A program made the translations under genes and the position numbers. A stretch of DNA of 64,000 nt from Streptomyces sp. NBC_01276 (GTDB lineage Bacteria; Actinomycetota; Actinomycetes; Streptomycetales; Streptomycetaceae): contig NZ_CP108442.1 of NCBI RefSeq assembly GCF_041435355.1, positions 1,302,001 through 1,366,000 on the forward strand. The letters run 5' to 3'. Position 1 is the first letter of the stretch. Each line of letters starts with the position of its first letter. Below, one piece after another: positions 1-64,000 of the stretch. Under the pieces are notes generated by a model. The model was not told where the DNA came from and did not search any database. It saw nothing but the letters and a program-made list of their open reading frames with translations.

Positions 1-769
1 GGGTCCCGTCGGCCGCCCACGCCACCTGGGCCACGGCCTCCTCGGGGCCGCCGAGGACGGTGCGGGGGGCGGTGAGGGTGCCGTCGGGGGTGATGTCGGC
101 GAGCTGCAGTTCGGTGCCGTCCCAGGGCATCCGGGGGTGGTCCCACACCAGCCAGGCCGCCCGCCGGCCGTCCGGGGAGAGCCTGGGGCCGGTCCGGAAA
201 CGGTGGCGGTCGTCGGTGAGTTCCCGTACGGCGGCCCGGTCCCCGGCGGCCGATCCGTCGAGCGGGACGGCGGCCGTGACCCGGCGCACGTCGGTCGGCC
301 CGGGGCCGGTGAACTCCTCCAGCACGCACCAGACCTCGGCGCCCCGCAGCACCGGGTCGGCCCAGCGCAGGCCGCCGCCGACCGGGGAGAGGGGGGTGAG
401 GGGACGGGGGTCCGGGCTTGCGGGCGCGTCGGGCTCGTACGCGTACAGCCGCTGGTCGCCGTGGTGGACGAACACCACGAGCGGTCCCCCCGAGGGCTGT
501 TGGGCACCCGCCCAGGGCAGGCCCCCGTACTCGGTGAGGCGGCTGCGCACGTTCCACGGCGCGGGCAGCACCGAGCGGGCGGCGCGGCCGTCGGCGGGCC
601 GGCGCACCAGGGTCCGGCGGCCGCCCTCGCCGGGGCGGGGCTCGGTCCACCACACCTCGTCGCCGACGGTCCCCAGGTACTCGGGGCGGCCGTCGTGGGC
701 GGCGGCGAGGGCGGCGTCGATCGGCGAGGGCCAGCTGCCGTAGGGGCCGTCGGAGGCGGGCGGATCCAT
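1..769 (-). CDS. S9-family peptidase, N-terminal part (runs off window)
   Basis: The gene enters from the left edge and only its first 256 codons are visible. Reading leftward from an ATG at 769, the protein begins MDPPASDGPYGSWPSPIDAA. It is rich in W, G and D and has blade-like repeats such as EVWWTEPRPGEGGRRTLVR, RLYAYEPD and LSPDGRRAAWLVWDHPR. This is typical of the beta-propeller that precedes the alpha/beta-hydrolase domain in prolyl-oligopeptidase-like (S9) peptidases. The catalytic Ser/Asp/His lie outside the window. A GAGGGG ribosome site sits just upstream, and the gene follows the M20 hydrolase by 13 bp, so it is probably the third gene of a peptide-degrading operon. The family call rests on the propeller pattern and known Streptomyces homologues; substrate is unknown. 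Confidence 0.72.
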   Translation of the reverse strand, partial: MDPPASDGPYGSWPSPIDAALAAAHDGRPEYLGTVGDEVWWTEPRPGEGGRRTLVRRPADGRAARSVLPAPWNVRSRLTEYGGLPWAGAQQPSGGPLVVFVHHGDQRLYAYEPDAPASPDPRPLTPLSPVGGGLRWADPVLRGAEVWCVLEEFTGPGPTDVRRVTAAVPLDGSAAGDRAAVRELTDDRHRFRTGPRLSPDGRRAAWLVWDHPRMPWDGTELQLADITPDGTLTAPRTVLGGPEEAVAQVAWAADGT

Positions 770-782
770 CAACGGGTGCCCC

Positions 783-2135
783 TCACAGGGTCCGCAGCGC
801 GCGGTCGAGGACGCGGACGCCGAAGTGGAGGGCGTCGACCGGGACCCGCTCGTCGACGCCGTGGAAGAGGGCCCAGTAGTCGAAGCCGGGCGGCAGCTTG
901 AGCGGGGAGAAGCCGTAGCCGGTGATGCCGAGGCGGGAGAACTGTTTGGCGTCGGTGCCGCCGGCCATGCAGAAGGGGACCACGTGCCCGTCGGGGTCGA
1001 AGTGTTCGACGGCCTCGCGCAGGATCCCGTAGGTCCGCCCGTCCACGGGGGCTTCGAGGGCGACCTCGCGGTGGTGGAACTCCCAGTGGACCTCGGGCCC
1101 GGTGAGCGCGTCGAGGGTGGCGGCGAACTCGGCTTCGCCGCCGGGCAGCGTGCGCCCGTCGACGTACCCGGTGGCGCGTCCGGGGACCACGTTGAGCTTG
1201 TAACCGGCTTCCAGCATCGTCGGGTTGGCGCTGTTGCGGACCGTGGCCTCCACCAGTGCGCCGGCCGGGCCCAGCTTGCCGAGGACGGCGTCGAGGTCGA
1301 AGCCGGGGGCGCGCGGATCCACCGACAGGCCCTGGAGGGCCGCGAGTTCGGTGATGCAGGCGGCGACCGTGCCGGTGAGCCGGACCGGCCACTCGTGTTC
1401 GCCGATCCGGGCGACGGCGGCGGCGAGCCGGCTGACGGCGTTGGCCTTGTTGGGCTTGGAGCCGTGTCCGGTGGTGCCGTGCGCGGTGAGCTTCAGCCAG
1501 GCGGTGCCGCGTTCGCCGGCCGCGATGGGGTAGAGGGACCGGCCCGGCCCGGTGTGCAGGGTGAAGGCTCCGGACTCGCTGATGCCCTCCGTGCATCCCT
1601 CGAAGAGGTGCGGGTGGTGGTCGGCGAGGAAGCCCGATCCGTCGACGGCGCTGTCCTCCTCGTCGGCGGTGTAGGCGATCACGATGTCCCGGCGCGGCCG
1701 TACGCCGTGGCGCGCCCAGGCCCGTACGACGGCCAGCACCATCGCGTCCATGTTCTTCATGTCGACCGCCCCGCGGCCCCAGACGACGCCGTCGCGGACC
1801 TCCCCGGAGAAGGGGTCCACGCTCCAGTCGGCGGCGTCGGCGGGGACCACGTCGAGGTGGCCGTGGACGAGGAGGGCGGGCGCGGTGGGGTCGGTGCCCT
1901 CGACGCGGGCCACCACGTTGGTCCGGCCCGGGGTGCGTTCCAGCAGGGCCGGCTCCAGTCCGGCGCCGGCGAGACGTTCCGCCACGTACTCGGCGGCGGG
2001 CCGCTCGCGGCAGTCGCCGCCGCCCCGGTTGCTGGTGTCGATCCGGATCAGGTCGGAGGTGAAGCCGACGGCCTCCTCGAAGGCCGTCGCGTCGAGCGCG
2101 CCGTTTTCGCCGTCCACCCATCGCATGTCAGCCAT
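783..2135 (-). CDS. M20-family metallohydrolase (peptidase/deacylase)
   Basis: The product of 450 residues is a zinc-dependent hydrolase of the M20/M25/M40 family, which cleaves peptide or acyl-amide bonds in the cytoplasm. Visible family motifs are HGHLDVVPAD (metal His and Asp), GRGAVDMKNM (bridging Asp), YTADEEDSAVDGSG (catalytic and metal Glu pair) and a C-terminal MAGGTDAK with its metal-binding region. The start ATG at 2135 is chosen because it has a GGAGGA site and overlaps the end of the M55 gene by 8 bp. A longer reading to 2210 would lie inside that gene. The tight packing with M55 and S9 peptidases suggests joint degradation of peptides, perhaps wall- or D-amino-acid-containing ones; that substrate is inference. 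Confidence 0.9.
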   Translation of the reverse strand: MADMRWVDGENGALDATAFEEAVGFTSDLIRIDTSNRGGGDCRERPAAEYVAERLAGAGLEPALLERTPGRTNVVARVEGTDPTAPALLVHGHLDVVPADAADWSVDPFSGEVRDGVVWGRGAVDMKNMDAMVLAVVRAWARHGVRPRRDIVIAYTADEEDSAVDGSGFLADHHPHLFEGCTEGISESGAFTLHTGPGRSLYPIAAGERGTAWLKLTAHGTTGHGSKPNKANAVSRLAAAVARIGEHEWPVRLTGTVAACITELAALQGLSVDPRAPGFDLDAVLGKLGPAGALVEATVRNSANPTMLEAGYKLNVVPGRATGYVDGRTLPGGEAEFAATLDALTGPEVHWEFHHREVALEAPVDGRTYGILREAVEHFDPDGHVVPFCMAGGTDAKQFSRLGITGYGFSPLKLPPGFDYWALFHGVDERVPVDALHFGVRVLDRALRTL

Positions 2136-2961
2136 ACTGCTCCTCCACGGCCGCGGAGACGACCGTCGTGACGGCTTTGAAGGTCCGGATCCCCTCGTAC
2201 ATGGTCCCACTGGTGTAGGCGATCCGGCGTTCGGCGCAGCGTTCGACCCCGGGGACCACGGTGGCGGCCATCGACAGGTGTTCGGCGTCGAACTCCACCT
2301 CCACCGCGAACGGGCCGCCCCGTACCGGCTCGTGGCGGACGGCGAGGGCGACCGCCTCGGCGGCGGCGGCCCGGATGTCGGCGGCGGTGCGGGCCGGGGT
2401 GCGGCAGACGGCCGCGTAGCGCGAGACGTGGTCCTTGACGGCGACGGTGCGCGCGTCGGGGGCGTAGGCGGCGGCGTCGGCGCAGGTCAGGTCGTCGCCG
2501 GTGACCAGGATGACGGGGACCCCGTACTCGGCGACGACGTGGGCGTTGAGCAGTCCCTCGCTGGCGCGCAGGCCGTTGAGCCAGACCCCGGTGATGGAGT
2601 TGGCGAGGTAGGTGTGGGCGAGGACCCCCTCGGCGCCGGCGCCCGTGTGGTAGCCGACGAAGGCGACGCCGTCGACGTCCCCGTGCTGCACGCCCTCGAC
2701 CATGGAGAGGGACTTGTGACGGCCGGTGAGCATCTCGGCCCGTGCGTCGAGCCGCTCCAGCAGCAGGTTGCGCATGGTCCAGTGGGCCTCGTTGACGAGG
2801 ACCGCGTCGGCGCCGCCGTCGTAGAGGCCGAGCACGGCGGCGTTCACGTCGGAGGTGAACATGGCCCGGCAGCGCTCCCACTGGGCGGTCCCGGGCAGTA
2901 CGTCGGCGGGCCAGGTGACGCCGGTGGCGCCTTCCATGTCGGCGGAGATGAGGATCTTCAT
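2128..2961 (-). CDS. M55-family D-aminopeptidase (DppA-like)
   Basis: This 277-residue protein begins MKILISADMEGATGV, the signature N-terminus of the M55 family, whose founding member is the Bacillus dipeptide-operon D-aminopeptidase DppA. The Asp and Glu in ADMEG are zinc ligands in that family. Further conserved parts include VNEAHWTMRNLLLERLD, GVAFVGYHTG and VILVTGDD. The enzyme releases N-terminal D-amino acids from peptides such as wall fragments. The start at 2961 is the only one that gives a family-length protein; the open frame continues upstream into very GC-rich non-coding sequence. It is the first gene of the M55-M20-S9 operon and overlaps the M20 gene by 8 bp. Confidence 0.9.
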   Translation of the reverse strand: MKILISADMEGATGVTWPADVLPGTAQWERCRAMFTSDVNAAVLGLYDGGADAVLVNEAHWTMRNLLLERLDARAEMLTGRHKSLSMVEGVQHGDVDGVAFVGYHTGAGAEGVLAHTYLANSITGVWLNGLRASEGLLNAHVVAEYGVPVILVTGDDLTCADAAAYAPDARTVAVKDHVSRYAAVCRTPARTAADIRAAAAEAVALAVRHEPVRGGPFAVEVEFDAEHLSMAATVVPGVERCAERRIAYTSGTMYEGIRTFKAVTTVVSAAVEEQYG

Positions 2962-3146
2962 CGTGCCCCCGGTGGGTCGGGTCGCGGAGGGCCCCACCCT
3001 AGCCGCCCGCCCCCCTCCGGTCCCGGGGGCCACGCCCGGGGGGCGGCGCCGGGCGGGCCGGCCCTCGGGCCCGGTAGCGGGCCGGGACCCGGCCGGGGCG
3101 CCCGGCCGGGGCGCCGGGCGGCTCACCGCGGCGCGGAAAACCACCC

Positions 3147-3164
3147 GAACCGGTGAGCCGGTTC
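3147..3164 (-). terminator. Short hairpin between SRPBCC and M55 genes
   Basis: GAACCGG at 3147-3153 pairs with CCGGTTC at 3158-3164 around a TGAG loop, directly downstream of the SRPBCC stop codon in its reading direction. There is no T tract, so this is a weak terminator or attenuator candidate. Close by, at 3088-3113, the 13-bp sequence CCCGGCCGGGGCG is tandemly duplicated. Confidence 0.35.
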
Positions 3165-3190
3165 CCGGGGTGCCGCGGCAACGGCCTTGC

Positions 3191-3634
3191 TCAGGACTCG
3201 ACTTCCTGCGCGAGGTTCGCGAGGACGGTGTCGTAGATGCGGCCGAGGCCCTTGGGCGCGAAGGTGCGCTCGAAGAAGCCGCCGATGCCGCCCGCGCCGT
3301 TCCAGACGGTGCTGACCACGGCCTTGGACTTGCCCTCGCCCGCGGGGGTCACGGTCCAGGTGGTGACCATGGAGGAGTTGCGGTCCTTCTCCACGAGCTG
3401 GCCGTCGGTGGGCTCGGTGACCTCCAGCAGGCAGTCCCGTACGCGCTTGCTGGTGGCCTGGAGCTTCCAGTGGACCAGGGTGCCCTCGCCGTCGCCGCCC
3501 TCGCGGACCTCGTACTCGCTGAAGTGCTCGGGGAGCAGCTTGGAACGGCTGCCGGTGTAGTCCGCGAGCGTGTCGAACACGGTCTCCGCGTCGGCCCCGA
3601 TGATGCGCTCCGTGGTGGCCTCGACCTGCGCCAT
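3191..3634 (-). CDS. SRPBCC-family (START-like) protein
   Basis: This 147-residue protein starts MAQVEATTERIIGADAETVFDTLADYT, the typical beginning of polyketide-cyclase/dehydrase or START-like SRPBCC proteins, which form a helix-grip fold around a hydrophobic ligand cavity. The rest alternates beta strands (LVHWKLQATSK, STVWNGAGG) and ends in a long helix, as in the family. A GGAGGAA ribosome site precedes the ATG at 3634. It is monocistronic by position. No catalytic residues can be assigned, and ligand and role are unknown; in Streptomyces such proteins are often annotated only as a family. Confidence 0.85.
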   Translation of the reverse strand: MAQVEATTERIIGADAETVFDTLADYTGSRSKLLPEHFSEYEVREGGDGEGTLVHWKLQATSKRVRDCLLEVTEPTDGQLVEKDRNSSMVTTWTVTPAGEGKSKAVVSTVWNGAGGIGGFFERTFAPKGLGRIYDTVLANLAQEVES

Positions 3635-4281
3635 ACCTGTTCCTCCAGCAGTCGTTCTCGCTCGTCGGCGGCAAGCCAACCACCTCCGGGGCGGGCGCCC
3701 AAATCCGGGGCCCGGGGAAGCGCCCCGCACGCTCACGGGAACGTCCGTGCCCCTCCGGGCGGGCGGGCCGGCCCGGAGGGGTCCGCGCGCGGGGCGGACC
3801 GGACGGCCCGGCATCCCGGCTCCGCGCCCTCCGGGGCGGACGACCTGGGCCGTCGCCGCGCCGGGGGCGACGCCCGCGACACCCCCGGTACTCCATCTGC
3901 GGCCCGGACCGCGCGAGCGGTTCGCGGCCCGGACCGGGGGGCGCCACCCCCACCCGGTCGAGCGCCGCGCACGCGTGTACGGGGCGGGCCGCGCGCGCCG
4001 GCCGGTCGCCGGCACGGGGGCGCGCGCCAAGTCCGCCGACCCGGTGCCGAATTCGGCACCGGCCCGTCAGGACCGCGGGCGGCGCGAGCCGCACCCGTCC
4101 CGGAGCGTTCCGGGGGCCCCGCCCCCCGCGGGGCCGGCCCGGCCGGCCCTCCGGCGATCACCCCGATGGCCGCGCGCGCCTGCCGAGGGGTCATCACATC
4201 GGGCCAATAGGCTGCCCAATCCCGTCTTCCCGCGACGGTTTCCGGGACGATTCCGCCCAGAACCCTCGGCTGGGAGGCCCC
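3635..4281. other. 647-bp region without a credible gene
   Basis: This is one of the longest gene-free stretches in the window. Open frames cross it on both strands, but none has a family-like protein or credible start. It must carry the promoters of the SRPBCC gene (leftward) and the TAP hydrolase (rightward). The one clear structure is the perfect palindrome at 4041-4062, listed separately. A decayed gene cannot be excluded. Confidence 0.5.
4041..4062. repeat. Perfect 22-bp palindrome around an EcoRI site
   Basis: The half-site CCGGTGCCGAA at 4041-4051 is followed directly by its exact reverse complement to 4062, with GAATTC at the centre and no spacer. It lies about 220 bp upstream of the TAP hydrolase start and about 400 bp upstream of the divergent SRPBCC start. 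With no loop and no T tract it looks more like a dimeric-repressor site than a terminator. Confidence 0.6.
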
Positions 4282-5871
4282 ATGCTGCACCCCGTTCCGC
4301 ATCCGTCGAAGAAGCGCGCCGCCGTACTGCTGTCGCTCTCCGCCATCGCCGCCGCCCTCGCGAGCCCGGTCGTCGCCGCTCCGGCGCCCGCCGCGGCGCC
4401 CGCACCCGCCCCGGCCGCCGCCACCCTGCGCTGGAGCGGCTGCGCGACGCCCCGCTACCCGACGCTGCAGTGCGCCTCCCTGAAGGTCCCGCTCGACCAC
4501 GACCACCCCGCCGGGCGGCAGATCTCCCTGGCCCTGACCCGGGTCCCGCACACCGCCGCCACCTCCCAGGGCCCCCTGCTGGTCAACCCCGGCGGCCCGG
4601 GCGGCAGCGGGCGCACCCTGGCCGGTTTCGTCGCCTCCGCTCTGCCCAAGGACGTGGCCGGCCAGTACGACGTGATCGGCTTCGACCCCCGGGGCGTGGG
4701 CAAGAGCGAGCCCGTCCTGGACTGCGGGGCCGGTCACTTCAAGCCGGTCCGCCCCGACTCCGTACCCCTCGACCCGGCGACCGAGCAGGCCAACCTGGAG
4801 CGGGTGCGGTCCTTCGCCGAGTCCTGCCAGACCAAGCACGCGGACGTCCTCCCGTACGTGGGCACCGTCTCGGCCGCCCGCGACCTGGAGGTCCTGCGCA
4901 CGGCCCTGGGCGCCGAGCGGCTCAGCTACTTCGGCTACTCCTACGGGACCTACCTGGGCGCGGTCTACGCCCGCCTGCACCCGGACCGGGTGCACCGCCT
5001 GGTGCTGGACTCCGTGGTCGACCCGGGCGGGGTCTGGTACGAGGACAACCTCGCCCAGGACCAGGCCTTCGACGCCCGCCACAAGTCCTTCCTGGCCTGG
5101 GTGGCCCAGTACGACGCCACCTACCACCTGGGCACCGACCCGGCCGCGGTTGAGGAGCGCTGGTACGCGATGCGCACGGCGCTGCGGTCCGCTCCGGCGG
5201 GCGGGAAGGTGGGGCCGGCGGAGCTGGAGGACACCTACATGCCGGGCGGCTACTACAACGGCTACTGGCCGGCCCTCGCCGAGGCCTTCGCCTCGTACGC
5301 GGTGCGCGAGGACCCGAAGCCGCTCGTGGCGGCGTACGAACGGTTCGCGGCGGTGGAGCCCTCGGCGGGCAACAGCTACAGCGTGTACACGGCGGTGCAG
5401 TGCCGGGACTCGGCCTGGCCCCGGGACTGGAACCGGTGGCGGGCCGACATGTGGCGCACGCACGCCAAGGCGCCCTTCATGACCTGGAACAACGCCTGGT
5501 ACAACGCCCCGTGCGCGTTCTGGAAGACGGAGCCGCTCCAGGCTCCGGACGTGACGAACCACGACCTGCCCCCGGCGCTGCTGTTCCAGGCGACCGAGGA
5601 CGCGGCGACCCCCTTCGAGGGCGCGGTGACCATGCGCGACAAGCTGGCCGGCTCGGCGCTGGTGGTGGAGGAGGGCGGCGGCAACCACGGCGTCGCCCTG
5701 AGCGGGAACAAGTGCCTGGACGAGAAGCTCGCCGCGTACCTGAGGACGGGTCAGGCCGCGGACGCCACCTGCCCGGCCCAGCCCGCCCCGAAGCCGGCCG
5801 CCGCGACGCGCGCGGTGCCGCCGTCGGCCGGGGGAGCCGCCCTGCACGGACTGCTGGGGTTCCGCGGCTGA
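4282..5871 (+). CDS. Secreted alpha/beta hydrolase, TAP (tripeptidyl aminopeptidase) family
   Basis: The 529-residue product has a secretory signal: basic PSKKRAA, then the hydrophobic VLLSLSAIAAALASPVVAAP, then an Ala/Pro-rich stretch. The alpha/beta-hydrolase core carries the oxyanion region NPGGPGGSG, VIGFDPRGVG, and the nucleophile elbow GYSYGTYLG at about residues 218-226. The C-terminal part has the TAP-like region with FQATEDAATPFEGA (acid) and GGGNHGVAL (His). Streptomyces SlpD/SlpE and tripeptidyl aminopeptidases share this layout and remove peptides from the N-terminus of secreted proteins. A paralogue lies at 48425-50005. Substrate specificity cannot be read from the sequence. Confidence 0.9.
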   Translation: MLHPVPHPSKKRAAVLLSLSAIAAALASPVVAAPAPAAAPAPAPAAATLRWSGCATPRYPTLQCASLKVPLDHDHPAGRQISLALTRVPHTAATSQGPLLVNPGGPGGSGRTLAGFVASALPKDVAGQYDVIGFDPRGVGKSEPVLDCGAGHFKPVRPDSVPLDPATEQANLERVRSFAESCQTKHADVLPYVGTVSAARDLEVLRTALGAERLSYFGYSYGTYLGAVYARLHPDRVHRLVLDSVVDPGGVWYEDNLAQDQAFDARHKSFLAWVAQYDATYHLGTDPAAVEERWYAMRTALRSAPAGGKVGPAELEDTYMPGGYYNGYWPALAEAFASYAVREDPKPLVAAYERFAAVEPSAGNSYSVYTAVQCRDSAWPRDWNRWRADMWRTHAKAPFMTWNNAWYNAPCAFWKTEPLQAPDVTNHDLPPALLFQATEDAATPFEGAVTMRDKLAGSALVVEEGGGNHGVALSGNKCLDEKLAAYLRTGQAADATCPAQPAPKPAAATRAVPPSAGGAALHGLLGFRG

Positions 5872-5895
5872 CCCGTACCCGGCAAGATCGTGTCC

Positions 5896-6327
5896 ATGAC
5901 CATTTCTGAGAACGACGGCGGCGCGCTCACCCGGATCACGGCGCCCGAGGGGGTCGCCCCCGGCCACGGCTACCAGCACGTCGTCTGGGGGACGGGGCGT
6001 TTCGTGGCCGTCTCCGGGCAGTGCGCGCTCGACGAGAAGGGCGAGGTGGTCGGCGAGGGCGACCCGGCGGCCCAGGCCCGGCAGGTGTTCGAGAACCTGC
6101 GACGGTGCCTGGCCGCGGCCGGGGCCGGGTTCGAGGACGTGGTGAAGCTGACCTACTTCATGACGGACACGGCCCACTTCCCGGCCGTCCGGGCCGCCCG
6201 CGACGCGGTGATCCCCCCGCACCTGCTGCCGGCCTCCTCGGCGGTGGTGGTCTCGGCCCTGTTCCGGCCCGAGCTGCTCATGGAGATCGAGGCCTTCGCG
6301 ATCGTCCCGGAGACGGGCGGCCGCTGA
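5896..6327 (+). CDS. RidA-family enamine/imine deaminase-like protein
   Basis: This 143-residue protein matches the RidA/YjgF/UK114 family, small trimeric proteins that hydrolyse reactive enamine or imine intermediates. Family features include VAVSGQCALDEKGEVVGEGDPAAQARQVFENL, GAGFEDVVKLTYFMTD and PASSAVVVSALFRPELLMEIEAFAI. The critical Arg of canonical RidA, in the R-x-A-V-x-V type strand, is not evident here: the equivalent strand reads PASSAVVV. It may therefore belong to a non-canonical subgroup. ATG 5896 is preferred over an in-frame GTG six bases earlier; no strong ribosome site is visible. It follows the TAP hydrolase by 24 bp and may be co-transcribed. Confidence 0.88.
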   Translation: MTISENDGGALTRITAPEGVAPGHGYQHVVWGTGRFVAVSGQCALDEKGEVVGEGDPAAQARQVFENLRRCLAAAGAGFEDVVKLTYFMTDTAHFPAVRAARDAVIPPHLLPASSAVVVSALFRPELLMEIEAFAIVPETGGR

Positions 6328-6372
6328 GGGGCGCCCGCGGAAGGGCGGCCGCGGAAGAGGAGCGGGCTGAAG

Positions 6373-6396
6373 GGCGGCCGCCGGGGGACGGCCGCC
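6373..6396 (+). terminator. Hairpin downstream of the RidA gene
   Basis: GGCGGCCG at 6373-6380 and CGGCCGCC at 6389-6396 form an 8-bp GC stem with an 8-nt loop between the convergent RidA and HEAT-repeat genes. Like many Streptomyces terminators it lacks a T run, so it may serve either strand. Confidence 0.45.
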
Positions 6397-6421
6397 GCGC
6401 CGGGCGGCCGGCGGGACCCGG

Positions 6422-6991
6422 TTACGCGTCCGGGTGGCCGGCCAGCAGCCGGCCCAGGGCGTCGGTGGCCGCCGCCGCCAGCCGGGGGTGCGCCTGGGCC
6501 CGGACCAGGACGTCGCGGGCGCGCGGGTCGGCCAGCGCCCCGAGCCCCTCGACGCAGGCGAGGGCCACCCGCCAGTACGGGTCGTGCGGCGCGAGCAGCC
6601 TCGACAGGGTGGCCATCAGCGCCGGGGCCGACTCGGGGGCCCGCAGCGCGGCCAGCAGCCGGACCGGGTGCAGGGCGTAGGCGGTGCGCAGGGCGTTCGT
6701 CGCGAGCGCCGCCGCCGCGCGGGCGGTGCGCGGGTCCCCGAGGACGGCGAGCGCCTGCGCGGCGGCCTCGCAGCGCGCCGGGTCCCGGTGGTTGAGCAGC
6801 AGGACCAGCGGCTCGAAGGCGCGCCGGTCCCGGGCCAAGCCGAGCCGGTAGGCCGCCAGTTCGCGCGCCCACAGGTGCCGCCCGGCGGAGGTCAGCGACG
6901 CGGCCAGCGCGTCGGGACCCGCCACGAGCAGTTCCTCGTACTCCGGCGATCCGTCCGCCTCGGCCCGCAGGCGCTCCAGCACGTCGTTCAC
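6422..6991 (-). CDS. HEAT-repeat protein
   Basis: The 189-residue product is almost entirely helical with HEAT/PBS-lyase-type repeats. Examples are AFEPLVLLLNHRDPARCEAAAQALAVLGDPRTARAA (written here only as the repeat region at roughly residues 55-95), SAPALMATLSRLL, and VACVEGLGALADPRARDVLVRA-like helices near the C-terminus. HEAT solenoids bind protein partners; no enzymatic motif is present. The GTG start at 6991 opens with NDVLERLRAE. Some Streptomyces genomes carry this kind of gene beside the ethylmalonyl-CoA cluster, but no function is known to me. It diverges from the dehydrogenase gene across a 469-bp regulatory gap. Confidence 0.75.
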   Translation of the reverse strand: MNDVLERLRAEADGSPEYEELLVAGPDALAASLTSAGRHLWARELAAYRLGLARDRRAFEPLVLLLNHRDPARCEAAAQALAVLGDPRTARAAAALATNALRTAYALHPVRLLAALRAPESAPALMATLSRLLAPHDPYWRVALACVEGLGALADPRARDVLVRAQAHPRLAAAATDALGRLLAGHPDA

Positions 6992-7460
6992 ACGGCCACC
7001 CTAGGGCCGGGCGGGCCTCGCCACGCCCCGTTCGGCGGAGTTCCGCAGGACCCGGTTGATCGATCATCGATGATCGGTACATTTGGGCGGTACAGGTCAC
7101 ATCTCCGTGCTCTGGCGCGCCAGTTACCACCGGGTTACTGTCGATCCCACACGCACGGGACCGGCCTGGTGACGCAGCCTCCCGTGCCAGTCGGTTCACC
7201 GCACCACCCACACGCACGGCAGGACCCCGGGACAGGGTCGTGCCGCCCGGGCCCGCCGCATCCGGCCTCCCCGGACGCGAGCACCGCGGGCCCACCCCGC
7301 ACGGCACGCCCGTACGGCTCTGCGCGCACCGCGTCGACGCACGGCGTCCCCGCACCGCGTTTCCGCACTTCTCCGCACCCCTTCGCCGTACGGCACCCCG
7401 CGCGCACCGTGCACCGCGCGCGCTTCCCAGTCGTCACCCTCATTCCACTGGAGTCCCGCG
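6992..7460. promoter_or_regulatory. 469-bp leader of the 3-hydroxyacyl-CoA dehydrogenase gene
   Basis: No gene is visible. The left part holds a candidate promoter and operator (7056-7083). From about 7140 to 7440 the sequence is C/A-rich on the plus strand with many CGCAC and GCACGG/GCACCG repeats, suggesting a long, weakly structured 5' leader. The end carries CCACTGGAGTCCC before the ATG, with GGAG as ribosome site. Confidence 0.5.
7056..7083 (+). promoter_or_regulatory. Candidate promoter with 16-bp perfect palindromic operator
   Basis: CGATCATCGATGATCG at 7061-7076 is a perfect palindrome. It lies between a possible -35 TTGATC (7056-7061) and a possible -10 TACATT (7078-7083) separated by 16 bp, the classic position for a repressor. 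The 13-mer TGATCGATCATCG at 7057-7069 recurs exactly at 10357-10369 upstream of ccr. The TetR protein encoded between the two sites is the natural candidate ligand; this is inference. Confidence 0.6.
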
Positions 7461-9275
7461 ATGGACCTTCCGTCCACGTCCAGTCAGTCCACCCCGTCCA
7501 GCAGTCCGCGCACCGTCGCCGTCGTCGGCCTCGGCACGATGGGCACCGGCATCGCCGAGGTCCTCGCCCGGGCCGGCCGCGAGGTCATCGGCATCGACGT
7601 CAGCGAGGCCGCCGCCCGCCGGGCCACCGCCTCCCTCGCCGCCGCCACGGCCCGCTCCGTCGCCAAGGAGCGCCTCACCGAGCAGGAGCGCGAGGGGGTC
7701 CTGGCCCGCTTCCGCACCTTCACCGACCTCGGCGCCGCGGCCGACGCCGACCTCGTCATCGAGGTGGTCCCGGAGGACTACGAGCTCAAGCACCGCCTCT
7801 TCGACGAGCTCGACGCGATCGTGCGCCCCGACACGATCCTGGCCACCGGCACCAACGCCCTGTCGGTGACCCGGCTCGCCGCCGAGTCGCTGCGCCCCGA
7901 GCGGGTGCTCGGCCTGCACTTCTTCAACCCGGCCCCGGCGATGAAGCTCGTGGAGATCGTCTCCTGCGTGCTGACCGCGCCGCCCGCCGTCGAGGCGGTC
8001 ACCGAGCTGGCCCGCGAGCTGGGCAAGCAGCCCGTCGCGGTCGGCGACCGGCCCGGTTTCGTCGCCGACGGCCTGCTCTTCGGCTACCTCAACCAGGCCG
8101 CCGCCATGTACGAGGCGAAGTACGCCTCCCGCGAGGACATCGACGCGGCGATGCGGCTGGGCTGCGGGCTGCCGATGGGGCCCCTGGCGCTCCTCGACCT
8201 GATCGGCGTGGACACCGCGCGCACCGTGCTGGAGGCCATGTACGCCTCCTCCGGCGACCGGCTGCACGCCCCGGCCCCGATCCTCGGCCACCTCGCCGAG
8301 GCCGGACTGACCGGCCAGAAGTCGGGCCGCGGGTTCTACACCTACGAGGCACCGGGCAGCGCGGTGGTCGTCCGCGACCTGCAGACCCCGCTGGACGGGT
8401 CCCTGCTGGGCACGGGCCGTCCGGTCTCCTCGGTGGGCGTGGCCGGCTCGGGGACCATGGCGAGCGGCATCGCCCAGGTCTTCGCGCAGGCCGGCTACGA
8501 CGTGGTGCTGGCGGCCCGCAGCCAGGAGAAGGCCGAGGCCGCGAAGGCCGCGATCGGGAAGTCCTTGGGCCGTGCGGTGTCCAAGGGCCGCCTGACCGAG
8601 GAGGCCGCCGCGCAGACCCTCGGCCGGATCACCCCGGCCGGTTCGCTGGAGGCCTTCGCCGAGGTGGACCTGGCGGTGGAGGCCGTCGCCGAGGACCTGG
8701 CCGTCAAGCAGGAGCTCTTCGCGGGCCTGGACAAGGTGTGCAAGCCGGGCGCGGTCCTGGCCACCACCACCTCCTCGCTCCCGGTGATCGCCGTCGCGCG
8801 GGCCACGGCGCGTCCCCAGGACGTGATCGGCATGCACTTCTTCAACCCGGCCCCGGCCATGAAGCTGGTCGAGGTGGTCCGGACCGTCCTGACGGCCGAC
8901 GACGTGCACGCCACCGTCCGCGAGGTCTGCGCGAAGGTGCGCAAGCACCCGGTGGACTGCGGGGACCGGGCGGGCTTCATCGTGAACGCGCTGCTGTTCC
9001 CGTACCTGAACAACGCGATCAAGATGGTCGAGCAGCACTACGCCGGCATCGACGACATCGACGCCGCGATGAAGCTGGGCGGCGGGTACCCGATGGGGCC
9101 CTTCGAGCTGCTCGACGTCGTCGGCCTGGACGTGTCGCTCGCCATCGAGAAGGTCCTCCACCAGGAGTTCCGCGACCCCGGCCTGGCCCCCTCCCCGCTG
9201 CTGGAGCACCTGGTCGCGGCGGGCTGCCTGGGCCGGAAGACGGGCCGCGGATTCCGTGAGTACGCCCGCCGGTAA
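7461..9275 (+). CDS. 3-hydroxyacyl-CoA dehydrogenase, two tandem modules
   Basis: This 604-residue protein contains two full copies of the NAD-dependent 3-hydroxyacyl-CoA dehydrogenase unit, where typical single-module enzymes have about 280-300 residues. Module 1 (about 17-300) has VVGLGTMGTGIAE and GLHFFNPAPAMKLVE. Module 2 (about 325-600) has VAGSGTMASGIAQV and GMHFFNPAPAMKLVE. Both keep the dinucleotide loop, the catalytic His and a C-terminal dimerisation domain ending in GRKTGRGF or GQKSGRGF. It should oxidise (S)-3-hydroxyacyl-CoA, such as 3-hydroxybutyryl-CoA, or work in reverse to supply crotonyl-CoA for ccr downstream. GGAG precedes the ATG. The flanking TetR gene and shared operator imply co-regulation with the ethylmalonyl-CoA genes. 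Confidence 0.92.
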   Translation: MDLPSTSSQSTPSSSPRTVAVVGLGTMGTGIAEVLARAGREVIGIDVSEAAARRATASLAAATARSVAKERLTEQEREGVLARFRTFTDLGAAADADLVIEVVPEDYELKHRLFDELDAIVRPDTILATGTNALSVTRLAAESLRPERVLGLHFFNPAPAMKLVEIVSCVLTAPPAVEAVTELARELGKQPVAVGDRPGFVADGLLFGYLNQAAAMYEAKYASREDIDAAMRLGCGLPMGPLALLDLIGVDTARTVLEAMYASSGDRLHAPAPILGHLAEAGLTGQKSGRGFYTYEAPGSAVVVRDLQTPLDGSLLGTGRPVSSVGVAGSGTMASGIAQVFAQAGYDVVLAARSQEKAEAAKAAIGKSLGRAVSKGRLTEEAAAQTLGRITPAGSLEAFAEVDLAVEAVAEDLAVKQELFAGLDKVCKPGAVLATTTSSLPVIAVARATARPQDVIGMHFFNPAPAMKLVEVVRTVLTADDVHATVREVCAKVRKHPVDCGDRAGFIVNALLFPYLNNAIKMVEQHYAGIDDIDAAMKLGGGYPMGPFELLDVVGLDVSLAIEKVLHQEFRDPGLAPSPLLEHLVAAGCLGRKTGRGFREYARR

Positions 9276-9453
9276 GGGGACTCCCCCCGATCCGGCGGTC
9301 CACGAGCAGGATGCGTGGGGAGGGCTGCTCGGGTCCGCCGGACCCTCACGGCGGACGAACCCTCCCGGGCCCAGTGCGGGCCCTCCCCCGCATCCACCCC
9401 TGTCCGACCCCCCACAGGCGCGCTCGCCCGCGCGAATGAAGTACTTTCGCTCT

Positions 9454-10275
9454 ATGTCCCAGCCCGCCAAGACCTCACCCCGCGCCTCCTCGGCCTCCGA
9501 CGCCCCGGAGAGCGCGGCCGGCACGCGGGCCGCCGCCCAGCGGCTCAAGATGCGCCGCGAGCTCGCCGCGGCCGCCATGGAGCTCTTCGCGACGAAGGGG
9601 TACGAGGCCACCACGGTCGACGAGATCGCCGCGACCGCCGGGGTGGCCCGCCGGACCTTCTTCCGGCACTTCCGCTCCAAGGAAGAGGCGATCTTCCCGG
9701 ACCACGACGACACCCTGATCCGTGCCGAGGCGGTCCTGGACGTGGCCCCGGCGCACGAGCACCCGCTCGACACGGTGTGCCGGGGGATCAAGGAAGTCAT
9801 GAAGATGTACGCCGCCTCGCCGGCGGTGTCGGTGGAGCGCTACCGGCTGACCCGCGAGGTGCCGGCGCTGCGGGAGCGGGAGATCGCCTCGGTGGCCCGG
9901 TACGAGCGGCTGTTCACGCGCTACCTGCTGGCCCACTTCGACGAGCAGGACCACCACGACGGCAACGACGATCCGCTGCTGGCCGAGGTGGCCGCCTCGG
10001 CGGTGGTCACCGCCCACAACCACGTGCTGCGGCGCTGGCTGCGGGCCGGCGGGCAGGGGGACGTGGAGGCGCAGCTGGACCACGCCTTCTCGATCGTCCG
10101 CAAGACCTTCGGCTCCGGGATCGGCGCGGGCCGCACGGCCGTCGCGGGCGCCCCGGACCCGGCTCCGCAGGCGGCCGTCCGCACCGAGGGCGAGGTGCTG
10201 GTCGCGGTGGCCCGGACCGACGCTCCGCTCGACGAGGTCATGAGGACCATCGAAGAGGCACTCAGGAACAAGTAG
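9454..10275 (+). CDS. TetR-family transcriptional regulator
   Basis: The 273-residue product has an N-terminal TetR helix-turn-helix at about residues 30-80: RRELAAAAMELFATKGYEAT, then VDEIAATAGVARRTFFRHFRSKEE. A helical ligand-binding domain follows, then an unusual C-terminal tail of about 50 residues rich in Ala and Pro. ATG 9454 is preferred over ATG 9436; neither has a good ribosome site. It sits between the dehydrogenase and ccr, close to two copies of TGATCGATCATCG, so it is the likely regulator of ethylmalonyl-CoA flux, perhaps sensing an acyl-CoA. Ligand and sign of control are not shown by the sequence. Confidence 0.9.
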   Translation: MSQPAKTSPRASSASDAPESAAGTRAAAQRLKMRRELAAAAMELFATKGYEATTVDEIAATAGVARRTFFRHFRSKEEAIFPDHDDTLIRAEAVLDVAPAHEHPLDTVCRGIKEVMKMYAASPAVSVERYRLTREVPALREREIASVARYERLFTRYLLAHFDEQDHHDGNDDPLLAEVAASAVVTAHNHVLRRWLRAGGQGDVEAQLDHAFSIVRKTFGSGIGAGRTAVAGAPDPAPQAAVRTEGEVLVAVARTDAPLDEVMRTIEEALRNK

Positions 10276-10288
10276 TCACGCTCGTCAC

Positions 10289-10319
10289 AGTGGCCGCTCC
10301 CGATTCGGGGGCGGCCACT
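10289..10319 (+). terminator. Strong intrinsic terminator after the TetR gene
   Basis: AGTGGCCGC at 10289-10297 pairs with GCGGCCACT at 10311-10319. The inner CCCG/CGGG extends the stem to about 14 bp with an ATT loop and one G-T pair. TTTCGTTTGT follows, giving one of the few canonical U-rich terminators in the window. It separates tetR from ccr. Confidence 0.85.
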
Positions 10320-10664
10320 TTCGTTTGTCCGGGTTGCCCCTACTCGCCGGTAACTCTGATCGATCATCGCTCATCTGCGCAGGTCAATAGGCAAATGAGA
10401 GAAAGTTTTGGCACGCGGTGCCTTGCTGAGTGACACGGGGTGCCATACGTTGAATCTCGTCCGGATGTCCCCGCGGCCCACGCCCACTCGGCACGGAACG
10501 CGCCCCGGATGCCTGCGTCACCAGGCCCCGCGCACCTCACCACGGGTGCGCCAGCACCACCGCTCCGCCGGACCGACGGCACTCGCAGCACCCCCACCCG
10601 CTCCCACGCACGCAACGCGTATCCCTCAGCGCACCCTCATCAGCGCTCAGCCGGAGGCAATACC
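10320..10664 (+). promoter_or_regulatory. ccr leader with second operator copy
   Basis: TGATCGATCATCG at 10357-10369 repeats the dehydrogenase-leader motif; the right half after it (CTCATC) is a degenerate version of the palindrome. The next 50 bp are unusually A/T-rich for this genome (GTCAATAGGCAAATGAGAGA), as expected for a promoter. A small inverted repeat GGCAC-GCG-GTGCC lies at 10410-10422. The ribosome site GGAGG is at 10653-10657, seven bases before the GTG of ccr. Confidence 0.6.
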
Positions 10665-12002
10665 GTGAAGGACATCCTGGACGCGATCCAGTCGCAGGCC
10701 GCTACGGCCGCCGACTTCGCGGCCCTGCCGCTCCCCGACTCGTACCGCGCGATCACCGTGCACAAGGACGAGGCGGAGATGTTCGCCGGGCTCACCACCC
10801 GCGAGAAGGACCCCCGCAAGTCCCTGCACCTCGACCAGGTCCCGGTCCCCGAACTCGGGCCGGGCGAGGCCCTGGTCGCCGTCATGGCCTCCTCGGTCAA
10901 CTACAACTCCGTGTGGACCTCGATCTTCGAGCCGGTGTCCACCTTCAGCTTCCTGGAGCGCTACGGGCGCCTCTCGGAGCTCACCAAGCGCCACGACCTC
11001 CCGTACCACGTCATCGGCTCCGACCTCGCGGGCGTCGTGCTGCGCACCGGTCCCGGCGTCAACGCCTGGAAGCCGGGCGACGAGGTCGTCGCGCACTGCC
11101 TCTCGGTCGAGCTGGAGTCCTCGGACGGCCACAACGACACGATGCTCGACCCCGAGCAGCGCATCTGGGGCTTCGAGACCAACTTCGGCGGCCTCGCCGA
11201 GATCGCCCTGGTCAAGTCGAACCAGCTGATGCCCAAGCCGGACCACCTCAGCTGGGAGGAGGCCGCGTCCCCGGGCCTGGTCAACTCGACCGCGTACCGC
11301 CAGCTGGTCTCCCGCAACGGCGCCGGGATGAAGCAGGGCGACAACGTCCTGATCTGGGGCGCCAGCGGCGGCCTCGGCTCCTACGCCACCCAGTTCGCGC
11401 TGGCCGGCGGTGCCAACCCGATCTGCGTCGTCTCCTCCCCCGAGAAGGCCGACATCTGCCGCGCCATGGGCGCCACGGCGGTCATCGACCGCAACGCCGA
11501 GGGCTACAGGTTCTGGAAGGACGAGCACACCCAGGACCCCAAGGAGTGGAAGCGCTTCGGCAAGCGCATCCGCGAGCTGACCGGCGGCGAGGACATCGAC
11601 ATCGTCTTCGAGCACCCCGGCCGCGAGACCTTCGGCGCGAGCGTCTACGTCACCCGCAAGGGCGGCACCATCACCACCTGCGCCTCCACCTCCGGCTACA
11701 TGCACGAGTACGACAACCGCTACCTGTGGATGTCCCTCAAGAAGATCGTCGGCTCGCACTTCGCCAACTACCGCGAAGCCTGGGAAGCCAACCGCCTGGT
11801 CGCCAAGGGCAAGATCCACCCCACCCTCTCCAAGGTCTACTCCCTGGAAGACACCGGGCAGGCCGCCTACGACGTCCACCGCAACCTCCACCAGGGCAAG
11901 GTCGGCGTCCTCGCCCTCGCCCCGCAAGAGGGCCTCGGCATCCGCGACCACGAGCTGCGCGCGCAGCACCTCGACGCGATCAACCGCTTCCGCAACGTCT
12001 GA
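10665..12002 (+). CDS. ccr: Crotonyl-CoA carboxylase/reductase
   Basis: The 445-residue enzyme reductively carboxylates crotonyl-CoA with CO2 and NADPH to (2S)-ethylmalonyl-CoA, the entry step of the ethylmalonyl-CoA pathway and a source of polyketide extender units. It is an MDR-type protein beginning with KDILDAIQSQ. Other landmarks are MASSVNYNSVWTSIFEPVSTF, VIGSDLAGVVLRTGPGV, the nucleotide-binding IWGASGGLGSYATQFALAGG and GSHFANYREAWEANR, all characteristic of Ccr. Length matches Streptomyces Ccr. GTG 10665 is chosen for its GGAGG site; the open frame runs further upstream through the leader. It starts the ccr-meaA-mcl-mch-mcd series with a 31-bp gap before meaA. Confidence 0.96.
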   Translation: MKDILDAIQSQAATAADFAALPLPDSYRAITVHKDEAEMFAGLTTREKDPRKSLHLDQVPVPELGPGEALVAVMASSVNYNSVWTSIFEPVSTFSFLERYGRLSELTKRHDLPYHVIGSDLAGVVLRTGPGVNAWKPGDEVVAHCLSVELESSDGHNDTMLDPEQRIWGFETNFGGLAEIALVKSNQLMPKPDHLSWEEAASPGLVNSTAYRQLVSRNGAGMKQGDNVLIWGASGGLGSYATQFALAGGANPICVVSSPEKADICRAMGATAVIDRNAEGYRFWKDEHTQDPKEWKRFGKRIRELTGGEDIDIVFEHPGRETFGASVYVTRKGGTITTCASTSGYMHEYDNRYLWMSLKKIVGSHFANYREAWEANRLVAKGKIHPTLSKVYSLEDTGQAAYDVHRNLHQGKVGVLALAPQEGLGIRDHELRAQHLDAINRFRNV

Positions 12003-12033
12003 GTCCGCTCAAAGGCCATAAGGATCGCCTGAG

Positions 12034-14081
<2,048 letters not shown>

Positions 14082-14085
<4 letters not shown>

Positions 14086-15056
14086 CCACGCCCACGTCTC
14101 CCGTGAACCGGCTGCGGCCGCGCCGTTCCTGCCTCGCGGTGCCGGGCTCGAACCCGCGGTTCCTGGAGAAGGCCCAGGGCCTGCCCGCCGACCAGGTCTT
14201 CCTCGACCTGGAGGACGCCTGCGCCCCGCTCGCCAAGGAAGGCGCCCGCCACACGATCGTGGACGCGCTGAACAACGGCGACTGGACCGGCAAGACCCGT
14301 GTGGTGCGCGTCAACGACTGGACCACCCACTGGACGTACCGTGACGTCATCACCGTCGTCGAGGGCGCCGGCCAGAACCTCGACTGCATCATGCTGCCGA
14401 AGGTCCAGGACGCCCAGCAGGTCGTGGCGCTCGACCTGCTGCTGACGCAGATCGAGAAGACGATGGGCTTCGAGGTCGGCAAGATCGGCATCGAGGCGCA
14501 GATCGAGAACGCCAAGGGCCTGGTGAACGTCGACGCGATCGCCGGCGCCTCGCCGCGGCTGGAGACCATCATCTTCGGCCCGGCCGACTTCATGGCCTCG
14601 ATCAACATGAAGTCCCTGGTCGTGGGCATGCAGCCGCCCGGCTACCCGGCGGACGCCTACCACTACATCCTGATGCGGATCCTGATGGCGGCCCGCATGC
14701 ACAACCTCCAGGCGATCGACGGCCCCTTCCTGCAGATCCGCGACGTGGACGCCTACCGCGAGGTGGCCGGCCGCGCCGCCGCCCTGGGCTTCGACGGCAA
14801 GTGGGTCCTGCACCCCGGCCAGGTCGACGCCGCCAACGAGGTCTTCTCCCCCTCCCAGGAGGACTACGACCACTCCGAGCTGATCCTCGACGCGTACGAC
14901 TGGTGCACCTCCGAGGCGGGCGGCAAGAAGGGCTCCGCGATGCTCGGCGACGAGATGATCGACGAGGCCAGCCGCAAGATGGCCCTGGTCATCGCCGGCA
15001 AGGGCCGGGCCGCCGGCATGCAGCGCACCAGCAAGTTCGAGATCCCGGAGGCCTGA
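14082..15056 (+). CDS. CoA ester lyase, beta-methylmalyl-CoA/malyl-CoA lyase type
   Basis: The 324-residue product belongs to the HpcH/HpaI/CitE-like lyases. It shows RSCLAVPGSNPRFLEKAQG near the N-terminus, DQVFLDLEDACAP (Mg ligand region), KTRVVRVNDW, DCIMLPKVQ, and IGIEAQIENAKG. In the ethylmalonyl-CoA pathway this enzyme cleaves beta-methylmalyl-CoA into propionyl-CoA and glyoxylate; a malyl-CoA function is also possible. Translational coupling is expected from the four-base ATGA overlap with meaA, and mch follows after five bases. The pathway role is inferred from the neighbours, the family from the motifs. Confidence 0.92.
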
Positions 15057-15061
15057 TCCCG

Positions 15062-15574
15062 ATGCAGTTCGGACGCACCTACGAAGAGTTCGAGGTCGGC
15101 GCGGTCTACAAGCACTGGCCAGGAAAGACGGTCACGGAGTACGACGACCACCTCTTCTGCCTGCTGACCATGAACCACCACCCGCTGCACATGGACAGCA
15201 ACTACGCCGAGAACACCACGGACTTCGGCAAGAACGTGGTCGTCGGCAACTACATCTACTCCCTGCTGCTGGGCATGTCCGTGCCGGACGTCTCCGGGAA
15301 GGCCATCGCCAACCTGGAGATCGAGTCCCTGCGGCACGTGGCGCCGACCTTCCACGGCGACACGATCTACGGCGAGACCACGGTCCTCGACAAGACCCCG
15401 TCGAAGTCGAAGAACGACCGCGGGATCGTCTACGTCGAGACCAAGGGCTACAAGCAGGACGGCACCCTCGTCTGCGTCTTCCGGCGCAAGGTGATGGTCC
15501 CGACCGAGACGTACATCAAGGAGCGCGGCGGCGAGCAGCCCGGCCGCCCGCAGCTGAAGGAACAGGGGAAGTAG
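15062..15574 (+). CDS. MaoC-type mesaconyl-CoA hydratase
   Basis: This 170-residue hot-dog protein begins MQFGRTYEEFEVGAVYKHWPGKTVTEYDDH. It contains the MaoC-like hydratase region LTMNHHPLHMDSNYAE, with the catalytic-type Asp/His pattern, and VVVGNYIYSLLLGM. It should hydrate mesaconyl-CoA to beta-methylmalyl-CoA, between mcd and the lyase in the pathway. The ATG at 15062 lies five bases after the lyase stop. The larger two-domain mesaconyl-CoA hydratases of proteobacteria are about twice as long, so this is the compact actinobacterial form. A downstream gap of only two bases links it to mcd. Confidence 0.9.
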   Translation: MQFGRTYEEFEVGAVYKHWPGKTVTEYDDHLFCLLTMNHHPLHMDSNYAENTTDFGKNVVVGNYIYSLLLGMSVPDVSGKAIANLEIESLRHVAPTFHGDTIYGETTVLDKTPSKSKNDRGIVYVETKGYKQDGTLVCVFRRKVMVPTETYIKERGGEQPGRPQLKEQGK

Positions 15575-15576
15575 CC

Positions 15577-16782
15577 ATGGCCCGACTCGCCCAGACCGCC
15601 GGGCTCACGGACGTCCAGCGGGAGATCCTGAAGACGGTCCGCGAGTTCGTCGACAAGGAGATCATCCCGGTCGCGACCGAGCTGGAGCACCGCGACGAGT
15701 ACCCGCAGCAGATCGTCGACGGTCTCAAGGAGCTCGGCCTGTTCGGCCTGATGATCCCCGAGGAGTACGGCGGCCTGGGTGAGTCGTTGCTCACCTACGC
15801 GCTGTGCGTCGAGGAGATAGCGCGGGGCTGGATGTCCGTCTCGGGCATCATCAACACCCACTTCATCGTGGCGTACATGCTCAAGCAGCACGGCACGCAG
15901 GAGCAGAAGGACCACTTCCTCCCGCGGATGGCGCTGGGCGAGGTCCGGGGCGCGTTCTCGATGTCCGAGCCGGGTCTGGGCTCGGACGTGTCGGCCATCA
16001 CGTCCAAGGCGGTGAAGGACGGCGACGAGTACGTCCTGAACGGCCAGAAGATGTGGCTGACGAACGGCGGCACGTCCACGCTGGTGGCCGTCCTGGTCCG
16101 GAGTGACGAAGGACACCCCGAGGGCACCGCGCCCCACAAGTCGATGACCACCTTCCTCGTGGAGAAGGAGCCGGGCTTCGGAGAGGTCCGTCCGGGCCTG
16201 ACGATTCCGGGCAAGATCGACAAGATGGGCTACAAGGGCGTCGACACGACCGAGCTCATCATGGACGGACTGCGCATTCCGGCCAATCGCGTCCTCGGCG
16301 GCCAGACGGGCCGAGGGTTTTACCAAATGATGGACGGGGTCGAGGTCGGCCGCGTCAACGTGGCGGCCCGTGGCTGCGGCGTCGCTCAGCGTGCGTTCGA
16401 GCTGGGTGTCTCCTATGCCCAGCAACGTCACACTTTCGGCAAGGCGATCGCCGAGCACCAGGCCATCCAGTTCAAGCTGGCCGAGATGGCTACCAAGGTC
16501 GAAGCCGCCCATGCCATGATGGTCAATGCAGCACGCAAAAAGGACTCCGGGGAACGAAACGACCTCGAAGCCGGGATGGCGAAGTACCTCGCCTCCGAAT
16601 ACTGCAAGGAGGTCGTGGAGGATGCCTTCCGCATCCACGGCGGCTACGGATTCTCGAAGGAGTACGAGATCGAGCGCCTCTACCGCGAGGCGCCGATGCT
16701 GCTGATCGGCGAAGGTACCGCCGAGATCCAGAAAATGATCATCGGGCGACGCCTGCTTGAGGAGTACCGGACCCAGGGCTGA
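15577..16782 (+). CDS. Acyl-CoA dehydrogenase, probable (2S)-methylsuccinyl-CoA dehydrogenase
   Basis: This 401-residue flavoprotein has the acyl-CoA dehydrogenase signatures AFSMSEPGLGSDVSAI (FAD/substrate), WLTNGGTSTLVAVLV, and QRHTFGKAIAEHQAIQFKLAEM. The presumed catalytic base is E379 in IGEGTAEIQKM. Its place at the end of ccr-meaA-mcl-mch strongly suggests oxidation of methylsuccinyl-CoA to mesaconyl-CoA, using electron-transferring flavoprotein. It lacks the N-terminal extension seen in some proteobacterial methylsuccinyl-CoA dehydrogenases. From about 16500 codon use becomes slightly less GC-biased (GCACGCAAAAAG), but the frame remains intact. A hairpin closes the operon at 16794-16820. 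Confidence 0.9.
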   Translation: MARLAQTAGLTDVQREILKTVREFVDKEIIPVATELEHRDEYPQQIVDGLKELGLFGLMIPEEYGGLGESLLTYALCVEEIARGWMSVSGIINTHFIVAYMLKQHGTQEQKDHFLPRMALGEVRGAFSMSEPGLGSDVSAITSKAVKDGDEYVLNGQKMWLTNGGTSTLVAVLVRSDEGHPEGTAPHKSMTTFLVEKEPGFGEVRPGLTIPGKIDKMGYKGVDTTELIMDGLRIPANRVLGGQTGRGFYQMMDGVEVGRVNVAARGCGVAQRAFELGVSYAQQRHTFGKAIAEHQAIQFKLAEMATKVEAAHAMMVNAARKKDSGERNDLEAGMAKYLASEYCKEVVEDAFRIHGGYGFSKEYEIERLYREAPMLLIGEGTAEIQKMIIGRRLLEEYRTQG

Positions 16783-16793
16783 AAGTCCCTTTT

Positions 16794-16820
16794 GCGGTGA
16801 ATCGCCCAGCGATTCACCGC
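16794..16820 (+). terminator. Hairpin ending the ethylmalonyl-CoA operon
   Basis: GCGGTGAATCG at 16794-16804 and CGATTCACCGC at 16810-16820 form a perfect 11-bp stem with a 5-nt CCCAG loop, 11 bases after the mcd stop. No T tract follows on the plus strand, while TTTT precedes it. Confidence 0.65.
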
Positions 16821-16968
16821 GAAAGAGTCACTAGCAGTCACGGGTCGGGGGTCATCGACTCGGCTTCTGGCTTGCCCAGTTGTTGCGCGCAACCGATAGC
16901 ATTCCAGTAAAGCCGCCGTCCCGTCCCCCCGTTTGCGGCGCGGCAATCACCCGCTACGAAGGTCATCC

Positions 16969-17625
16969 ATGCCCCACAGCCAAACCTCTGCACCTCGCGT
17001 CGGCCTCCTCGGTGGACGTCTCGCACGCGGAGCATCGCCGTGGCTTCTGCCGACCGTCGCCACCGCGGCCCTCAGCCTCACCCGGGCGCGCAAGTCCGGA
17101 CGCTGGGCCGCGGCGGCCGTGCCCGCCACCGCGCTCGCGGCGGGCATGCTGTGGTTCTTCCGCGACCCCGAGCGTGAGATCACCGAGGGCCGCGTCATCT
17201 CGCCCGCCGACGGTGTGGTGCAGAGCATCATGCCGTGGAAGGACGGGCGCACTCGCGTCGCGATCTTCATGAGCCCGCTGAACGTCCACGTCAACCGCGC
17301 GCCCCTCGCGGGCACGGTGACGTCCGTGGAGCACATCCCCGGCGGGTTCGTCCCGGCGTTCAACAAGGAGAGCGAAAACAACGAGCGCGTCGTCTGGCAC
17401 TTCGACACCGAGCTCGGCGACATCGAGATGGTGCAGATCGCCGGCGCCGTCGCGCGTCGCATCGTCCCGTACCTGCCGGCCGGCACCAAGGTGGAGCAGG
17501 GCGAACGCATCGGTCTGATCCGCTTCGGCTCGCGCGTCGACATCTACCTCCCCGAGGGTGTCGAGGTCGCGGTCGAGGTCGGTCAGGCCACCACCGCGGG
17601 GGTGACCCGAATTGACCGTGACTGA
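16969..17625 (+). CDS. psd: Phosphatidylserine decarboxylase
   Basis: The 218-residue proenzyme converts phosphatidylserine to phosphatidylethanolamine at the membrane. It is of the short Psd type: a hydrophobic region with ALAAGMLWFFRDPERE, VISPADGVVQSI, the conserved FMSPLNVHVNRAPLAG, and a C-terminal LIRFGSRVDIYLP, where the self-cleaving GS pair creates the pyruvoyl group from the Ser. ATG 16969 with GAAGG upstream gives the usual length; an in-frame start at 16933 is less likely. It overlaps the pssA gene, forming a compact phosphatidylethanolamine synthesis operon. Confidence 0.95.
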   Translation: MPHSQTSAPRVGLLGGRLARGASPWLLPTVATAALSLTRARKSGRWAAAAVPATALAAGMLWFFRDPEREITEGRVISPADGVVQSIMPWKDGRTRVAIFMSPLNVHVNRAPLAGTVTSVEHIPGGFVPAFNKESENNERVVWHFDTELGDIEMVQIAGAVARRIVPYLPAGTKVEQGERIGLIRFGSRVDIYLPEGVEVAVEVGQATTAGVTRIDRD

Positions 17626-18472
17626 CCCTGAGACCCCTGCCACCGGCTGGGTTCCCGAGCGCGCCGAGGAGGAGTCCGCCGAAGACGACATGCCGCTCTC
17701 GCTGCGGCTGTCGATAGCGGACACCCTCACCCTCGGTAACGCGACCTGCGGATTCATGGCGGTGTACTTCACCACCACCGGAATCCTCATCCCGCACCTC
17801 ACCGGCAGCGGCGAGTCGGGCATGGCCCGGCACAGCGCGGCGACCGCGGTGATACTGATGCTCCTCGCGGCGGTCTTCGACCTCTTCGACGGCATCGTCG
17901 CCCGGAAGCTGCGCAGCTCGCCGATGGGCGCGGAGCTCGACAACCTGTCCGACCTGATCAGCTTCGGTCTGGCGCCGGCGTACTTCGTGCTCGTCTACGG
18001 CATGGTCGCCGACGACGCGCACCAGAAGATGTCGGCACTGGCGGCGATCGTGGTGCTGCTGGCGGTGGTCCTGCGGCTGGCGAGATTCAGCTGCGTGACC
18101 ATGAAGGACGGCATGTTCCAGGGCATGCCCAGCCCCTTCGGCGCCCTGACGGTCGTCTCGATCGTGCTGCTGGAGCTGCCGTTCGTGCCGACGCTGCTGG
18201 CGATCATCGGGGTGGCCTGGCTGATGGTGAGCCGGGTCGAGTACCCCAAGCCGCGGGGTGTCCTCGCGGCGGCGATGCTCAGCTGGATCGTCGGTGCCAT
18301 GGGGCTGCTGGCCGCCTGGGCGTTCGACGCCCCGGGTGGGCAGCTCCTGCTCCAGACGGGCTGCGCGCTGCAGATCGCTCTGGCGGCGACCATTCCGCTG
18401 TTCGCGACGACCCGTCGCGCGAACACGTTCCGCCACAACCGGCGGGAGGCGCGGGCGGCGCAGCTGCCGTAA
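17612..18472 (+). CDS. pssA: CDP-diacylglycerol-serine O-phosphatidyltransferase
   Basis: The 286-residue membrane enzyme joins CDP-diacylglycerol and serine to make phosphatidylserine, the substrate of Psd encoded just upstream. The CDP-alcohol phosphotransferase motif D-x2-D-G-x2-A-R-x8-G-x3-D-x3-D is complete in DLFDGIVARK followed by GAELDNLSD. Several hydrophobic segments follow, including AIVVLLAVVLRLARF and VVSIVLLELPFVPTLLAIIG. The TTG at 17612 sits seven bases after a GGTGA ribosome site and overlaps psd by 14 bp; GTG 17618 is an alternative start. A strong hairpin follows its stop. Confidence 0.95.
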   Translation: MTVTDPETPATGWVPERAEEESAEDDMPLSLRLSIADTLTLGNATCGFMAVYFTTTGILIPHLTGSGESGMARHSAATAVILMLLAAVFDLFDGIVARKLRSSPMGAELDNLSDLISFGLAPAYFVLVYGMVADDAHQKMSALAAIVVLLAVVLRLARFSCVTMKDGMFQGMPSPFGALTVVSIVLLELPFVPTLLAIIGVAWLMVSRVEYPKPRGVLAAAMLSWIVGAMGLLAAWAFDAPGGQLLLQTGCALQIALAATIPLFATTRRANTFRHNRREARAAQLP

Positions 18473-18495
18473 CGCCGCCGCTCGGCCGTGCGCGC

Positions 18496-18529
18496 GAGAC
18501 CCCGGACGCCCTGAGGCGCCCGGGGTCTC
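18496..18529 (+). terminator. Terminator after pssA
   Basis: GAGACCCCGG (18496-18505) pairs with CCGGGGTCTC (18520-18529), with an inner CGCC/GGCG extension around CTGA. TCGTATAT follows. It insulates the lipid operon from the caspase-kinase gene. Confidence 0.8.
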
Positions 18530-18570
18530 CTCGTATATGCGTCCCCACGGATTGCCCCGCTCCACAGGGT

Positions 18571-18599
18571 GTGACGATCGGTCTCGCAGTGTCTAGCAT
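18571..18599 (+). promoter_or_regulatory. Candidate promoter of the caspase-kinase gene
   Basis: GTGACG (18571-18576) and TAGCAT (18594-18599) are spaced by exactly 17 bp, fitting a housekeeping-sigma promoter with a moderately conserved -35 and -10. It predicts a leader of roughly 40 nt before the GTG at 18647, whose ribosome site GAGGA lies at 18636-18640. Confidence 0.55.
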
Positions 18600-18646
18600 G
18601 TCGCTGCACAGCGTGAACACAGACCCGTCCAGGTTGAGGAATCAAT

Positions 18647-20866
18647 GTGAACAAGGCCGTGATCGTGGGGATCGACCGCTACCTGGAGGCCCCGTTAGCA
18701 GGGTGCGTCAACGATGCGAGGGACATGGCGACCTGCCTCTCCTTCCCTGAGTTCGACTTCGACTGCAAGCTGCTGGTCGATTCGCAGGCCACCCGCAGCA
18801 ACATCGTCCGCTCCTTATCGGAACTCGCCTATGGCGAGGAGGAGGGCGATACCCTGCTCTTCTACTTCGCCGGACATGGTGCGGTACTCGGACAGGCAGG
18901 GCACCTCGTCACCTACGACGGGGAGGCCTACGACCTCGGCATCCCGCTGAGCCAGCTAGGTCAGCTGATGGAGTCAGCGAGCCACCGCTTCAAGCACGTG
19001 ATCACCGTGCTCGACTGCTGTCATTCAGGGTCGGCCTTCACCTGGACGAGCAGTCGACCCCTCCAGGCTGGGGACATTGAGCGTGAGGTACCCGCCGTCA
19101 ATGAGAGCCGGTGCATCCTGGCCGCTTGCCGCCCTGAACAGAAGGCGTTGGAGTTCTCCGGACGGGGCGTCTTCACCAGCGCCCTGACGGAGGCCGTGAT
19201 GGGGTCTGCCGTGAACTGGAGCGGCGAGGTCACACTTCTGGGAGTGTACGAGTATGTGGCCGCCGTGGTATCCGAGGCCATCCAGACCCCCGTCTTCAAG
19301 GGCGACATCGCCGGCACGGTCGTCCTCGGAAGGGGCTTTCCGCCCCGGGAGGGCCCTCCCATCGGCAAGGACGAGCTCGCGCACAACCTCGCCAAGGCCC
19401 ACTCCCTGGTGGACGAATACCACTACCTCCAGTTGAGCCAGCTGTCTGAACGTAACGTACGACTCAAATACGGCGCCAAGCACTGTTCAGCCCAGCTGGT
19501 TCCTCTGGTCAAGTGGTTCGACGACACCGAGAAGGCCCTGCCGGACGTCAAGCGGAATCCCGACTGGCAGTCGCTCATGTCCCGAGTCCGGGAGTTCCGC
19601 AAGAATCTCGGAGATCTCAGCGTCGGCGAAGAGACCCGGTTCGGTCGTGTCGTTCGCCCCCTGGGCCACGGCGGCTACGGTCATGTGTGGCTACTGGAGG
19701 ACCCGGATGGCAGGTCATACGCCATGAAGGTCTTCCACGGAAACGAACTGGATGACGAGGTGAAGGTACGCCGCTTCGCCAATGGCTACCACAACATGCG
19801 GAAGCTCGCCCATCCACACATCGTGAGGGTGCACGAGATGATCTCGGCGCCCTACGGCTTCCTCATGGACGCCATCCCAGGCGACAACCTCCGCAAGGCG
19901 TACATCAACCGCGAGGAACCTGAAGCGGTCCTTCAGCTGATGATCGACGTCTGCGAGACAGTCCGTCACGCCCACTCACAGCAAGTGCGGCACCGCGACA
20001 TCAAGCCGGAAAACATCATCGCCACGTACGACGGCGAGACAGGCCGACTCCAGCCCTACCTGACCGACTTCGACCTCGCGTACCACGAAACCAATCGCAC
20101 CGTCACCACCAACATCGGGGTGGGGGGAGTGATCAACTACGCAGCACCGGAACAGCTGTTCGAGCCCAATGCCAAAACCGCCCGCAGTGAAACCGTGGAC
20201 GTCTTCAGTCTGGCCCAGCTGATGTTCTTCGTGATCACCGGCCGGGACCCCAGCGGCGAGAACTTCGCAAAAAACGTCGAGATCCTCACCCGCGAGCTCG
20301 GCCAATGGATCGACGACCGGGCCGCTGACGCCCTGATCGGACTCTACCGAGAGGCGACTGACAAAAACCCCAGCCAGCGCCCGGAGAACGTCGGACTTTT
20401 CGTCAGCGTCCTACGTGAGGCGGAGTCCATCATCCAGATGGCCAGCGGTACGGACTCCGTGCCGGAGCAGGACCTCTGCCGACGGATCGGACACCTATAC
20501 GCCGGCATGAACGAGTATGCCGCCAGCGAGGGTGAGTGCCGGATGAACAGCCGGTCCCGCCAGGTGGAGATCGTCGTTCGGATCAAGAACTTCACAAGCT
20601 TGGGGCGGGCGTCTCTTGAGATCGAGCTTTCGGTTACCTCCGGGATCCCCGTTCCCTCACTCACCTCCGGCAAGTCCGCCCGCCAGTCGATAAACCTGCG
20701 CCTCGACCGCATCGTGGGGAAGCTGCCGGGGGTACGGCGCAGCGCAGGGAACAAGGGCGCCTACCAGTGCTTCCTGGGAGTGGAGGACGTCACCCTCGAC
20801 GTGGCCGGGGTCAACCGCGTGGTGGAGGTGATCTCGCAGACAGTGGCTGGCATCGAGCAGTGGTGA
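18647..20866 (+). CDS. Caspase-like peptidase fused to Ser/Thr protein kinase
   Basis: This 739-residue protein joins two signalling domains. Residues 1-235 form a caspase-fold (C14) peptidase: AVIVGIDRY start, His77 in FYFAGHGA and Cys125 in LDCCHSGSA. Residues 236-325 are a helical linker. Residues 330-595 are a kinase with Gly-loop GHGGYGHVW (340-348), Lys361, HRDIKPEN (449-456), DFD instead of DFG (474-476), APE (500-502), Asp518 and Arg578. Residues 600-739 match nothing I recognise. There is no signal peptide or membrane helix. Codons 17 and 57 are TTA, so translation should need the bldA leucyl-tRNA. GC is visibly lower than in the neighbours. It stands alone between two terminated operons. 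Such architectures occur in bacterial conflict and cell-suicide systems, so a phosphorylation-gated protease is a reasonable inference. Substrate is unknown. Confidence 0.9.
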   Translation: MNKAVIVGIDRYLEAPLAGCVNDARDMATCLSFPEFDFDCKLLVDSQATRSNIVRSLSELAYGEEEGDTLLFYFAGHGAVLGQAGHLVTYDGEAYDLGIPLSQLGQLMESASHRFKHVITVLDCCHSGSAFTWTSSRPLQAGDIEREVPAVNESRCILAACRPEQKALEFSGRGVFTSALTEAVMGSAVNWSGEVTLLGVYEYVAAVVSEAIQTPVFKGDIAGTVVLGRGFPPREGPPIGKDELAHNLAKAHSLVDEYHYLQLSQLSERNVRLKYGAKHCSAQLVPLVKWFDDTEKALPDVKRNPDWQSLMSRVREFRKNLGDLSVGEETRFGRVVRPLGHGGYGHVWLLEDPDGRSYAMKVFHGNELDDEVKVRRFANGYHNMRKLAHPHIVRVHEMISAPYGFLMDAIPGDNLRKAYINREEPEAVLQLMIDVCETVRHAHSQQVRHRDIKPENIIATYDGETGRLQPYLTDFDLAYHETNRTVTTNIGVGGVINYAAPEQLFEPNAKTARSETVDVFSLAQLMFFVITGRDPSGENFAKNVEILTRELGQWIDDRAADALIGLYREATDKNPSQRPENVGLFVSVLREAESIIQMASGTDSVPEQDLCRRIGHLYAGMNEYAASEGECRMNSRSRQVEIVVRIKNFTSLGRASLEIELSVTSGIPVPSLTSGKSARQSINLRLDRIVGKLPGVRRSAGNKGAYQCFLGVEDVTLDVAGVNRVVEVISQTVAGIEQW

Positions 20867-20949
20867 GGATGAGCTGACAGCACGGCCCACGTAACCTTGA
20901 TGTCGGAAAACTGCCAGCCCGGGTCCGGTCCGGACGGGAAGCTGGGGGC

Positions 20950-22425
20950 ATGTACACCGACACCGACCGCTGCGTCAGGGCCGTGCAGTCGAAGGACGCC
21001 CGTTTCGACGGGTGGTTCTTCACCGCCGTCCGGACCACCGGGATCTACTGCCGGCCCAGCTGTCCCGCCGTGCCCCCCAAGGTCGAGAACATGAGCTTCC
21101 TGCCCAGCGCCGCCGCCTGCCAGCAGGCCGGGTACCGGGCCTGCAAGCGGTGCCGGCCGGACACGAGCCCCGGCTCTCCCGAGTGGAACGCCCGCGCCGA
21201 CGCCGTGGCCCGGGCCATGCGGCTGATCCAGGACGGGGTGGTCGACCGGGAGGGGGTCACCGGGCTGGCGGCCCGGCTCGGGTACTCCACCCGCCAGGTC
21301 GAGCGGCAGCTCGGCGCCGAGCTGGGGGCCGGGCCCCTCTCGCTCGCCCGCGCGCAGCGCGCGCAGACCGCCCGGCTGCTGATCGAGACCTCCGAGCTGC
21401 CGATGGGCGACGTCGCGTTCGCCGCCGGGTTCGCCTCCATCCGCAACTTCAACGAGACGGTGCGCGAGGTCTTCGCGCTCACCCCCGGCGAGCTGCGGGC
21501 GAGGGCCGCCAAGGCCGGCCGCAGTGAGCCCCGGGTGCCCGGGACGATCAGTCTTCGGCTGCCCTACCGGGCCCCGCTGAACCCCGACAACCTCTTCGGG
21601 CACCTGGCCGCCACCGCCGTCCCCGGGGTGGAGGAGTGGCGGGACGGGGCCTACCGGCGGACGCTGCGGCTCCCGTACGGCACCGGGGTGGTCGCGCTCA
21701 CGCCGGGTCCCGAGCACATCGGCTGCCGGCTGGCCCTGACCGACCTGCGGGACCTGACCATCGCCATCAGCCGCTGCCGCTGGATGCTGGACCTGGACGC
21801 CGACCCGGAGGCCGTGGACGACCAGCTCCGCACCGATCCGCTGCTGGCCCCGCTGGTGGACAAGGCGCCCGGGCGGCGGGTTCCGCGCACCGTGGACGCG
21901 GCGGAGTTCGCCGTACGGGCGGTGCTGGGCCAGCAGGTGTCCACGGCCGCCGCGCGCACGCACGCGGCCCGCCTGGTGACCGCGTACGGGGAGCCGGTGG
22001 AGGATCCGCAGGGCGGGCTGACCCACCTCTTCCCGGCCCCGGAGGCGCTGGCCGGCCTCGACCCGGAGACCCTGTCGATGCCGCGCAGCCGCCGCACCAC
22101 GCTCACCACCCTGGTCGGGGCGCTGGCGGACGGTTCGCTGCCGCTGGGCATCGACAGCGACTGGGAGGCGGCCCGCGCCGCCCTGAACGCCCTGCCCGGT
22201 TTCGGGCCGTGGACCACCGAGATCATCGCGATGCGGGCGCTGGGCGACCCGGACGCGTTCCTGCCGTCCGACCTGGGGGTCCGGCGGGCCGCCCGGGGGC
22301 TGGGGCTGCCGTCCACCCCGGCCGCCCTGACCGACCGGGCGGCCGGGTGGCGGCCCTGGCGGGCGTACGCCGTGCAGTACCTGTGGGCCACCGAGGACCA
22401 CGCCATCAACCACCTCCCCGTTTGA
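20950..22425 (+). CDS. alkA: Ada/AlkA fusion: alkylation-responsive regulator and 3-methyladenine glycosylase
   Basis: The 491-residue protein has three parts. Residues 1-75 are an Ada zinc domain with C34, C38, C65 and C68 (GIYCRPSCPA, ACKRCRP), in which C34 would accept methyl groups from phosphotriesters. Residues 85-185 are an AraC-type DNA-binding region. Residues 195-491 are an AlkA glycosylase with the helix-hairpin-helix LPGFGPWTTEIIAMRALG and catalytic Asp441 in FLPSDLG. It should sense DNA methylation, activate repair genes and excise 3-methyladenine. Ogt follows after 12 bp. The arrangement is well known in actinobacteria. Confidence 0.95.
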   Translation: MYTDTDRCVRAVQSKDARFDGWFFTAVRTTGIYCRPSCPAVPPKVENMSFLPSAAACQQAGYRACKRCRPDTSPGSPEWNARADAVARAMRLIQDGVVDREGVTGLAARLGYSTRQVERQLGAELGAGPLSLARAQRAQTARLLIETSELPMGDVAFAAGFASIRNFNETVREVFALTPGELRARAAKAGRSEPRVPGTISLRLPYRAPLNPDNLFGHLAATAVPGVEEWRDGAYRRTLRLPYGTGVVALTPGPEHIGCRLALTDLRDLTIAISRCRWMLDLDADPEAVDDQLRTDPLLAPLVDKAPGRRVPRTVDAAEFAVRAVLGQQVSTAAARTHAARLVTAYGEPVEDPQGGLTHLFPAPEALAGLDPETLSMPRSRRTTLTTLVGALADGSLPLGIDSDWEAARAALNALPGFGPWTTEIIAMRALGDPDAFLPSDLGVRRAARGLGLPSTPAALTDRAAGWRPWRAYAVQYLWATEDHAINHLPV

Positions 22426-22437
22426 GGAGCGGAGCAC

Positions 22438-22962
22438 ATGAGCCGAGGAATGAACAGCGCCGCGAGCAGCGCCGTGAGCAGCAGGAAGACCCACACCGAG
22501 GTGCAGAGTCCCCTGGGGACCCTGACCCTGGTGGCCACCGACGGGGTGCTCAGTGCCCTGTACATGACCGAGCACCGGCACAGGCCCGGTGAGGAGACCT
22601 TCGGGGAGCGGGTGCCGGCCGACGAGGGGCCCTTCCCCGAGGTGGTGCGCGAGCTGACGGCGTACTTCGCCGGGGAGCTGACGGAGTTCACCGTCCCGGT
22701 CCACCTGGAGGGCACCCCGTTCCAGCGCAGCGTGTGGGAGCAGCTGCTGCGGATCCCGTACGGCGAGACCTGGTCCTACGGGCGGCTCGCGGCGGAGCTC
22801 GGCAAGCCGAACGCCTCGCGGGCGGTGGGTCTGGCCAACGGGAAGAACCCGGTCAGCATCATCGTGCCGTGCCACCGCGTCATCGGCGCCTCGGGCGCGA
22901 TGACGGGCTACGGCGGCGGCTTGGACCGCAAGGTGCGGCTGCTGGAGCTGGAGGGGCGGTAG
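22438..22962 (+). CDS. ogt: Methylated-DNA-protein-cysteine methyltransferase
   Basis: This 174-residue suicide enzyme transfers methyl groups from O6-methylguanine to its own cysteine, C145 in IVPCHRVIGA. The helix-turn-helix GTPFQRSVWEQLLRIPYGETWSY-type region, the Arg finger in NASRAVGLANGKNP, and the final TGYGGGLDRKVRLLELEG are all present. A GAGG/GGAG site precedes ATG 22438; the start at 22450 is possible. Operon position directly behind the Ada/AlkA gene fits induction by alkylation damage. Confidence 0.96.
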   Translation: MSRGMNSAASSAVSSRKTHTEVQSPLGTLTLVATDGVLSALYMTEHRHRPGEETFGERVPADEGPFPEVVRELTAYFAGELTEFTVPVHLEGTPFQRSVWEQLLRIPYGETWSYGRLAAELGKPNASRAVGLANGKNPVSIIVPCHRVIGASGAMTGYGGGLDRKVRLLELEGR

Positions 22963-22980
22963 GGACGGCTACCGTCGGGG

Positions 22981-23409
22981 TCAGATGACGGCCAGGGGGA
23001 CGAGGAGGGCGAAGCCGGCTCCGGCCTCCACCGCGTAGGCGTAGAGGGACGGGTGCTGGACGGGGGCGGCCAGCAGGACGAGGCTCTGCTGGGTGGCGGC
23101 GGCGGTCACCCAGTCGCCGTCGGCGCCGAGCCGGCCCTGGTACCAGCCCTCGCAGGCGCCGGGGCCGGTGACGGCGAGCAGGTCGTCCTCGCGGCGGTAG
23201 AAGGCCTGCCAGCCCTCGGCGGGAGCGGACCAGCCCTCGAAGTCCTCGAACGGGGCCCAGCCCCCCTCGCGTATCGCGGTGTCGAACAGCCAGACCGGGG
23301 TGCCCTCTTCGGTGACCTCGCCCCCCGACTGCTCTTCGGTGGTGAAGTGGACCATGGGGAGGGCGTCGGGACCGTCGGCCGTGCTGGGCCAGGCGTACAT
23401 CGTGATCAT
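22981..23409 (-). CDS. Hypothetical cytoplasmic protein
   Basis: I do not recognise this 142-residue protein. It is acidic and Trp-rich (MYAWPSTADG, WAPFEDFEGWSAPAEGWQAFYRRED, GWYQGRLGADGDWV) with no signal peptide or membrane helix; the C-terminus is hydrophobic (AYAVEAGAGFALLVPLAVI). Codon bias is normal for the genome, so it is probably a real gene. It converges on ogt with an 18-bp gap and follows the Nudix gene on the same strand by about 60 bp. The first ATG (23409) or the fourth codon ATG could be the start. Confidence 0.6.
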   Translation of the reverse strand: MITMYAWPSTADGPDALPMVHFTTEEQSGGEVTEEGTPVWLFDTAIREGGWAPFEDFEGWSAPAEGWQAFYRREDDLLAVTGPGACEGWYQGRLGADGDWVTAAATQQSLVLLAAPVQHPSLYAYAVEAGAGFALLVPLAVI

Positions 23410-23470
23410 CTGCTGATTCTGTCCTGCTCGCAGTAGGCGCCGTGTTCAACCCCCCGGCCGGGCCGGGGTC

Positions 23471-23971
23471 TTACGCGGAGTCGGGCCGGCGGCCGTTCTC
23501 CAGTTCCACGGTGCCGCCGCCCGATTCCAGGACGCGGCACGCCTCCCGGGCGCGCAGGCCGACCGCTCCGGGGAGGTATTCGGTGAGCCGCTCGGGCTCG
23601 ACGAGCTTCCAGGAGAGGAGTTCCTCCTCCTGGAGCACGACGGCGTCGAGCCGGTCGGCGTCGAGCACCCCGCCGTCGTAGAGGTAGGCCACCAGGGGCG
23701 GGCGGCCGGGTCCCAGGCTCCAGTCGACGGCGAGGAGCCGCCCGAGGGGGACGTCGATGCCGATCTCCTCGGCGCTCTCGCGCCGGGCGGCGGTGCGGGG
23801 GGACTCGTTCCGGTCGGACTCGACGGTGCCGCCCGGCAGGGCCCAGCCCTCGCGGTAGTTGGGCTCGACCAGCAGGACCCGGCCCCGCGCGTCGCGGTAG
23901 AGGGCGGCGGCCCCGGCCAGCACCCTCGGCAGGCTCGCGATGTAGGCGGCGTAGTCATCGGTGGTGGTCAC
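23471..23971 (-). CDS. Nudix hydrolase
   Basis: The 166-residue protein hydrolyses a nucleoside diphosphate linked to another group; the substrate is unknown. The Nudix box is present in GWALPGGTVESDRNESPRTA followed by ARRESAEEIGI, with the metal-binding REsAEE intact. The segment between the first Gly and the first box Glu has two residues more than the canonical G-x5-E. A GTG start at 23971 is used. The C-terminal half, with LQEEELLSWKLVEPERL, resembles Nudix proteins in which this region gates the substrate. Confidence 0.88.
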   Translation of the reverse strand: MTTTDDYAAYIASLPRVLAGAAALYRDARGRVLLVEPNYREGWALPGGTVESDRNESPRTAARRESAEEIGIDVPLGRLLAVDWSLGPGRPPLVAYLYDGGVLDADRLDAVVLQEEELLSWKLVEPERLTEYLPGAVGLRAREACRVLESGGGTVELENGRRPDSA

Positions 23972-24021
23972 GCGGCCACCCTAACCGGCCCGCCCGGCAC
24001 GGGTGCCGGGCGCCCCCGCGA

Positions 24022-25740
24022 TCACCCCTGGGGGTGGCCGCCGTCCTCGCGGTCGCGGCCCTTGGACTCGGCGACGCGCCGCAGCCGGTGGTGGCGGGCG
24101 GGGCCCTGTTCGGTGACGGCGTCGCCGACCATCGCCTTGACGGCGTCCCGCATCCCGTGATGGGCGTGGTGGCGGGCGGGGCCGGCGCCGGGGTCCGTCC
24201 GGAGTTCCTTCACCAGCGCCCAGCAGAGCAGCATCATGACGATCACGAACGGCAGCGCGACCAGGATGGTCGCGGTCTGCAGGGACTTGAGGCCGCCGGC
24301 GACGAGCAGGACGGCGGCCACGCCGGCCATCAGGACGCCCCAGGTGACGACGAGCCAGGTCGGCGGGTGCAGCGAGCCGCGGCTGGTGAGCGAGCCCATG
24401 ACCAGGGAGGCGGAGTCGGCGCTGGTGACGAAGTACGTCATGACGAGGGCCATCGCCACCCAGGAGGTGACCGTGCCGAGCGGGAGCGCGTCGAGCATCG
24501 CGAACAGCGAGGCCTCCGTACCGTCCTTGATCTTGGCCGCGAAGTCGACGACGCCGGTGGAGTCGAGGCGGATGGCGGTGCCGCCCATGACGCAGAACCA
24601 GACGACGGTGGCGCCGCTGGGAACCAGGAGCACGCCGATGAGGAACTCGCGGATGGTGCGGCCGCGGGAGATGCGGGCGATGAAGGTGCCGACGAACGGG
24701 GCCCAGGAGAGCCACCACGCCCAGTAGAAGATCGTCCAGGCGCCGAGCCACTTGGCGTCGGTGAAGGCGCCGGTGCGGGTGGCCATGGGCACGAGTTCGT
24801 GCAGGTAGCCGCCGATGCTGGAGGGGATCACGTCCAGGATGTAGATGGTGGGGCCGAGCACGAAGACGAAGACCATCAGGACCGCGGCGAGCACGATGTT
24901 GATGGTGCTCAGCCACTTCACGCCCTTGTGCAGGCCGGAGAAGGCGGAGAGCACGAAGGCCGCCGACAGCGAAGCGATGATGATCAGTTCGACACCGGTG
25001 GAGTCCTCGATTCCCGTGGTGATGCTGAGCCCCTTGGAGACCTGGAGCGCGCCGAGGCCGAGGCTGGTGGCGGTGCCGAAGACGGTGGCGAAGACGGCCA
25101 GGAGGTCGACGGCCTTCCCGGCCCACCCGTTGGCCCGCTCCTCCCCCATCAGCGGCACGAAGGCGGAGCTGAGCCGGTTGCCGCGGCCCTTGCGGAAGGT
25201 CGCGTAGGCGAGGGCGAGGCCGGCGATGCCGTAGATCGCCCAGGGGGTGAGGGTCCAGTGGAAGAAGCTGTACTCCATGGCCGCCAGGGCCGAGGCGCCG
25301 CTGCTCGGGGCGGCCCCGGAGGCCGGGGGCGGGATCAGGTAGTGGGTGAGCGGCTCGCCCACCCCGTAGAACATCAGGCCGATGCCCATGCCCGCGCTGA
25401 ACATCATCGCGATCCACGCGAGGTTGGTGAACTCGGGCTCGGAGTCGTCGGCGCCCAGCCGGATCCGGCCGAAGCGGCTGATGGCGAGGACGACGCACAT
25501 GACGAGGAACACGTCGGCGGCGATCACGAAGAGCCAGGCGAAGTTGTTCAGCACCCAGGCCAGGGCCGTGCCGGAGGCCGTGTCGAAGGAGCTCCCGCCC
25601 AGGGCCGCCCAGGCGACGACGGCGAGCACGGCGACCACCCCCACGGTGACGACGGTGCGGTCGGGCGCGCCGTCCGCCGGGGAGCCGGCCCCCTCTCCCC
25701 GGACATCCGGAGGTTGCTGTTCCATCGAATCCGTGCCCAT
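24022..25740 (-). CDS. BCCT-family betaine/choline/carnitine transporter
   Basis: This 572-residue membrane protein has the twelve-helix BCCT pattern. Diagnostic segments are WVLNNFAWLFVIAADVFLV, AWIAMMFSAGMGIGLMFYGVGEP (the Gly-rich substrate-site helix), FSGLHKGVKWLSTIN, and WWLSWAPFVGTFIARISRGRT. The family imports quaternary ammonium compounds such as glycine betaine, usually with sodium, for osmoprotection. The acidic N-terminal tail and the His-rich C-terminal tail (ARHHAHHGMRD) could sense osmotic state. It is divergent from the glycerate kinase gene. ATG 25740 or 25725 could be the start; neither has an obvious ribosome site. Confidence 0.93.
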   Translation of the reverse strand: MGTDSMEQQPPDVRGEGAGSPADGAPDRTVVTVGVVAVLAVVAWAALGGSSFDTASGTALAWVLNNFAWLFVIAADVFLVMCVVLAISRFGRIRLGADDSEPEFTNLAWIAMMFSAGMGIGLMFYGVGEPLTHYLIPPPASGAAPSSGASALAAMEYSFFHWTLTPWAIYGIAGLALAYATFRKGRGNRLSSAFVPLMGEERANGWAGKAVDLLAVFATVFGTATSLGLGALQVSKGLSITTGIEDSTGVELIIIASLSAAFVLSAFSGLHKGVKWLSTINIVLAAVLMVFVFVLGPTIYILDVIPSSIGGYLHELVPMATRTGAFTDAKWLGAWTIFYWAWWLSWAPFVGTFIARISRGRTIREFLIGVLLVPSGATVVWFCVMGGTAIRLDSTGVVDFAAKIKDGTEASLFAMLDALPLGTVTSWVAMALVMTYFVTSADSASLVMGSLTSRGSLHPPTWLVVTWGVLMAGVAAVLLVAGGLKSLQTATILVALPFVIVMMLLCWALVKELRTDPGAGPARHHAHHGMRDAVKAMVGDAVTEQGPARHHRLRRVAESKGRDREDGGHPQG

Positions 25741-25884
25741 GCGGCCACACTATGCAGGCGTATATCCGTATTTAGGCGCATGGCGCGCCGCATGTGGCCC
25801 AGGCCACTCATGGGCATAGGAGGATCCTCCGGATAAGCTCATGGTGGCGCGACTGCACTGTTCGATAGCAAGGGATTAGCAAAG
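25741..25884. promoter_or_regulatory. Divergent promoter region, BCCT transporter and glycerate kinase
   Basis: This 144-bp gap is relatively A/T-rich at 25755-25775 (GCGTATATCCGTATTTAGG), fitting promoter elements for the transporter. A perfect 12-bp palindrome GGAGGATCCTCC lies at 25819-25830. The ribosome site for glycerate kinase is AGGGA at 25871-25875, ahead of GTG 25885. Confidence 0.45.
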
Positions 25885-27033
25885 GTGACGGACGGAGCAG
25901 TAACTGAGGCCGCGCGCGTGCTCATCGCCGCGGACAAATTCAAGGGCTCGCTCACGGCCGTTCAGGTCGCTGAGCGGGTGACGGCGGGGCTCCGCAGGGC
26001 CGTACCGGGCGTGGAGATCGAGACCCTCCCGGTCGCGGACGGCGGCGACGGGACCGTCGCGGCCGCTGTCGCGGCCGGGTTCGAACGCCGGGAGGTACGG
26101 GTCACCGGCCCCCTCGGCGACCAGGTCACGGCCGCGTTCGCGTTGCGCGAGGGCACCGCGGTGGTCGAGATGGCGGAGGCCTCCGGCCTCCAGCTGCTGC
26201 CCGCGGGCACCTTCGCGGCGCTGACGGCGACCACGTACGGTTCCGGCGAGCTACTCAGGGCCGCGCTGGACGCGGGCGCGCGCTCGATCGTCTTCGGTGT
26301 GGGCGGCAGTGCCACCACCGACGGCGGCGCGGGCATGCTGGCCGCGCTGGGCGCGGTGTTCCTGGACGCGAACGGCGAACCGGTCGGTCCGGGCGGCGGC
26401 GCGCTGGCCGGCCTGGCCTCCGCGGACCTGTCCGGTATCGACCCCCGCTTCGCGGAGGTGGACTTCGTCCTGGCCAGCGACGTGGACAACCCGCTGACCG
26501 GCCCGAAGGGCTGCGCGGCGGTCTACGGCCCGCAGAAGGGCGCCTCGCCCGAGGACGTGGCGACGCTCGACGCGGCGCTGGCGCACTTCGCGGTGGTGCT
26601 GGAGAAGTCGATCGGCCCGAAGGCCGCCGAGTGCGCGGTGCTGCCGGGCGCGGGCGGGGCCGGCGGCATCGGCTACGGTGCGCTGCTGCTCGGCGCCACG
26701 TTCCGTCCCGGCATCGAGCTGATGCTGGAGGTGCTGGGCTTCGCCCCGGCGCTGGAGCGCGCCACGCTGGTGATCACCGGTGAGGGTTCGCTGGACGAGC
26801 AGACCCTGCACGGCAAGGCCCCGGCGGGCGTCGCCGCCGCGGCGCGGGCCGCCGGCAAGCCGGTCGTGGCCGTCTGCGGGCGCCTGCTGCTGACCCAGGA
26901 GGCCCTGGAGGGTGCCGGCATCCGCCGGGCCTACCCGCTGACGGACCTGGAGCCCGACCCGGCCAAGTCCATCCCGAACGCCGGTCCCCTGCTGGAGCGG
27001 GTCGCGGAGAACATCGCCGCCGACGTGCTCTGA
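25885..27033 (+). CDS. Glycerate kinase
   Basis: The 382-residue enzyme phosphorylates glycerate, giving 2- or 3-phosphoglycerate (GarK/GlxK family), and so feeds glyoxylate or glycerate into glycolysis. Family motifs are IAADKFKGSLTA near the N-terminus, LPVADGGDGT, VFGVGGSATTDGGAGMLAALG, and VITGEGSLDEQTLHGKAP. The length fits the family. Chromosomal proximity to the ethylmalonyl-CoA genes, which release glyoxylate, may be coincidental. A very strong hairpin follows the stop. Confidence 0.93.
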   Translation: MTDGAVTEAARVLIAADKFKGSLTAVQVAERVTAGLRRAVPGVEIETLPVADGGDGTVAAAVAAGFERREVRVTGPLGDQVTAAFALREGTAVVEMAEASGLQLLPAGTFAALTATTYGSGELLRAALDAGARSIVFGVGGSATTDGGAGMLAALGAVFLDANGEPVGPGGGALAGLASADLSGIDPRFAEVDFVLASDVDNPLTGPKGCAAVYGPQKGASPEDVATLDAALAHFAVVLEKSIGPKAAECAVLPGAGGAGGIGYGALLLGATFRPGIELMLEVLGFAPALERATLVITGEGSLDEQTLHGKAPAGVAAAARAAGKPVVAVCGRLLLTQEALEGAGIRRAYPLTDLEPDPAKSIPNAGPLLERVAENIAADVL

Positions 27034-27052
27034 GTTCCTCCCGGAGCGCGGC

Positions 27053-27095
27053 CCCGAGGCCCGGCACCCCCTTGGCGGGGGTGCCGGGCCTCGGG
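27053..27095 (+). terminator. Strong terminator after glycerate kinase
   Basis: A perfect 19-bp stem: the left arm at 27053-27071 starts CCCGAGGCC, the right arm at 27077-27095 ends GGCCTCGGG, and the loop is TTGGC. The converging isochorismatase gene ends at 27169, so it can act for both strands. Confidence 0.85.
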
Positions 27096-27168
27096 CGTTA
27101 CGGAGCCCGCCCTCCCGCGGGGCCGGGTGGCCGGAGGGCGGGGCGCCGGCGCCGTCCCGGAACAGGGG

Positions 27169-27771
27169 CTACGCGCTGAGCGCGGTGCGGGCCGCGGAGA
27201 GCAGGCCGGCCGTGGTCACGACCCGGGCGAAGCCGCCGCCCTGGAGGTTGACGGCGGTGGCGGTGGCCAGCTCGTCGGCGGTCAGGGACAGGCCCGCCGG
27301 GCCCGCGAGGTCGAAGGTGTGGGTGGCGTCCAGCGGTACGAGCACGTCGTAGCCGAGGTTCCCGGCCATGCGGGCGGTGGTCTCGACGCACATGTTGGTC
27401 TGGATCCCCACGACGACCAGCTGGCCGATGCCCCGTGCCGTCAGCCAGGCCGCCAGGTCGGGGGTCCCGTAGAAGGCCGAGTTGACGGTCTTGGTGATCA
27501 GCGGGGAGTCGTGGCGGCGCTCCTCGACGAAGTCCTTGAGGGCGTATCCGGGCCGGTCCGGGGCGAGGACGGAGCCGGTGCGGGCGGAGGCGTGCCGGAC
27601 GAGGACGACGGGGCGGCCCGACTCCCGCCAGGCGTCCATCAGCGCGGCGATGTTCTCCTCGGCGGCCGGGTTGTTGCGCGGACCCCAGAAGGAGGCGTCG
27701 TCGAAGCCCTTCTGGACGTCGATGACGATCAGGGCACTGTCGGGGGCGATCTCGATCGCGGTCTCGTTCAT
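27169..27771 (-). CDS. Isochorismatase-family cysteine hydrolase
   Basis: This 200-residue protein has the cysteine-hydrolase fold. It shows Asp18 in LIVIDVQKGF, the catalytic Lys in LITKTVNSAFYGT, and the Cys in VVVGIQTNMCVETTARMAGNLGYDV. Family members hydrolyse isochorismate, nicotinamide, N-carbamoyl or similar amides; the substrate cannot be read here. ATG 27771 is used because it begins directly with the conserved N-terminus. It diverges from the GlxA-type regulator, which is a common partner for such hydrolases and probably controls it. Confidence 0.9.
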   Translation of the reverse strand: MNETAIEIAPDSALIVIDVQKGFDDASFWGPRNNPAAEENIAALMDAWRESGRPVVLVRHASARTGSVLAPDRPGYALKDFVEERRHDSPLITKTVNSAFYGTPDLAAWLTARGIGQLVVVGIQTNMCVETTARMAGNLGYDVLVPLDATHTFDLAGPAGLSLTADELATATAVNLQGGGFARVVTTAGLLSAARTALSA

Positions 27772-27837
27772 GGCTCCATCGTGGCCGTCGGGCGGGGCGC
27801 GCCCCAGCGGCTGCGGGGACCGTGAACGATGGGATCC

Positions 27838-27850
27838 TGCCAGGCTGGCA
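27838..27850. promoter_or_regulatory. Candidate operator between isochorismatase and glxA-type genes
   Basis: TGCCAG-G-CTGGCA is an inverted repeat with a one-base centre. A further CTGGCAG follows at 27869-27875, 24 bp after the first CTGGCAG (27845-27851), that is, close to two helical turns, as in AraC-type direct-repeat sites. Confidence 0.45.
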
Positions 27851-27884
27851 GTTCCGTGCACCCCGGTTCTGGCAGAGTTGCCGC

Positions 27885-28892
27885 ATGCACCGCGTCGCGA
27901 TCGTCGCCCAGCCCGGGATCCGCAGCTTCGACCTCGCCGTCATCACCGAGGTCTGGGGCCCGGACCGCGCCCGGGCCGGGGTACCGCCCTTCGAACTGCG
28001 CCGCTGCGCGCTGGAGAGCGGTCCGATCGCGCTGCCCGGCGGGCTCACCCTCACCCCCGACCGGGGCCTCGACTGGCTCGGCGCCGCCGATCTGGTCGTC
28101 GTACCGGCCTTGGCGGAGCCCACCGACCCGACGCCCGAGCCGGTGCTGGCCGCGCTGCGGGCGGCGCACGCCCGGGGCGTTCCGGTGGCCGCCCTGTGCG
28201 CGGGGGCCTTCGTCCTCGCCGAGGCCGGGCTGCTCGACGGCCGCCGCGCGGTGACCCACTGGTGGCTCGCCCCGCAGCTCGCCGCCCGCCACCCCGAGGT
28301 GCTGGTCGAGGAGGCCCCGCTCTACGTGGAGGACGACGGGCTGTGGACCTCCGCCGGGGTGGCCTCCGGCATCGACCTGTGCCTGCACCTGGTGCGCGAG
28401 GCCCACGGGTCCGAGGCGGCCGCCGCGATCGCCCGCTCGATGGTGACCGGCCCCTTCCGCACCGGGGACCACGCCCAGTACCTGGACCGGCCCACCCCGT
28501 CGGCCGACCGGACGGCCGAGGCGCTGGCCGCCGTACGGGAACGGGCCCTGCGACGGCTGCACGAGCCTCTGGACGTGGCCACGCTGGCGCGGTGGGCGGG
28601 CATGTCCCCCCGTTCCTTCGCCCGGCACTTCGCCGCCGCCACCGGGACCACCCCCCACAAATGGCTGCTGCGGCACCGTCTGGACGAGGCCCGCAAGCTG
28701 CTGGAACGCACCGACCATCCGGTCCCCGAGGTGGCCCGGCGGGCCGGGTTCGCCAGCGAGGTCACCTTCCGCCAGCACTTCGGCGCCCACGTCGGTGTGA
28801 GCCCGCGCGCCTACCGCGCGGCGGCGTCCGCCGCCTCCGCGGTCCCCGCCGCCTCACCCCCGGGCGGCGACAGTGTTAGAAATGGCTCATGA
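27885..28892 (+). CDS. GlxA-family transcriptional regulator (DJ-1/PfpI + AraC)
   Basis: The 335-residue regulator has an N-terminal DJ-1/PfpI-like domain (about 1-185; AIVAQPGIRSFDLAVITEVW, VAALCAGAFVLAEAGLLDGR with the nucleophile-elbow Cys) and a C-terminal AraC DNA-binding domain (about 230-320; DVATLARWAGMSPRSFARHF and PVPEVARRAGFASEVTFRQHF). These proteins usually activate neighbouring catabolic genes in response to small nitrogenous compounds. Here the divergent isochorismatase is the obvious target. ATG 27885 lacks a ribosome site and may be leaderless. Its TGA overlaps the start of the downstream SpoIIE gene. Confidence 0.92.
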   Translation: MHRVAIVAQPGIRSFDLAVITEVWGPDRARAGVPPFELRRCALESGPIALPGGLTLTPDRGLDWLGAADLVVVPALAEPTDPTPEPVLAALRAAHARGVPVAALCAGAFVLAEAGLLDGRRAVTHWWLAPQLAARHPEVLVEEAPLYVEDDGLWTSAGVASGIDLCLHLVREAHGSEAAAAIARSMVTGPFRTGDHAQYLDRPTPSADRTAEALAAVRERALRRLHEPLDVATLARWAGMSPRSFARHFAAATGTTPHKWLLRHRLDEARKLLERTDHPVPEVARRAGFASEVTFRQHFGAHVGVSPRAYRAAASAASAVPAASPPGGDSVRNGS

Positions 28893-31696
28893 CCGCACGT
28901 TCGGGTCGGGACGGTGAAGCGCGGCCGGAAAGCCTGCCCGCGCGCCACTCCCTGGGCCGCCGCAGCCTCTCCGGCGAGGTCTTCGTGCTCCAGGCCGTCA
29001 TCGTGCTGGTGCTGATCACTGCGGCCACGCTCGCCCTGGTGTTCCAGGCCCGCTACGACAGCCGGCAGGACGCCCGTAACCGCGCCCTCGCCGCCGCCGA
29101 GGCCTTCGCCCACGCCCCCGGTCTGCCCGCCGCCCTGGCCTCCTCCGACCCGACGGCCTCGCTGGAACCCCTGGCGGAGGGCGCCCGCCGGGGCTCCGGC
29201 CTCGACTTCGTCGCCGTCATGACCAAGGACGGCATCCGCTACACCGACTCCCGGCCCGAGCTGATCGGCAAGCGCGCCAAGGGCGACCTCGCCCGCGCGG
29301 CGGCCGGACACTCGTTCACGGAAGTCTTCACGGGCCAGCCGAGCGACGCGGTCCGCGCCGTGGTCCCCGTACGCGACGCGCAGGGGAAGGTCGTCGGCCT
29401 GGTCGCCACCGGCATCGAGGTGCAGAACGTCGGGCAGGCCCTGAGCGGGCAGTTGCCGCTGCTGCTCGGCGCGGCCGCCGGGGCCCTGCTCCTGGGGACC
29501 GCGGGCGCCGCACTGGTCAGCCGGAGGCTGCGGCGCCAGACCCGGGGCCTGGGCGCGGCCGACATGGCCAGGATGAACGAGCACCACGAGGCGGTGCTGC
29601 ACGCGGTGCGCGAGGGCGTGCTCATCGTCGACGCCGACCACCGGCTGCTGCTCGCCAACGACGAGGCCCGACGGCTGCTGGACCTGCCCCCCGACGCCGA
29701 ACGGCGGCACGTGGCCGACCTCGGCCTCGACCCGCGCACCACCGAGCTGCTGGTCTCCGGCCGGGTCGCCACCGACGAGGTGCACCTGGCGGGCGACCGG
29801 CTCCTGGCCGTCAACGTACGGCCCACCCAGCCCTCCGGCGGACGGCCCTCGGGCAGCGTCATGACCCTGCGCGACACCACTGAGCTCTCGGCGCTCTCCG
29901 GCCGCGCCGAGGTGGCCCGGGAGCGGCTCCAGCTGCTCTACGACGCCGGGGTGCGCATCGGGACCACCCTGGACGTGGTGCGCACCGCCGAGGAGCTGTC
30001 GGAGGTGGCCGTCCCGCGCTTCGCCGACTTCGTCACCGTCGAGCTGCTGGAGCCGGTGCTGCGCGGGGACGAGCCCTCCCCCGCCTCCGGGGTGCACACC
30101 GAGATGCGGCGGGCGGCCATGACCGGGGTCCGCAGCGACCAGCCGCTCCAGCCGGTCGGGGACGTCATCCGCTTCGCGGTGCCGACCGCTCCGATGGCGG
30201 CGGCCCTGGACGCCGGGCACGCGGTGCTCGCCGCCGACCTGCACGCCGCCATGGGCTGGCGGGCCCAGGACGCGGCCGGAACCCGGGTCGCCCTCGACTA
30301 CGGACTCCACTCGCTGATCTCCGTACCGCTCCAGGCGCGGGGCGTGGTCCTCGGCATGGCCAACTTCTGGCGGGCCGCCGACACGCCCGAGGCCTTCGAC
30401 GAGGAGGACCTGTCCTTCGCCGAGGAGCTGGGGGCACGGGCGGCCGTGTCCATCGACAACGCCCGCCGCTTCACCCGTGAGCACGCCACCGCCGTGACCC
30501 TCCAGCGCAGTCTGCTGCCCCGGGTGCTGCCGGACCTGAGCGCGGTGGACGTTGCCTTCCGGTACCTGCCCGCGAAGGCGGGCGTGGGCGGGGACTGGTT
30601 CGACGTGATCCCGCTGCCGGGGGCCCGGGTGGCGCTGGTGGTGGGCGACGTCGTGGGGCACGGGGTGCACGCCGCGGCCACGATGGGCCGGCTGCGGACC
30701 GCCGTGCACAACTTCTCCACGCTCGACATCCCGCCCGACGAGCTGCTGGGACACCTGGACGAGCTGATCGACCGGATCGACCAGCTGGAGAACGGCAAGC
30801 CCGCCGCGGGCGACGGCGGGGACCCCGGCGCGGGCGACGGCCGGGAAGTGGAGGAGACCGCCGGGATCACGGGCGCCACCTGCCTCTACGCGGTGTACGA
30901 CCCGGTCTCCGGGCAGTGCACGATGGCCAGCGCCGGCCACCCGGGGCCCGCCCTGGTGCATGCCGACGGGCGGGTGGAGTTCCCGGAGCTGCCGGCCGGG
31001 CTCCCCCTGGGGGTGGGCGGTATGCCCTTCGAGACGGCGGGGCTGGTGCTGCCCGAGGGGAGCCGGCTCGTGCTGTTCACGGACGGGCTGCTGGAGGACC
31101 GCGACCGGGACTTCGACGCCGGGCTGGCGGTGCTCCGGGAGACCCTGGCACAGCCCGGCCGCAGCCCCGAGCAGGCCTGCGCGGACGTCCTGGCGGCGCT
31201 GCTGTTCCCTGCGCCGAGCGACGACATCGCGCTGCTGATCGCCGACACCCGGCGGCTGGATGCCGGCCGGATCGCCGAGTGGGACGTGCCGGGCGACCCG
31301 GTGGCCGTCTCGCGGGTGCGCCGGGAGGCCTCGGCGCAGCTGGCCGCTTGGGGGATGGAGGAGGTCTCCTTCCCTGCCGAGCTGGTGCTCAGCGAGCTGA
31401 TCACCAATGCCATCCGGTACGGGAACGAGCCGATCCGGGTCCGGCTGCTGCGGGACCGCAACCTGATCTGCGAGGTGTCCGACAGCAGCAGCACCTCCCC
31501 GCACCTGCGGTACGCGACCACCACCGACGAGGGCGGGCGCGGGCTGTTCCTGGTCGCGCAGTACGCCGACCGGTGGGGGACCCGGTACACGGAGCGCGGC
31601 AAGGTCATCTGGGCGGAGCTGTCGCCGTCGGACGGCGACGGGCCGCCGCTGCCCGGGGCGCTGGACCTGGACGCGCTGGAGGACCTGGCCTGGTGA
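28889..31696 (+). CDS. Membrane sensor with PAS, GAF, SpoIIE phosphatase and anti-sigma-type ATPase domains
   Basis: The 935-residue protein has TM helix 1 (31-52), an extracellular sensor region (53-185, Cache-like), TM2 (188-207), PAS (about 225-330), GAF (345-525), a PP2C/SpoIIE phosphatase (550-790; GGDWFDVIPL, VVGDVVGHG, LFTDGLLEDRDRD) and an HATPase domain (795-925; SELITNAIRYG, GRGLFLVAQYADRWG). Phosphatase and ATPase together resemble an RsbU/SpoIIE plus RsbW pair in one chain. It should sense an external signal and set the phosphorylation of an STAS anti-anti-sigma factor. The partner is not in the window. It overlaps the GlxA gene by ATGA, so the two may be linked. Confidence 0.9.
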   Translation: MTARSGRDGEARPESLPARHSLGRRSLSGEVFVLQAVIVLVLITAATLALVFQARYDSRQDARNRALAAAEAFAHAPGLPAALASSDPTASLEPLAEGARRGSGLDFVAVMTKDGIRYTDSRPELIGKRAKGDLARAAAGHSFTEVFTGQPSDAVRAVVPVRDAQGKVVGLVATGIEVQNVGQALSGQLPLLLGAAAGALLLGTAGAALVSRRLRRQTRGLGAADMARMNEHHEAVLHAVREGVLIVDADHRLLLANDEARRLLDLPPDAERRHVADLGLDPRTTELLVSGRVATDEVHLAGDRLLAVNVRPTQPSGGRPSGSVMTLRDTTELSALSGRAEVARERLQLLYDAGVRIGTTLDVVRTAEELSEVAVPRFADFVTVELLEPVLRGDEPSPASGVHTEMRRAAMTGVRSDQPLQPVGDVIRFAVPTAPMAAALDAGHAVLAADLHAAMGWRAQDAAGTRVALDYGLHSLISVPLQARGVVLGMANFWRAADTPEAFDEEDLSFAEELGARAAVSIDNARRFTREHATAVTLQRSLLPRVLPDLSAVDVAFRYLPAKAGVGGDWFDVIPLPGARVALVVGDVVGHGVHAAATMGRLRTAVHNFSTLDIPPDELLGHLDELIDRIDQLENGKPAAGDGGDPGAGDGREVEETAGITGATCLYAVYDPVSGQCTMASAGHPGPALVHADGRVEFPELPAGLPLGVGGMPFETAGLVLPEGSRLVLFTDGLLEDRDRDFDAGLAVLRETLAQPGRSPEQACADVLAALLFPAPSDDIALLIADTRRLDAGRIAEWDVPGDPVAVSRVRREASAQLAAWGMEEVSFPAELVLSELITNAIRYGNEPIRVRLLRDRNLICEVSDSSSTSPHLRYATTTDEGGRGLFLVAQYADRWGTRYTERGKVIWAELSPSDGDGPPLPGALDLDALEDLAW

Positions 31697-31707
31697 CGGG
31701 GGCGGGG

Positions 31708-31749
31708 CACGGGCCCCGGGCGGGCCGATGCCCGGCGGCGGGGCCCGTG
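31708..31749. terminator. Bidirectional terminator between two SpoIIE genes
   Basis: CACGGGCCCCG (31708-31718) pairs with CGGGGCCCGTG (31739-31749), with a second smaller GC hairpin in the loop. It fills the 56-bp gap between two convergent genes. Confidence 0.65.
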
Positions 31750-31752
31750 GTG

Positions 31753-33810
31753 TCAGAGCGGGCGGGGGCGGGCCAGCAGCACCGCCACGTCGTCCTGGGG
31801 CGCCGCGGGCAGCAGCCCGGCCAGAATGCCCTCGCACAGGGTCTCCAGGGGCTCCGTGGCCCGTCGCAGCGCCAGCGCGAGGCGTTCGAGGCCCTCGTCG
31901 AGGTCCCGGTCGCGGGCTTCGATCAGCCCGTCGGTGTAGAGGGCGAGCAGGGTCCCCGGGGGCAGCGGGACCTCCTGGACGGGGAAGTCCCGGCCGCCGG
32001 TGCCCAGCGGGGTCCCGGGCGGGCCCTGGAGGAAGGACACCGTGCCGTCGGCGGTGGCCACGGCGGGCGGCGGGTGGCCGGCGCGGGCCATGGCGCAGCC
32101 GCCGGCCGCCGGGTCGTGGACGGCGTACACGCAGGTGGCCATCTCGTCCTCGCCGAGGTCCGCGACGACGGCGTCCAGGGAGCGGAGCATCCGGTCGGGC
32201 GGCACGTCGTGGCGGGCGAGGGTGCGCACGGCGGTGCGCAGCTGGCCCATGACGGCGGCCGCGTGGATCCCGTGGCCCATCACGTCCCCGATGACCAGGC
32301 CGGTGCGGCCGCCGGGCAGCTGGATGACGTCGAACCAGTCGCCGCCCACGTCGTGGTCGCTGGCGGGCAGGTAGCGGCCGGTGAGCTCCAGGCCGGGGAC
32401 CTCGGGGAGCGCGCTGTTGGTGAGGCTGCGCTGGAGGGTGAGGGCGGCCCGCCGCTGGGTGGTGTACATGCGGGCGTTGTCGATGTTGAGGGCGGCGCGG
32501 GCGACGAGTTCGTCGACGAGGACGCAGTCCTGTTCGTCGAAGGGCTCGCGTCCGCGCAGCCGGGTCACGGCGACGGCGCCGAGGACCGTGCCGCGGGCGA
32601 CGAGGGGGACCATGCGGGCGCAGCCGAGGGAGGCGAGGTAGGCGCGCAGCTCGTCGGCCCTGGGGTCGGTGATCAGGGCGGGGACGTCGGCGCTGTAGAG
32701 GTTCATCGGGATGCCTTCCTCGATGACCCGTTCGTAGGCCGTGCCGGCCGGGATCCGGAAGGTCTGGCCGGGCTTGAGCCGGGCGGTCGGCGCGAAGGGG
32801 TCGGGGAAGACGGCCGCGAGTCTGCGCAGGAGCCCCTGGGTGGAGGCGCCGGCCTCGTCCGGTTCCAGTACCGATTCGAGGAGCTGTACGTCGGCCGAGT
32901 CGGCGAGCTCCGGCACCAGCAGGTCGACGATCTCCTGGGCGGTCTGGCGCAGGTCCAGGGTGGTGCCGATGCGGGTGCCGGCCTCGGCGAGGCGGGCGAA
33001 GCGGGCGCGGGCCCGTTCGGCCTCCAGCTGGGCCCGCTGGCCCTCGGTGATGTCGATGAGGGAGGCGATCACGCCGAGGGGGCGGCCGGAGCCGTCGAGC
33101 AGCGGGGCGTAGGAGCAGGACCAGGTCCGGTCGTGGTCGGGGTCGGCGGGGGTGCGGCCGGTGCGGCGGACGTCGACGACGGCGGTGCCGGACTCCAGCA
33201 CCCGGCGCATGGTGGCCTCCAGGGCGACGGCGTTGACGCCGGGCACGACCTCGGTGAGGCGCCGGCCGAGGTGCTCGGCGGCGGAGGCGCCGTTCATCCG
33301 GGCGAGGGCGTCGTTGACGCGCAGGAAGCGCAGGTCGGTGCCGAGGGTGGCGAGGCCGATCGGCGACTGGGTGAACAGGCTCTGGAGGGCGGCGAGGGAG
33401 TCCCGCATGTGCAGGACCTCGGAGGTCTCGACGGCGATGAGCATGGCACCCGTACGGCCCTGCGGGTCGGCGGCGGGCACGATCCACATCTCCATCGCCA
33501 CCCGGTGGCCGTCGCGGTGGCGCACGGGCAGGGTGCCGACGACGGTCTCCCCGGCCTGGACCCGGCGGGTCAGGTCCTGGGCGAGTTCGCGGTTGGCCTC
33601 CGGTACGAGGACGGTGTTGCCGGGCCGGCCGAGGATCTCCTCGGGGCGGTGGCCGAGCAGGTCCTGGGCGGCCAGCGACCACTCCACGACGACGCCGTCC
33701 GCGTCCTCCCGCCACAGGGCGATCGGCAGCAGCTCGCGCAGTACGCCCGCGTACCCGACGCCCGCCGCCGGCGGATCGGGCACCTCGCTCGTCGACTGGT
33801 ACGTGTCCAA
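31753..33810 (-). CDS. PAS-PAS-GAF-SpoIIE protein phosphatase
   Basis: The 685-residue cytoplasmic protein has two PAS domains (about 20-130, 140-265), a GAF domain (280-450) and a SpoIIE-type PP2C (465-680) with GGDWFDVIQLPG, VIGDVMGHGIHAAAVMGQL and ALYTDGLIEARDRD metal motifs. Such proteins dephosphorylate anti-anti-sigma factors in response to redox, light or small ligands bound by the PAS/GAF sensors. There is no membrane helix and no fused ATPase, unlike its convergent neighbour. An unusual N-terminus, MDTYQSTSEVPDPPAAG, precedes PAS1. Regulation cannot be deduced. Confidence 0.9.
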   Translation of the reverse strand: MDTYQSTSEVPDPPAAGVGYAGVLRELLPIALWREDADGVVVEWSLAAQDLLGHRPEEILGRPGNTVLVPEANRELAQDLTRRVQAGETVVGTLPVRHRDGHRVAMEMWIVPAADPQGRTGAMLIAVETSEVLHMRDSLAALQSLFTQSPIGLATLGTDLRFLRVNDALARMNGASAAEHLGRRLTEVVPGVNAVALEATMRRVLESGTAVVDVRRTGRTPADPDHDRTWSCSYAPLLDGSGRPLGVIASLIDITEGQRAQLEAERARARFARLAEAGTRIGTTLDLRQTAQEIVDLLVPELADSADVQLLESVLEPDEAGASTQGLLRRLAAVFPDPFAPTARLKPGQTFRIPAGTAYERVIEEGIPMNLYSADVPALITDPRADELRAYLASLGCARMVPLVARGTVLGAVAVTRLRGREPFDEQDCVLVDELVARAALNIDNARMYTTQRRAALTLQRSLTNSALPEVPGLELTGRYLPASDHDVGGDWFDVIQLPGGRTGLVIGDVMGHGIHAAAVMGQLRTAVRTLARHDVPPDRMLRSLDAVVADLGEDEMATCVYAVHDPAAGGCAMARAGHPPPAVATADGTVSFLQGPPGTPLGTGGRDFPVQEVPLPPGTLLALYTDGLIEARDRDLDEGLERLALALRRATEPLETLCEGILAGLLPAAPQDDVAVLLARPRPL

Positions 33811-34051
33811 TGCAGCGACCTCACCCCGGGGGGGTCCGATTCCTACCGATTCACCCTATCCGAGGGCTCGGCCCGGGGCGCTGTGTCCGGAGGGACCGGG
33901 GCATGACGAAGGCGATCCGCAGGAGCTGCGGTCAGGATCCCGCGCGGGCCGGGGCGGGCGGGGCGGGACCCGGTGGGCGCGAGGAGCCGCCGCCTCCGTC
34001 CCGCCACGTCCCGCCGCACGCCGCACCGCGGTCAGCGGGTCGGCCGGCCGG
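33811..34051. other. Non-coding stretch between SpoIIE and DUF3574 genes
   Basis: The 241-bp sequence contains the promoter region of the SpoIIE gene, with GATTCCTACCGATTCACCCTATCC at its right border region (33837-33860), relatively A/T-rich. The rest is GC-rich with no convincing small gene. Confidence 0.4.
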
Positions 34052-34528
34052 TCAGAAGTCCACCTGGGCGCGCACGTCGGCACGGCCGACCGACTCCAGC
34101 TCCCAGGTCTTGCAGTACAGGCGCCGGATGTACTCGATGTCGGCGTTGCGGGCGTGGGCCTCGCGCACCGGGTACATCACGGTCAGCTCGTACGATCTCT
34201 CACGGTTGATGTCGCCCTCCTTGTCGCGCCACTGCCCCCGGGCCTCCTGGAGGGTGAGCCCGGAGGGGAAGCGCGGGGTGATCACGTCGGCCACGAACTT
34301 CATGAACTCCTCTTCGGTGATCGGCGGGTTGCCGTTGTGGCGCCCGGTGCCGAAGTAGAGGTGCGTCGAGATGTACGGGCTGCCCTCCTCGGCGACGGTC
34401 TGCTCGCTCGCCGCCGAGGCCTCGTGCGTACCGAAGGCGGCCTCCGAGGCGGGGCCGCCCAGCGCGAAGAGGAGGGCCGCCGCCGCCAGGAAGGCAGCCG
34501 CGGGCGTCGAGATCCGGATGGATCGCAT
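34052..34528 (-). CDS. Secreted DUF3574-type protein
   Basis: The 158-residue product has a classic signal peptide (MRSIRISTPAAAFLAAAALLF-type N-terminus, then ALGGPASEAAF) and a mature part matching the DUF3574 pattern: STHLYFGTGRHNGNPPITEEEF, FVADVITPRFPSGLTLQEARGQW and RERSYELTVMYPV. The function of the family is unknown. The mature region ends with a Cys (RRLYCKTWELESVGRADV). The gene is preceded by the repeat-rich leader at 34540-34690. It follows the helical-repeat gene on the same strand by 160 bp. Confidence 0.82.
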   Translation of the reverse strand: MRSIRISTPAAAFLAAAALLFALGGPASEAAFGTHEASAASEQTVAEEGSPYISTHLYFGTGRHNGNPPITEEEFMKFVADVITPRFPSGLTLQEARGQWRDKEGDINRERSYELTVMYPVREAHARNADIEYIRRLYCKTWELESVGRADVRAQVDF

Positions 34529-34539
34529 GTCGTCGTCCT

Positions 34540-34633
34540 GTCTGTCGGGTCGGGTCGGTTCTGTCGGGTCGGTTCTGTCGGGTCGGGTCGGGGCATGTCG
34601 TGGCGGATCGGGTCGGGTCGGGTCGGGGTGCGG
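34540..34633 (-). repeat. GTCGG/GGGTC low-complexity tandem repeat in the DUF3574 leader
   Basis: The plus strand contains runs of TCGGG units, including three copies of TCTGTCGGGTCGG, starting 12 bp upstream of the DUF3574 start codon. In the transcript this reads as CCGACCCGACAGAA-type repeats, pyrimidine- and purine-alternating and weakly folded, with AGGAC as ribosome site at the end. Copy number could vary between strains. Confidence 0.75.
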
Positions 34634-34688
34634 CCGGTCCGGTCGGGGAGGGCCTGGTCCGGGCGGGGTCTCCCCGGTCCGGGCAGGC

Positions 34689-35582
34689 TCAAGCGGGCAG
34701 CGACTCCAGCAGGAAGGCCGCCGCGTCCCGTACGCCGCCCGGCGCGTCCGCGCACCCGCGCAGGCCCGCCGCCGTCCGGCCGAGGGTCTCGGTCGTGCGG
34801 ACCGACCCGATGCCCGCGGCGCGCGGGGCCACCTCCGCGATCAGCTCCTCGGCCTCGCGCCACGCCCCGGCCCCCGCCAGGGCGGAGAGCAGCTCCGCCG
34901 TGAACAGGTGCCGGTAGGCGGGTCCGGGGGCGGTGGCCGCCTGGTGCAGCAGGGGGATGGCCCGGTCCCAGCGGCGCAGCCTGGCCTGGACCCAGCCGTG
35001 GTGACCGAGCAGCTCGGCCTCGTCGATCCACCAGGCCCAGTGCGGGTCGCGGTGCGAGACGCCGTCCAGGAAGCGGCTCCGGGCGCGGGCGATCAGCTCC
35101 AGTGCCTCGGAGCGCGCGCCGAGCAGGGCCGTCGCGTGCGCCCGGCGGACCAGGACGAGGGCGGCGACGCGGGCGGGCAGCGGGCGGGGCCCGCGCACCC
35201 GGTCCGCGCTCAGCAGTGCGGCGCGCGGGTGGCCCGTGTGGGTGGTGAGCATGCTGTGGTTGAGCAGGACCAGTCGCGCCGTCCAACGGTCGCCGCACAG
35301 CCGGGCGAGGGCGAGGGCCCGCGCGTTCATCCGGTGGGCCGGCCGGTAGCGGCCCGCGTCGAAGAGGATCCAGCCGATGACCTCGGACAGTTCGGCGAGG
35401 GCCGCGAGCCCGTCGGCGTCCCGGTCGCGCAGCGCGCCCGGGTCGGCCGACAGCTCCGGGATCCGCCGCACGGTCTCCCGTACGGCGGGTACGGCGGCGG
35501 TCGCCCCCCGCTCGGTGTCGAGGGCCACGAGGCGCCGTACGGCGGCCAGGGCCACGGCCGCGGACACGGCGGGCGGCGTCAT
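34689..35582 (-). CDS. Helical-repeat (TPR-like) protein of the ImmA/MAB_1171c operon
   Basis: The 297-residue protein is nearly all alpha-helix, with degenerate TPR-like pairs: VIGWILFDAGRYRPAHRMNARAL, RHLFTAELLSALAGAGAWREAEELI, and HGWVQARLRRWDRAIPLLHQA. No enzymatic motif, DNA-binding motif, signal or membrane segment is present. In Streptomyces, similar C-terminal helical repeats follow XRE domains in peptide-responsive regulators, but here there is none. Start ATG 35582 overlaps the stop of the membrane-protein gene by four bases, implying translational coupling. Role inferred: partner or sensor subunit. Confidence 0.7.
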   Translation of the reverse strand: MTPPAVSAAVALAAVRRLVALDTERGATAAVPAVRETVRRIPELSADPGALRDRDADGLAALAELSEVIGWILFDAGRYRPAHRMNARALALARLCGDRWTARLVLLNHSMLTTHTGHPRAALLSADRVRGPRPLPARVAALVLVRRAHATALLGARSEALELIARARSRFLDGVSHRDPHWAWWIDEAELLGHHGWVQARLRRWDRAIPLLHQAATAPGPAYRHLFTAELLSALAGAGAWREAEELIAEVAPRAAGIGSVRTTETLGRTAAGLRGCADAPGGVRDAAAFLLESLPA

Positions 35583-36799
35583 GACAGCAGGCCGGCGCCG
35601 ACCGGACCGGGGCTGCTCTGGCCGAGGGCGTTGAAGGAGTCCGCGACCCTGGTCAGCCAGTCCACCTCGTCGCGGAAGTCCTCGTACGGCGGCCGTGCCG
35701 GGATGTCGGACTCGGCGTCGGCCCGCTCCGCCCGCTCGGCCCGTTCCTCGGCGGGACGGCTCAGGACGGCGCGCACCTGGAGCGCCTCGCCCAGCGGGGA
35801 GGTGGGGTCCTCGGGGAGGTCCAGCGAGCGCGCGACGCGGGAGAACTCCGCCATCGAGAGCGCGGTGCGCAGGATCAGCTGTCCGTCCCGTATCTCGATC
35901 ACGCGCCGGTAGAGGCTGTACTGGGGATCGCGGGGCGGCACCAGGTCGCCCAGCCAGGACCTCGGCGGGTCGAGGGCGATGTCGGGCGACGCCTGGTACA
36001 GCGCCCACCACAGGGGCCGCAGCCGCAGGTACGAGCGGTAGCTGCGGATCCAGCCGCGGGCGCGCGTGATGTGGATGCCCCAGGAGGGGATGGTCCAGCC
36101 GGCGATCTGCAGCAGTGCGCCGACGCTGCCGCTGGTCCACTGGACGGGGTCGAGGGCGGCCGCGTCGAAGCCCAGGCGCGTGCCCGCGATCTGGATGCCC
36201 CGGGTGACGCAGTAGACCAGGATCAGGCTGGCGCCGACGGTGACCGTGCGCATGCCGACCTTGAGCCACTGGCGGTTGACCATCCCGGTGAAGCGCAGCG
36301 ACAGCCGGACCGTCTCGAACTGCCCGACGGCGCACACCAGCAGGTAGAACGACATGTAGAGGGCGTATCCGCGGTGCTGGATGCTGAGCAGGATGGTGGA
36401 GGTGGCCGTCTCGGAGTGGGCCACGGGGCCGACGACGAAGGAGGAGACCACCAGCACGGCCAGGGCCGCGCCGAAGACGAGGACGCGGCGGCGCGCCATC
36501 CGCGGGGCCTCGGCGGGCGGCACCGACCAGTAGACGAGGACCACCTGCTGGGCCGCGGTGAGCACGACCACCGCCGCCTGGGTGATCAGGGAGGTGATGT
36601 TCGGCAGCCCGAAGAAGCCGGAGATGTGCAGCCGCAGCTGGTCCAGGTCGACGAGGAAACTGATCCCGGAGCAGAGGAAGTAGGTGCACAGGGCCCACAG
36701 GGCGACGTCGCGCCGGCGGCGCAGCAGGTCGGGGAGGCGGTAGCCGAAGGCCGCGAGGCCCACGAAGGCGCAGACCCACGCGAGGACCGTGTAGATCAC
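35579..36799 (-). CDS. Seven-helix membrane protein, MAB_1171c family
   Basis: This 406-residue protein has seven predicted membrane helices in residues 2-240 (IYTVLAWVCAFVGLAAFGY, VALWALCTYFLCSGISFLV, and so on to SVGALLQIAGWTIPSWGI) and a cytosolic C-terminal domain of about 165 residues (RSYRSYLRLRPLWWALYQASPDIAL, ALSMAEFSRVARSLDLPEDP). The pattern fits the MAB_1171c family, called a putative transporter but without known substrate. The topology could also suit a receptor. It starts at a GTG whose GTGA overlaps the stop of the ImmA/IrrE gene, and it overlaps the next gene by ATGA. This exact coupling suggests a three-protein unit. Confidence 0.8.
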   Translation of the reverse strand: MIYTVLAWVCAFVGLAAFGYRLPDLLRRRRDVALWALCTYFLCSGISFLVDLDQLRLHISGFFGLPNITSLITQAAVVVLTAAQQVVLVYWSVPPAEAPRMARRRVLVFGAALAVLVVSSFVVGPVAHSETATSTILLSIQHRGYALYMSFYLLVCAVGQFETVRLSLRFTGMVNRQWLKVGMRTVTVGASLILVYCVTRGIQIAGTRLGFDAAALDPVQWTSGSVGALLQIAGWTIPSWGIHITRARGWIRSYRSYLRLRPLWWALYQASPDIALDPPRSWLGDLVPPRDPQYSLYRRVIEIRDGQLILRTALSMAEFSRVARSLDLPEDPTSPLGEALQVRAVLSRPAEERAERAERADAESDIPARPPYEDFRDEVDWLTRVADSFNALGQSSPGPVGAGLLS

Positions 36800-37386
36800 G
36801 CGGGCCCCTGGTCGGGTCGGCCGAGTCCGCTCTCGATGCGGGCCACGATCTCGGCGGCCTCGTCCGGGACGCCCCAGGCCGGTTCCGTCCAGCGCTTGGC
36901 GGCGCGGGCCAGGATCAGCGAGGCCATCGTCTCGGCCTCCTGCTCCTCGTCGTCGCTGTAGCGGGAGCGCATCAGCATGCCCCGCACGGCTTCGGGCTCG
37001 ACGTCGGGCAGGAGCAGGCTCGGATCGCCCGGATCGTTCCGGTCGAGTTGCACCGAGCCGCTGTGGTCGAAAGCGATGTGGGCGAGTTCGTGCGCGATGA
37101 TGTGTTCTTTGTGTGAAGGCGTCGCCGCCTGCTCGAACACAATGACGTCGAACTCATCCATTTTCAGCCAGATTCCGAACAAGTGCCGTTCGGGGAAAGG
37201 CGTCGCCAGCAAATGGATGGGACGTTGACGGCGCTCACTGAGGTGGCGCAGGAGTTCGTCGATTCCACAGCCGTGTTCCATGCCCCATTCCGCGAGCAGG
37301 GCCTCACACGTGTGACGGACCTTCTTGAGGCGGCGCCTGAGCCGCCTGTCCTCCGACGCCGGTAGGCCGGTGCCAGGTAACTTCAT
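36796..37386 (-). CDS. ImmA/IrrE-type metallopeptidase
   Basis: The 196-residue protein has the zinc motif HEXXH at H99-E100-L-A-H103 in HIIAHELAHIAFDHSG, with a downstream Glu-rich helix (DEEQEAETMASLIL) as third-ligand candidate. ImmA-type peptidases cleave repressors to switch on mobile elements or stress genes; IrrE controls radiation response. The usual XRE repressor partner is not adjacent. Instead the gene leads an operon with a seven-helix membrane protein and a helical-repeat protein. The basic N-terminus, RRLRRRLKKVRHTCEALLAEWG, may bind a partner. ATG 37386 is chosen as the first good start. Confidence 0.88.
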   Translation of the reverse strand: MKLPGTGLPASEDRRLRRRLKKVRHTCEALLAEWGMEHGCGIDELLRHLSERRQRPIHLLATPFPERHLFGIWLKMDEFDVIVFEQAATPSHKEHIIAHELAHIAFDHSGSVQLDRNDPGDPSLLLPDVEPEAVRGMLMRSRYSDDEEQEAETMASLILARAAKRWTEPAWGVPDEAAEIVARIESGLGRPDQGPA

Positions 37387-37492
37387 CCCTCAGTCCTCCG
37401 GCGAACCCAGCGGTCGGACAACGCGGCCATGATGCCACACGCCCAACTCCCGCCTGTTCGACGTACGTTCTATCCGGCCATTCCCCCCGGCA

Positions 37493-37526
37493 TTCCGGCC
37501 GCGGTCCGGTGGGACCGCGGCCGGAA
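37493..37526 (-). terminator. Long perfect hairpin after the aminotransferase gene
   Basis: A 15-bp perfect stem: TTCCGGCCGCGGTCC (37493-37507) and its complement (37512-37526) flank a GGTG loop. It lies 29 bp beyond the aminotransferase stop in the leftward direction and isolates it from the ImmA operon. Confidence 0.7.
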
Positions 37527-37554
37527 AGGAGCCGTGGCGCGGCGCGGGGGAACG

Positions 37555-38742
37555 TCAACGCGTCGCGAGAACCTCCGCTATGCCGCGCGCGAGACAAGGG
37601 ATCCGGTCGGCCGGAATGCCCGCGATGTTGATCCGGCCGGCGGTGGTTCCGTAGATCGCGTGTTCCCTGCGCAGCCGGAGCATCTCCTGCGACGTGAGCG
37701 GGAGCATCGAGAACATGCCGCGCTGCCGGGCGAGCGACCGGGCCTGGACCTCGTGGCCGTCGGCGCTCAGGCGGGCGGTCAGTTCCGACCGGTTGGCTTC
37801 GATCCTGCCCCGCATGACGTCCAGTTCGGCCCGCCAGAGCGCCCGCAGGCCCTCGTCCTCCAGGACGGTCGTGACGACGGCGGCCCCGTGCTCGGGCGGC
37901 ATCGAGTACAGGGTGCGGGCGGCGTTCTGCAGGGCCGTCTCGGCGTGCCGCACCGAACGGCCCGACGCGCCGAGGACGATGGCGCAGCCGGTGCGGTCGC
38001 TGTAGAGGCCGAAATTCTTCGAGCAGCTGACGGCGATGAGCATCTCCGGGACCCGCGCGGCCAGGTGGCGCGTGGCCCACAGGTCGGCCTCCAGGCCGTC
38101 GCCGAGCCCGTGGTAGGCGAGGTCGACGAACGGAACCCAGCCGCCCCGCACCGCCAGTTCGGCCAGCGCCGCCCAGTCCTCCCCGGAGGGGTCGGCTCCG
38201 GTAGGGTTGTGGCAGCAGCCCTGGAGCAGGACGACGTCGTCGCGTCCCGCCTCCCCCAGCTCCGCGAGGACGCCCGCGGAGTCGAAGCCGCCCTCGTCGT
38301 CGCACCAGCCGAAGGTGCGCACCCGGAGCCCTGCGGCCTCCAGGATCGGCTGGTGGTTCACGTACGCCGGGTCGCTGATCCACACCGTGGTTCCCGGGCG
38401 GGTCCGGCAGATCAGGTCGGCCAGCAGACGCAGCGCGCCGGAGCCGGCGACGGTCTGGACGGCCGCGGCCCGGTCGGCTTCCGCGCCCGGCCCCAGCACC
38501 ATGGCGAGCAGGGCCCGGTTGAAGGCGGCGTTTCCGGACAGCCCCCGGTACTCCTTGGACTCCGAACGCTCCGCGAGGCGGATCTCGGCCTCCCGCACGG
38601 CGGCCATGACGGGGGTGCGGCCGGAGGGGTCCCGGTAGACGCCGAGGACCAGGTTGAGCCGCTCGGCGCGCTCGTCGGAACCGAACTCGTACGTCAGGTC
38701 CCACAGCGGGTCGGTGGGCGGCGGCGGGAGGAGCTCAAGCAT
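37555..38742 (-). CDS. PLP-dependent aromatic/aspartate aminotransferase (AspC/TyrB type)
   Basis: The 395-residue enzyme resembles the enterobacterial-type class I aminotransferases. It starts MLELLPPPPTDPLWDLTYEF and continues NLVLGVYRDPSGRTPVMAAV, EYRGLSGNAAFNRAL, LLQGCCHNPTGADPS, FVDLAYHGLGDG, and the PLP-lysine in SCSKNFGLYSDRTGC. The C-terminal RQRGMFSMLPL and GRINIAGI motif bind the substrate carboxylate. It transfers the amino group between aromatic amino acids or aspartate and 2-oxoglutarate. The start overlaps the EamA exporter gene by 8 bp, and both diverge from an Lrp regulator, suggesting amino-acid homeostasis or export. Confidence 0.9.
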   Translation of the reverse strand: MLELLPPPPTDPLWDLTYEFGSDERAERLNLVLGVYRDPSGRTPVMAAVREAEIRLAERSESKEYRGLSGNAAFNRALLAMVLGPGAEADRAAAVQTVAGSGALRLLADLICRTRPGTTVWISDPAYVNHQPILEAAGLRVRTFGWCDDEGGFDSAGVLAELGEAGRDDVVLLQGCCHNPTGADPSGEDWAALAELAVRGGWVPFVDLAYHGLGDGLEADLWATRHLAARVPEMLIAVSCSKNFGLYSDRTGCAIVLGASGRSVRHAETALQNAARTLYSMPPEHGAAVVTTVLEDEGLRALWRAELDVMRGRIEANRSELTARLSADGHEVQARSLARQRGMFSMLPLTSQEMLRLRREHAIYGTTAGRINIAGIPADRIPCLARGIAEVLATR

Positions 38743-39733
38743 CTGCGGGGACCTCGGGGCGGGGTTGGGGGCGGGCGGTGGCGGAACGGCGGTTGGCGAG
38801 CACGACGCCGGCGGTGATCAGGGGGACGCCGATCAGCACGGCGGTGGTCGGGGACTCGCCGAGCAGCGGGATGGCGAGGAGGACGACGGCCACGGGGCTG
38901 AGGCTGCCGACGACGGAGCTGCGCTCCGCGCCGAGCCGGCGGATGGCGAAGGCGTAGAGGAGGCCGGCGCACAGTCCGACGCCGAGCCCCTGCACCACGA
39001 GGAACAGGGCGATGTCGCCGCCCGCCGCGTGGGCGAGGCCGGTCGGGAGCACCCCGGTCAGCACCAGCAGGCCGATCACCGCGAAGGAGGGCAGGCACAG
39101 GAGGCCGATCGAGCCTACGGGGTCGAGGTCCACGTCGCGCAGGCCCACCGTGTACAGGGCCCACAGGCCGCTGGCCACCAGCAGGGTTCCGGCGCCCTCC
39201 AGGACGTCGGCGTCGACCGGGACCACGTAGCGCCAGACCAGGGCGGCCACACCCAGCGCGATCAGCGCGAGCCCGGCGATCTGCGTCCCCCGGGGCAGGC
39301 CGCGGCCCCGGGCGGCCATCAGGGCGGCGACGAAGAGCGGGACCATCCCGGGGACGATCGAGCCGACGAAGGCCGCCGAGGTGAGGGCGCCGCCGTGCAT
39401 GGCGGCCAGGAAGAAGGGCACCCCGGCCCCGCAGATGATCTTGGCGGCCGCGCCCGGCCGTACGGCGGCGATCCGCCGGCGCCGACGCCACAGGGCGGGC
39501 GCCAGGACGAGCAGCGGGACCCCGAAGCGCAGCAGTGCCGCGTCGGCGGGGAGCAGCGTGGAGGCGCTCAGGGCGCGGGCGCTGAGCGCGAAGGCGGCCC
39601 AGATGGCCACCGTGACCAGCAGCGCCGCCATGCCCCGGGCCTGGGGGGAGAGCCCGAACCGGCCGGGGTGTCCGGCCGGCTCGCTCACCGTGTGGGGAGG
39701 CTCGGCCGCTCGGGTGGTGTTCGTCGCGACCAA
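38735..39733 (-). CDS. EamA/DMT-family transporter
   Basis: The 332-residue membrane protein has ten hydrophobic segments in two EamA repeats, from AALLVTVAIWAAFALSARAL to VVLLAIPLLGESPTTAVLIGVPLITAGVVL. The family exports amino acids and other metabolites. The TTG start at 39733 is supported by GGAG eight bases upstream; no ATG gives the first helix. The tight overlap with the aminotransferase gene and the divergent Lrp gene suggest that it exports an amino acid handled by that enzyme, which is inference. The hydrophilic C-terminus reads RRSATARPQPRPEVPADA. Confidence 0.9.
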   Translation of the reverse strand: MVATNTTRAAEPPHTVSEPAGHPGRFGLSPQARGMAALLVTVAIWAAFALSARALSASTLLPADAALLRFGVPLLVLAPALWRRRRRIAAVRPGAAAKIICGAGVPFFLAAMHGGALTSAAFVGSIVPGMVPLFVAALMAARGRGLPRGTQIAGLALIALGVAALVWRYVVPVDADVLEGAGTLLVASGLWALYTVGLRDVDLDPVGSIGLLCLPSFAVIGLLVLTGVLPTGLAHAAGGDIALFLVVQGLGVGLCAGLLYAFAIRRLGAERSSVVGSLSPVAVVLLAIPLLGESPTTAVLIGVPLITAGVVLANRRSATARPQPRPEVPADA

Positions 39734-39820
39734 GGAAGTGACTCCAGCCTCTGCTACACGGACCGGTCCGGTCCGCTCCCGGGCAACGCTAGGGCTTGGG
39801 GCGGGGCAGCCGATTGCCAG

Positions 39821-39858
39821 TTCTGCCGCTCGGACATACGTTTGGGGCAGAATCTGCC
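39821..39858. promoter_or_regulatory. Candidate Lrp operator between EamA and Lrp genes
   Basis: GGCAGAATCTGCC at 39846-39858 is an inverted repeat (GGCAGA-A-TCTGCC). A second half-site TTCTGCC lies at 39821-39827, about three helical turns away from ATCTGCC (39852-39858), preceded by TTGCCAG. Lrp octamers commonly wrap several phased sites. Inference only. Confidence 0.45.
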
Positions 39859-39894
39859 AAGGAGTGGCGAAGAACAGCCGAGGAGCGCCGGAAC

Positions 39895-40383
39895 GTGGCC
39901 ATGGACGCGGTCGATCTGCAGATCATCCGGGAGTTGCAGGCCGACGGCCGGCTGTCCAACCAGGACCTCGCCGACCGGGTGCGGCTCTCCCCCTCGCCCT
40001 GTCTGCGCCGCGTCCGCCGGCTGGAGGAGGCGGGCCTGATCCGCGGCTACACGGCGATGGTCGACCAGGTCGCCTTCGGGCTGCCGATCACCGTCTTCGT
40101 CCGTATCCGCCTGGAGCGGCACACGGCGGAGGCGGTCCGGCTCTTCGAGGAGCACGTCGCGGTCATCGAGCACATCCAGGACTGCTACCTGATGGCGGGC
40201 AGCAGCGACTACCTGCTGCGGGTGGTCATCGAGGACCTGGAGGCCTACGAATCCCTGGTGCGCCACCGGATCCACGCCATCCCGGGGATCGCCTCGATCG
40301 AGTCGAGTTTCGCGTTCGGCAGCGTGAAGCAGTCCCGCACCTACCCCCGCCCCACCCCGGGGAGCTCGGCGCGCCGCCTCTGA
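39895..40383 (+). CDS. Lrp/AsnC-family transcriptional regulator
   Basis: The 162-residue protein has the Lrp N-terminal helix-turn-helix (DLQIIRELQADGRLSNQDLADRVRLSPSPCLRRVRRLEEAGLIRGY) spanning about residues 6-55 and the RAM ligand domain (TVFVRIRLERHTAEAV, YLMAGSSDYLLRVVIEDLEAY). The Ser-Pro-Ser-Pro recognition helix and the GSSDY ligand loop are typical. It probably binds an amino acid and controls the divergent exporter/aminotransferase operon. GTG 39895 has AGGAG nine bases upstream and is preferred over ATG 39901. Confidence 0.92.
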   Translation: MAMDAVDLQIIRELQADGRLSNQDLADRVRLSPSPCLRRVRRLEEAGLIRGYTAMVDQVAFGLPITVFVRIRLERHTAEAVRLFEEHVAVIEHIQDCYLMAGSSDYLLRVVIEDLEAYESLVRHRIHAIPGIASIESSFAFGSVKQSRTYPRPTPGSSARRL

Positions 40384-40450
40384 CCGGGGCCCGAGGGGGG
40401 CTCTGACCGGGGCGCGAGGGAGCCTACGGCCGGGGCGCGAGGGAGCCTAC
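40382..40450. repeat. Three tandem 23-bp repeats at a convergent gene junction
   Basis: Units at 40382-40404, 40405-40427 and 40428-40450 follow the pattern GACCGGGGCGCGAGGGAGC plus four bases; units 2 and 3 differ by a single base, while unit 1 is more diverged. They begin inside the stop codon of the Lrp gene and end over the stop codon of the macrodomain gene, whose TAG is read from CTA in unit 3. Confidence 0.85.
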
Positions 40451-40965
40451 GACGCCGCCGCGACCGCCGCCGCGAAGGCGGCGTGGGCCGCCGCGTCGAA
40501 GAGCACGAAGCGGACCTCCTCGACCCGGGTCGGGGCAGCCCGTACGGTCTCCACCGCGATCCGGGCCCCGTCGTCCATCGGCCAGCCGTAGATCCCGGTG
40601 GAGATCGCGGGGAACGCGACCGTACGCGCACCCAGCTCGTCGGCGACCCGCAGCGACTCCCGGTAGCAGGAGGCCAGCAGCTCCGAGCGGTCCTCGTCCC
40701 GCGACCAGACCGGGCCGACGGTGTGGATGACGTGCTCCGCCGGGAGGCGGCCCGCCGTGGTGGCGACCGCGCGGCCGGTCGGGAGGCCCTTGCCGTAGTG
40801 GGAGCGCCTCAGGTCCTCGCAGGCGGCGAGGATCTCCGGGCCGCCGCGCCGGTGGATGGCGCCGTCCACTCCCCCGCCGCCGAGCAGCGAGGAGTTCGCG
40901 GCGTTGACGACCGCGTCCGCCTCCTCTGCGGTGATGTCTCCCTGGACGAGGATGATGCGCACCAT
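40447..40965 (-). CDS. Macrodomain protein (O-acetyl-ADP-ribose deacetylase-like)
   Basis: The 172-residue protein is a single macrodomain that binds ADP-ribose and removes acyl or ADP-ribosyl groups. Motifs are [23 protein letters not shown] (Asn catalytic region), [32 protein letters not shown] and [12 protein letters not shown]. The ATG at 40965 shares one base with the stop of the upstream oxidoreductase gene (TGATG), so the genes are coupled. Most Streptomyces carry such genes as part of NAD or ADP-ribose turnover. Substrate is not evident from the sequence. Confidence 0.93.
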
Positions 40966-42383
40966 CACGAGGCCTTTCGCAGGTGCCGCCAGACGGCCTT
41001 GGCGGCGTTGTGGCCGGACATCCCGTGGACGCCCGGGCCCGGCGGGGTCGCCGAGGAGCAGAGGAACACGGCCGGGTGGGCCGTGGCGTACGGGAACAGG
41101 GTGACCTTCGGCCGGAGCAGGAGCTGGAGGCCGGAGGCGGCGCCGCAGGCGATGTCCCCGCCGACGTAGTTGGGGTTGCGGGCGGCGAGCTGCGGCGGTC
41201 CGGCCGTGGCGCGGGCCAGCACCAGGTCGCGGAAGCCCGGGGCGAAGCGCTCCAGCTGCCGCTCGACGGCCTCGGTGAGGTCTCCGTCCCAGCCCGCGGG
41301 CACGTGCCCGTAGGCCCAGAACACGTGCTTGCCGCTCGGGGCCCGGCCAGGGTCGACCAGGCTGGGCTGCGCGGTGATGAGGAAGGGGCTGCGGGGGGCC
41401 CGGCCGCCGCAGGCCAGCTGGAGGGCGGCGTCGATGTCGCGGCTGCCGGGGCCGATCTGCACGGTGCCGGCCCGGCGGGGGGCCTCGGCGGTCCAGGGCA
41501 CCGGGCCGTCGAGCGCGTAGTCGAGCTTGAACGCGGCGGCGCCGTACCGGTAACCGTCGTACGCGCGGCCGAGGCGGGCGATCCGGGCCAGGGCGGTCGG
41601 CGAGGTGTCGAAGACGTACGCGCGGGCGGGCGGCAGGTCGTCGAGCCGCTTGACCTCGAAGCCGGTGTGCACGGTGCCGCCGAGGTCCGCCAGGTACCCG
41701 GCGAGCGCGTCGGAGACCGACTGCGAGCCGCCGCGCGCCATCGGCCAGCCGCCCGCGTGCGCGGCCAGCGCGAAGACGAGGCCGACCGCGCCGGTCCCGA
41801 TCCCGCTCAGCGGGGCGATGACGTGAGCCACGAGCCCGGCGAACAGGGCACGCGCGCGGTCGTCGCGGAAGCGGCGCAGCAGCCAGGTGGAGGGCGGCAG
41901 CCCGGCCAGGCCGAAGCGGGCCAGGGTCAGCGGGTCCCGGGGCAGGGCGGTGGACGGCAGGGACATGAAGTCCCGTGCGAGGGTGTCCCATTTGCCGAGG
42001 TACGGCTGGACGAGACGGCGGTACGCGCCCGCGTCGCGGGGCCCGAGGGAGGCCGCGGTCTCGGCGACGGAGCGGGAGAGCACCGCGGCCGTGCCGTCGT
42101 CGAAGGGGTGCGCCATGGGCAGCGGGGCGTGCAGCCACTCCAGCCCGTAGCGCTTCAGCGGCATCGTCGCGAAGACCGGGGAACCGGCGCCCAGCGGGTG
42201 CACCGCCGAGCAGGGGTCGTGGCGGAAGCCGGGGAGGGTGAGCTCCTCGGTGCGGGCCCCGCCCCCGATGCCGTCCGCCGCCTCGAACACGGCAACGGAG
42301 CAGCCCCGGCGGGCCAGTTCGACCGCGGCCGTCAGGCCGTTGGGCCCCGCCCCCACCACGACTGCGTCGAGAATCGACGGCAC
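40965..42383 (-). CDS. Phytoene-desaturase-like FAD-dependent oxidoreductase
   Basis: This 472-residue protein has the FAD-binding N-terminus [40 protein letters not shown], which is typical of the CrtI/phytoene-dehydrogenase-like amine-oxidase clan, and a C-terminal region ending [15 protein letters not shown]. No carotenoid genes are nearby, and many actinobacterial members with this pattern have unknown substrates. The ATG at 42383 precedes the fingerprint directly. Coupling with a macrodomain protein by a TGATG junction is unexplained. Confidence 0.88.
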
Positions 42384-42462
42384 TGACAGCTCCTTCGTCC
42401 GGCGGCGGCCTCCGCTCCCAGGATATTCCGCCCGTCCATACGGGCCCCGCGCGCCCGCGCGC

Positions 42463-43287
42463 CTACGCCCCCCGCAGCAACTCGCGGATCCGTACGGCGG
42501 TGGCCTCGTCGCGCCCCACCGCGAAGGGCAGGGCGTTGTCCCGGTCCACCCGGAAGGGGACGCCGTCGACGGTGGACTGGGCGCCGCCCGCCTCGGCGAC
42601 CAGCAGCAGCCCGGCCGCGTGGTCCCAGGCCGAGGGCCAGGTGAACGCCAGGCCGTCCATCTCGCCCCGGGCCACCTTGAGGTACTCCAGGCCGGCCGAA
42701 CCGCAGGGCCGGGCGGCGACGCCGGGCACGTCGAGCCGGGCCAGGGTCCGCCTGTCCTCCTCGGAGGTGTACAGCGGATGCGCCATCGCGACCCGGAGCA
42801 CGGCGCCGGGCTCCGGCGAACCGGCGTGGATCCGCTCGCCGTTGACGTACGCGCCCTGCCCGCGCACGGCGGTGGCGAGCTCGTCCAGCACCGGCGCGAA
42901 GGTCCAGGAGGCGAGTATCTCGCCGCGGTGGGCCAGCGCGACCAGGGTGCAGAAGGCGGGGTCGCCGCCCACGAACTGGCGGGTGCCGTCGACGGGGTCG
43001 ACGATCCAGACGGGCGCGTCGGCGCGGAGCGCGGCGTAGACGCCCGGGTCGGCGTGGACGGCTTCCTCGCCTACCACGGCCGAGCCGGGCAGCAACCGGG
43101 TCAGCGAGGCGGTCAGGTGCTCCTCCGCCAGCCGGTCGGCGATGGTCACCAGGTCGTGGGGGCCGCTCTTCTGGTCGACCTCGTGCCGGGCGAGCTGCCG
43201 GAATCTCGGTATGATCTCCACCGCCGCCGCCTTGCGGACGGCTTCTTCGACGGCGGACAGGTCACGGGCCAGAAATTCATCGATCAT
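42463..43287 (-). CDS. Inositol-monophosphatase-family phosphatase
   Basis: The 274-residue enzyme belongs to the Mg-dependent inositol monophosphatase family, which also contains histidinol-phosphate phosphatase and CysQ. It shows [10 protein letters not shown] (metal Glu pair), [15 protein letters not shown] (DPxDGT metal site) and [22 protein letters not shown] (WDxAAG motif). The substrate could be inositol phosphate, a sugar phosphate or histidinol phosphate. The start ATG at 43287 has a GGAGG only one base away, which is unusually close; no better start is visible. It is divergent from the GST-like gene. Confidence 0.9.
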
Positions 43288-43456
43288 GCCTCCAGCAAAG
43301 CACGCCCCGCCGACAATCCCCACCGACAATGCGGGTCGCCCGACCGCACACCTCGTGGACTGCGGGTGAACCCGGCCGGCGAGGGCCGGGTCGAGGGACG
43401 CCGGAGCCCCGGTGGAGCGGCCGCTCACCACCCCGGTTCCTGGGTAGGGCCCGGGG

Positions 43457-44467
43457 ATGAGCTACGTACGCCCCGCCAAGGGGTACTCCCGCGACAGCCG
43501 CTACATCACCACCCGGATCACCGCCGACGGCCGCGACGGCTTCCCGGTGGAGCCCGGTCGCTACCGTCTCGTGGTGAGCCGCGCCTGCCCCTGGGCACAG
43601 CGCGCGATGATCGTCCGACGGCTCCTCGGGCTGGAGGAGGCCCTGCCCATGGCCGTCGCCGGACCGACGCACGACAAGCGCAGCTGGACCTTCGACCTCG
43701 ACCCGCAGGGCCGCGACCCGGTGCTGGGGATAGAGCGGCTCCAGGAGGCGTACTTCGCCCGCGACCCGGACTACGACCGGGGCATCACCGTGCCCGCGAT
43801 CGTGGACGTGCCGAGCGGCGAGGTGGTCACCAACGACTACGCGCAGATCACCGTCGACATGTCGCTGGAGTGGACGGCGTACCACCGCGACGGGGCACCG
43901 GACCTGTACCCGGCCGCGCTCCGGCCCGAGATCGACGCGGTGAACGAGGAGGTCTACACGGACGTCAACGACGGGGTCTACCGCACCGGGTTCGCCAAGT
44001 CGCAGGAGGCGTACACGGCTGCGTACGAGCGGCTCTTCGCCCGTCTCGACCGGCTCTCCGAGCGGCTGGAGCGGTCGCGCTACCTCGTCGGCGAGACGAT
44101 CACCGAAGCGGACGTACGGCTGTTCACCACGCTGGTGCGCTTCGACGCCGTCTACCACGGCCACTTCAAGTGCAACCGGCAGAAGCTCTCGGAGATGCCG
44201 GTGCTGTGGGCGTACACCCGGGACCTGTTCCAGACGCCCGGCTTCGGGGACACGGTCGACTTCGACCACATCAAGAAGCACTTCTACCTCGTCCACAGCC
44301 ACATCAACCCGTCCGGGATCGTTCCCGACGGCCCCGACCCGTCGGGCTGGCTCGAACCGCACGGCCGGGCGGCGCTGGGCGGACGCCCCTTCGGGGACGG
44401 CACCCCGCCCGCGCCCCCCTCCCCCGCCGAGGCGGTCCCGCACCGGCGCGCCCCGTCGCACCCCTGA
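43457..44467 (+). CDS. Xi-class glutathione-S-transferase-like reductase
   Basis: The 336-residue protein resembles glutathionyl-hydroquinone reductases (YqjG/EcM4, Xi class). It has RYRLVVSRACPWAQRAMIVRRLLGLE with the active-site Cys, a thioredoxin-like N-terminal domain, VVTNDYAQITVDMS, and a C-terminal helical domain with TLVRFDAVYHGHFKCNRQKL. Actinobacteria make mycothiol instead of glutathione, so the physiological thiol is likely mycothiol; this is inference. A long Pro-rich tail with no homology pattern (PPAPPSPAEAVPHR) ends the protein. Confidence 0.9.
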   Translation: MSYVRPAKGYSRDSRYITTRITADGRDGFPVEPGRYRLVVSRACPWAQRAMIVRRLLGLEEALPMAVAGPTHDKRSWTFDLDPQGRDPVLGIERLQEAYFARDPDYDRGITVPAIVDVPSGEVVTNDYAQITVDMSLEWTAYHRDGAPDLYPAALRPEIDAVNEEVYTDVNDGVYRTGFAKSQEAYTAAYERLFARLDRLSERLERSRYLVGETITEADVRLFTTLVRFDAVYHGHFKCNRQKLSEMPVLWAYTRDLFQTPGFGDTVDFDHIKKHFYLVHSHINPSGIVPDGPDPSGWLEPHGRAALGGRPFGDGTPPAPPSPAEAVPHRRAPSHP

Positions 44468-44490
44468 CACGACCGCGGCGGGCGGGGGCG

Positions 44491-44528
44491 GGCGGCCCCG
44501 GCCCCGCCCGCCCGGGGCCGGGGCCGCC
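44491..44528 (+). terminator. Strong GC hairpin after the GST-like gene
   Basis: A perfect 16-bp stem, GGCGGCCCCGGCCCCG at 44491-44506 and its complement at 44513-44528, with a 6-nt CCCGCC loop. It starts 24 bases after the stop. Confidence 0.75.
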
Positions 44529-44619
44529 CCGCGGCGGGGAAATTGCCCGGCCCGTGTCGGTGGCGGATGCGAGGATCGGCGCGGCGCCGGGCATCCGGCC
44601 GCACTGGAGGGGGACGGGC

Positions 44620-44919
44620 ATGGACAGCCGGAACACGTACGAATGGCCGCGAGAAGCGACCGGCACGGACGCAACGACGCTGGAGGGGTGGCTGGCCGGC
44701 CACGGCTGGGAGGTCGACCCGACCGTCTTCATGGCCGGCGCGCGCGGGCCGGCGGTCCAGATCCGGCGGATCGGCGCGGCCTGGCAGGACGGTGAGCCCG
44801 GCCTGCTGGTCCTGCCCGGAGAAACGGTGGAGTTCGACGGGACCCGGATGCGCGCCGCACGGGGCCCGGTGCCCGCGGCGACCGCAGCCCCGTGGCCCAC
44901 GGCGACCGCAGCCCTGTAG
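44620..44919 (+). CDS. Small hypothetical protein with repeat-derived tail
   Basis: This 99-residue frame starts at ATG 44620 with a GGAGG site nearby. It reads as a sensible small domain (DATTLEGWLAGHGWEVD, VFMAGARGPAVQIRRIGAAWQDGEPGLLVLPGETVEFDG), then a low-complexity Ala/Pro/Trp/Thr tail encoded by 24-bp DNA repeats, where the stop codon lies. Codon bias is normal. I do not recognise the family; it could be an immunity or accessory-type small protein. Confidence 0.6.
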   Translation: MDSRNTYEWPREATGTDATTLEGWLAGHGWEVDPTVFMAGARGPAVQIRRIGAAWQDGEPGLLVLPGETVEFDGTRMRAARGPVPAATAAPWPTATAAL

Positions 44920-44972
44920 CCCGCGGCGGGCGCAGCCCCGTAGCCCGCGGCGGGCGCGTCGCCCCGTTCGGC
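44877..44972. repeat. Three to four tandem 24-bp repeats
   Basis: Units start at 44877, 44901, 44925 and (degenerate) 44949, each beginning GGCG and containing GCAGCCC followed by GTGGCCCAC or GTAGCCCGC. The stop codon of the small hypothetical gene is in unit 2, where TGG of unit 1 has become TAG. Confidence 0.85.
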
Positions 44973-45022
44973 GCCCCGGCGCCGCGCGCGGCTGCCCCGG
45001 TCCACCGAGGAGAGCGGGCTGC

Positions 45023-46465
45023 TCATCCACCCTCCGGGCGAACCCGTGGAGCGGGGCGGCGGAGGAGGCTCCGGCGAGACGCCGGGGGCCGACGGGGGCT
45101 GGGCGTCGGCGTCCGGTGCAGCAGGGAGTAACCCGCCACCAGCCCCACCAGCCACAACAGCCACACCCCGATCATGGGGGTCACGTGGAAGAGGTGCTCG
45201 GGGTGTTCGGGCTCGTCCGGGGCCGGGGGCGAGGCCCCCAGGGCGGCCCAGTACGTCGGGGACAGTGCGAGGGCCGCGCACCACAGGACGGCCGCGACGC
45301 GGAGCGCGAGGACGACGGCCCTCGTCCCCAGACCGCCGGAGTGGACGAGCAGCGGCCTCGCCGCGGCCACGACGACGACCGCGGCCGTGCCCAGCAGGTA
45401 GACCGACATGAAGATCCAGTCGGCCCGGTCCCAGAACCGGAGGTCCCCCCGTGGGACGCCGAGGTGCCACGGGAACAGCATTCGGCCCGTCAGCGTCTCG
45501 ACCGCCGCCGGCGTCCCCGTCTCCCGGTCCGTCCAGACCTCCGACAGCAGGGGCAGGAACAGCGCCCCCGCGAGGAGCACCGCCATGGCGAGCACCCGGA
45601 CCCAGTGGCCCCACGGGACGCCTTTCGGTACCGCGATCGCCTGACGGCCCACGGGCACCCCTTCGAGGGCCGCCTCGGCCTGCGGGATGGTCGGCCGCGC
45701 GTCGGGGTCCTTGTCCAGGAGCCGCAGGATCAGCGCGGCCAGGTGCCCGGCGTTCTTCGGCGGCGCGGGTTCCTCGGAGGCGACGGCGTTCATCGTGGAG
45801 AGCACGGAGCCGCGCCGGAACGGTGACACGCCCTCGACCGCCTCGTACAGGCTGGCTCCCAGCGAGAACAGGTCACCGGCCGGGCGTTCGTCGTCCCGGA
45901 ACCGCTCGGGCGCGATGTACTCCGCGGTGCCCACCAGCGCCCCGGCGGCGGTGAGCCTGGTGTCCATGCTGTGCTTCGCGATGCCGAAGTCGGTGAGGAG
46001 CACGTGGCCGGTCCGGTCGATCATGATGTTGGCCGGCTTCACGTCCCGGTGCACGATTCCGGCCCGGTGGGCGGCCTTCAGCGCCGCCAGCACCCCGGCC
46101 GCGACCGTGTGCGCCAGCTGGGTGGTGAGGAGGCCCGACTCCAGCATCCGGGCGAGGGACTGACCCTCGACCAGGTCCATCACCATCCACGGCATGCCGT
46201 CGTGCTCGGCGACGTCGTGCACGGCGACGATGTTCGGATGGTGGCGCAGGGCGACGGCGTGCCGGGCCTCCTTCCGCGCGTACGCCAGGGCCTGCTGCCG
46301 CTGCTCCGCGGAGGCGTGCGGGCTCACGGTCACCTGCTTGACCGCGACCTCCACCCGCAGGCTCTGGTCGAAAGCCCGCCAGACGGCGCCCATGCCACCG
46401 CCGCCGATCCTCTCCGCCAGCCGGTAGCGGCCGGCGATCAACAGGCCCTCCGCCGTCTCGCCCAT
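45023..46465 (-). CDS. Membrane-anchored Ser/Thr protein kinase
   Basis: The 480-residue protein has an N-terminal Hanks-type kinase (about 12-270) with RIGGGGMGAVWRAFD, VAVKQV (Lys), IVHRDVKPANIM, LLTDFGIAKHSMD, and TAEYIAPERF. Unlike most Streptomyces PknB-like kinases, it has no PASTA repeats; it ends in about four hydrophobic segments (VRVLAMAVLLAGALFLPLL, FMSVYLLGTAAVVVVAAARPLL, VVLALRVAAVLWCAALALS, IGVWLLWLVGLVAGYSLLH). ATG 46465 is chosen for its GGAGG-rich upstream sequence. It could phosphorylate targets in response to membrane or pressure changes; the signal is unknown. Confidence 0.9.
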   Translation of the reverse strand: MGETAEGLLIAGRYRLAERIGGGGMGAVWRAFDQSLRVEVAVKQVTVSPHASAEQRQQALAYARKEARHAVALRHHPNIVAVHDVAEHDGMPWMVMDLVEGQSLARMLESGLLTTQLAHTVAAGVLAALKAAHRAGIVHRDVKPANIMIDRTGHVLLTDFGIAKHSMDTRLTAAGALVGTAEYIAPERFRDDERPAGDLFSLGASLYEAVEGVSPFRRGSVLSTMNAVASEEPAPPKNAGHLAALILRLLDKDPDARPTIPQAEAALEGVPVGRQAIAVPKGVPWGHWVRVLAMAVLLAGALFLPLLSEVWTDRETGTPAAVETLTGRMLFPWHLGVPRGDLRFWDRADWIFMSVYLLGTAAVVVVAAARPLLVHSGGLGTRAVVLALRVAAVLWCAALALSPTYWAALGASPPAPDEPEHPEHLFHVTPMIGVWLLWLVGLVAGYSLLHRTPTPSPRRPPASRRSLLRRPAPRVRPEGG

Positions 46466-46640
46466 CAGGCCTCGCCTCCGCGTCAACCGGCCTGCTCGGA
46501 CCGGGGTTTGACAGCCAGGACGGAAAGTCTGGCATACCGCGGAGGGGCCCGGCGGCCGTTCCCCGTGGCCCGCTGTGCAGGCGATTCGGACCCCGCGCTC
46601 GGGCGGACCGCCCGAGCGGCGGTGGACCGTACGCGGTGGG

Positions 46641-47147
46641 TCAGGACTTCGGGAGGGTGCCGGGCAGGCCCGTGGGGAGCTTGCCGGGGTCGGTCTTCTG
46701 GTAGGTCTCGGTGCCGACCTCGGTCCAGGTGACCTTCAGGCCCGCCGCGTCGGCGGACAGGATCGTGCCCTTCGCGTGCAGGGCGCCCGCCGGGCACTTC
46801 AAGTCGAAGGCCTTGCCGTCGGTGGTGCCCTGGCAGGTCAGGCCGGTGGAGCCCTCGACGACCACGGCGATCTTGCCCTTGACGGTGACGACGACGGGCT
46901 TCGACGGGGTGGCCGCGGAGAGCCAGCTGCCCTCCACGCTGCCGATCTTGGCGTCCGAGCCGGTGGTGGGCGCGCTGTCGGGGCCGCCCGCCGTGCTGCT
47001 CGGCGTCGAGGCCGGCTTCGGGTCCTTCGCGACGGTGGCCTTTCCCTTGCCGGAGTCGCCGCCGGAGTCGCTGCCGCAGGCCGTGAGGGCCAGGGCGGCG
47101 GCGATGACGGCGGCGGCGATGACACCGTGTCGCAGGTTCTTGTGCAC
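46641..47147 (-). CDS. Putative lipoprotein
   Basis: The 168-residue product has a lipoprotein signal: HKNLRHGVIAAAVIAAALAL, then lipobox LTACGSDSG. A Ser/Gly/Thr/Pro linker (residues 25-60) is followed by a small beta domain: VVVTVKGKIAVVVEGSTGLTCQG and FDLKCPAGALHAKGTI, with two Cys likely to form a disulphide. Function is unknown. GTG 47147 is preceded by GGGGGA at six bases. It lies upstream of the kinase gene on the same strand by 175 bp; extracellular input to that kinase is possible but unproven. Confidence 0.82.
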   Translation of the reverse strand: MHKNLRHGVIAAAVIAAALALTACGSDSGGDSGKGKATVAKDPKPASTPSSTAGGPDSAPTTGSDAKIGSVEGSWLSAATPSKPVVVTVKGKIAVVVEGSTGLTCQGTTDGKAFDLKCPAGALHAKGTILSADAAGLKVTWTEVGTETYQKTDPGKLPTGLPGTLPKS

Positions 47148-47420
47148 GAGAAGTCCCCCAGTGGAAAGCGAGTTGATCGAAAGAGCGTGCCAAATTACCA
47201 GGACGGGGTGAGCGGGCGGCGGCGCCCGCGTCACCGGCCGGTCAGGGGTTGGCCACAAGCAGCGGAACGCACGGGGAGACGGTGTGGTCGGTGAGGAGGA
47301 TGGTGGGGGATCCGGATGGGTGAGGCACCTCCGCGTCGCGGGGCGGCCGACGTACGGCGTTGTGTGTGAGGGTGGCTGACGTCGGAGGTCACCGAGACGG
47401 GGATGAGGATGGGGACGGGC

Positions 47421-48155
47421 ATGGAGACGATTTCGGTGCCGGAGCGGCTGCACGGGTACCCGGGCGTGGCGTTCGGCGGGTACGTGGCCGGGCTGCTGGC
47501 GGCGCGGGTGGCGGATGCCGATGCCGTACGGGTGGACTTCCGGCGGCCGGTGCCGACGGGGACGGCCGTGCGCCCGGTGGCGGCCGAGGGGGGCGGGGTG
47601 TCCCTGCTGGACGCGGCGGACACGCTGCTCGCGGCGGCCTCTCCCGCGCGGGCCCCGGGCGGGGCGGTGCCGCAGGTGCCGCAGGTGCCGTCGTGGGACG
47701 AGGCGTCGAAGGCGGCCGAGGCGTTCCGGGCGGACCCGCCGCAGGGGCAGGCCGACTGCTTCGGCTGCGGGCTGGACCGGACGCCCGCGACGGGGCTGCG
47801 GCTGCACTGCGGGCGGGTGCCCGGGCGGGACATCGTCGCGGCGGCGTGGACGCCGGGGCCGGAACTGGCGGGGCCGGACGGGATGCTGCCGCCGGAGCTG
47901 GTGTGGGGCGCGCTGGACTGCCCGGGGAACGCGGCGGGGCGGCTGCTGGACCACCGCCCGGCGGGCGCGGTCACCGCGGCGCTGACGGCGCGGTTGCTGC
48001 GGCCGGTGCCGGCGGCCGGGGGCGGCGGGCTGATCTCGTACGCCTGGCTGCTCGGCGGGGAGGGCCGCACGTACACGGCGGGCACGGCGCTGGCCACGGC
48101 GGAGGGTGAACTCTGCGCGGTGGCCGAGGCGTTGTGGGTGCAGCCGCGGGGGTGA
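47421..48155 (+). CDS. Hot-dog-fold (thioesterase-like) protein
   Basis: The 244-residue product resembles a double hot-dog acyl-CoA thioesterase. Two similar modules are visible: HGYPGVAFGGYVAGLLAARV then VRVDFRRPVPTGTAVR, and later LPPELVWGALDCPGN then TARLLRPVPAAGGG. A short C-x2-C segment, ADCFGCGLDRTP, lies between them, as in related actinobacterial proteins. METISVPERL at 47421 is preferred; ATGs at 47403 and 47409 are in frame. The substrate is unknown. Low GC variation and Gly/Ala-rich composition match the genome. Confidence 0.68.
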   Translation: METISVPERLHGYPGVAFGGYVAGLLAARVADADAVRVDFRRPVPTGTAVRPVAAEGGGVSLLDAADTLLAAASPARAPGGAVPQVPQVPSWDEASKAAEAFRADPPQGQADCFGCGLDRTPATGLRLHCGRVPGRDIVAAAWTPGPELAGPDGMLPPELVWGALDCPGNAAGRLLDHRPAGAVTAALTARLLRPVPAAGGGGLISYAWLLGGEGRTYTAGTALATAEGELCAVAEALWVQPRG

Positions 48156-48424
48156 CGGGGCGCTCCGCCGGGTGGGACGGGGGCGGGTCCCGCGCCGTCG
48201 CGCGAAGCGGACCCGGCTGCGCCGGACTTTCGGGGGCTCGCCCCGCTGCCCCAGCGCCACGAACGCCGGTGGGGCCGGATGGTGGGGGCGGCCGGGACGG
48301 GGGTCCCGGGCGAGGGGGGTGGTAGGACCGGGGTCCTCGTGCCCGGGGGCGATGTGGTGGGCGGGGGCGGTTCCTAGCCTCGGGAGCGCGCCACCGACCG
48401 CATCCACCAGCCCGAGGAGACCCC
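48156..48424. other. 269-bp gap before the second TAP hydrolase
   Basis: G-rich on the plus strand and without a convincing gene. CCTAGCCTCGGGAG near 48373-48386 may hold the promoter. A GAGGAG ribosome site precedes GTG 48425. Confidence 0.4.
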
Positions 48425-50005
48425 GTGAACCCCCTCAGCCCGGCCGTGCGCCGTGCCTGCGCCGTCGGCCTCGCCCTCTCCGCCGGCCTCACCACGTCCC
48501 CCGCCCTGGCCGCCGCCGAGGCCCCCGCCCCTGCCCCTGCCAGAGATGGCGCCCCCGCCGGGCTCGGCCCGTACCACCAGCAGCGCCTCGGCTGGGGCAG
48601 CTGTGTCACGGGCCCCGACGACACCACCGGCCGGGACCTGGACAAGGCCGGGGTGCAGTGTGCGGACGTGACCGTCCCACTGGACTACGCCGACCCCCGG
48701 GGACGGACGATCACCGTCGCGGTGTCCCGGCTCAAGGCCACCGACACCCGCCACCGCATCGGCGCGATCCTGCTGAACAACGGGGGCCCGGGCGGAGGTG
48801 CCGTCGGGTCACCACCGGACGTGCGCAAGGCGATGAAGGACGTCGGTGCGCGCTACGACATCGTCGGGTTCGACCCGCGCTTCGTGGGCCGCAGCACCCC
48901 GCTGGACTGCGGCTGGCCCGTCGGCATGACCTGGTTCTCGGCCGGCGCCGGCCGGGCGGGGTTCGACCGCCAGGTCGCCCTCCAGAAGGGCCTGGCCGAC
49001 AAGTGCCGCGCCAAGGACGCCTCGGTGCTCCCGCACATCAGCACCCGCAACACGGCCCGCGACATGGACGTCATCCGCGGCGCGCTCGGCGAGCGGAAGA
49101 TCTCCTACCTGGGCTACTCGTACGGCACCTACCTGGGCACCGTCTACACCCAGATGTTCCCCGGCCGCTACGACCGGGTCGTGCTCGACGGGGCGATCAC
49201 CCCCGCCGACTACCGCCCCCGGCTGCTGAAGGGCTCCGAACCCGAGAACGAGAAGGCCCTCTCCGACTGGGCCGCCTGGGCGGCCGAGCGCCACGCCGCC
49301 TACGGCCTCGGCCGCACCCGCGCGGAGGTGCTCGCCCGCATCGACCGAATCGCCGCGGCGTCCGCGCGGGCGCCGCTGACCCTCGGCAGCGGCGCCGATG
49401 CCTTCCGGATCGACGACAGCCAGGTGCCGCTCCTCCTGTTCACGGGCGTCTCGGACGACACCGACCCGGCGCGGGCGTCCTTCGGCGAGACGGTGTCCGC
49501 CCTGGCCAAGGCCGCGGAGGGCCGACCGGCCACGCTCTCGCCGCAGTTCGCCACGGCGCTGCGGTACGCGCTGCGCGGCGAGGGCGAGCCCACGGGCGCG
49601 CAGTCCGCGATCATCTGCGGGGACGGGGCCGCCCCGCGCGATCCCGAGGTCTACTGGCGGGACATCGAGCGCAGCCGCGCCGCGCACCCGCTGTTCGGAC
49701 CGATGACCAACAACATCGGCCCGTGCGCCTTCTGGGACCGGCCGCGCGAGGAGCCCACCCAGGTGCGGCGCGACGCCCCGGTGCTGATCGTGGCCGCCAC
49801 CGGCGATCCGCGCACCACGTACAAGAGCAGCGTCGCGTTGCACGACCTGCTGCCGAGCTCCCGGCTGCTCACCCTTGAGGGCGCCAATCGCCACGCCCTC
49901 TTCGGGCTCTACGGCAACACCTGCGTGGACGACCAGGTCAACAGGTACCTGGCCACGGGCAAGCTCCCGCCGAAGGACCGCACCTGCGTCAAGCAGGCCG
50001 GCTGA
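48425..50005 (+). CDS. Secreted alpha/beta hydrolase, TAP family (second copy)
   Basis: The 526-residue product has a signal peptide (VRRACAVGLALSAGLTTSPALAAAEAP) and the same core as the gene at 4282: LLNNGGPGGGAVG, IVGFDPRFVGRSTPLDC, the nucleophile elbow YLGYSYGTYLG near residue 230, VLIVAATGDPRTTYKSS and EGANRHALFG (His). GTG 48425 has GAGGAG upstream. The oxyanion loop, NNGGPGGGA, differs from NPGGPGGSG in the first copy, so substrate preference may differ. Such enzymes act outside the cell on peptides. Confidence 0.9.
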   Translation: MNPLSPAVRRACAVGLALSAGLTTSPALAAAEAPAPAPARDGAPAGLGPYHQQRLGWGSCVTGPDDTTGRDLDKAGVQCADVTVPLDYADPRGRTITVAVSRLKATDTRHRIGAILLNNGGPGGGAVGSPPDVRKAMKDVGARYDIVGFDPRFVGRSTPLDCGWPVGMTWFSAGAGRAGFDRQVALQKGLADKCRAKDASVLPHISTRNTARDMDVIRGALGERKISYLGYSYGTYLGTVYTQMFPGRYDRVVLDGAITPADYRPRLLKGSEPENEKALSDWAAWAAERHAAYGLGRTRAEVLARIDRIAAASARAPLTLGSGADAFRIDDSQVPLLLFTGVSDDTDPARASFGETVSALAKAAEGRPATLSPQFATALRYALRGEGEPTGAQSAIICGDGAAPRDPEVYWRDIERSRAAHPLFGPMTNNIGPCAFWDRPREEPTQVRRDAPVLIVAATGDPRTTYKSSVALHDLLPSSRLLTLEGANRHALFGLYGNTCVDDQVNRYLATGKLPPKDRTCVKQAG

Positions 50006-50046
50006 CGAAGAGGCCGCCCGGCACAACCCCTTGAGCCCGCACCGGA

Positions 50047-50091
50047 AGCCGCCCCCCGTCGTGGGGTGAGACCCGATTTCGGGGGGCGGCT
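50047..50091. terminator. Terminator between TAP hydrolase and LLM gene
   Basis: AGCCGCCCCCCG (50047-50058) and CGGGGGGCGGCT (50080-50091) form a 12-bp stem. The genes converge here, so it may be bidirectional. Confidence 0.65.
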
Positions 50092-50125
50092 GACCACGCC
50101 GCTCGCGGGAGCGCGGCGCGGCGGG

Positions 50126-51142
50126 TCAGTCGCGTAGTACCGGGATGATGTGCTGCCCGTACGCGTCGATGGTGGCCTCCCGGGCGTCGTGCATGTCGTA
50201 GACGGCGAACTGGTCCACGCCCAGGTCGCGCAGGGCGCGGAGCTTCTCGATGTGGGCCTCGACCGGGCCCAGCAGGCAGAAGCGGTCGACGATCTCGTCC
50301 GGGACGAAGTCCGTGGACGGGTTTCCGGCGCGGCCGTGGTGGCTGTAGTCGTAGCCCTGGCGGGCCTTGATGTACTCGGTGAGGGCGTCCGGGACCATGC
50401 CCGAGTGCTCGCCGTAGCGGGAGACGAGGTCGGCGACGTGGTTGCCGACCATCCCGCCGAACCAGCGGCACTGGTCGCGGGCGTGGGCGAGGGCGGCCTC
50501 CGAGCCGTCGGCCGTGACGTACGCCGGAGCGGCCACGCAGATGGTGATGGACGCCGGGTCGCGCCCCGCCTCCGTCGCGGCCTGCCGGACGGCCTTGACC
50601 ATCCACTCCGTGAGGAACGGGTCGGCGAGCTGGAGGATGAACCCGTCGGCCTTCTGACCGGTGAGGGCGAGGGCCTTCGGCCCGTACGCGGCCATCCAGA
50701 CGGGGAGCTTGCCGTCCTTGATCCACGGGATGCGGAGCGGCTTGCCGTCGACCTCGGCCTCGCGGCCCTCGGCGAGGTCGCGGATGACGTCGATGGCCTC
50801 GCCGAGGCGGGCCAGGGTGTTGGGGGCCCGGCCCGCGACGCGCATGGCCGAGTCCCCGCGGCCGATGCCGCAGACGGTGCGGTTGCCGTACATGTCGTTG
50901 AGGGTGGCGAAGGTGGAGGCGGTGACCTCCCAGGTCCTGGTTCCCGGGTTGGTGACCATCGGGCCGATGTGGAGCTTCTGCGTGTTGGCCAGGATCTGGC
51001 TGTAGATGACGAACGGTTCCTGCCAGAGGACCGCCGAGTCGAAGGTCCAGCCGTAGCGGAAGCCGTTGCGTTCGGCGCGCTTCATGAGGCTGACGACCTG
51101 AGAGGCCGGCGGGTCGGTTTGCAGGACGAGGCCGAAGTCCAT
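50126..51142 (-). CDS. LLM-class flavin- or F420-dependent oxidoreductase
   Basis: The 338-residue protein has the luciferase-like barrel pattern: MDFGLVLQTDPPASQVVSLMKRAERNGFRYGWTFDS, ILANTQKLHIGPMVTNPGTR, TFATLNDMYGNRTVCGIGRGDSAMR, KLPVWMAAYGPKALALTGQKADGFIL. Members of this subgroup near pyrimidine-degradation genes have been annotated as F420-dependent. It is the last gene of the pyrimidine catabolic operon, 58 bp after dihydropyrimidinase. It could reduce or oxygenate a pyrimidine-derived ligand; this is inference. Confidence 0.88.
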   Translation of the reverse strand: MDFGLVLQTDPPASQVVSLMKRAERNGFRYGWTFDSAVLWQEPFVIYSQILANTQKLHIGPMVTNPGTRTWEVTASTFATLNDMYGNRTVCGIGRGDSAMRVAGRAPNTLARLGEAIDVIRDLAEGREAEVDGKPLRIPWIKDGKLPVWMAAYGPKALALTGQKADGFILQLADPFLTEWMVKAVRQAATEAGRDPASITICVAAPAYVTADGSEAALAHARDQCRWFGGMVGNHVADLVSRYGEHSGMVPDALTEYIKARQGYDYSHHGRAGNPSTDFVPDEIVDRFCLLGPVEAHIEKLRALRDLGVDQFAVYDMHDAREATIDAYGQHIIPVLRD

Positions 51143-51200
51143 GGCGGCGGCTCCTTGCTGGGGAGTGCGGGCGGCCGGGGCGTGCGGGCCCCGGCGCCCC

Positions 51201-52601
51201 TCAGAGGTACTGGCAGGTGGAACGGTGGACGAAGGCCCCGTGGCCGGCCCGGCCGGTGTACTCGCGGCGGTCGATGACGAGTTCGCCGCGGGAGAGGACC
51301 GTGTCGACGCGTCCGGTGATCCGCCTGCCCTCGTACGCCGAGTAGTCCACGTTCATGTGGTGGGTCTCGGCGGAGATGACCTGCTCGGCGTGCGGATCGT
51401 AGAGGACGATGTCGGCGTCGGAACCCGGGGCGATGGTGCCCTTCTGCGGGTAGAGCCCGAACATCCGGGCCGGGGTCGCGCAGGCGATCTCGATCCAGCG
51501 GCGGCGGCTGATGTGCCCGTCCAGGACGGCCTGGTGCAGGAGGTCCATGCGGTTCTCCACCCCCGGCAGCCCGTTCGGGATCTTGGAGAAGTCGCCGCGG
51601 CCCAGCTCCTTCTGGCCGCGGAAGCAGAAGGGGCAGTGGTCGGTCGAGACCACCTGGAGGTCGTTGGTCCGCAGGCCCCGCCAGAGCGCCGCCTGGTGCT
51701 CGCGGGGGCGCAGCGGGGTGGAGCAGACGTACTTGGCCCCCTGGAAGTCGGGCTCCGCCAGGTTGTCGGTGGACAGGAAGAGGTACTGCGGGCAGGTCTC
51801 GCCGAAGACCGGCAGCCCCTTGTCCCGGGCGGCGGCCAGCTCCGCGACCGCCTCCTCCGCCGAGACGTGGACGACATAGAGCGGGGAGCCCGCGACCCGG
51901 GCGAGCTGGATGGCGCGGTGGGTGGCCTCGGCCTCCAGCAGCACCTTGCGGACCTCGCCGTGGTGGCGGGGGTCGGTCTCGCCGCGGGCCAGGGCCTGTT
52001 CGACGAGGACGTCGATCGCGATGCCGTTCTCGGCGTGCATCATGATCAGCCCGCCGTTGGAAGACGCCCGCTGCATCGCGCGCAGGATCTGGCCGTCGTC
52101 GCTGTAGAAGACGCCCGGGTAGGCCATGAACAGCTTGAAGGAGGTGACCCCCTCGCCGACGAGGTGGTCCATCTCCTTCAGGGTGTGCTCGTTGACGTCG
52201 GAGAGGATCATGTGGAAGGCGTAGTCGACGGCGCAGTTGCCGTCGGCCTTCGCGTACCAGGTGTCGAGCCCTTCGCGCAGGGAGCGGCCCACGCTCTGCA
52301 CCGCGAAGTCGACGATGGTGGTGGTGCCGCCCCAGGCGGCGGCCCGGGTGCCGGTCTCGAAGGTGTCCGAGGCGGAGGTGCCGCCGAAGGGGAGCTCCAT
52401 GTGGGTGTGCGCGTCGACACCGCCGGGGATGACGTACTTCCCGCTCGCGTCGATCGTGCGGTCGGCGGTCCAGACGTCCGCCGCGGCGGAACCGTGTGCG
52501 GCGAGGGCCGCGACGCGACCGTCCTCGACGAGGACGTCCGCGTGCAGCTCGTCGGCGGCGGTCACGACCAGACCGCCGCGGATCAGGGTGCGCGTGCTCA
52601 A
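51201..52601 (-). CDS. hydA: Dihydropyrimidinase
   Basis: The 466-residue amidohydrolase opens dihydrouracil or hydantoin rings to N-carbamoyl amino acids. It carries the metal site GVDAHTHMELPFGGT, the carboxylated-lysine strand SFKLFMAYPGVFYSDDGQ, MMHAENG, VVHVSAEEAV, and STDHCPFCFRGQKELG. Start and length fit D-hydantoinase/dihydropyrimidinase. Its product is the substrate of the beta-ureidopropionase encoded at the head of this operon. The 45-bp gap before it contains a four-fold heptanucleotide repeat. Confidence 0.95.
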   Translation of the reverse strand: MSTRTLIRGGLVVTAADELHADVLVEDGRVAALAAHGSAAADVWTADRTIDASGKYVIPGGVDAHTHMELPFGGTSASDTFETGTRAAAWGGTTTIVDFAVQSVGRSLREGLDTWYAKADGNCAVDYAFHMILSDVNEHTLKEMDHLVGEGVTSFKLFMAYPGVFYSDDGQILRAMQRASSNGGLIMMHAENGIAIDVLVEQALARGETDPRHHGEVRKVLLEAEATHRAIQLARVAGSPLYVVHVSAEEAVAELAAARDKGLPVFGETCPQYLFLSTDNLAEPDFQGAKYVCSTPLRPREHQAALWRGLRTNDLQVVSTDHCPFCFRGQKELGRGDFSKIPNGLPGVENRMDLLHQAVLDGHISRRRWIEIACATPARMFGLYPQKGTIAPGSDADIVLYDPHAEQVISAETHHMNVDYSAYEGRRITGRVDTVLSRGELVIDRREYTGRAGHGAFVHRSTCQYL

Positions 52602-52620
52602 GGAACTCCCCCTACGGGCT

Positions 52621-52648
52621 GGGTGCTGGCTGCTGGCTGCTGGCTGCT
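52621..52648. repeat. Four tandem heptanucleotides
   Basis: GGGTGCT followed by three exact GGCTGCT units occupies 52621-52648, overlapping the aminotransferase stop codon and filling most of the intergenic gap before hydA. Confidence 0.85.
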
Positions 52649-53942
52649 ACTGGATGGTCCGGAGGGCCTGTTCGAGGATGTCGGCGCCCTCTTCCGCCTC
52701 GGCGACGGTGAGGGAGAGCGGCGGCGCGATGCGCAGCACGCTGGTGTCGTGGCCACCGCCCTTGCCGAGGAGCAGGCCGCCGGCGCGGGCGGCCTCCAGG
52801 ACGGCGGCGGCCGCCTGCGGGTCGGCCCGGTCGGTCCCCGGCTTCGTCAGCTCCAGGCCGGCCATCAGGCCCCGGCCGCGGACCTCCCGTACCGCCGGCA
52901 CGCCGGCGCAGACGGCGCGCAGCCGTTCCAGGAGGAGTCCGCCGACGCGGCGGGCGTTGCCCTGGAGGTCGTGTTCCTGCAGGTACGCGAGGTTCGCGAG
53001 GCCGGCCGCCATGGTGACCGGGGAACCGCCGAAGGTGGAGATGGAGTTGGAGTCGAGGCAGTTCATCACCTCGGCGCGGGCCACGACCCCTCCGATGGAC
53101 ATGCCGTTGCCGATGCCCTTGGCGAAAGTGAGGATGTCCGGCGGGCCGTTCTGGGCGTGGGCCTGCCAGCCCCAGAAGTGTTCGCCGGTACGGCCCCAGC
53201 CGGTCTGCACCTCGTCGCTGATCCAGAGGATGCCGTGCCGGTCGAGGACCTCGCGGAAGGCCCCGTAGAGCCCGTCGGGCGGGGAGGTGAAGCCGCCGAC
53301 GCCCTGGATCGGTTCGGCGATGAGGGCGGCGACCCCGCCGCGGGCCTGGCCGAGCACGTCCTCCAGGTCGGCGACGGCCGCGGCGGTGAACCCGGCGTCG
53401 GACAGGGCGGCGAAGGGGCCGCGGGTGCGGACGGCACCGTGCACCCAGTACGTCTGGAGCGGCGAGAGGCTGGTCGGGGACCAGCCCCGGTTGCCGGTGA
53501 TCGAGACGGTGGAGAAGGAGCGGCCGTGGTAGCTGTTGCGCATCGCCAGGATCTGGTTGGAGCGGCGGTACGTCGTCGCGAGCAGCAGGGCGGTGTCGTT
53601 GGCCTCGGTGCCGGAGGTGGTGAAGAAGACCCGGGCGTCGGGGATCCCGGACAGCGCGCAGATCCGTTCCGCCAGCTCGATCATCGGCCGGTTGAGGTAC
53701 AGGGTGGAGGAGTGGATGATCCGGCCGGCCTGTTCGGAGACGGCCTTGGTGACCTCGGGCAGGGCGTGGGCGGTCATCGTGGTGAGGATGCCGCCGAAGA
53801 AGTCGAGGTAGCGGTTGCCGTCGGCGTCCCAGACGTGGCGGCCCTCGCCGTGGGTGAGCTCGATGGGGCGGTCGTAGTAGAGCGCGAGCCAGTCGGGCAG
53901 GACGGCGGCGTGGCGGCTGTGCAGGGGGATGGGGTTGGTCAC
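52647..53942 (-). CDS. Class III omega-aminotransferase (beta-alanine type)
   Basis: The 431-residue PLP enzyme has HVWDADGNRYLDFFGGILT, FTTSGTEANDTALLLA, RNSYHGRSFSTVSITG, LWISDEVQTGWGRTG, and the Schiff-base Lys in TFAKGIGNGMSIGG. It belongs to the AGXT2/omega-amino-acid group and would convert beta-alanine or 3-aminoisobutyrate, the product of uracil or thymine degradation, to the semialdehyde. The GTG start at 53942 overlaps the nitrilase-family gene by four bases (GTGA), and the next gene is hydA. Confidence 0.93.
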   Translation of the reverse strand: MTNPIPLHSRHAAVLPDWLALYYDRPIELTHGEGRHVWDADGNRYLDFFGGILTTMTAHALPEVTKAVSEQAGRIIHSSTLYLNRPMIELAERICALSGIPDARVFFTTSGTEANDTALLLATTYRRSNQILAMRNSYHGRSFSTVSITGNRGWSPTSLSPLQTYWVHGAVRTRGPFAALSDAGFTAAAVADLEDVLGQARGGVAALIAEPIQGVGGFTSPPDGLYGAFREVLDRHGILWISDEVQTGWGRTGEHFWGWQAHAQNGPPDILTFAKGIGNGMSIGGVVARAEVMNCLDSNSISTFGGSPVTMAAGLANLAYLQEHDLQGNARRVGGLLLERLRAVCAGVPAVREVRGRGLMAGLELTKPGTDRADPQAAAAVLEAARAGGLLLGKGGGHDTSVLRIAPPLSLTVAEAEEGADILEQALRTIQ

Positions 53943-54781
53943 GGCTGTACGAGCCCTCCGTAGGCGTCGGGGCGGCGGTCGCGGTAGAAGGCCCACTGGT
54001 CGCGGACCTCCTTGATCAGGTCGAAGTCGAGGTCCCGGACGAGGAGTTCCTCCTCCTTGTCGCTGGCGACCTCGCCGACGAACTGGCCGCGCGGGTCGAC
54101 GAAGTAGCTGGTGCCGTAGAAGTCGTTGTCGCCGTACTCCTCCTGTCCGACGCGGTTGATGGCGGCGACGAAGTACTCGTTGGCGACGGCGGAGGCGGGC
54201 TGCTCCAGCTGCCACAGGTACGCGGACAGGCCCCGGGAGGTGGCGGACGGGTTGTAGACCAGCTGGGCCCCGGCCAGGCCCAGCGCGCGCCAGCCCTCGG
54301 GGAAGTGGCGGTCGTAGCAGATGTACACGCCGACCTTGCCGACGGCCGTGTCGAAGACGGGCCAGCCGAGGTTTCCCGGGCGGAAGTAGTACTTCTCCCA
54401 GAAGCCCTTGACCTGCGGGATGTGGTGCTTGCGGTACTTGCCGAGGTAGCTGCCGTCGGCGTCGATGACGGCGGCGGTGTTGTAGTAGAACCCCTCGGCC
54501 TCCAGCTCGAAGACCGGGACGACGATCACCATGCCGGTCTCGCGGGCGAGTGCCTGCATCCGCCGTACGGTGGGGCCGTCGGGGACGGGCTCGGCCCAGC
54601 GGTAGTGCTCGGGCTCCTGCACCTGGCAGAAGTAGGGGGCGTTGAACACCTCCTGGAAGCCGATGACCTTCGCCCCCTGGGCGGCCGCCCGGCGGGCGTG
54701 CTCCTCGTGTTTGGCGATCATCGACTCGGTGTCTCCGGTCCAGGTGGCCTGGACGAGTGCGGCGCGGACGACTTGGGCCAT
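53939..54781 (-). CDS. Nitrilase-superfamily amidohydrolase, probable beta-ureidopropionase
   Basis: This 280-residue protein has the catalytic triad of the superfamily: Glu in VIGFQEVFNAPYF, Lys in LGKYRKHHIPQ and Cys in VGVYICYDRHFPEGWR. Sequence and length fit N-carbamoyl-beta-alanine amidohydrolases. It would release ammonia, CO2 and beta-alanine in the last hydrolytic step of reductive pyrimidine breakdown. ATG 54781 has a GAGGAG site and is the first gene of the operon, preceded by dyads at 54812-54837. Confidence 0.92.
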   Translation of the reverse strand: MAQVVRAALVQATWTGDTESMIAKHEEHARRAAAQGAKVIGFQEVFNAPYFCQVQEPEHYRWAEPVPDGPTVRRMQALARETGMVIVVPVFELEAEGFYYNTAAVIDADGSYLGKYRKHHIPQVKGFWEKYYFRPGNLGWPVFDTAVGKVGVYICYDRHFPEGWRALGLAGAQLVYNPSATSRGLSAYLWQLEQPASAVANEYFVAAINRVGQEEYGDNDFYGTSYFVDPRGQFVGEVASDKEEELLVRDLDFDLIKEVRDQWAFYRDRRPDAYGGLVQP

Positions 54782-54811
54782 GAGCTGCTCCTCGCGACGG
54801 GAACGCCGACT

Positions 54812-54837
54812 TCTACGCACGTAGACGGTGTGCGTAG
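54812..54837 (-). promoter_or_regulatory. Nested inverted repeats upstream of the pyrimidine catabolic operon
   Basis: CTACGCAC (54813-54820) pairs with GTGCGTAG (54830-54837) across 9 bp, and TCTACG-CA-CGTAGA (54812-54825) is a second dyad sharing the left arm. They lie 31-56 bp upstream of the first start codon, where a repressor would overlap the transcription start. Confidence 0.65.
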
Positions 54838-54948
54838 GGAGTCGAAGGTAGGCCTCGTCACAGCGTGGGGCAAGACCACCGTGCGCGGTTGGAGTAGTCG
54901 ATCAAGTTACGTCGCAAGGTGGTCGTTTGCGGTCAGGAGACGGGCGCT

Positions 54949-56487
<1,539 letters not shown>

Positions 56488-56606
56488 GACCGCATTGGAT
56501 CCCACCCGCGTTACGGGCGGGATACGGGAGTCTCAAAGCTTGACGGCGATCCCGCGCGCACCCCGTCCGCACGGAGCCCTCCGCGGCGCGGCGCGGCCCG
56601 GCCCGG

Positions 56607-56783
56607 TTACTCGCGCCGCGGGAGCCCGTCGCCCCGGTGGGGCAGGACCACGTCACCGGGGTCCTTGGCGGGTGCGGGTGCCCGGACCTCGGGGTCGACG
56701 CAGGCCGCGAGCAGCAGGCCGCTCGCGAGGAGGGCGCCGAGCACGGCGAGACCGAGGCGTTTCGTTTCGTTCACGGCTGGCAT
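56607..56783 (-). CDS. Short putative lipoprotein
   Basis: This 58-residue product has a signal with lipobox at its end: KRLGLAVLGALLASGLLLAACVDPE, followed by only about 30 residues (RAPAPAKDPGDVVLPHRG). Codon use fits the genome. It is likely a surface-exposed lipopeptide. GTG at 56774 (VNETK) is an alternative start; neither has an obvious ribosome site. Confidence 0.6.
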   Translation of the reverse strand: MPAVNETKRLGLAVLGALLASGLLLAACVDPEVRAPAPAKDPGDVVLPHRGDGLPRRE

Positions 56784-56887
56784 GCCGTCAGGCTTGCCCC
56801 GTGCCCCGGCGGCGCCACCGCCGGTTGCGCCGATCGGCCTCGGGACACTCCCCCGGCGCGGGCGCACCGCCGCGCGGGGCTCCGCCG

Positions 56888-57139
56888 TCAGGCGGGTACG
56901 AGGACGCAGGCGCGGACGAGTTCGTCCAGGGAGAGACCGAGGGCCTCGGCCAGCGCGGCCACCGTGAAGAACGCGGGGGTGGGGGCGCGCCCGGTCTCGA
57001 TCTTGCGGAGGGTCTCGGAGGAGAGGCCCGCGCCGGCCGCGACCTCGACCATGCTGCGCTCGCCGCGGGCCTTGCGCAGCAGCGCGCCCAGACGTTCGCC
57101 GCGCTCACGCTCTTCGGGGGTCAGGGGGGTACGGACCAT
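56888..57139 (-). CDS. XRE-family regulator (short helix-turn-helix protein)
   Basis: This 83-residue protein is essentially one Cro/cI domain: LGALLRKARGERSMVEVAAGAGLSSETLRKIETGRAPTPAFFTVAALAEALGLSLDELVR, given here in two parts (17-36 helices, 37-76 recognition and dimer region). ATG 57139 follows a G-rich stretch with GGAGG. It is divergent from a methionine aminopeptidase gene with an A/T-rich dyad between them, so it most likely represses that gene and itself. Confidence 0.92.
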   Translation of the reverse strand: MVRTPLTPEERERGERLGALLRKARGERSMVEVAAGAGLSSETLRKIETGRAPTPAFFTVAALAEALGLSLDELVRACVLVPA

Positions 57140-57164
57140 GCCCCCAGCCTACCCCTCCGCCCCC

Positions 57165-57202
57165 AATAATCATCCCGGTAAAGTTATACCGGTATAGTTA
57201 TT
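57165..57202. promoter_or_regulatory. XRE-map divergent operator and promoter
   Basis: AATAATCATCCCGGTA (57165-57180) and TACCGGTATAGTTATT (57187-57202) form a dyad with 12 of 16 positions matching around a 6-bp centre; the core CCGGTA/TACCGG is perfect. TATAGT at 57193-57198 is a good -10 whose start point would be at or next to the map ATG at 57206, which has no ribosome site, so the map mRNA looks leaderless. Confidence 0.75.
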
Positions 57203-57205
57203 GGC

Positions 57206-57973
57206 ATGGTGGAACTGAAGACGAACGAAGCGATCGACGAGATGCGCGCCGCGGGCCGGGTGGTCGCGCACGCCCTGGCCGCCGTCCAGGAGGCCGCGAG
57301 GGTCGGGGTCTCCCTGCGGGAACTGGACGCAGTGGCCCGGACGGTCCTGCGCGGGGCCGGGGCCTCCTCCCCCTTCCTGGGCTACCGGCCGCGGTTCGCG
57401 CCCGTGCCCTTCCCGGCGGTGGTGTGCGCCTCGGTCAACGACGCGATCGTGCACGGCATCCCCGACGACTACCGGCTGCGCGACGGCGACCTGGTCAGCG
57501 TCGACTGCGGGGCGGAGCTCGGCGGCTGGGTCGGGGACGCCGCCGTCAGCTTCACCGTCGGCCGGCCCCGCCCCGCCGACCTGCGCCTGATCGAGACCGC
57601 CGAGGCGGCCCTCGCCGCCGGCATCGCCGCGGCCGTGCCCGGCAACCGGATCGGCGACATCGCGCACGCCGTCGGCACCGTCTGCCGCACCGCCGGCTAC
57701 GGCATCCCGGACGGCTTCGGCGGCCACGGCGTGGGCCGCACCATGCACGAGGACCCCGGCGTCCCCAACGAGGGCCCGCCGGGACGCGGCATGAAGCTGC
57801 GCCCCGGCATGGTCCTCGCGATCGAGCCGATGCTGATCGCGGGCGGCACGGACGACTACGCCTGCGACGCCGACGGCTGGACCCTGCGCACCGTCGACGG
57901 CAGCCGGGCCGCCCACGCGGAGCACACGGTCGCCGTCACCGTCGACGGCCCGAGGATCCTCACCGCCCCGTAG
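57206..57973 (+). CDS. map: Type I methionine aminopeptidase
   Basis: The 255-residue enzyme removes N-terminal methionine. Metal ligands are visible: VDCGAELGGWVGDAAVSF (two Asp), GGHGVGRTMHEDP (His), AIEPMLIAGG (Glu), and HAEHTVAV (Glu). An AP-like substrate His lies in NDAIVHGIPDDYRL. Streptomyces encode several map genes; this one is a stand-alone copy under its own XRE regulator, perhaps made only under particular conditions. It overlaps the convergent ggt gene by 14 bp at the 3' end. Confidence 0.94.
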   Translation: MVELKTNEAIDEMRAAGRVVAHALAAVQEAARVGVSLRELDAVARTVLRGAGASSPFLGYRPRFAPVPFPAVVCASVNDAIVHGIPDDYRLRDGDLVSVDCGAELGGWVGDAAVSFTVGRPRPADLRLIETAEAALAAGIAAAVPGNRIGDIAHAVGTVCRTAGYGIPDGFGGHGVGRTMHEDPGVPNEGPPGRGMKLRPGMVLAIEPMLIAGGTDDYACDADGWTLRTVDGSRAAHAEHTVAVTVDGPRILTAP

Positions 57974-59780
57974 GCCCGCCCGCCGGCTTCCCGTAGGGGT
58001 GGACGACCATCGCCGAGCCGCCGCCGCGCCGGGTGGTCTCGGCCGCGGCCAGCCACCGGCCGTCCGGCAGGCGCTCGACACCGGTGGCCGCGCCGATCTC
58101 GGGGTTCTGGCGGAAGCCCTGGCCGAGGGCTTCCAGCTCGGTGCGCACGGGGCTGTTCCAGAGCCCGGGTTCCAGTTCGGTGGTGGTCTGGTTGCGCTGG
58201 CTGGCGCGCGGGGCGGCGATGGCGTCGACCAGCGGCAGGCCCCGGTCCAGGCGGCCCAGCAGGGTCTGCAGGACGGTGGTGATGATGGTGGCCCCGCCCG
58301 GCGAACCCACCGCCAGGACCGGCCGGCCGTCCCTGAGGACGATCGTCGGGGACATCGAGGAGCGCGGGCGCTTGCCCGGCCCCGGCAGGTTCGGGTCGGG
58401 CACACCGGGGGCGGCCGGGGCGAAGGAGAAGTCGGTCAGCTCGTTGTTGAGCAGGAAGCCCCGCCCCGGGACGGTGATGGCGCTGCCGCCGGTGGACTCG
58501 ATGGTCAGGGTGTAGGAGACCACGTTGCCCCAGCGGTCGGCGACCGTCAGGTGGGTGGTGTTCTCCCCCTCGTAGGTGGTCGGGGCCACCTGGCCGGTGG
58601 TGGCGCAGGGGGCCGGGTGCCAGGGGTCGCCGGGGGCGAGCGGGCTGGTCAGGGCGCGGTCCGGCCTGATGAGGCAGGCGCGGGTGTCCGCGTACCGCTG
58701 TGAGAGCAGCTCGCGGGTCGGGACCTGCTCGGCGGCCGGGTCGCCGACCCAGCGGCCCCGGTCGGCGAAGGAGATCCGGGAGGCCTCGATGTAGCGGTGC
58801 AGGTACTGCGCCTCGGAGAGCTTCGACAGGTCGGTGCCCTCCAGGATGTTCAGCGCCTCGCCGACCGTGGTGCCGCCGGAGGAGGAGGGCGCCATGCTGT
58901 AGACGTCCAGGCCCCGGTAGCCCACCTGGGTGGGGGCCTGCCGTTTGGTGGCGTAGGCGCTCAGGTCGGCGGTGGTCAGGTCTCCGGAGCGGACGACACG
59001 GGTGGCGGCCGGGTCGACGGGAGGCGTGCGGACGGCCCGGACGATGTCCTGCGCGAGCGGGCCGCGGTACAGGGCGCCGGTGCCCTTGCGGGCGAGTTCG
59101 GCGTAGGTGGCGGCCAGGTCGGGGTTCTTGAAGGTGGAGCCCACGACCGGCAACCGGCCGCCGGGCAGGAACAGTTTGCGGGTGTCGGGGAAGTCCTTGA
59201 ACCGGTCCTGGTTGAGCTCGGTCTGGGCCCGGAAGGTGGCGTCCACGGTGAAGCCGTCCCGCGCCAGCTTCTCGGCGGGCCGCAGGAGCTGCCCCAGCGG
59301 CCGGGTGCCCCAGGCGTCGAGGGCGCTCTTCCAGGTCGCGGGGGTGCCGGGGACCCCGACGGAGCGGCCGCTGGTCTGCCCCTGGTCGAAGGGGATCGGG
59401 ACGCCGTTCTCCTGGAACAGGGTGGCGGTGGCGCTCGCGGGCGCGGTCTCGCGGCCGTCGATGGTCTGCACCCGGCGGGAGGCGGCGTCGTAGTAGACGA
59501 AGTAGCCGCCCCCGCCGATGCCCGCCGAATAGGGTTCGGTGACTCCCAGCGCGGCGGCGGTGGCGACGGCGGCGTCCACCGCGTTGCCGCCGGCGCGCAG
59601 GACCGCGATCCCGGCGGCGGAGGCGTCGGCGTCGACGCTGGCCACGGCGCCCCCGTAGCCGGCGGCCACCGGGACCTTGGGCGGTGCGGCGGTGTCCTGT
59701 GGCGGCGCGGCGGCCCCCGTCGAGACGAGCGCCCCGGCGAGGGCGACGAGGGCCAACTGACGTGCTGCGGGACGGCGCAT
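57960..59780 (-). CDS. ggt: Gamma-glutamyltransferase (secreted, self-processing)
   Basis: The 606-residue proenzyme begins with a signal peptide (ARQLALVALAGALVSTGAAAP). It has the large-subunit features GGNAVDAAVATAAALGVTEPYSAGIGGGGYF, DGRETAPASAT and, at the cleavage point, ENTTHLTVADRWGNVVS, where the Thr becomes the new N-terminal nucleophile. The small subunit has PGRGFLLNNELTDF and PRSSMSPTIVLRDG, GSPGGATIITTVLQ. Cleaves or transfers gamma-glutamyl groups outside the cell. It lies tail-to-tail with map, overlapping by 14 bp. Confidence 0.95.
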   Translation of the reverse strand: MRRPAARQLALVALAGALVSTGAAAPPQDTAAPPKVPVAAGYGGAVASVDADASAAGIAVLRAGGNAVDAAVATAAALGVTEPYSAGIGGGGYFVYYDAASRRVQTIDGRETAPASATATLFQENGVPIPFDQGQTSGRSVGVPGTPATWKSALDAWGTRPLGQLLRPAEKLARDGFTVDATFRAQTELNQDRFKDFPDTRKLFLPGGRLPVVGSTFKNPDLAATYAELARKGTGALYRGPLAQDIVRAVRTPPVDPAATRVVRSGDLTTADLSAYATKRQAPTQVGYRGLDVYSMAPSSSGGTTVGEALNILEGTDLSKLSEAQYLHRYIEASRISFADRGRWVGDPAAEQVPTRELLSQRYADTRACLIRPDRALTSPLAPGDPWHPAPCATTGQVAPTTYEGENTTHLTVADRWGNVVSYTLTIESTGGSAITVPGRGFLLNNELTDFSFAPAAPGVPDPNLPGPGKRPRSSMSPTIVLRDGRPVLAVGSPGGATIITTVLQTLLGRLDRGLPLVDAIAAPRASQRNQTTTELEPGLWNSPVRTELEALGQGFRQNPEIGAATGVERLPDGRWLAAAETTRRGGGSAMVVHPYGKPAGGPTGR

Positions 59781-59881
59781 CCGGTTCCTCCAGTCGACGA
59801 CCTGTCAGACCTGCGAGCCGCAGCGTAACTTCACCGCACCGGCCGCGTCAGGAAGGCCGGGCGACGGTTACCATCCGCCGC

Positions 59882-60607
59882 ATGAACGACGACGTGCGCA
59901 ACATCGTGCTCGGGGTGGTGGCCACCGCCGTCAGCGGCGGCTTCGGCTGGTTCTTCCGGACCTACCTGTGGCGCCGCGAACTGCGCCGCAAGCAGTCCTT
60001 CTTCGGGCTCCCGGCCGGCTCCGACTGCCTGTTCGTGGTCAACCGGCAGATGGGCGGAAAGGATTCCTCGCTGCACCGCAACGACGCCTTCGCGCTGCTG
60101 GAGATATCGGCGCTGATCCGCGACTGCGGGGCGACCGTCCAGCTCGTCGGCCACGACGCGGCCCGGCAGGGTTTCGGCGAGCGCGCCGAGTTCTGTGTGG
60201 GCGGACCCTCCTCCAACTCGCGTACGACGGCGCACCTGACCTCCCTGCTGCCGGGGGTGCGGATGGTCGTCGCGGCCGAGCCCGTCCAGGACCGGGGGGC
60301 GATCACCGTGGGCGGCCGGACGTACCGCTGGGAGGCGGGCGCGGCCGAATACGTGCTGCTGGCACGGCTGGTGACGGAGCGGGGCACGCGGCCGGTGTTC
60401 GTCCTGTGCGGGCAGACCGCCAACAGCAACCAGGCGGCCGCCCGCTACCTGGCCAGGCACCACCGGGAGCTGGCGCGCGCGCACGGCGGCGACTCCTTCT
60501 GCCTCCTGCTCAAGGTGATCAACTCCGACGCCTACGGTCCGGACGTGAGCGAGCTCGTCGCGGACGTCACGCGGGCGGCCCGGACACCCGTAGCGGCAGC
60601 CGCGTGA
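59882..60607 (+). CDS. Membrane-anchored protein of unknown function
   Basis: This 241-residue protein starts with a single membrane helix (VRNIVLGVVATAVSGGFGWFFR) and a basic stretch WRRELRRKQS, giving a C-terminal cytosolic domain of about 210 residues. That domain alternates strands and helices (CLFVVNRQMGGKD, AFALLEISALIRDCGATVQLVGHD) and has two Gly/Ser/Asn-rich loops, CVGGPSSNSRTTAHL and VLCGQTANSNQAAARYL, which look like ligand or nucleotide-binding loops in a Rossmann-like fold. I do not recognise the family. The last 41 bp overlap the end of the convergent P450 gene. Confidence 0.7.
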   Translation: MNDDVRNIVLGVVATAVSGGFGWFFRTYLWRRELRRKQSFFGLPAGSDCLFVVNRQMGGKDSSLHRNDAFALLEISALIRDCGATVQLVGHDAARQGFGERAEFCVGGPSSNSRTTAHLTSLLPGVRMVVAAEPVQDRGAITVGGRTYRWEAGAAEYVLLARLVTERGTRPVFVLCGQTANSNQAAARYLARHHRELARAHGGDSFCLLLKVINSDAYGPDVSELVADVTRAARTPVAAAA

Positions 60608-61892
60608 TCCCGTTGATGAAGTTGGACACCAGTCGGCGCGGCTCCCCGGCGAGTTCGGGCGCGGGCAGGGCGGTGCGCCACTCCTCGTGGAGGATGCGCA
60701 GCTGGAGGCGGGCGAAGTGGGCGCCGAGGCAGACGTGGGGGCCGTCGCCGAACGAGACGTGAGGGTTCGGGGAGCGGCCGGGGTCGAGGCGGCCCGGGTC
60801 GGCGAAGACGCGTTCGTCGTGGTTGGCGGAGGCGTGGAAGACCACGACCTTGTCCCCGGCGCGGATCGCCTGACCGGCCAGTTCCGTGTCGCGGGCGGCG
60901 GTGCGCCGGAAGCTGAGCACGGGCGGGTGGACGCGCAGGAGCTCCTCCACGGCCCGGTCGGCCGGGGCACTGCCGTCGGCGATCCGGCGGTGGGCGTCGG
61001 GATTGCGGGCGAGGGCGAGGAGTCCGCCGGGCGCGGCGCTGCGGACGGTGTCGTTCCCGGCGACGGTGAGCAGGAAGAAGAACATCTCCAGTTCGGCGGG
61101 GTCCAGCCCGGCCTGCGCGAGGGCGGTCATCACGTCGTCGCCCGGGTGCGCGCGCTTGTACGCGGCCAGTTCGCGGGCGTACGCGAACATCTCGCCGAGC
61201 AGGGCCGGGGACCGCGGGTTCAGCGGTGTGCCGTCCGGGCCGAGGAGCGGCGCGGGGGCGTCCTCGGGGTCCTGGTAGCCGATGACCCGTACGGTCCACT
61301 CCAGCAGCAGGCCCCGGTCGGCGGCCGGGACGCCGAGCAGGTCGGTCAGGTTCAGCAGGGCGTACTCGTCGGTGACGGACGCCACCACGTCGACGGCCCC
61401 GTCCTCGGCGCCGTCCCGGGCGGCGGCCAGCAGGGTGCGGGCCCGCTCCCGGACCCGGCCCGCGAAGGCGTCGACCCGGGCGGGGGTGAAGGCGCGGGCG
61501 ACCAGGCGGCGCAGCCGGCCGTGCCCGGGCGGGTCCTGGTTGAGCATGGTGCTGCGCAGGAAGGGCAGGTCGGCGGGGTCGGGGTCGCGGATCTGGGTGG
61601 CGCCGGTCCAGGAGGAGTACGCGGTGTGGTCGCGCAGGACGCGGACGACGTCGGCGTGCCGGGTGACGGCCCAGAACCCGGGGCCGGCGGGCCAGCCCCC
61701 GACCTCCGGCTCCTCCTGCCAGGCGACCGGGCGGTGGTCGCGCAGCCACCGGTAGCGCGCGTGCGGGACGCCCGCCGCGTACAGGCGCGGATCGAACACG
61801 TCGGGGATCCCGGGGACGTCGGGGGCCCCGGGAACGTCGGCGATCCGGGGAACGTCGGATGTGGTGTCCGGGGCTGCTGCGGCGCGGTCCAT
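60567..61892 (-). CDS. Cytochrome P450
   Basis: This 441-residue haem monooxygenase has FGDGPHVCLGAHFARLQLRIL (Cys ligand), the EELLRVHPPVLSFRRTA EXXR segment, the meander, and an I-helix LTVAGNDTVRSAAPGG with Asn in place of the usual Glu/Asp. The pattern fits the bacterial CYP family that often tailors secondary metabolites or oxidises steroids; CYP124/125-like, but substrate is unknown. There is no ferredoxin gene beside it. Its N-terminal DVPG/IPDV short repeats are encoded by a 9-12 bp repeat. ATG 61892 is preferred over a longer start. Confidence 0.92.
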   Translation of the reverse strand: MDRAAAAPDTTSDVPRIADVPGAPDVPGIPDVFDPRLYAAGVPHARYRWLRDHRPVAWQEEPEVGGWPAGPGFWAVTRHADVVRVLRDHTAYSSWTGATQIRDPDPADLPFLRSTMLNQDPPGHGRLRRLVARAFTPARVDAFAGRVRERARTLLAAARDGAEDGAVDVVASVTDEYALLNLTDLLGVPAADRGLLLEWTVRVIGYQDPEDAPAPLLGPDGTPLNPRSPALLGEMFAYARELAAYKRAHPGDDVMTALAQAGLDPAELEMFFFLLTVAGNDTVRSAAPGGLLALARNPDAHRRIADGSAPADRAVEELLRVHPPVLSFRRTAARDTELAGQAIRAGDKVVVFHASANHDERVFADPGRLDPGRSPNPHVSFGDGPHVCLGAHFARLQLRILHEEWRTALPAPELAGEPRRLVSNFINGITRLPLRVSGPPA

Positions 61893-61946
61893 GGTCCACA
61901 CGGTGGCGGCACGCGGGGCGCCCCGCAAGGGCGCCGGGCCCCCGCG

Positions 61947-62468
61947 TCAGCGCCCGGCCTCGCAGCGGGTGGGCTCCAGTTCGGTGTCCGGACCGCGCAC
62001 CACCACCTGGACGGTCGGTCCCGCGGTGGACACGGCCGTGCACACCAGCTGCTTCAGGCCGAGCGGGTCGAGCGCGGCCACGGCGAAGGGGACGCGGACC
62101 TCCAGGCGGAACTCCGAGGTGAAGAAGGCCCTGACTCCCCCGGCCGCCCCGGGGTCCAGCGGCGGCAGCCGGGTACCGAGCCCGGCCTCCTGCTCCACCC
62201 CGTCGGGTCCGCGCATCAGCAACTGCAGGCTGCCCTGCGGGCTGGTGTCGGCGTAGTCGGGCTCGGGCGCGGGGACCAGGCGCCCCTCGCCGGTGACGAA
62301 GTACGCGATCGGGGCCCGGGAGGGCGCGGCGACCAGCACGCGGGCGGCGGAGCCGCTCTCGACGACCTCGGTGGGTTTGATCCCGCAGCCCGTGACCAGC
62401 GGCGGGCCGAGCAGGGCGGCGGCCACGGCCGCGGCGGTGCGGCGGCCGGATGCGGAAGGGAGGGTCAC
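61947..62468 (-). CDS. Lipoprotein with GerMN-like domain
   Basis: The 173-residue product has a lipoprotein signal (AAAVAAALLGPPLVTGCGIKPTEVV) and a mature domain reminiscent of GerMN/sporulation-lipoprotein modules: IAYFVTGEGRLVPAP, LQLLMRGPDGVEQEAGLGTRLP, FRLEVRVPFAVAALDPLGLKQLVCT. It overlaps the histidine kinase by GTGA and is therefore its co-translated partner, similar in layout to LpqB-type partners of MtrB, although much shorter. It may tune the kinase at the membrane. Function is inferred from position. Confidence 0.82.
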   Translation of the reverse strand: MTLPSASGRRTAAAVAAALLGPPLVTGCGIKPTEVVESGSAARVLVAAPSRAPIAYFVTGEGRLVPAPEPDYADTSPQGSLQLLMRGPDGVEQEAGLGTRLPPLDPGAAGGVRAFFTSEFRLEVRVPFAVAALDPLGLKQLVCTAVSTAGPTVQVVVRGPDTELEPTRCEAGR

Positions 62469-63910
62469 GCGGTGGCCTCCAGGGGCATGTCGAGGGTGAA
62501 CACGGCTCCCCCGTCGGGGGCGTTGGCCGCGGTCAGGGTGCCCCCGTGCAGCCGGACGTTCTCCAGGCTGATGGCGAGCCCGAGGCCGCTGCCGGCGGAG
62601 CGGGTCCGGGCGGCGTCGGCCTTGAAGAACCGGTCGAAGATGTGCGGGAGCACCTCGGCGGCGATGCCGGGCCCGCTGTCGGCCACCTCGACCAGCAGCC
62701 GTTCCCCGTCCGCGCGGGACTCGGTGCGCACGGCGATCCGTACGGGGGCGCCGCCGTGCCGCAGGGCGTTGCCGACGAGGTTGGCGAGGACCACGTCGAA
62801 GCGGCGCGGGTCGAGCCGGGCGCGGACCTCGTGCGGCAGGTCGGCGCTCACCCGGTCGCCGTCCCAGTGGCGACGTTCGAGGCTCTTGCGCACGGCCTCG
62901 GCGACGTCCACGTCGTCGAGGTTGAGTTCGGCGGCGCGGGCGTCGAAGCGGGATATCTCCATCAGGTCCTCGACGAGGACGGCGAGTTTGCCGGTCTCGG
63001 CGCTGATCAGCCGCAGCGCCTTGGCGGTGTCGGGGTCGAGCCGTTCGGCGTCCTCGTCGAGGACCTCGGTGACGGCGAGCATCCCGGCGAGCGGGGTGCG
63101 CAGTTCGTGGGAGACGTCGGCGGCGAACCGGCGGGCCCGGACCTCCGCCTCGCGCAGTTCGGCGACGGACTGTTCCAGGGCTCCGGCGGTCTCGTTGAAG
63201 GTGCGGGCCAGTCCGGCCAGTTCGTCGGCCCCGCGGACCTCGATACGGGTGTCCAGCTGCCCGCGTCCCATGCTCTGTGCGGCCCGCCGCAGGTTGCGCA
63301 CGGGCCGCAGGACGCTGCGCGCGGCGAGCAGGGCGGGGACGACGGCGATGGCGAGGCCGGGGATGGCGCCCTGCCGGGCGGCCTGGACCATGGCGTCGAC
63401 GGTCTGCTGCTCGGTGAGCAGCGGCATGACGGCGTAGAGGACGGCTCCGGTCGGCTCGCGGACGCCGTTGTGGGCGAAGACGGCGGGCATGGCGATGGTC
63501 AGGTACGGCTCGCCCCGCTCGTCCTGGACGCGCTGGAAGGCGCCGTGCGGATGGTCGGCGACCTGGGCGCGCAGGGCGTCGGTGACGATGCCGGAGGTGG
63601 TGGGGGTGACATTGGAGGAGGCGCGCAGGGTGCCGTACTCGGCGTAGACGGTCCAGGGGTGGGGCTTGCCGCGCTTGCCGATCTCGTTGACGACCCGCTG
63701 GAGCTGCGCGCGGTCCATCGGCAGGGTCAGGGCCTGGGCCTCCAGCTGGTCGCGCAGGGTGCTGACGGCGGTGTCCTGGCTCTGGGTGAGGACGGCGCTG
63801 CGGGCCTGACGGTAGGTGAGGGCGGCCGTGCTGACCGCGCAGATCGCGGCGACCAGGAGGAAGGCCGCGATCATGCGGGTGCGCAGCCCGAGCGGCGCGA
63901 ACTTTCGCAC
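62465..63910 (-). CDS. Sensor histidine kinase
   Basis: The 481-residue protein has TM1 (about 11-31), an extracellular region (32-150), TM2, a HAMP linker (about 200-250), a HisKA domain with H268 in FAADVSHELRTPLAGM, and an HATPase domain (VLANLVGNALRHG, EVADSGPGIAAEVLPHIFDRFFKAD, GSGLGLAISLENVRLHGG). It autophosphorylates and passes phosphate to the response regulator whose tail is at the right edge. GTG 63910 follows that gene by 10 bp. The lipoprotein downstream overlaps it. Signal is unknown. Confidence 0.94.
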   Translation of the reverse strand: MRKFAPLGLRTRMIAAFLLVAAICAVSTAALTYRQARSAVLTQSQDTAVSTLRDQLEAQALTLPMDRAQLQRVVNEIGKRGKPHPWTVYAEYGTLRASSNVTPTTSGIVTDALRAQVADHPHGAFQRVQDERGEPYLTIAMPAVFAHNGVREPTGAVLYAVMPLLTEQQTVDAMVQAARQGAIPGLAIAVVPALLAARSVLRPVRNLRRAAQSMGRGQLDTRIEVRGADELAGLARTFNETAGALEQSVAELREAEVRARRFAADVSHELRTPLAGMLAVTEVLDEDAERLDPDTAKALRLISAETGKLAVLVEDLMEISRFDARAAELNLDDVDVAEAVRKSLERRHWDGDRVSADLPHEVRARLDPRRFDVVLANLVGNALRHGGAPVRIAVRTESRADGERLLVEVADSGPGIAAEVLPHIFDRFFKADAARTRSAGSGLGLAISLENVRLHGGTLTAANAPDGGAVFTLDMPLEATA

Positions 63911-63920
63911 GGCGGTCTTC

Positions 63921-64000
63921 CTAACGCGGTCCGAGCGGTCCGAAGCGGTAGCCGAAGCCCCGCACGGTCTGTATGTAGCGGGGGCTGCCGCCGGGGTCCT
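63921..64000 (-). CDS. OmpR-type response regulator, C-terminal end (partial)
   Basis: Only the last 25 or so codons are visible, reading DPGGSPRYIQTVRGFGYRF and ending GPLGPR before the TAG at 63921. This is the classic wing and C-terminal strand of an OmpR/PhoB winged helix, with the recurrent VRGxGYRF motif. It is the cognate regulator of the histidine kinase 10 bp downstream. The receiver domain is outside the window. Confidence 0.88.
   Translation of the reverse strand, partial: DPGGSPRYIQTVRGFGYRFGPLGPR

Follow-up and report, generated by a model that had tools for sequence, protein, structure and literature searches.

The question raised by this locus is whether one gene that codes for a caspase and a protein kinase in the same chain (caspase-kinase, CK) constitutes a defense or cell-suicide switch, as the first-pass annotation of this DNA had proposed. 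The stretch analyzed (the window) comprises 64,000 nucleotides from Streptomyces sp. NBC_01276. The reading frame of CK and its translation are open and exact; a TGAGGAA-like ribosome site lies at 18635-18641 (by eye), and a sigma-70-like site was not found in the promoter scan. The gene is laid out as follows.

18647..20866, + strand: CK gene (caspase-kinase-tail), 739 aa, GTG start
18647..19342, + strand: caspase domain, residues 1-232 (PF00656)
18875-18877, + strand: caspase His77
19019-19021, + strand: caspase Cys125
19343..19645, + strand: helical linker, residues 233-333 (AlphaFold2 helices)
19646..20434, + strand: atypical protein kinase domain, residues 334-596
19727-19729, + strand: kinase K361
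19784-19786, + strand: kinase G380, replacing the alphaC Glu
19997-19999, + strand: D451 of the kinase HRD motif
20066-20074, + strand: kinase DFD, residues 474-476
20105-20107, + strand: kinase activation-loop T487
20435..20863, + strand: C-terminal region after the kinase

Pfam placed Peptidase_C14 at residues 2-215 (E 5e-19) and Pkinase at residues 336-579 (E 3e-28), and the AlphaFold2 model contains linker helices at 241-266, 269-297, 299-303 and 305-322. The active-site residues previously reported for this chain (caspase His77/Cys125 and kinase Lys361, HRD and APE) were all found at their positions. The earlier reading went no further than residue 595 and left out a conserved C-terminal domain (residues about 605-739), which is without a Pfam match.

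A search of 5.8 billion proteins yielded 573 relatives of CK at E ≤0.001, the best 120 of which were listed, one being the window's own. The window protein was aligned with 104 of the 119 listed relatives (715-775 aa, 33-82% identical), 15 having been dropped for length; the 105 aligned sequences referred to below are thus drawn from the best 120 of 573. Both Pfam domains are present in each of the 104 relatives, and the layout is constant (715-775 aa) in all 105. The hosts are Actinomycetota wherever one is named among the matches listed, many metagenome rows being nameless. Residues H77, D123, C125, K361, H449, R450, D451, K453, N456, D474, P501 and E502 are identical in 105/105, and the glycines of the Gly loop (G340/342/345) are likewise kept in 105/105; D23 of the caspase (motif GCVND) is kept in 104/105 and A500 in at least 90%. 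A degenerate caspase site, named in the first-pass annotation as a sign against its proposal, was looked for among these homologs, and the dyad was intact in 105/105. Because H77, C125, K361, HRD, P501 and E502 are identical throughout, the presence of both active sites is far beyond chance. The four parts of the protein also diverge in step (pairwise-identity correlations of 0.85-0.92 in the aligned set), as expected of one traded unit; the linker has a mean pairwise identity of 33%. A search with kinase plus tail returned mostly CK copies cut at the 5' end, and fusions of the tail to other proteins were not seen, the 12 matches among 344 candidates all belonging to the CK family. A scan of genome contigs was swamped by ordinary kinases; two of its 80 loci (L008 and L009) were used, and a motif scan for LTDFD(L/I)A found none in the other 78. 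The protein of L009, which shares 32% identity and does not belong to the 105, likewise shows (by eye) both dyad residues, the Gly and the DFD. Among 14 sequences read, only P0127 (487 aa) and P0129 (412 aa) might lack a caspase; each has kinase and tail with no caspase in the same ORF, and may be either an ORF called too short or an independent switch module.

Other carriers of CK are rare: 0/149 genomes of the genus draw, 6/393 of the family, 1/393 of the class and 0/395 of the phylum (overlapping draws; E limits 1e-80, 1e-90, 1e-90 and 1e-70, respectively). In a close relative (G012), about 185 bp separate pssA from the alkA gene behind it and CK is absent, the window being ~2.29 kb longer at that place. 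The surroundings of the site in the window are as follows.

17618..18472, + strand: CDP-alcohol phosphatidyltransferase gene (pssA-like; PF01066), left flank of the empty site
18496..18529, + strand: hairpin 3' of pssA, by fold and position; left border of the extra segment
18530..20890, no strand: segment unmatched in the G012 empty site, by alignment to the G012 junction; ends approximate
20950..22425, + strand: AlkA/Ada-type DNA repair gene (PF06029, PF02805), right flank of the empty site

The hairpin, right behind which the extra segment begins, is G+C-rich with a 10-bp perfect outer stem and no T run, and was not among the terminators in the terminator scan; a similar G+C-rich hairpin-like stretch is present at the G012 junction (by eye). 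Where CK occupies the same slot in two genomes, the CK alleles have diverged for longer than the DNA on either side. In G374, an 82% identical CK lies in the same pssA/alkA slot, and its dS was 1.04 versus 0.11-0.35 for six neighbors; in a slot beside aspS (G465 versus G454), it was 0.94 versus 0.22-0.41 for four neighbors, NG86 values near 1 being approximate. In the latter pair, metG and a sensor gene differ as much as CK in protein. CK was not found within 1.5 kb beside aspS in any of eight aspS-matching relatives (0/8), one of which (L201) has an aspS-metG gap of roughly 0.1 kb. The G+C content of CK is below that of its locus in 8/8 compared loci, and in the window below that of six neighbors. 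Purifying selection acts on the gene, with dN/dS at about 0.11 for the whole protein and at 0.12 for the caspase, 0.07 for the kinase, 0.16 for the linker and 0.15 for the C-terminal part. Transposase genes adjoin two copies (L008 and L100), and genes for FtsK and DUF2637 lie about 6-8 kb from CK in L008. Insertion linked to tRNA genes was considered and rejected, as the nine loci scanned held a single tRNA, some 2.5 kb away from the CK gene of that locus.

The gene had been described as standing alone, with no neighbor to explain it and no defense gene close by. This held: ten flanking genes searched against PADLOC and ten against Pfam included no defense gene, and, within 3.5 kb in ten loci, no ORF except metG was common to different sites. 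The comparison covered 915 stop-to-stop ORFs of at least 40 aa in the ten loci, chosen because the gene caller favors high GC3, plus an all-against-all comparison of neighbors. A fixed housekeeping partner was also looked for, and none recurs. CK thus seems to pass from genome to genome alone. Patchy presence, empty sites, allele age, low G+C and purifying selection together form the pattern of a gene that genomes acquire and swap for the function it provides.

What kind of caspase is traded in this way was approached via its relatives. The domain has the caspase fold and the His-Cys dyad of Peptidase_C14. It resembles metacaspases and paracaspases: its PDB sequence matches were metacaspases in 8/9 cases, the other being GSU0716, and among the structure matches MALT1 and GSU0716 stand out. 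Metacaspases cut after Arg or Lys. D23 lines up with a metacaspase Asp in the PDB sequence alignments, and Asp23 and Asp123 are presumably acidic S1-type residues by analogy with these enzymes; the alignment of D23 thus suggests that the CK caspase, like its analogs, may cleave after Arg or Lys. The presence of R/K within residues 136-152 in 102/105 aligned sequences (from the best 120 of 573) was not used as a sign of autocleavage in the loop 138-150, because a 17-residue stretch often holds one.

A caspase search of plasmids yielded 121 records, 66 of which cover at least 80% of the domain. Eighteen loci were inspected, namely four records of an earlier plasmid search and 14, mostly one per organism, of the 40 rows listed out of the 121; some of the 26 listed rows outside the inspected set are the same four records or near-copies. 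In these loci, the relatives are "caspase family proteins" of 315-331 aa, and a TIR gene lies directly upstream of the caspase in 17/18 (16 annotated, plus L184, in which the unnamed upstream ORF matches ThsB_TIR in Pfam). In L185, the upstream ORF is a weak match to a RyR domain, and two TIR genes lie close by on the other strand. Pfam ThsB_TIR was matched above cut-off by 3/3 TIR proteins tested and PADLOC ThsB by 2/2. TIR-caspase pairs are of the Thoeris type and go by the name "type IV Thoeris." Of two relatives from a phage collection, one (L178) also has, by eye, a TIR gene directly upstream of its caspase, similar to the L181 one, and the other (L179) has none. Three of the plasmid rows listed (H52, H53, H59) are caspase relatives under helicase or TIR-protein annotations, so this branch is not confined to TIR pairs.

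The CK caspase of the window scored 81-119 bits against the 18 plasmid relatives versus ≤31 bits against EACC1-type caspases. Aligned with the TIR-caspase profile (hhalign), it matched over 231 columns at 33% identity (E 7e-52), the alignment ending at residue 248, and the C-termini of the two groups are unrelated (probability of 0.6% in the profile comparison). The caspase domains are homologous end to end, both dyad residues included, and both groups are carried on mobile DNA. CK differs in what follows: beyond the caspase domain nothing in it is homologous, which indicates that the rest of the TIR-caspase was replaced, and linker, kinase and chaperone-like domain stand in its place. In a tree of 38 caspases, those of the caspase-kinases and the TIR-caspases were set apart from seven EACC1 ones (88/69; with long-branch warnings), and each formed a unit (91/96 and 96/96, respectively), neighboring but separate. 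A TIR (ThsB) gene adjacent to CK was found neither among the ten flanking genes (Pfam) nor as a recurrent neighbor in the ten loci.

The part of CK that lies behind the kinase was modeled on its own, because the fold search with the whole model had barely tested it. The model suggests a resemblance to the alpha-beta fold of class I type III secretion chaperones and the YbjN family (Spa15, InvB, YbjN), with identities of 5-14% among the top 21 rows. This putatively chaperone-like tail is fused to a kinase, unlike those proteins. The C-terminal domain is more likely than the kinase to be the sensing part.

The kinase itself departs from the "complete kinase core" of the first-pass annotation. 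Lys361, HRD (449-451) and APE (500-502) are in place, but DFG reads DFD and the alphaC Glu is Gly. Compared with a Hanks-type Ser/Thr kinase, CK has the Gly loop, the VAIK Lys, the HRD Asp, the Asn and the DFG Asp; the alphaC Glu and the DFG Gly are both absent. The alphaC position is occupied by Gly380, 19 residues after the VAIK lysine and aligned opposite the Glu of StkP, and this exchange and that of DFG to DFD (D476) are both present in 105/105 aligned members (from the best 120 of 573). In ordinary kinases, the alphaC Glu and the DFG Gly were both found in 86/86; these controls were the 87 kinases ranking next in the kinase-plus-tail search, one of which, without a recognized HRD motif, could not be aligned. 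Among the best 30 of 49 kinase matches in CK's own genome, again one without a recognized HRD, the Glu was present in 28/29 (one gap) and the Gly in 29/29. The CK kinase lineage has thus given up one active-site acid and acquired another on the opposite side, and the paired changes set it apart. T487, which by count we take to match the position of PknB Thr171, is Thr in 104/105 and Ser in 1/105 of the same aligned set. Anti-phage kinases PD-T4-6, MAD6 and PglW have the kinase fold in common with CK (PADLOC and NCBIfam models), but the matches of CK are below the NCBIfam cut-offs; the best PADLOC match is PD-T4-6 (120 bits; the PADLOC "caspase" model scored 100), and this is probably a generic kinase match.

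Such a kinase might not phosphorylate at all. It could be a pseudokinase resembling that of RNase L, the effector of which is a nuclease, unlike the caspase of CK: an ATP/Mg sensor and dimerization switch without any phosphotransfer, in which nucleotide-dependent dimerization alone gates the caspase. We regard this as quite conceivable, if somewhat short of probable; it is a rival on mechanism, compatible with a role in defense. The replacement of the DFG glycine by an acid is common to CK, the RNase L pseudokinase and the WNG kinases, and according to PMC6442604, the pseudokinase of RNase L has a DFD in which both acids bind Mg and its affinity for ATP is high. The Gly in place of the alphaC Glu in 105/105 points in the same direction, as does the P+1 position, which is Val in 80/105 and Ala in 11/105 (from the best 120 of 573) versus Thr/Ser in 86/86 ordinary kinases. 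In contrast, all 105 sequences retain K361, D451, N456, D474 and a Thr or Ser in the activation loop, and activity of WNG1 requires an acid at the very position of the DFG Gly (PMC6442604). The WNG kinases, according to the same paper, lack the Gly loop that CK has, and BPK1 of that family keeps the alphaC Glu that CK lacks. A different parentage, namely that CK belongs to an EACC1 or EACC2 conflict system and lost its partner, is very improbable. The NCBIfam model caspase_w_EACC1 does match, but the score of 78 bits falls short of the 140 required (three TIR-caspases tested, at 91-114, were also below), and S/T/Y kinases are reported C-terminal to EACC2 caspases (Kaur et al. 2021, PMC8195603). 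However, of the six caspase matches in the genome, CK included, EACC1 directly precedes four and not CK; among eight CK carriers, EACC1 lies beside CK in none, and 3/8 are without any EACC1 match. An EACC2 domain was not found before the CK caspase, and there is no room for one because the caspase match starts at residue 2; moreover, this caspase is nearer to the TIR-caspases. EAD1 is absent from the own genome and present in 1/9 genomes, and CK contains no EAD (Pfam); membership in EACC1/EAD systems was rejected on these grounds. In the actinobacterial EACC1-caspase two-gene systems (Kaur et al. 2020, PMC7159879), too, the caspase is N-terminal and a partner domain follows it in the chain, but CK has no adjoining EACC1 membrane protein and its caspase is more distant. 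The EACC2 proteins (PMC8195603) share with CK caspase and kinase in one chain, but EACC2 precedes their caspase and their C-termini are highly variable, whereas the layout of CK is constant in the 105 aligned. A bare caspase-kinase fusion is therefore not new, having been mentioned there; a description of the constant layout, altered kinase, chaperone-like tail and Thoeris kinship was not found in open-licence PubMed Central text. With no EACC1, EAD1 or TIR gene beside it, CK is a member of neither named system (EACC1, Thoeris); as far as can be told, it works like a defense caspase.

Two further readings take CK out of defense. It might be the host's own conditional regulator or cell-death protease, active in development or under nutrient or envelope stress, its caspase processing specific host proteins. 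CK sits among core genes, and the genome is rich in both kinds of enzyme (49 kinase and six caspase matches), but such a regulator is hard to reconcile with the absence of CK from nearly all sampled relatives, with its different sites, and with alleles that age unlike the backbone, and we consider it unlikely. Still less probable is a stability or weapon module of plasmids or integrative elements, which would kill on loss or kill rivals and be passive in the chromosome. The transposases beside the L008 and L100 copies, and FtsK and DUF2637 in L008, would suit such a module, but no antidote-like partner recurs in ten loci, a full-length copy was not found among 72,556 plasmid records (no place covers 80%), and 0/22 matches on viral contigs reach the caspase.

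On balance, we favor, with somewhat more confidence than doubt, the reading of CK as a horizontally traded single-gene immune effector, with the caspase as executor and kinase plus tail as the switch. Since CK seems to travel alone and its caspase has its nearest kin in a known kind of anti-phage system, it is probably a self-contained, kinase-gated cell-suicide switch. Of the original proposal of a defense or cell-suicide switch, the sporadic, mobile distribution and the kinship with Thoeris-type caspases thus bear out the general direction; the gating roles assigned to the domains are putative. The sequences show the anatomy and evolution of CK; a defense role, a ligand, an order of events and a cleavage specificity we infer as follows. 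At rest, the N-terminal caspase, of the TIR-caspase executor branch, would be kept off. The chaperone-like tail would hold a protein of an invader (phage) along an extended segment, or dimerize, or both, and so make two kinase domains meet. Their shape would then change on nucleotide binding, probably aided by trans-phosphorylation at Thr487, and this would allow pairing of the caspases and opening of the loop 138-150, which is disordered. The released caspase would cut host and phage proteins after Arg/Lys, and the infected cell would be stopped or killed. A more specific version, which we put forward tentatively and would not call likely, is that of an immune system made of one protein, whose Thoeris-branch caspase swapped the TIR-made chemical signal for a built-in kinase with a relocated active-site acid (RNase L-like) and a chaperone-like tail that captures an invader protein directly. 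When animal cells die, kinases and caspases act in concert, as a rule in the form of separate proteins; if this more specific version is true, CK would be a single-chain counterpart of these kinase-plus-caspase death complexes. It packs kinase, caspase and a likely sensor into one small mobile gene, the nearest caspases of which are those of the TIR-caspase immune pairs, and the constant 740-aa layout opens the gating of a caspase by a kinase to direct tests on a single gene and its point mutants.

Several minor observations were made at the loci compared. The four EACC1-caspase pairs of the own genome (G000) lie at C1:8011834, C1:8191552, C1:4912751 and C2:514413. The aspS|metG interval in Streptomyces (L096, L098, L195, L199, L201) is a variable slot and possibly an insertion hotspot: it can be nearly empty, or hold CK, one or the other of two types of metG, or a gene related to one of 237 aa; in L097, CK lies beside metG, with aspS outside the 20 kb examined. 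On an Agrobacterium pTi plasmid (L180:1-1732), genes for CHAT-domain and winged-helix proteins lie on the other strand beside the TIR-caspase pair and are perhaps a second conflict locus. The pair on Proteus penneri pPp47 (L175) lies behind Tn7-like tnsD/tnsE, with two small genes between, and is perhaps cargo of a Tn7-like element. The weakly matching RyR-domain ORF that takes the place of the TIR gene before the caspase on Rhizobium rhizogenes pC6.5d (L185:1871-2278) has a similar small ORF (by eye) as counterpart 3' of the caspase at L178:3613-3891. ORFs of that size also lie 3' of the caspase in L181, L182, L184, L191 and L192, and the small RyR-like ORF beside caspases of the TIR branch is perhaps a third component.
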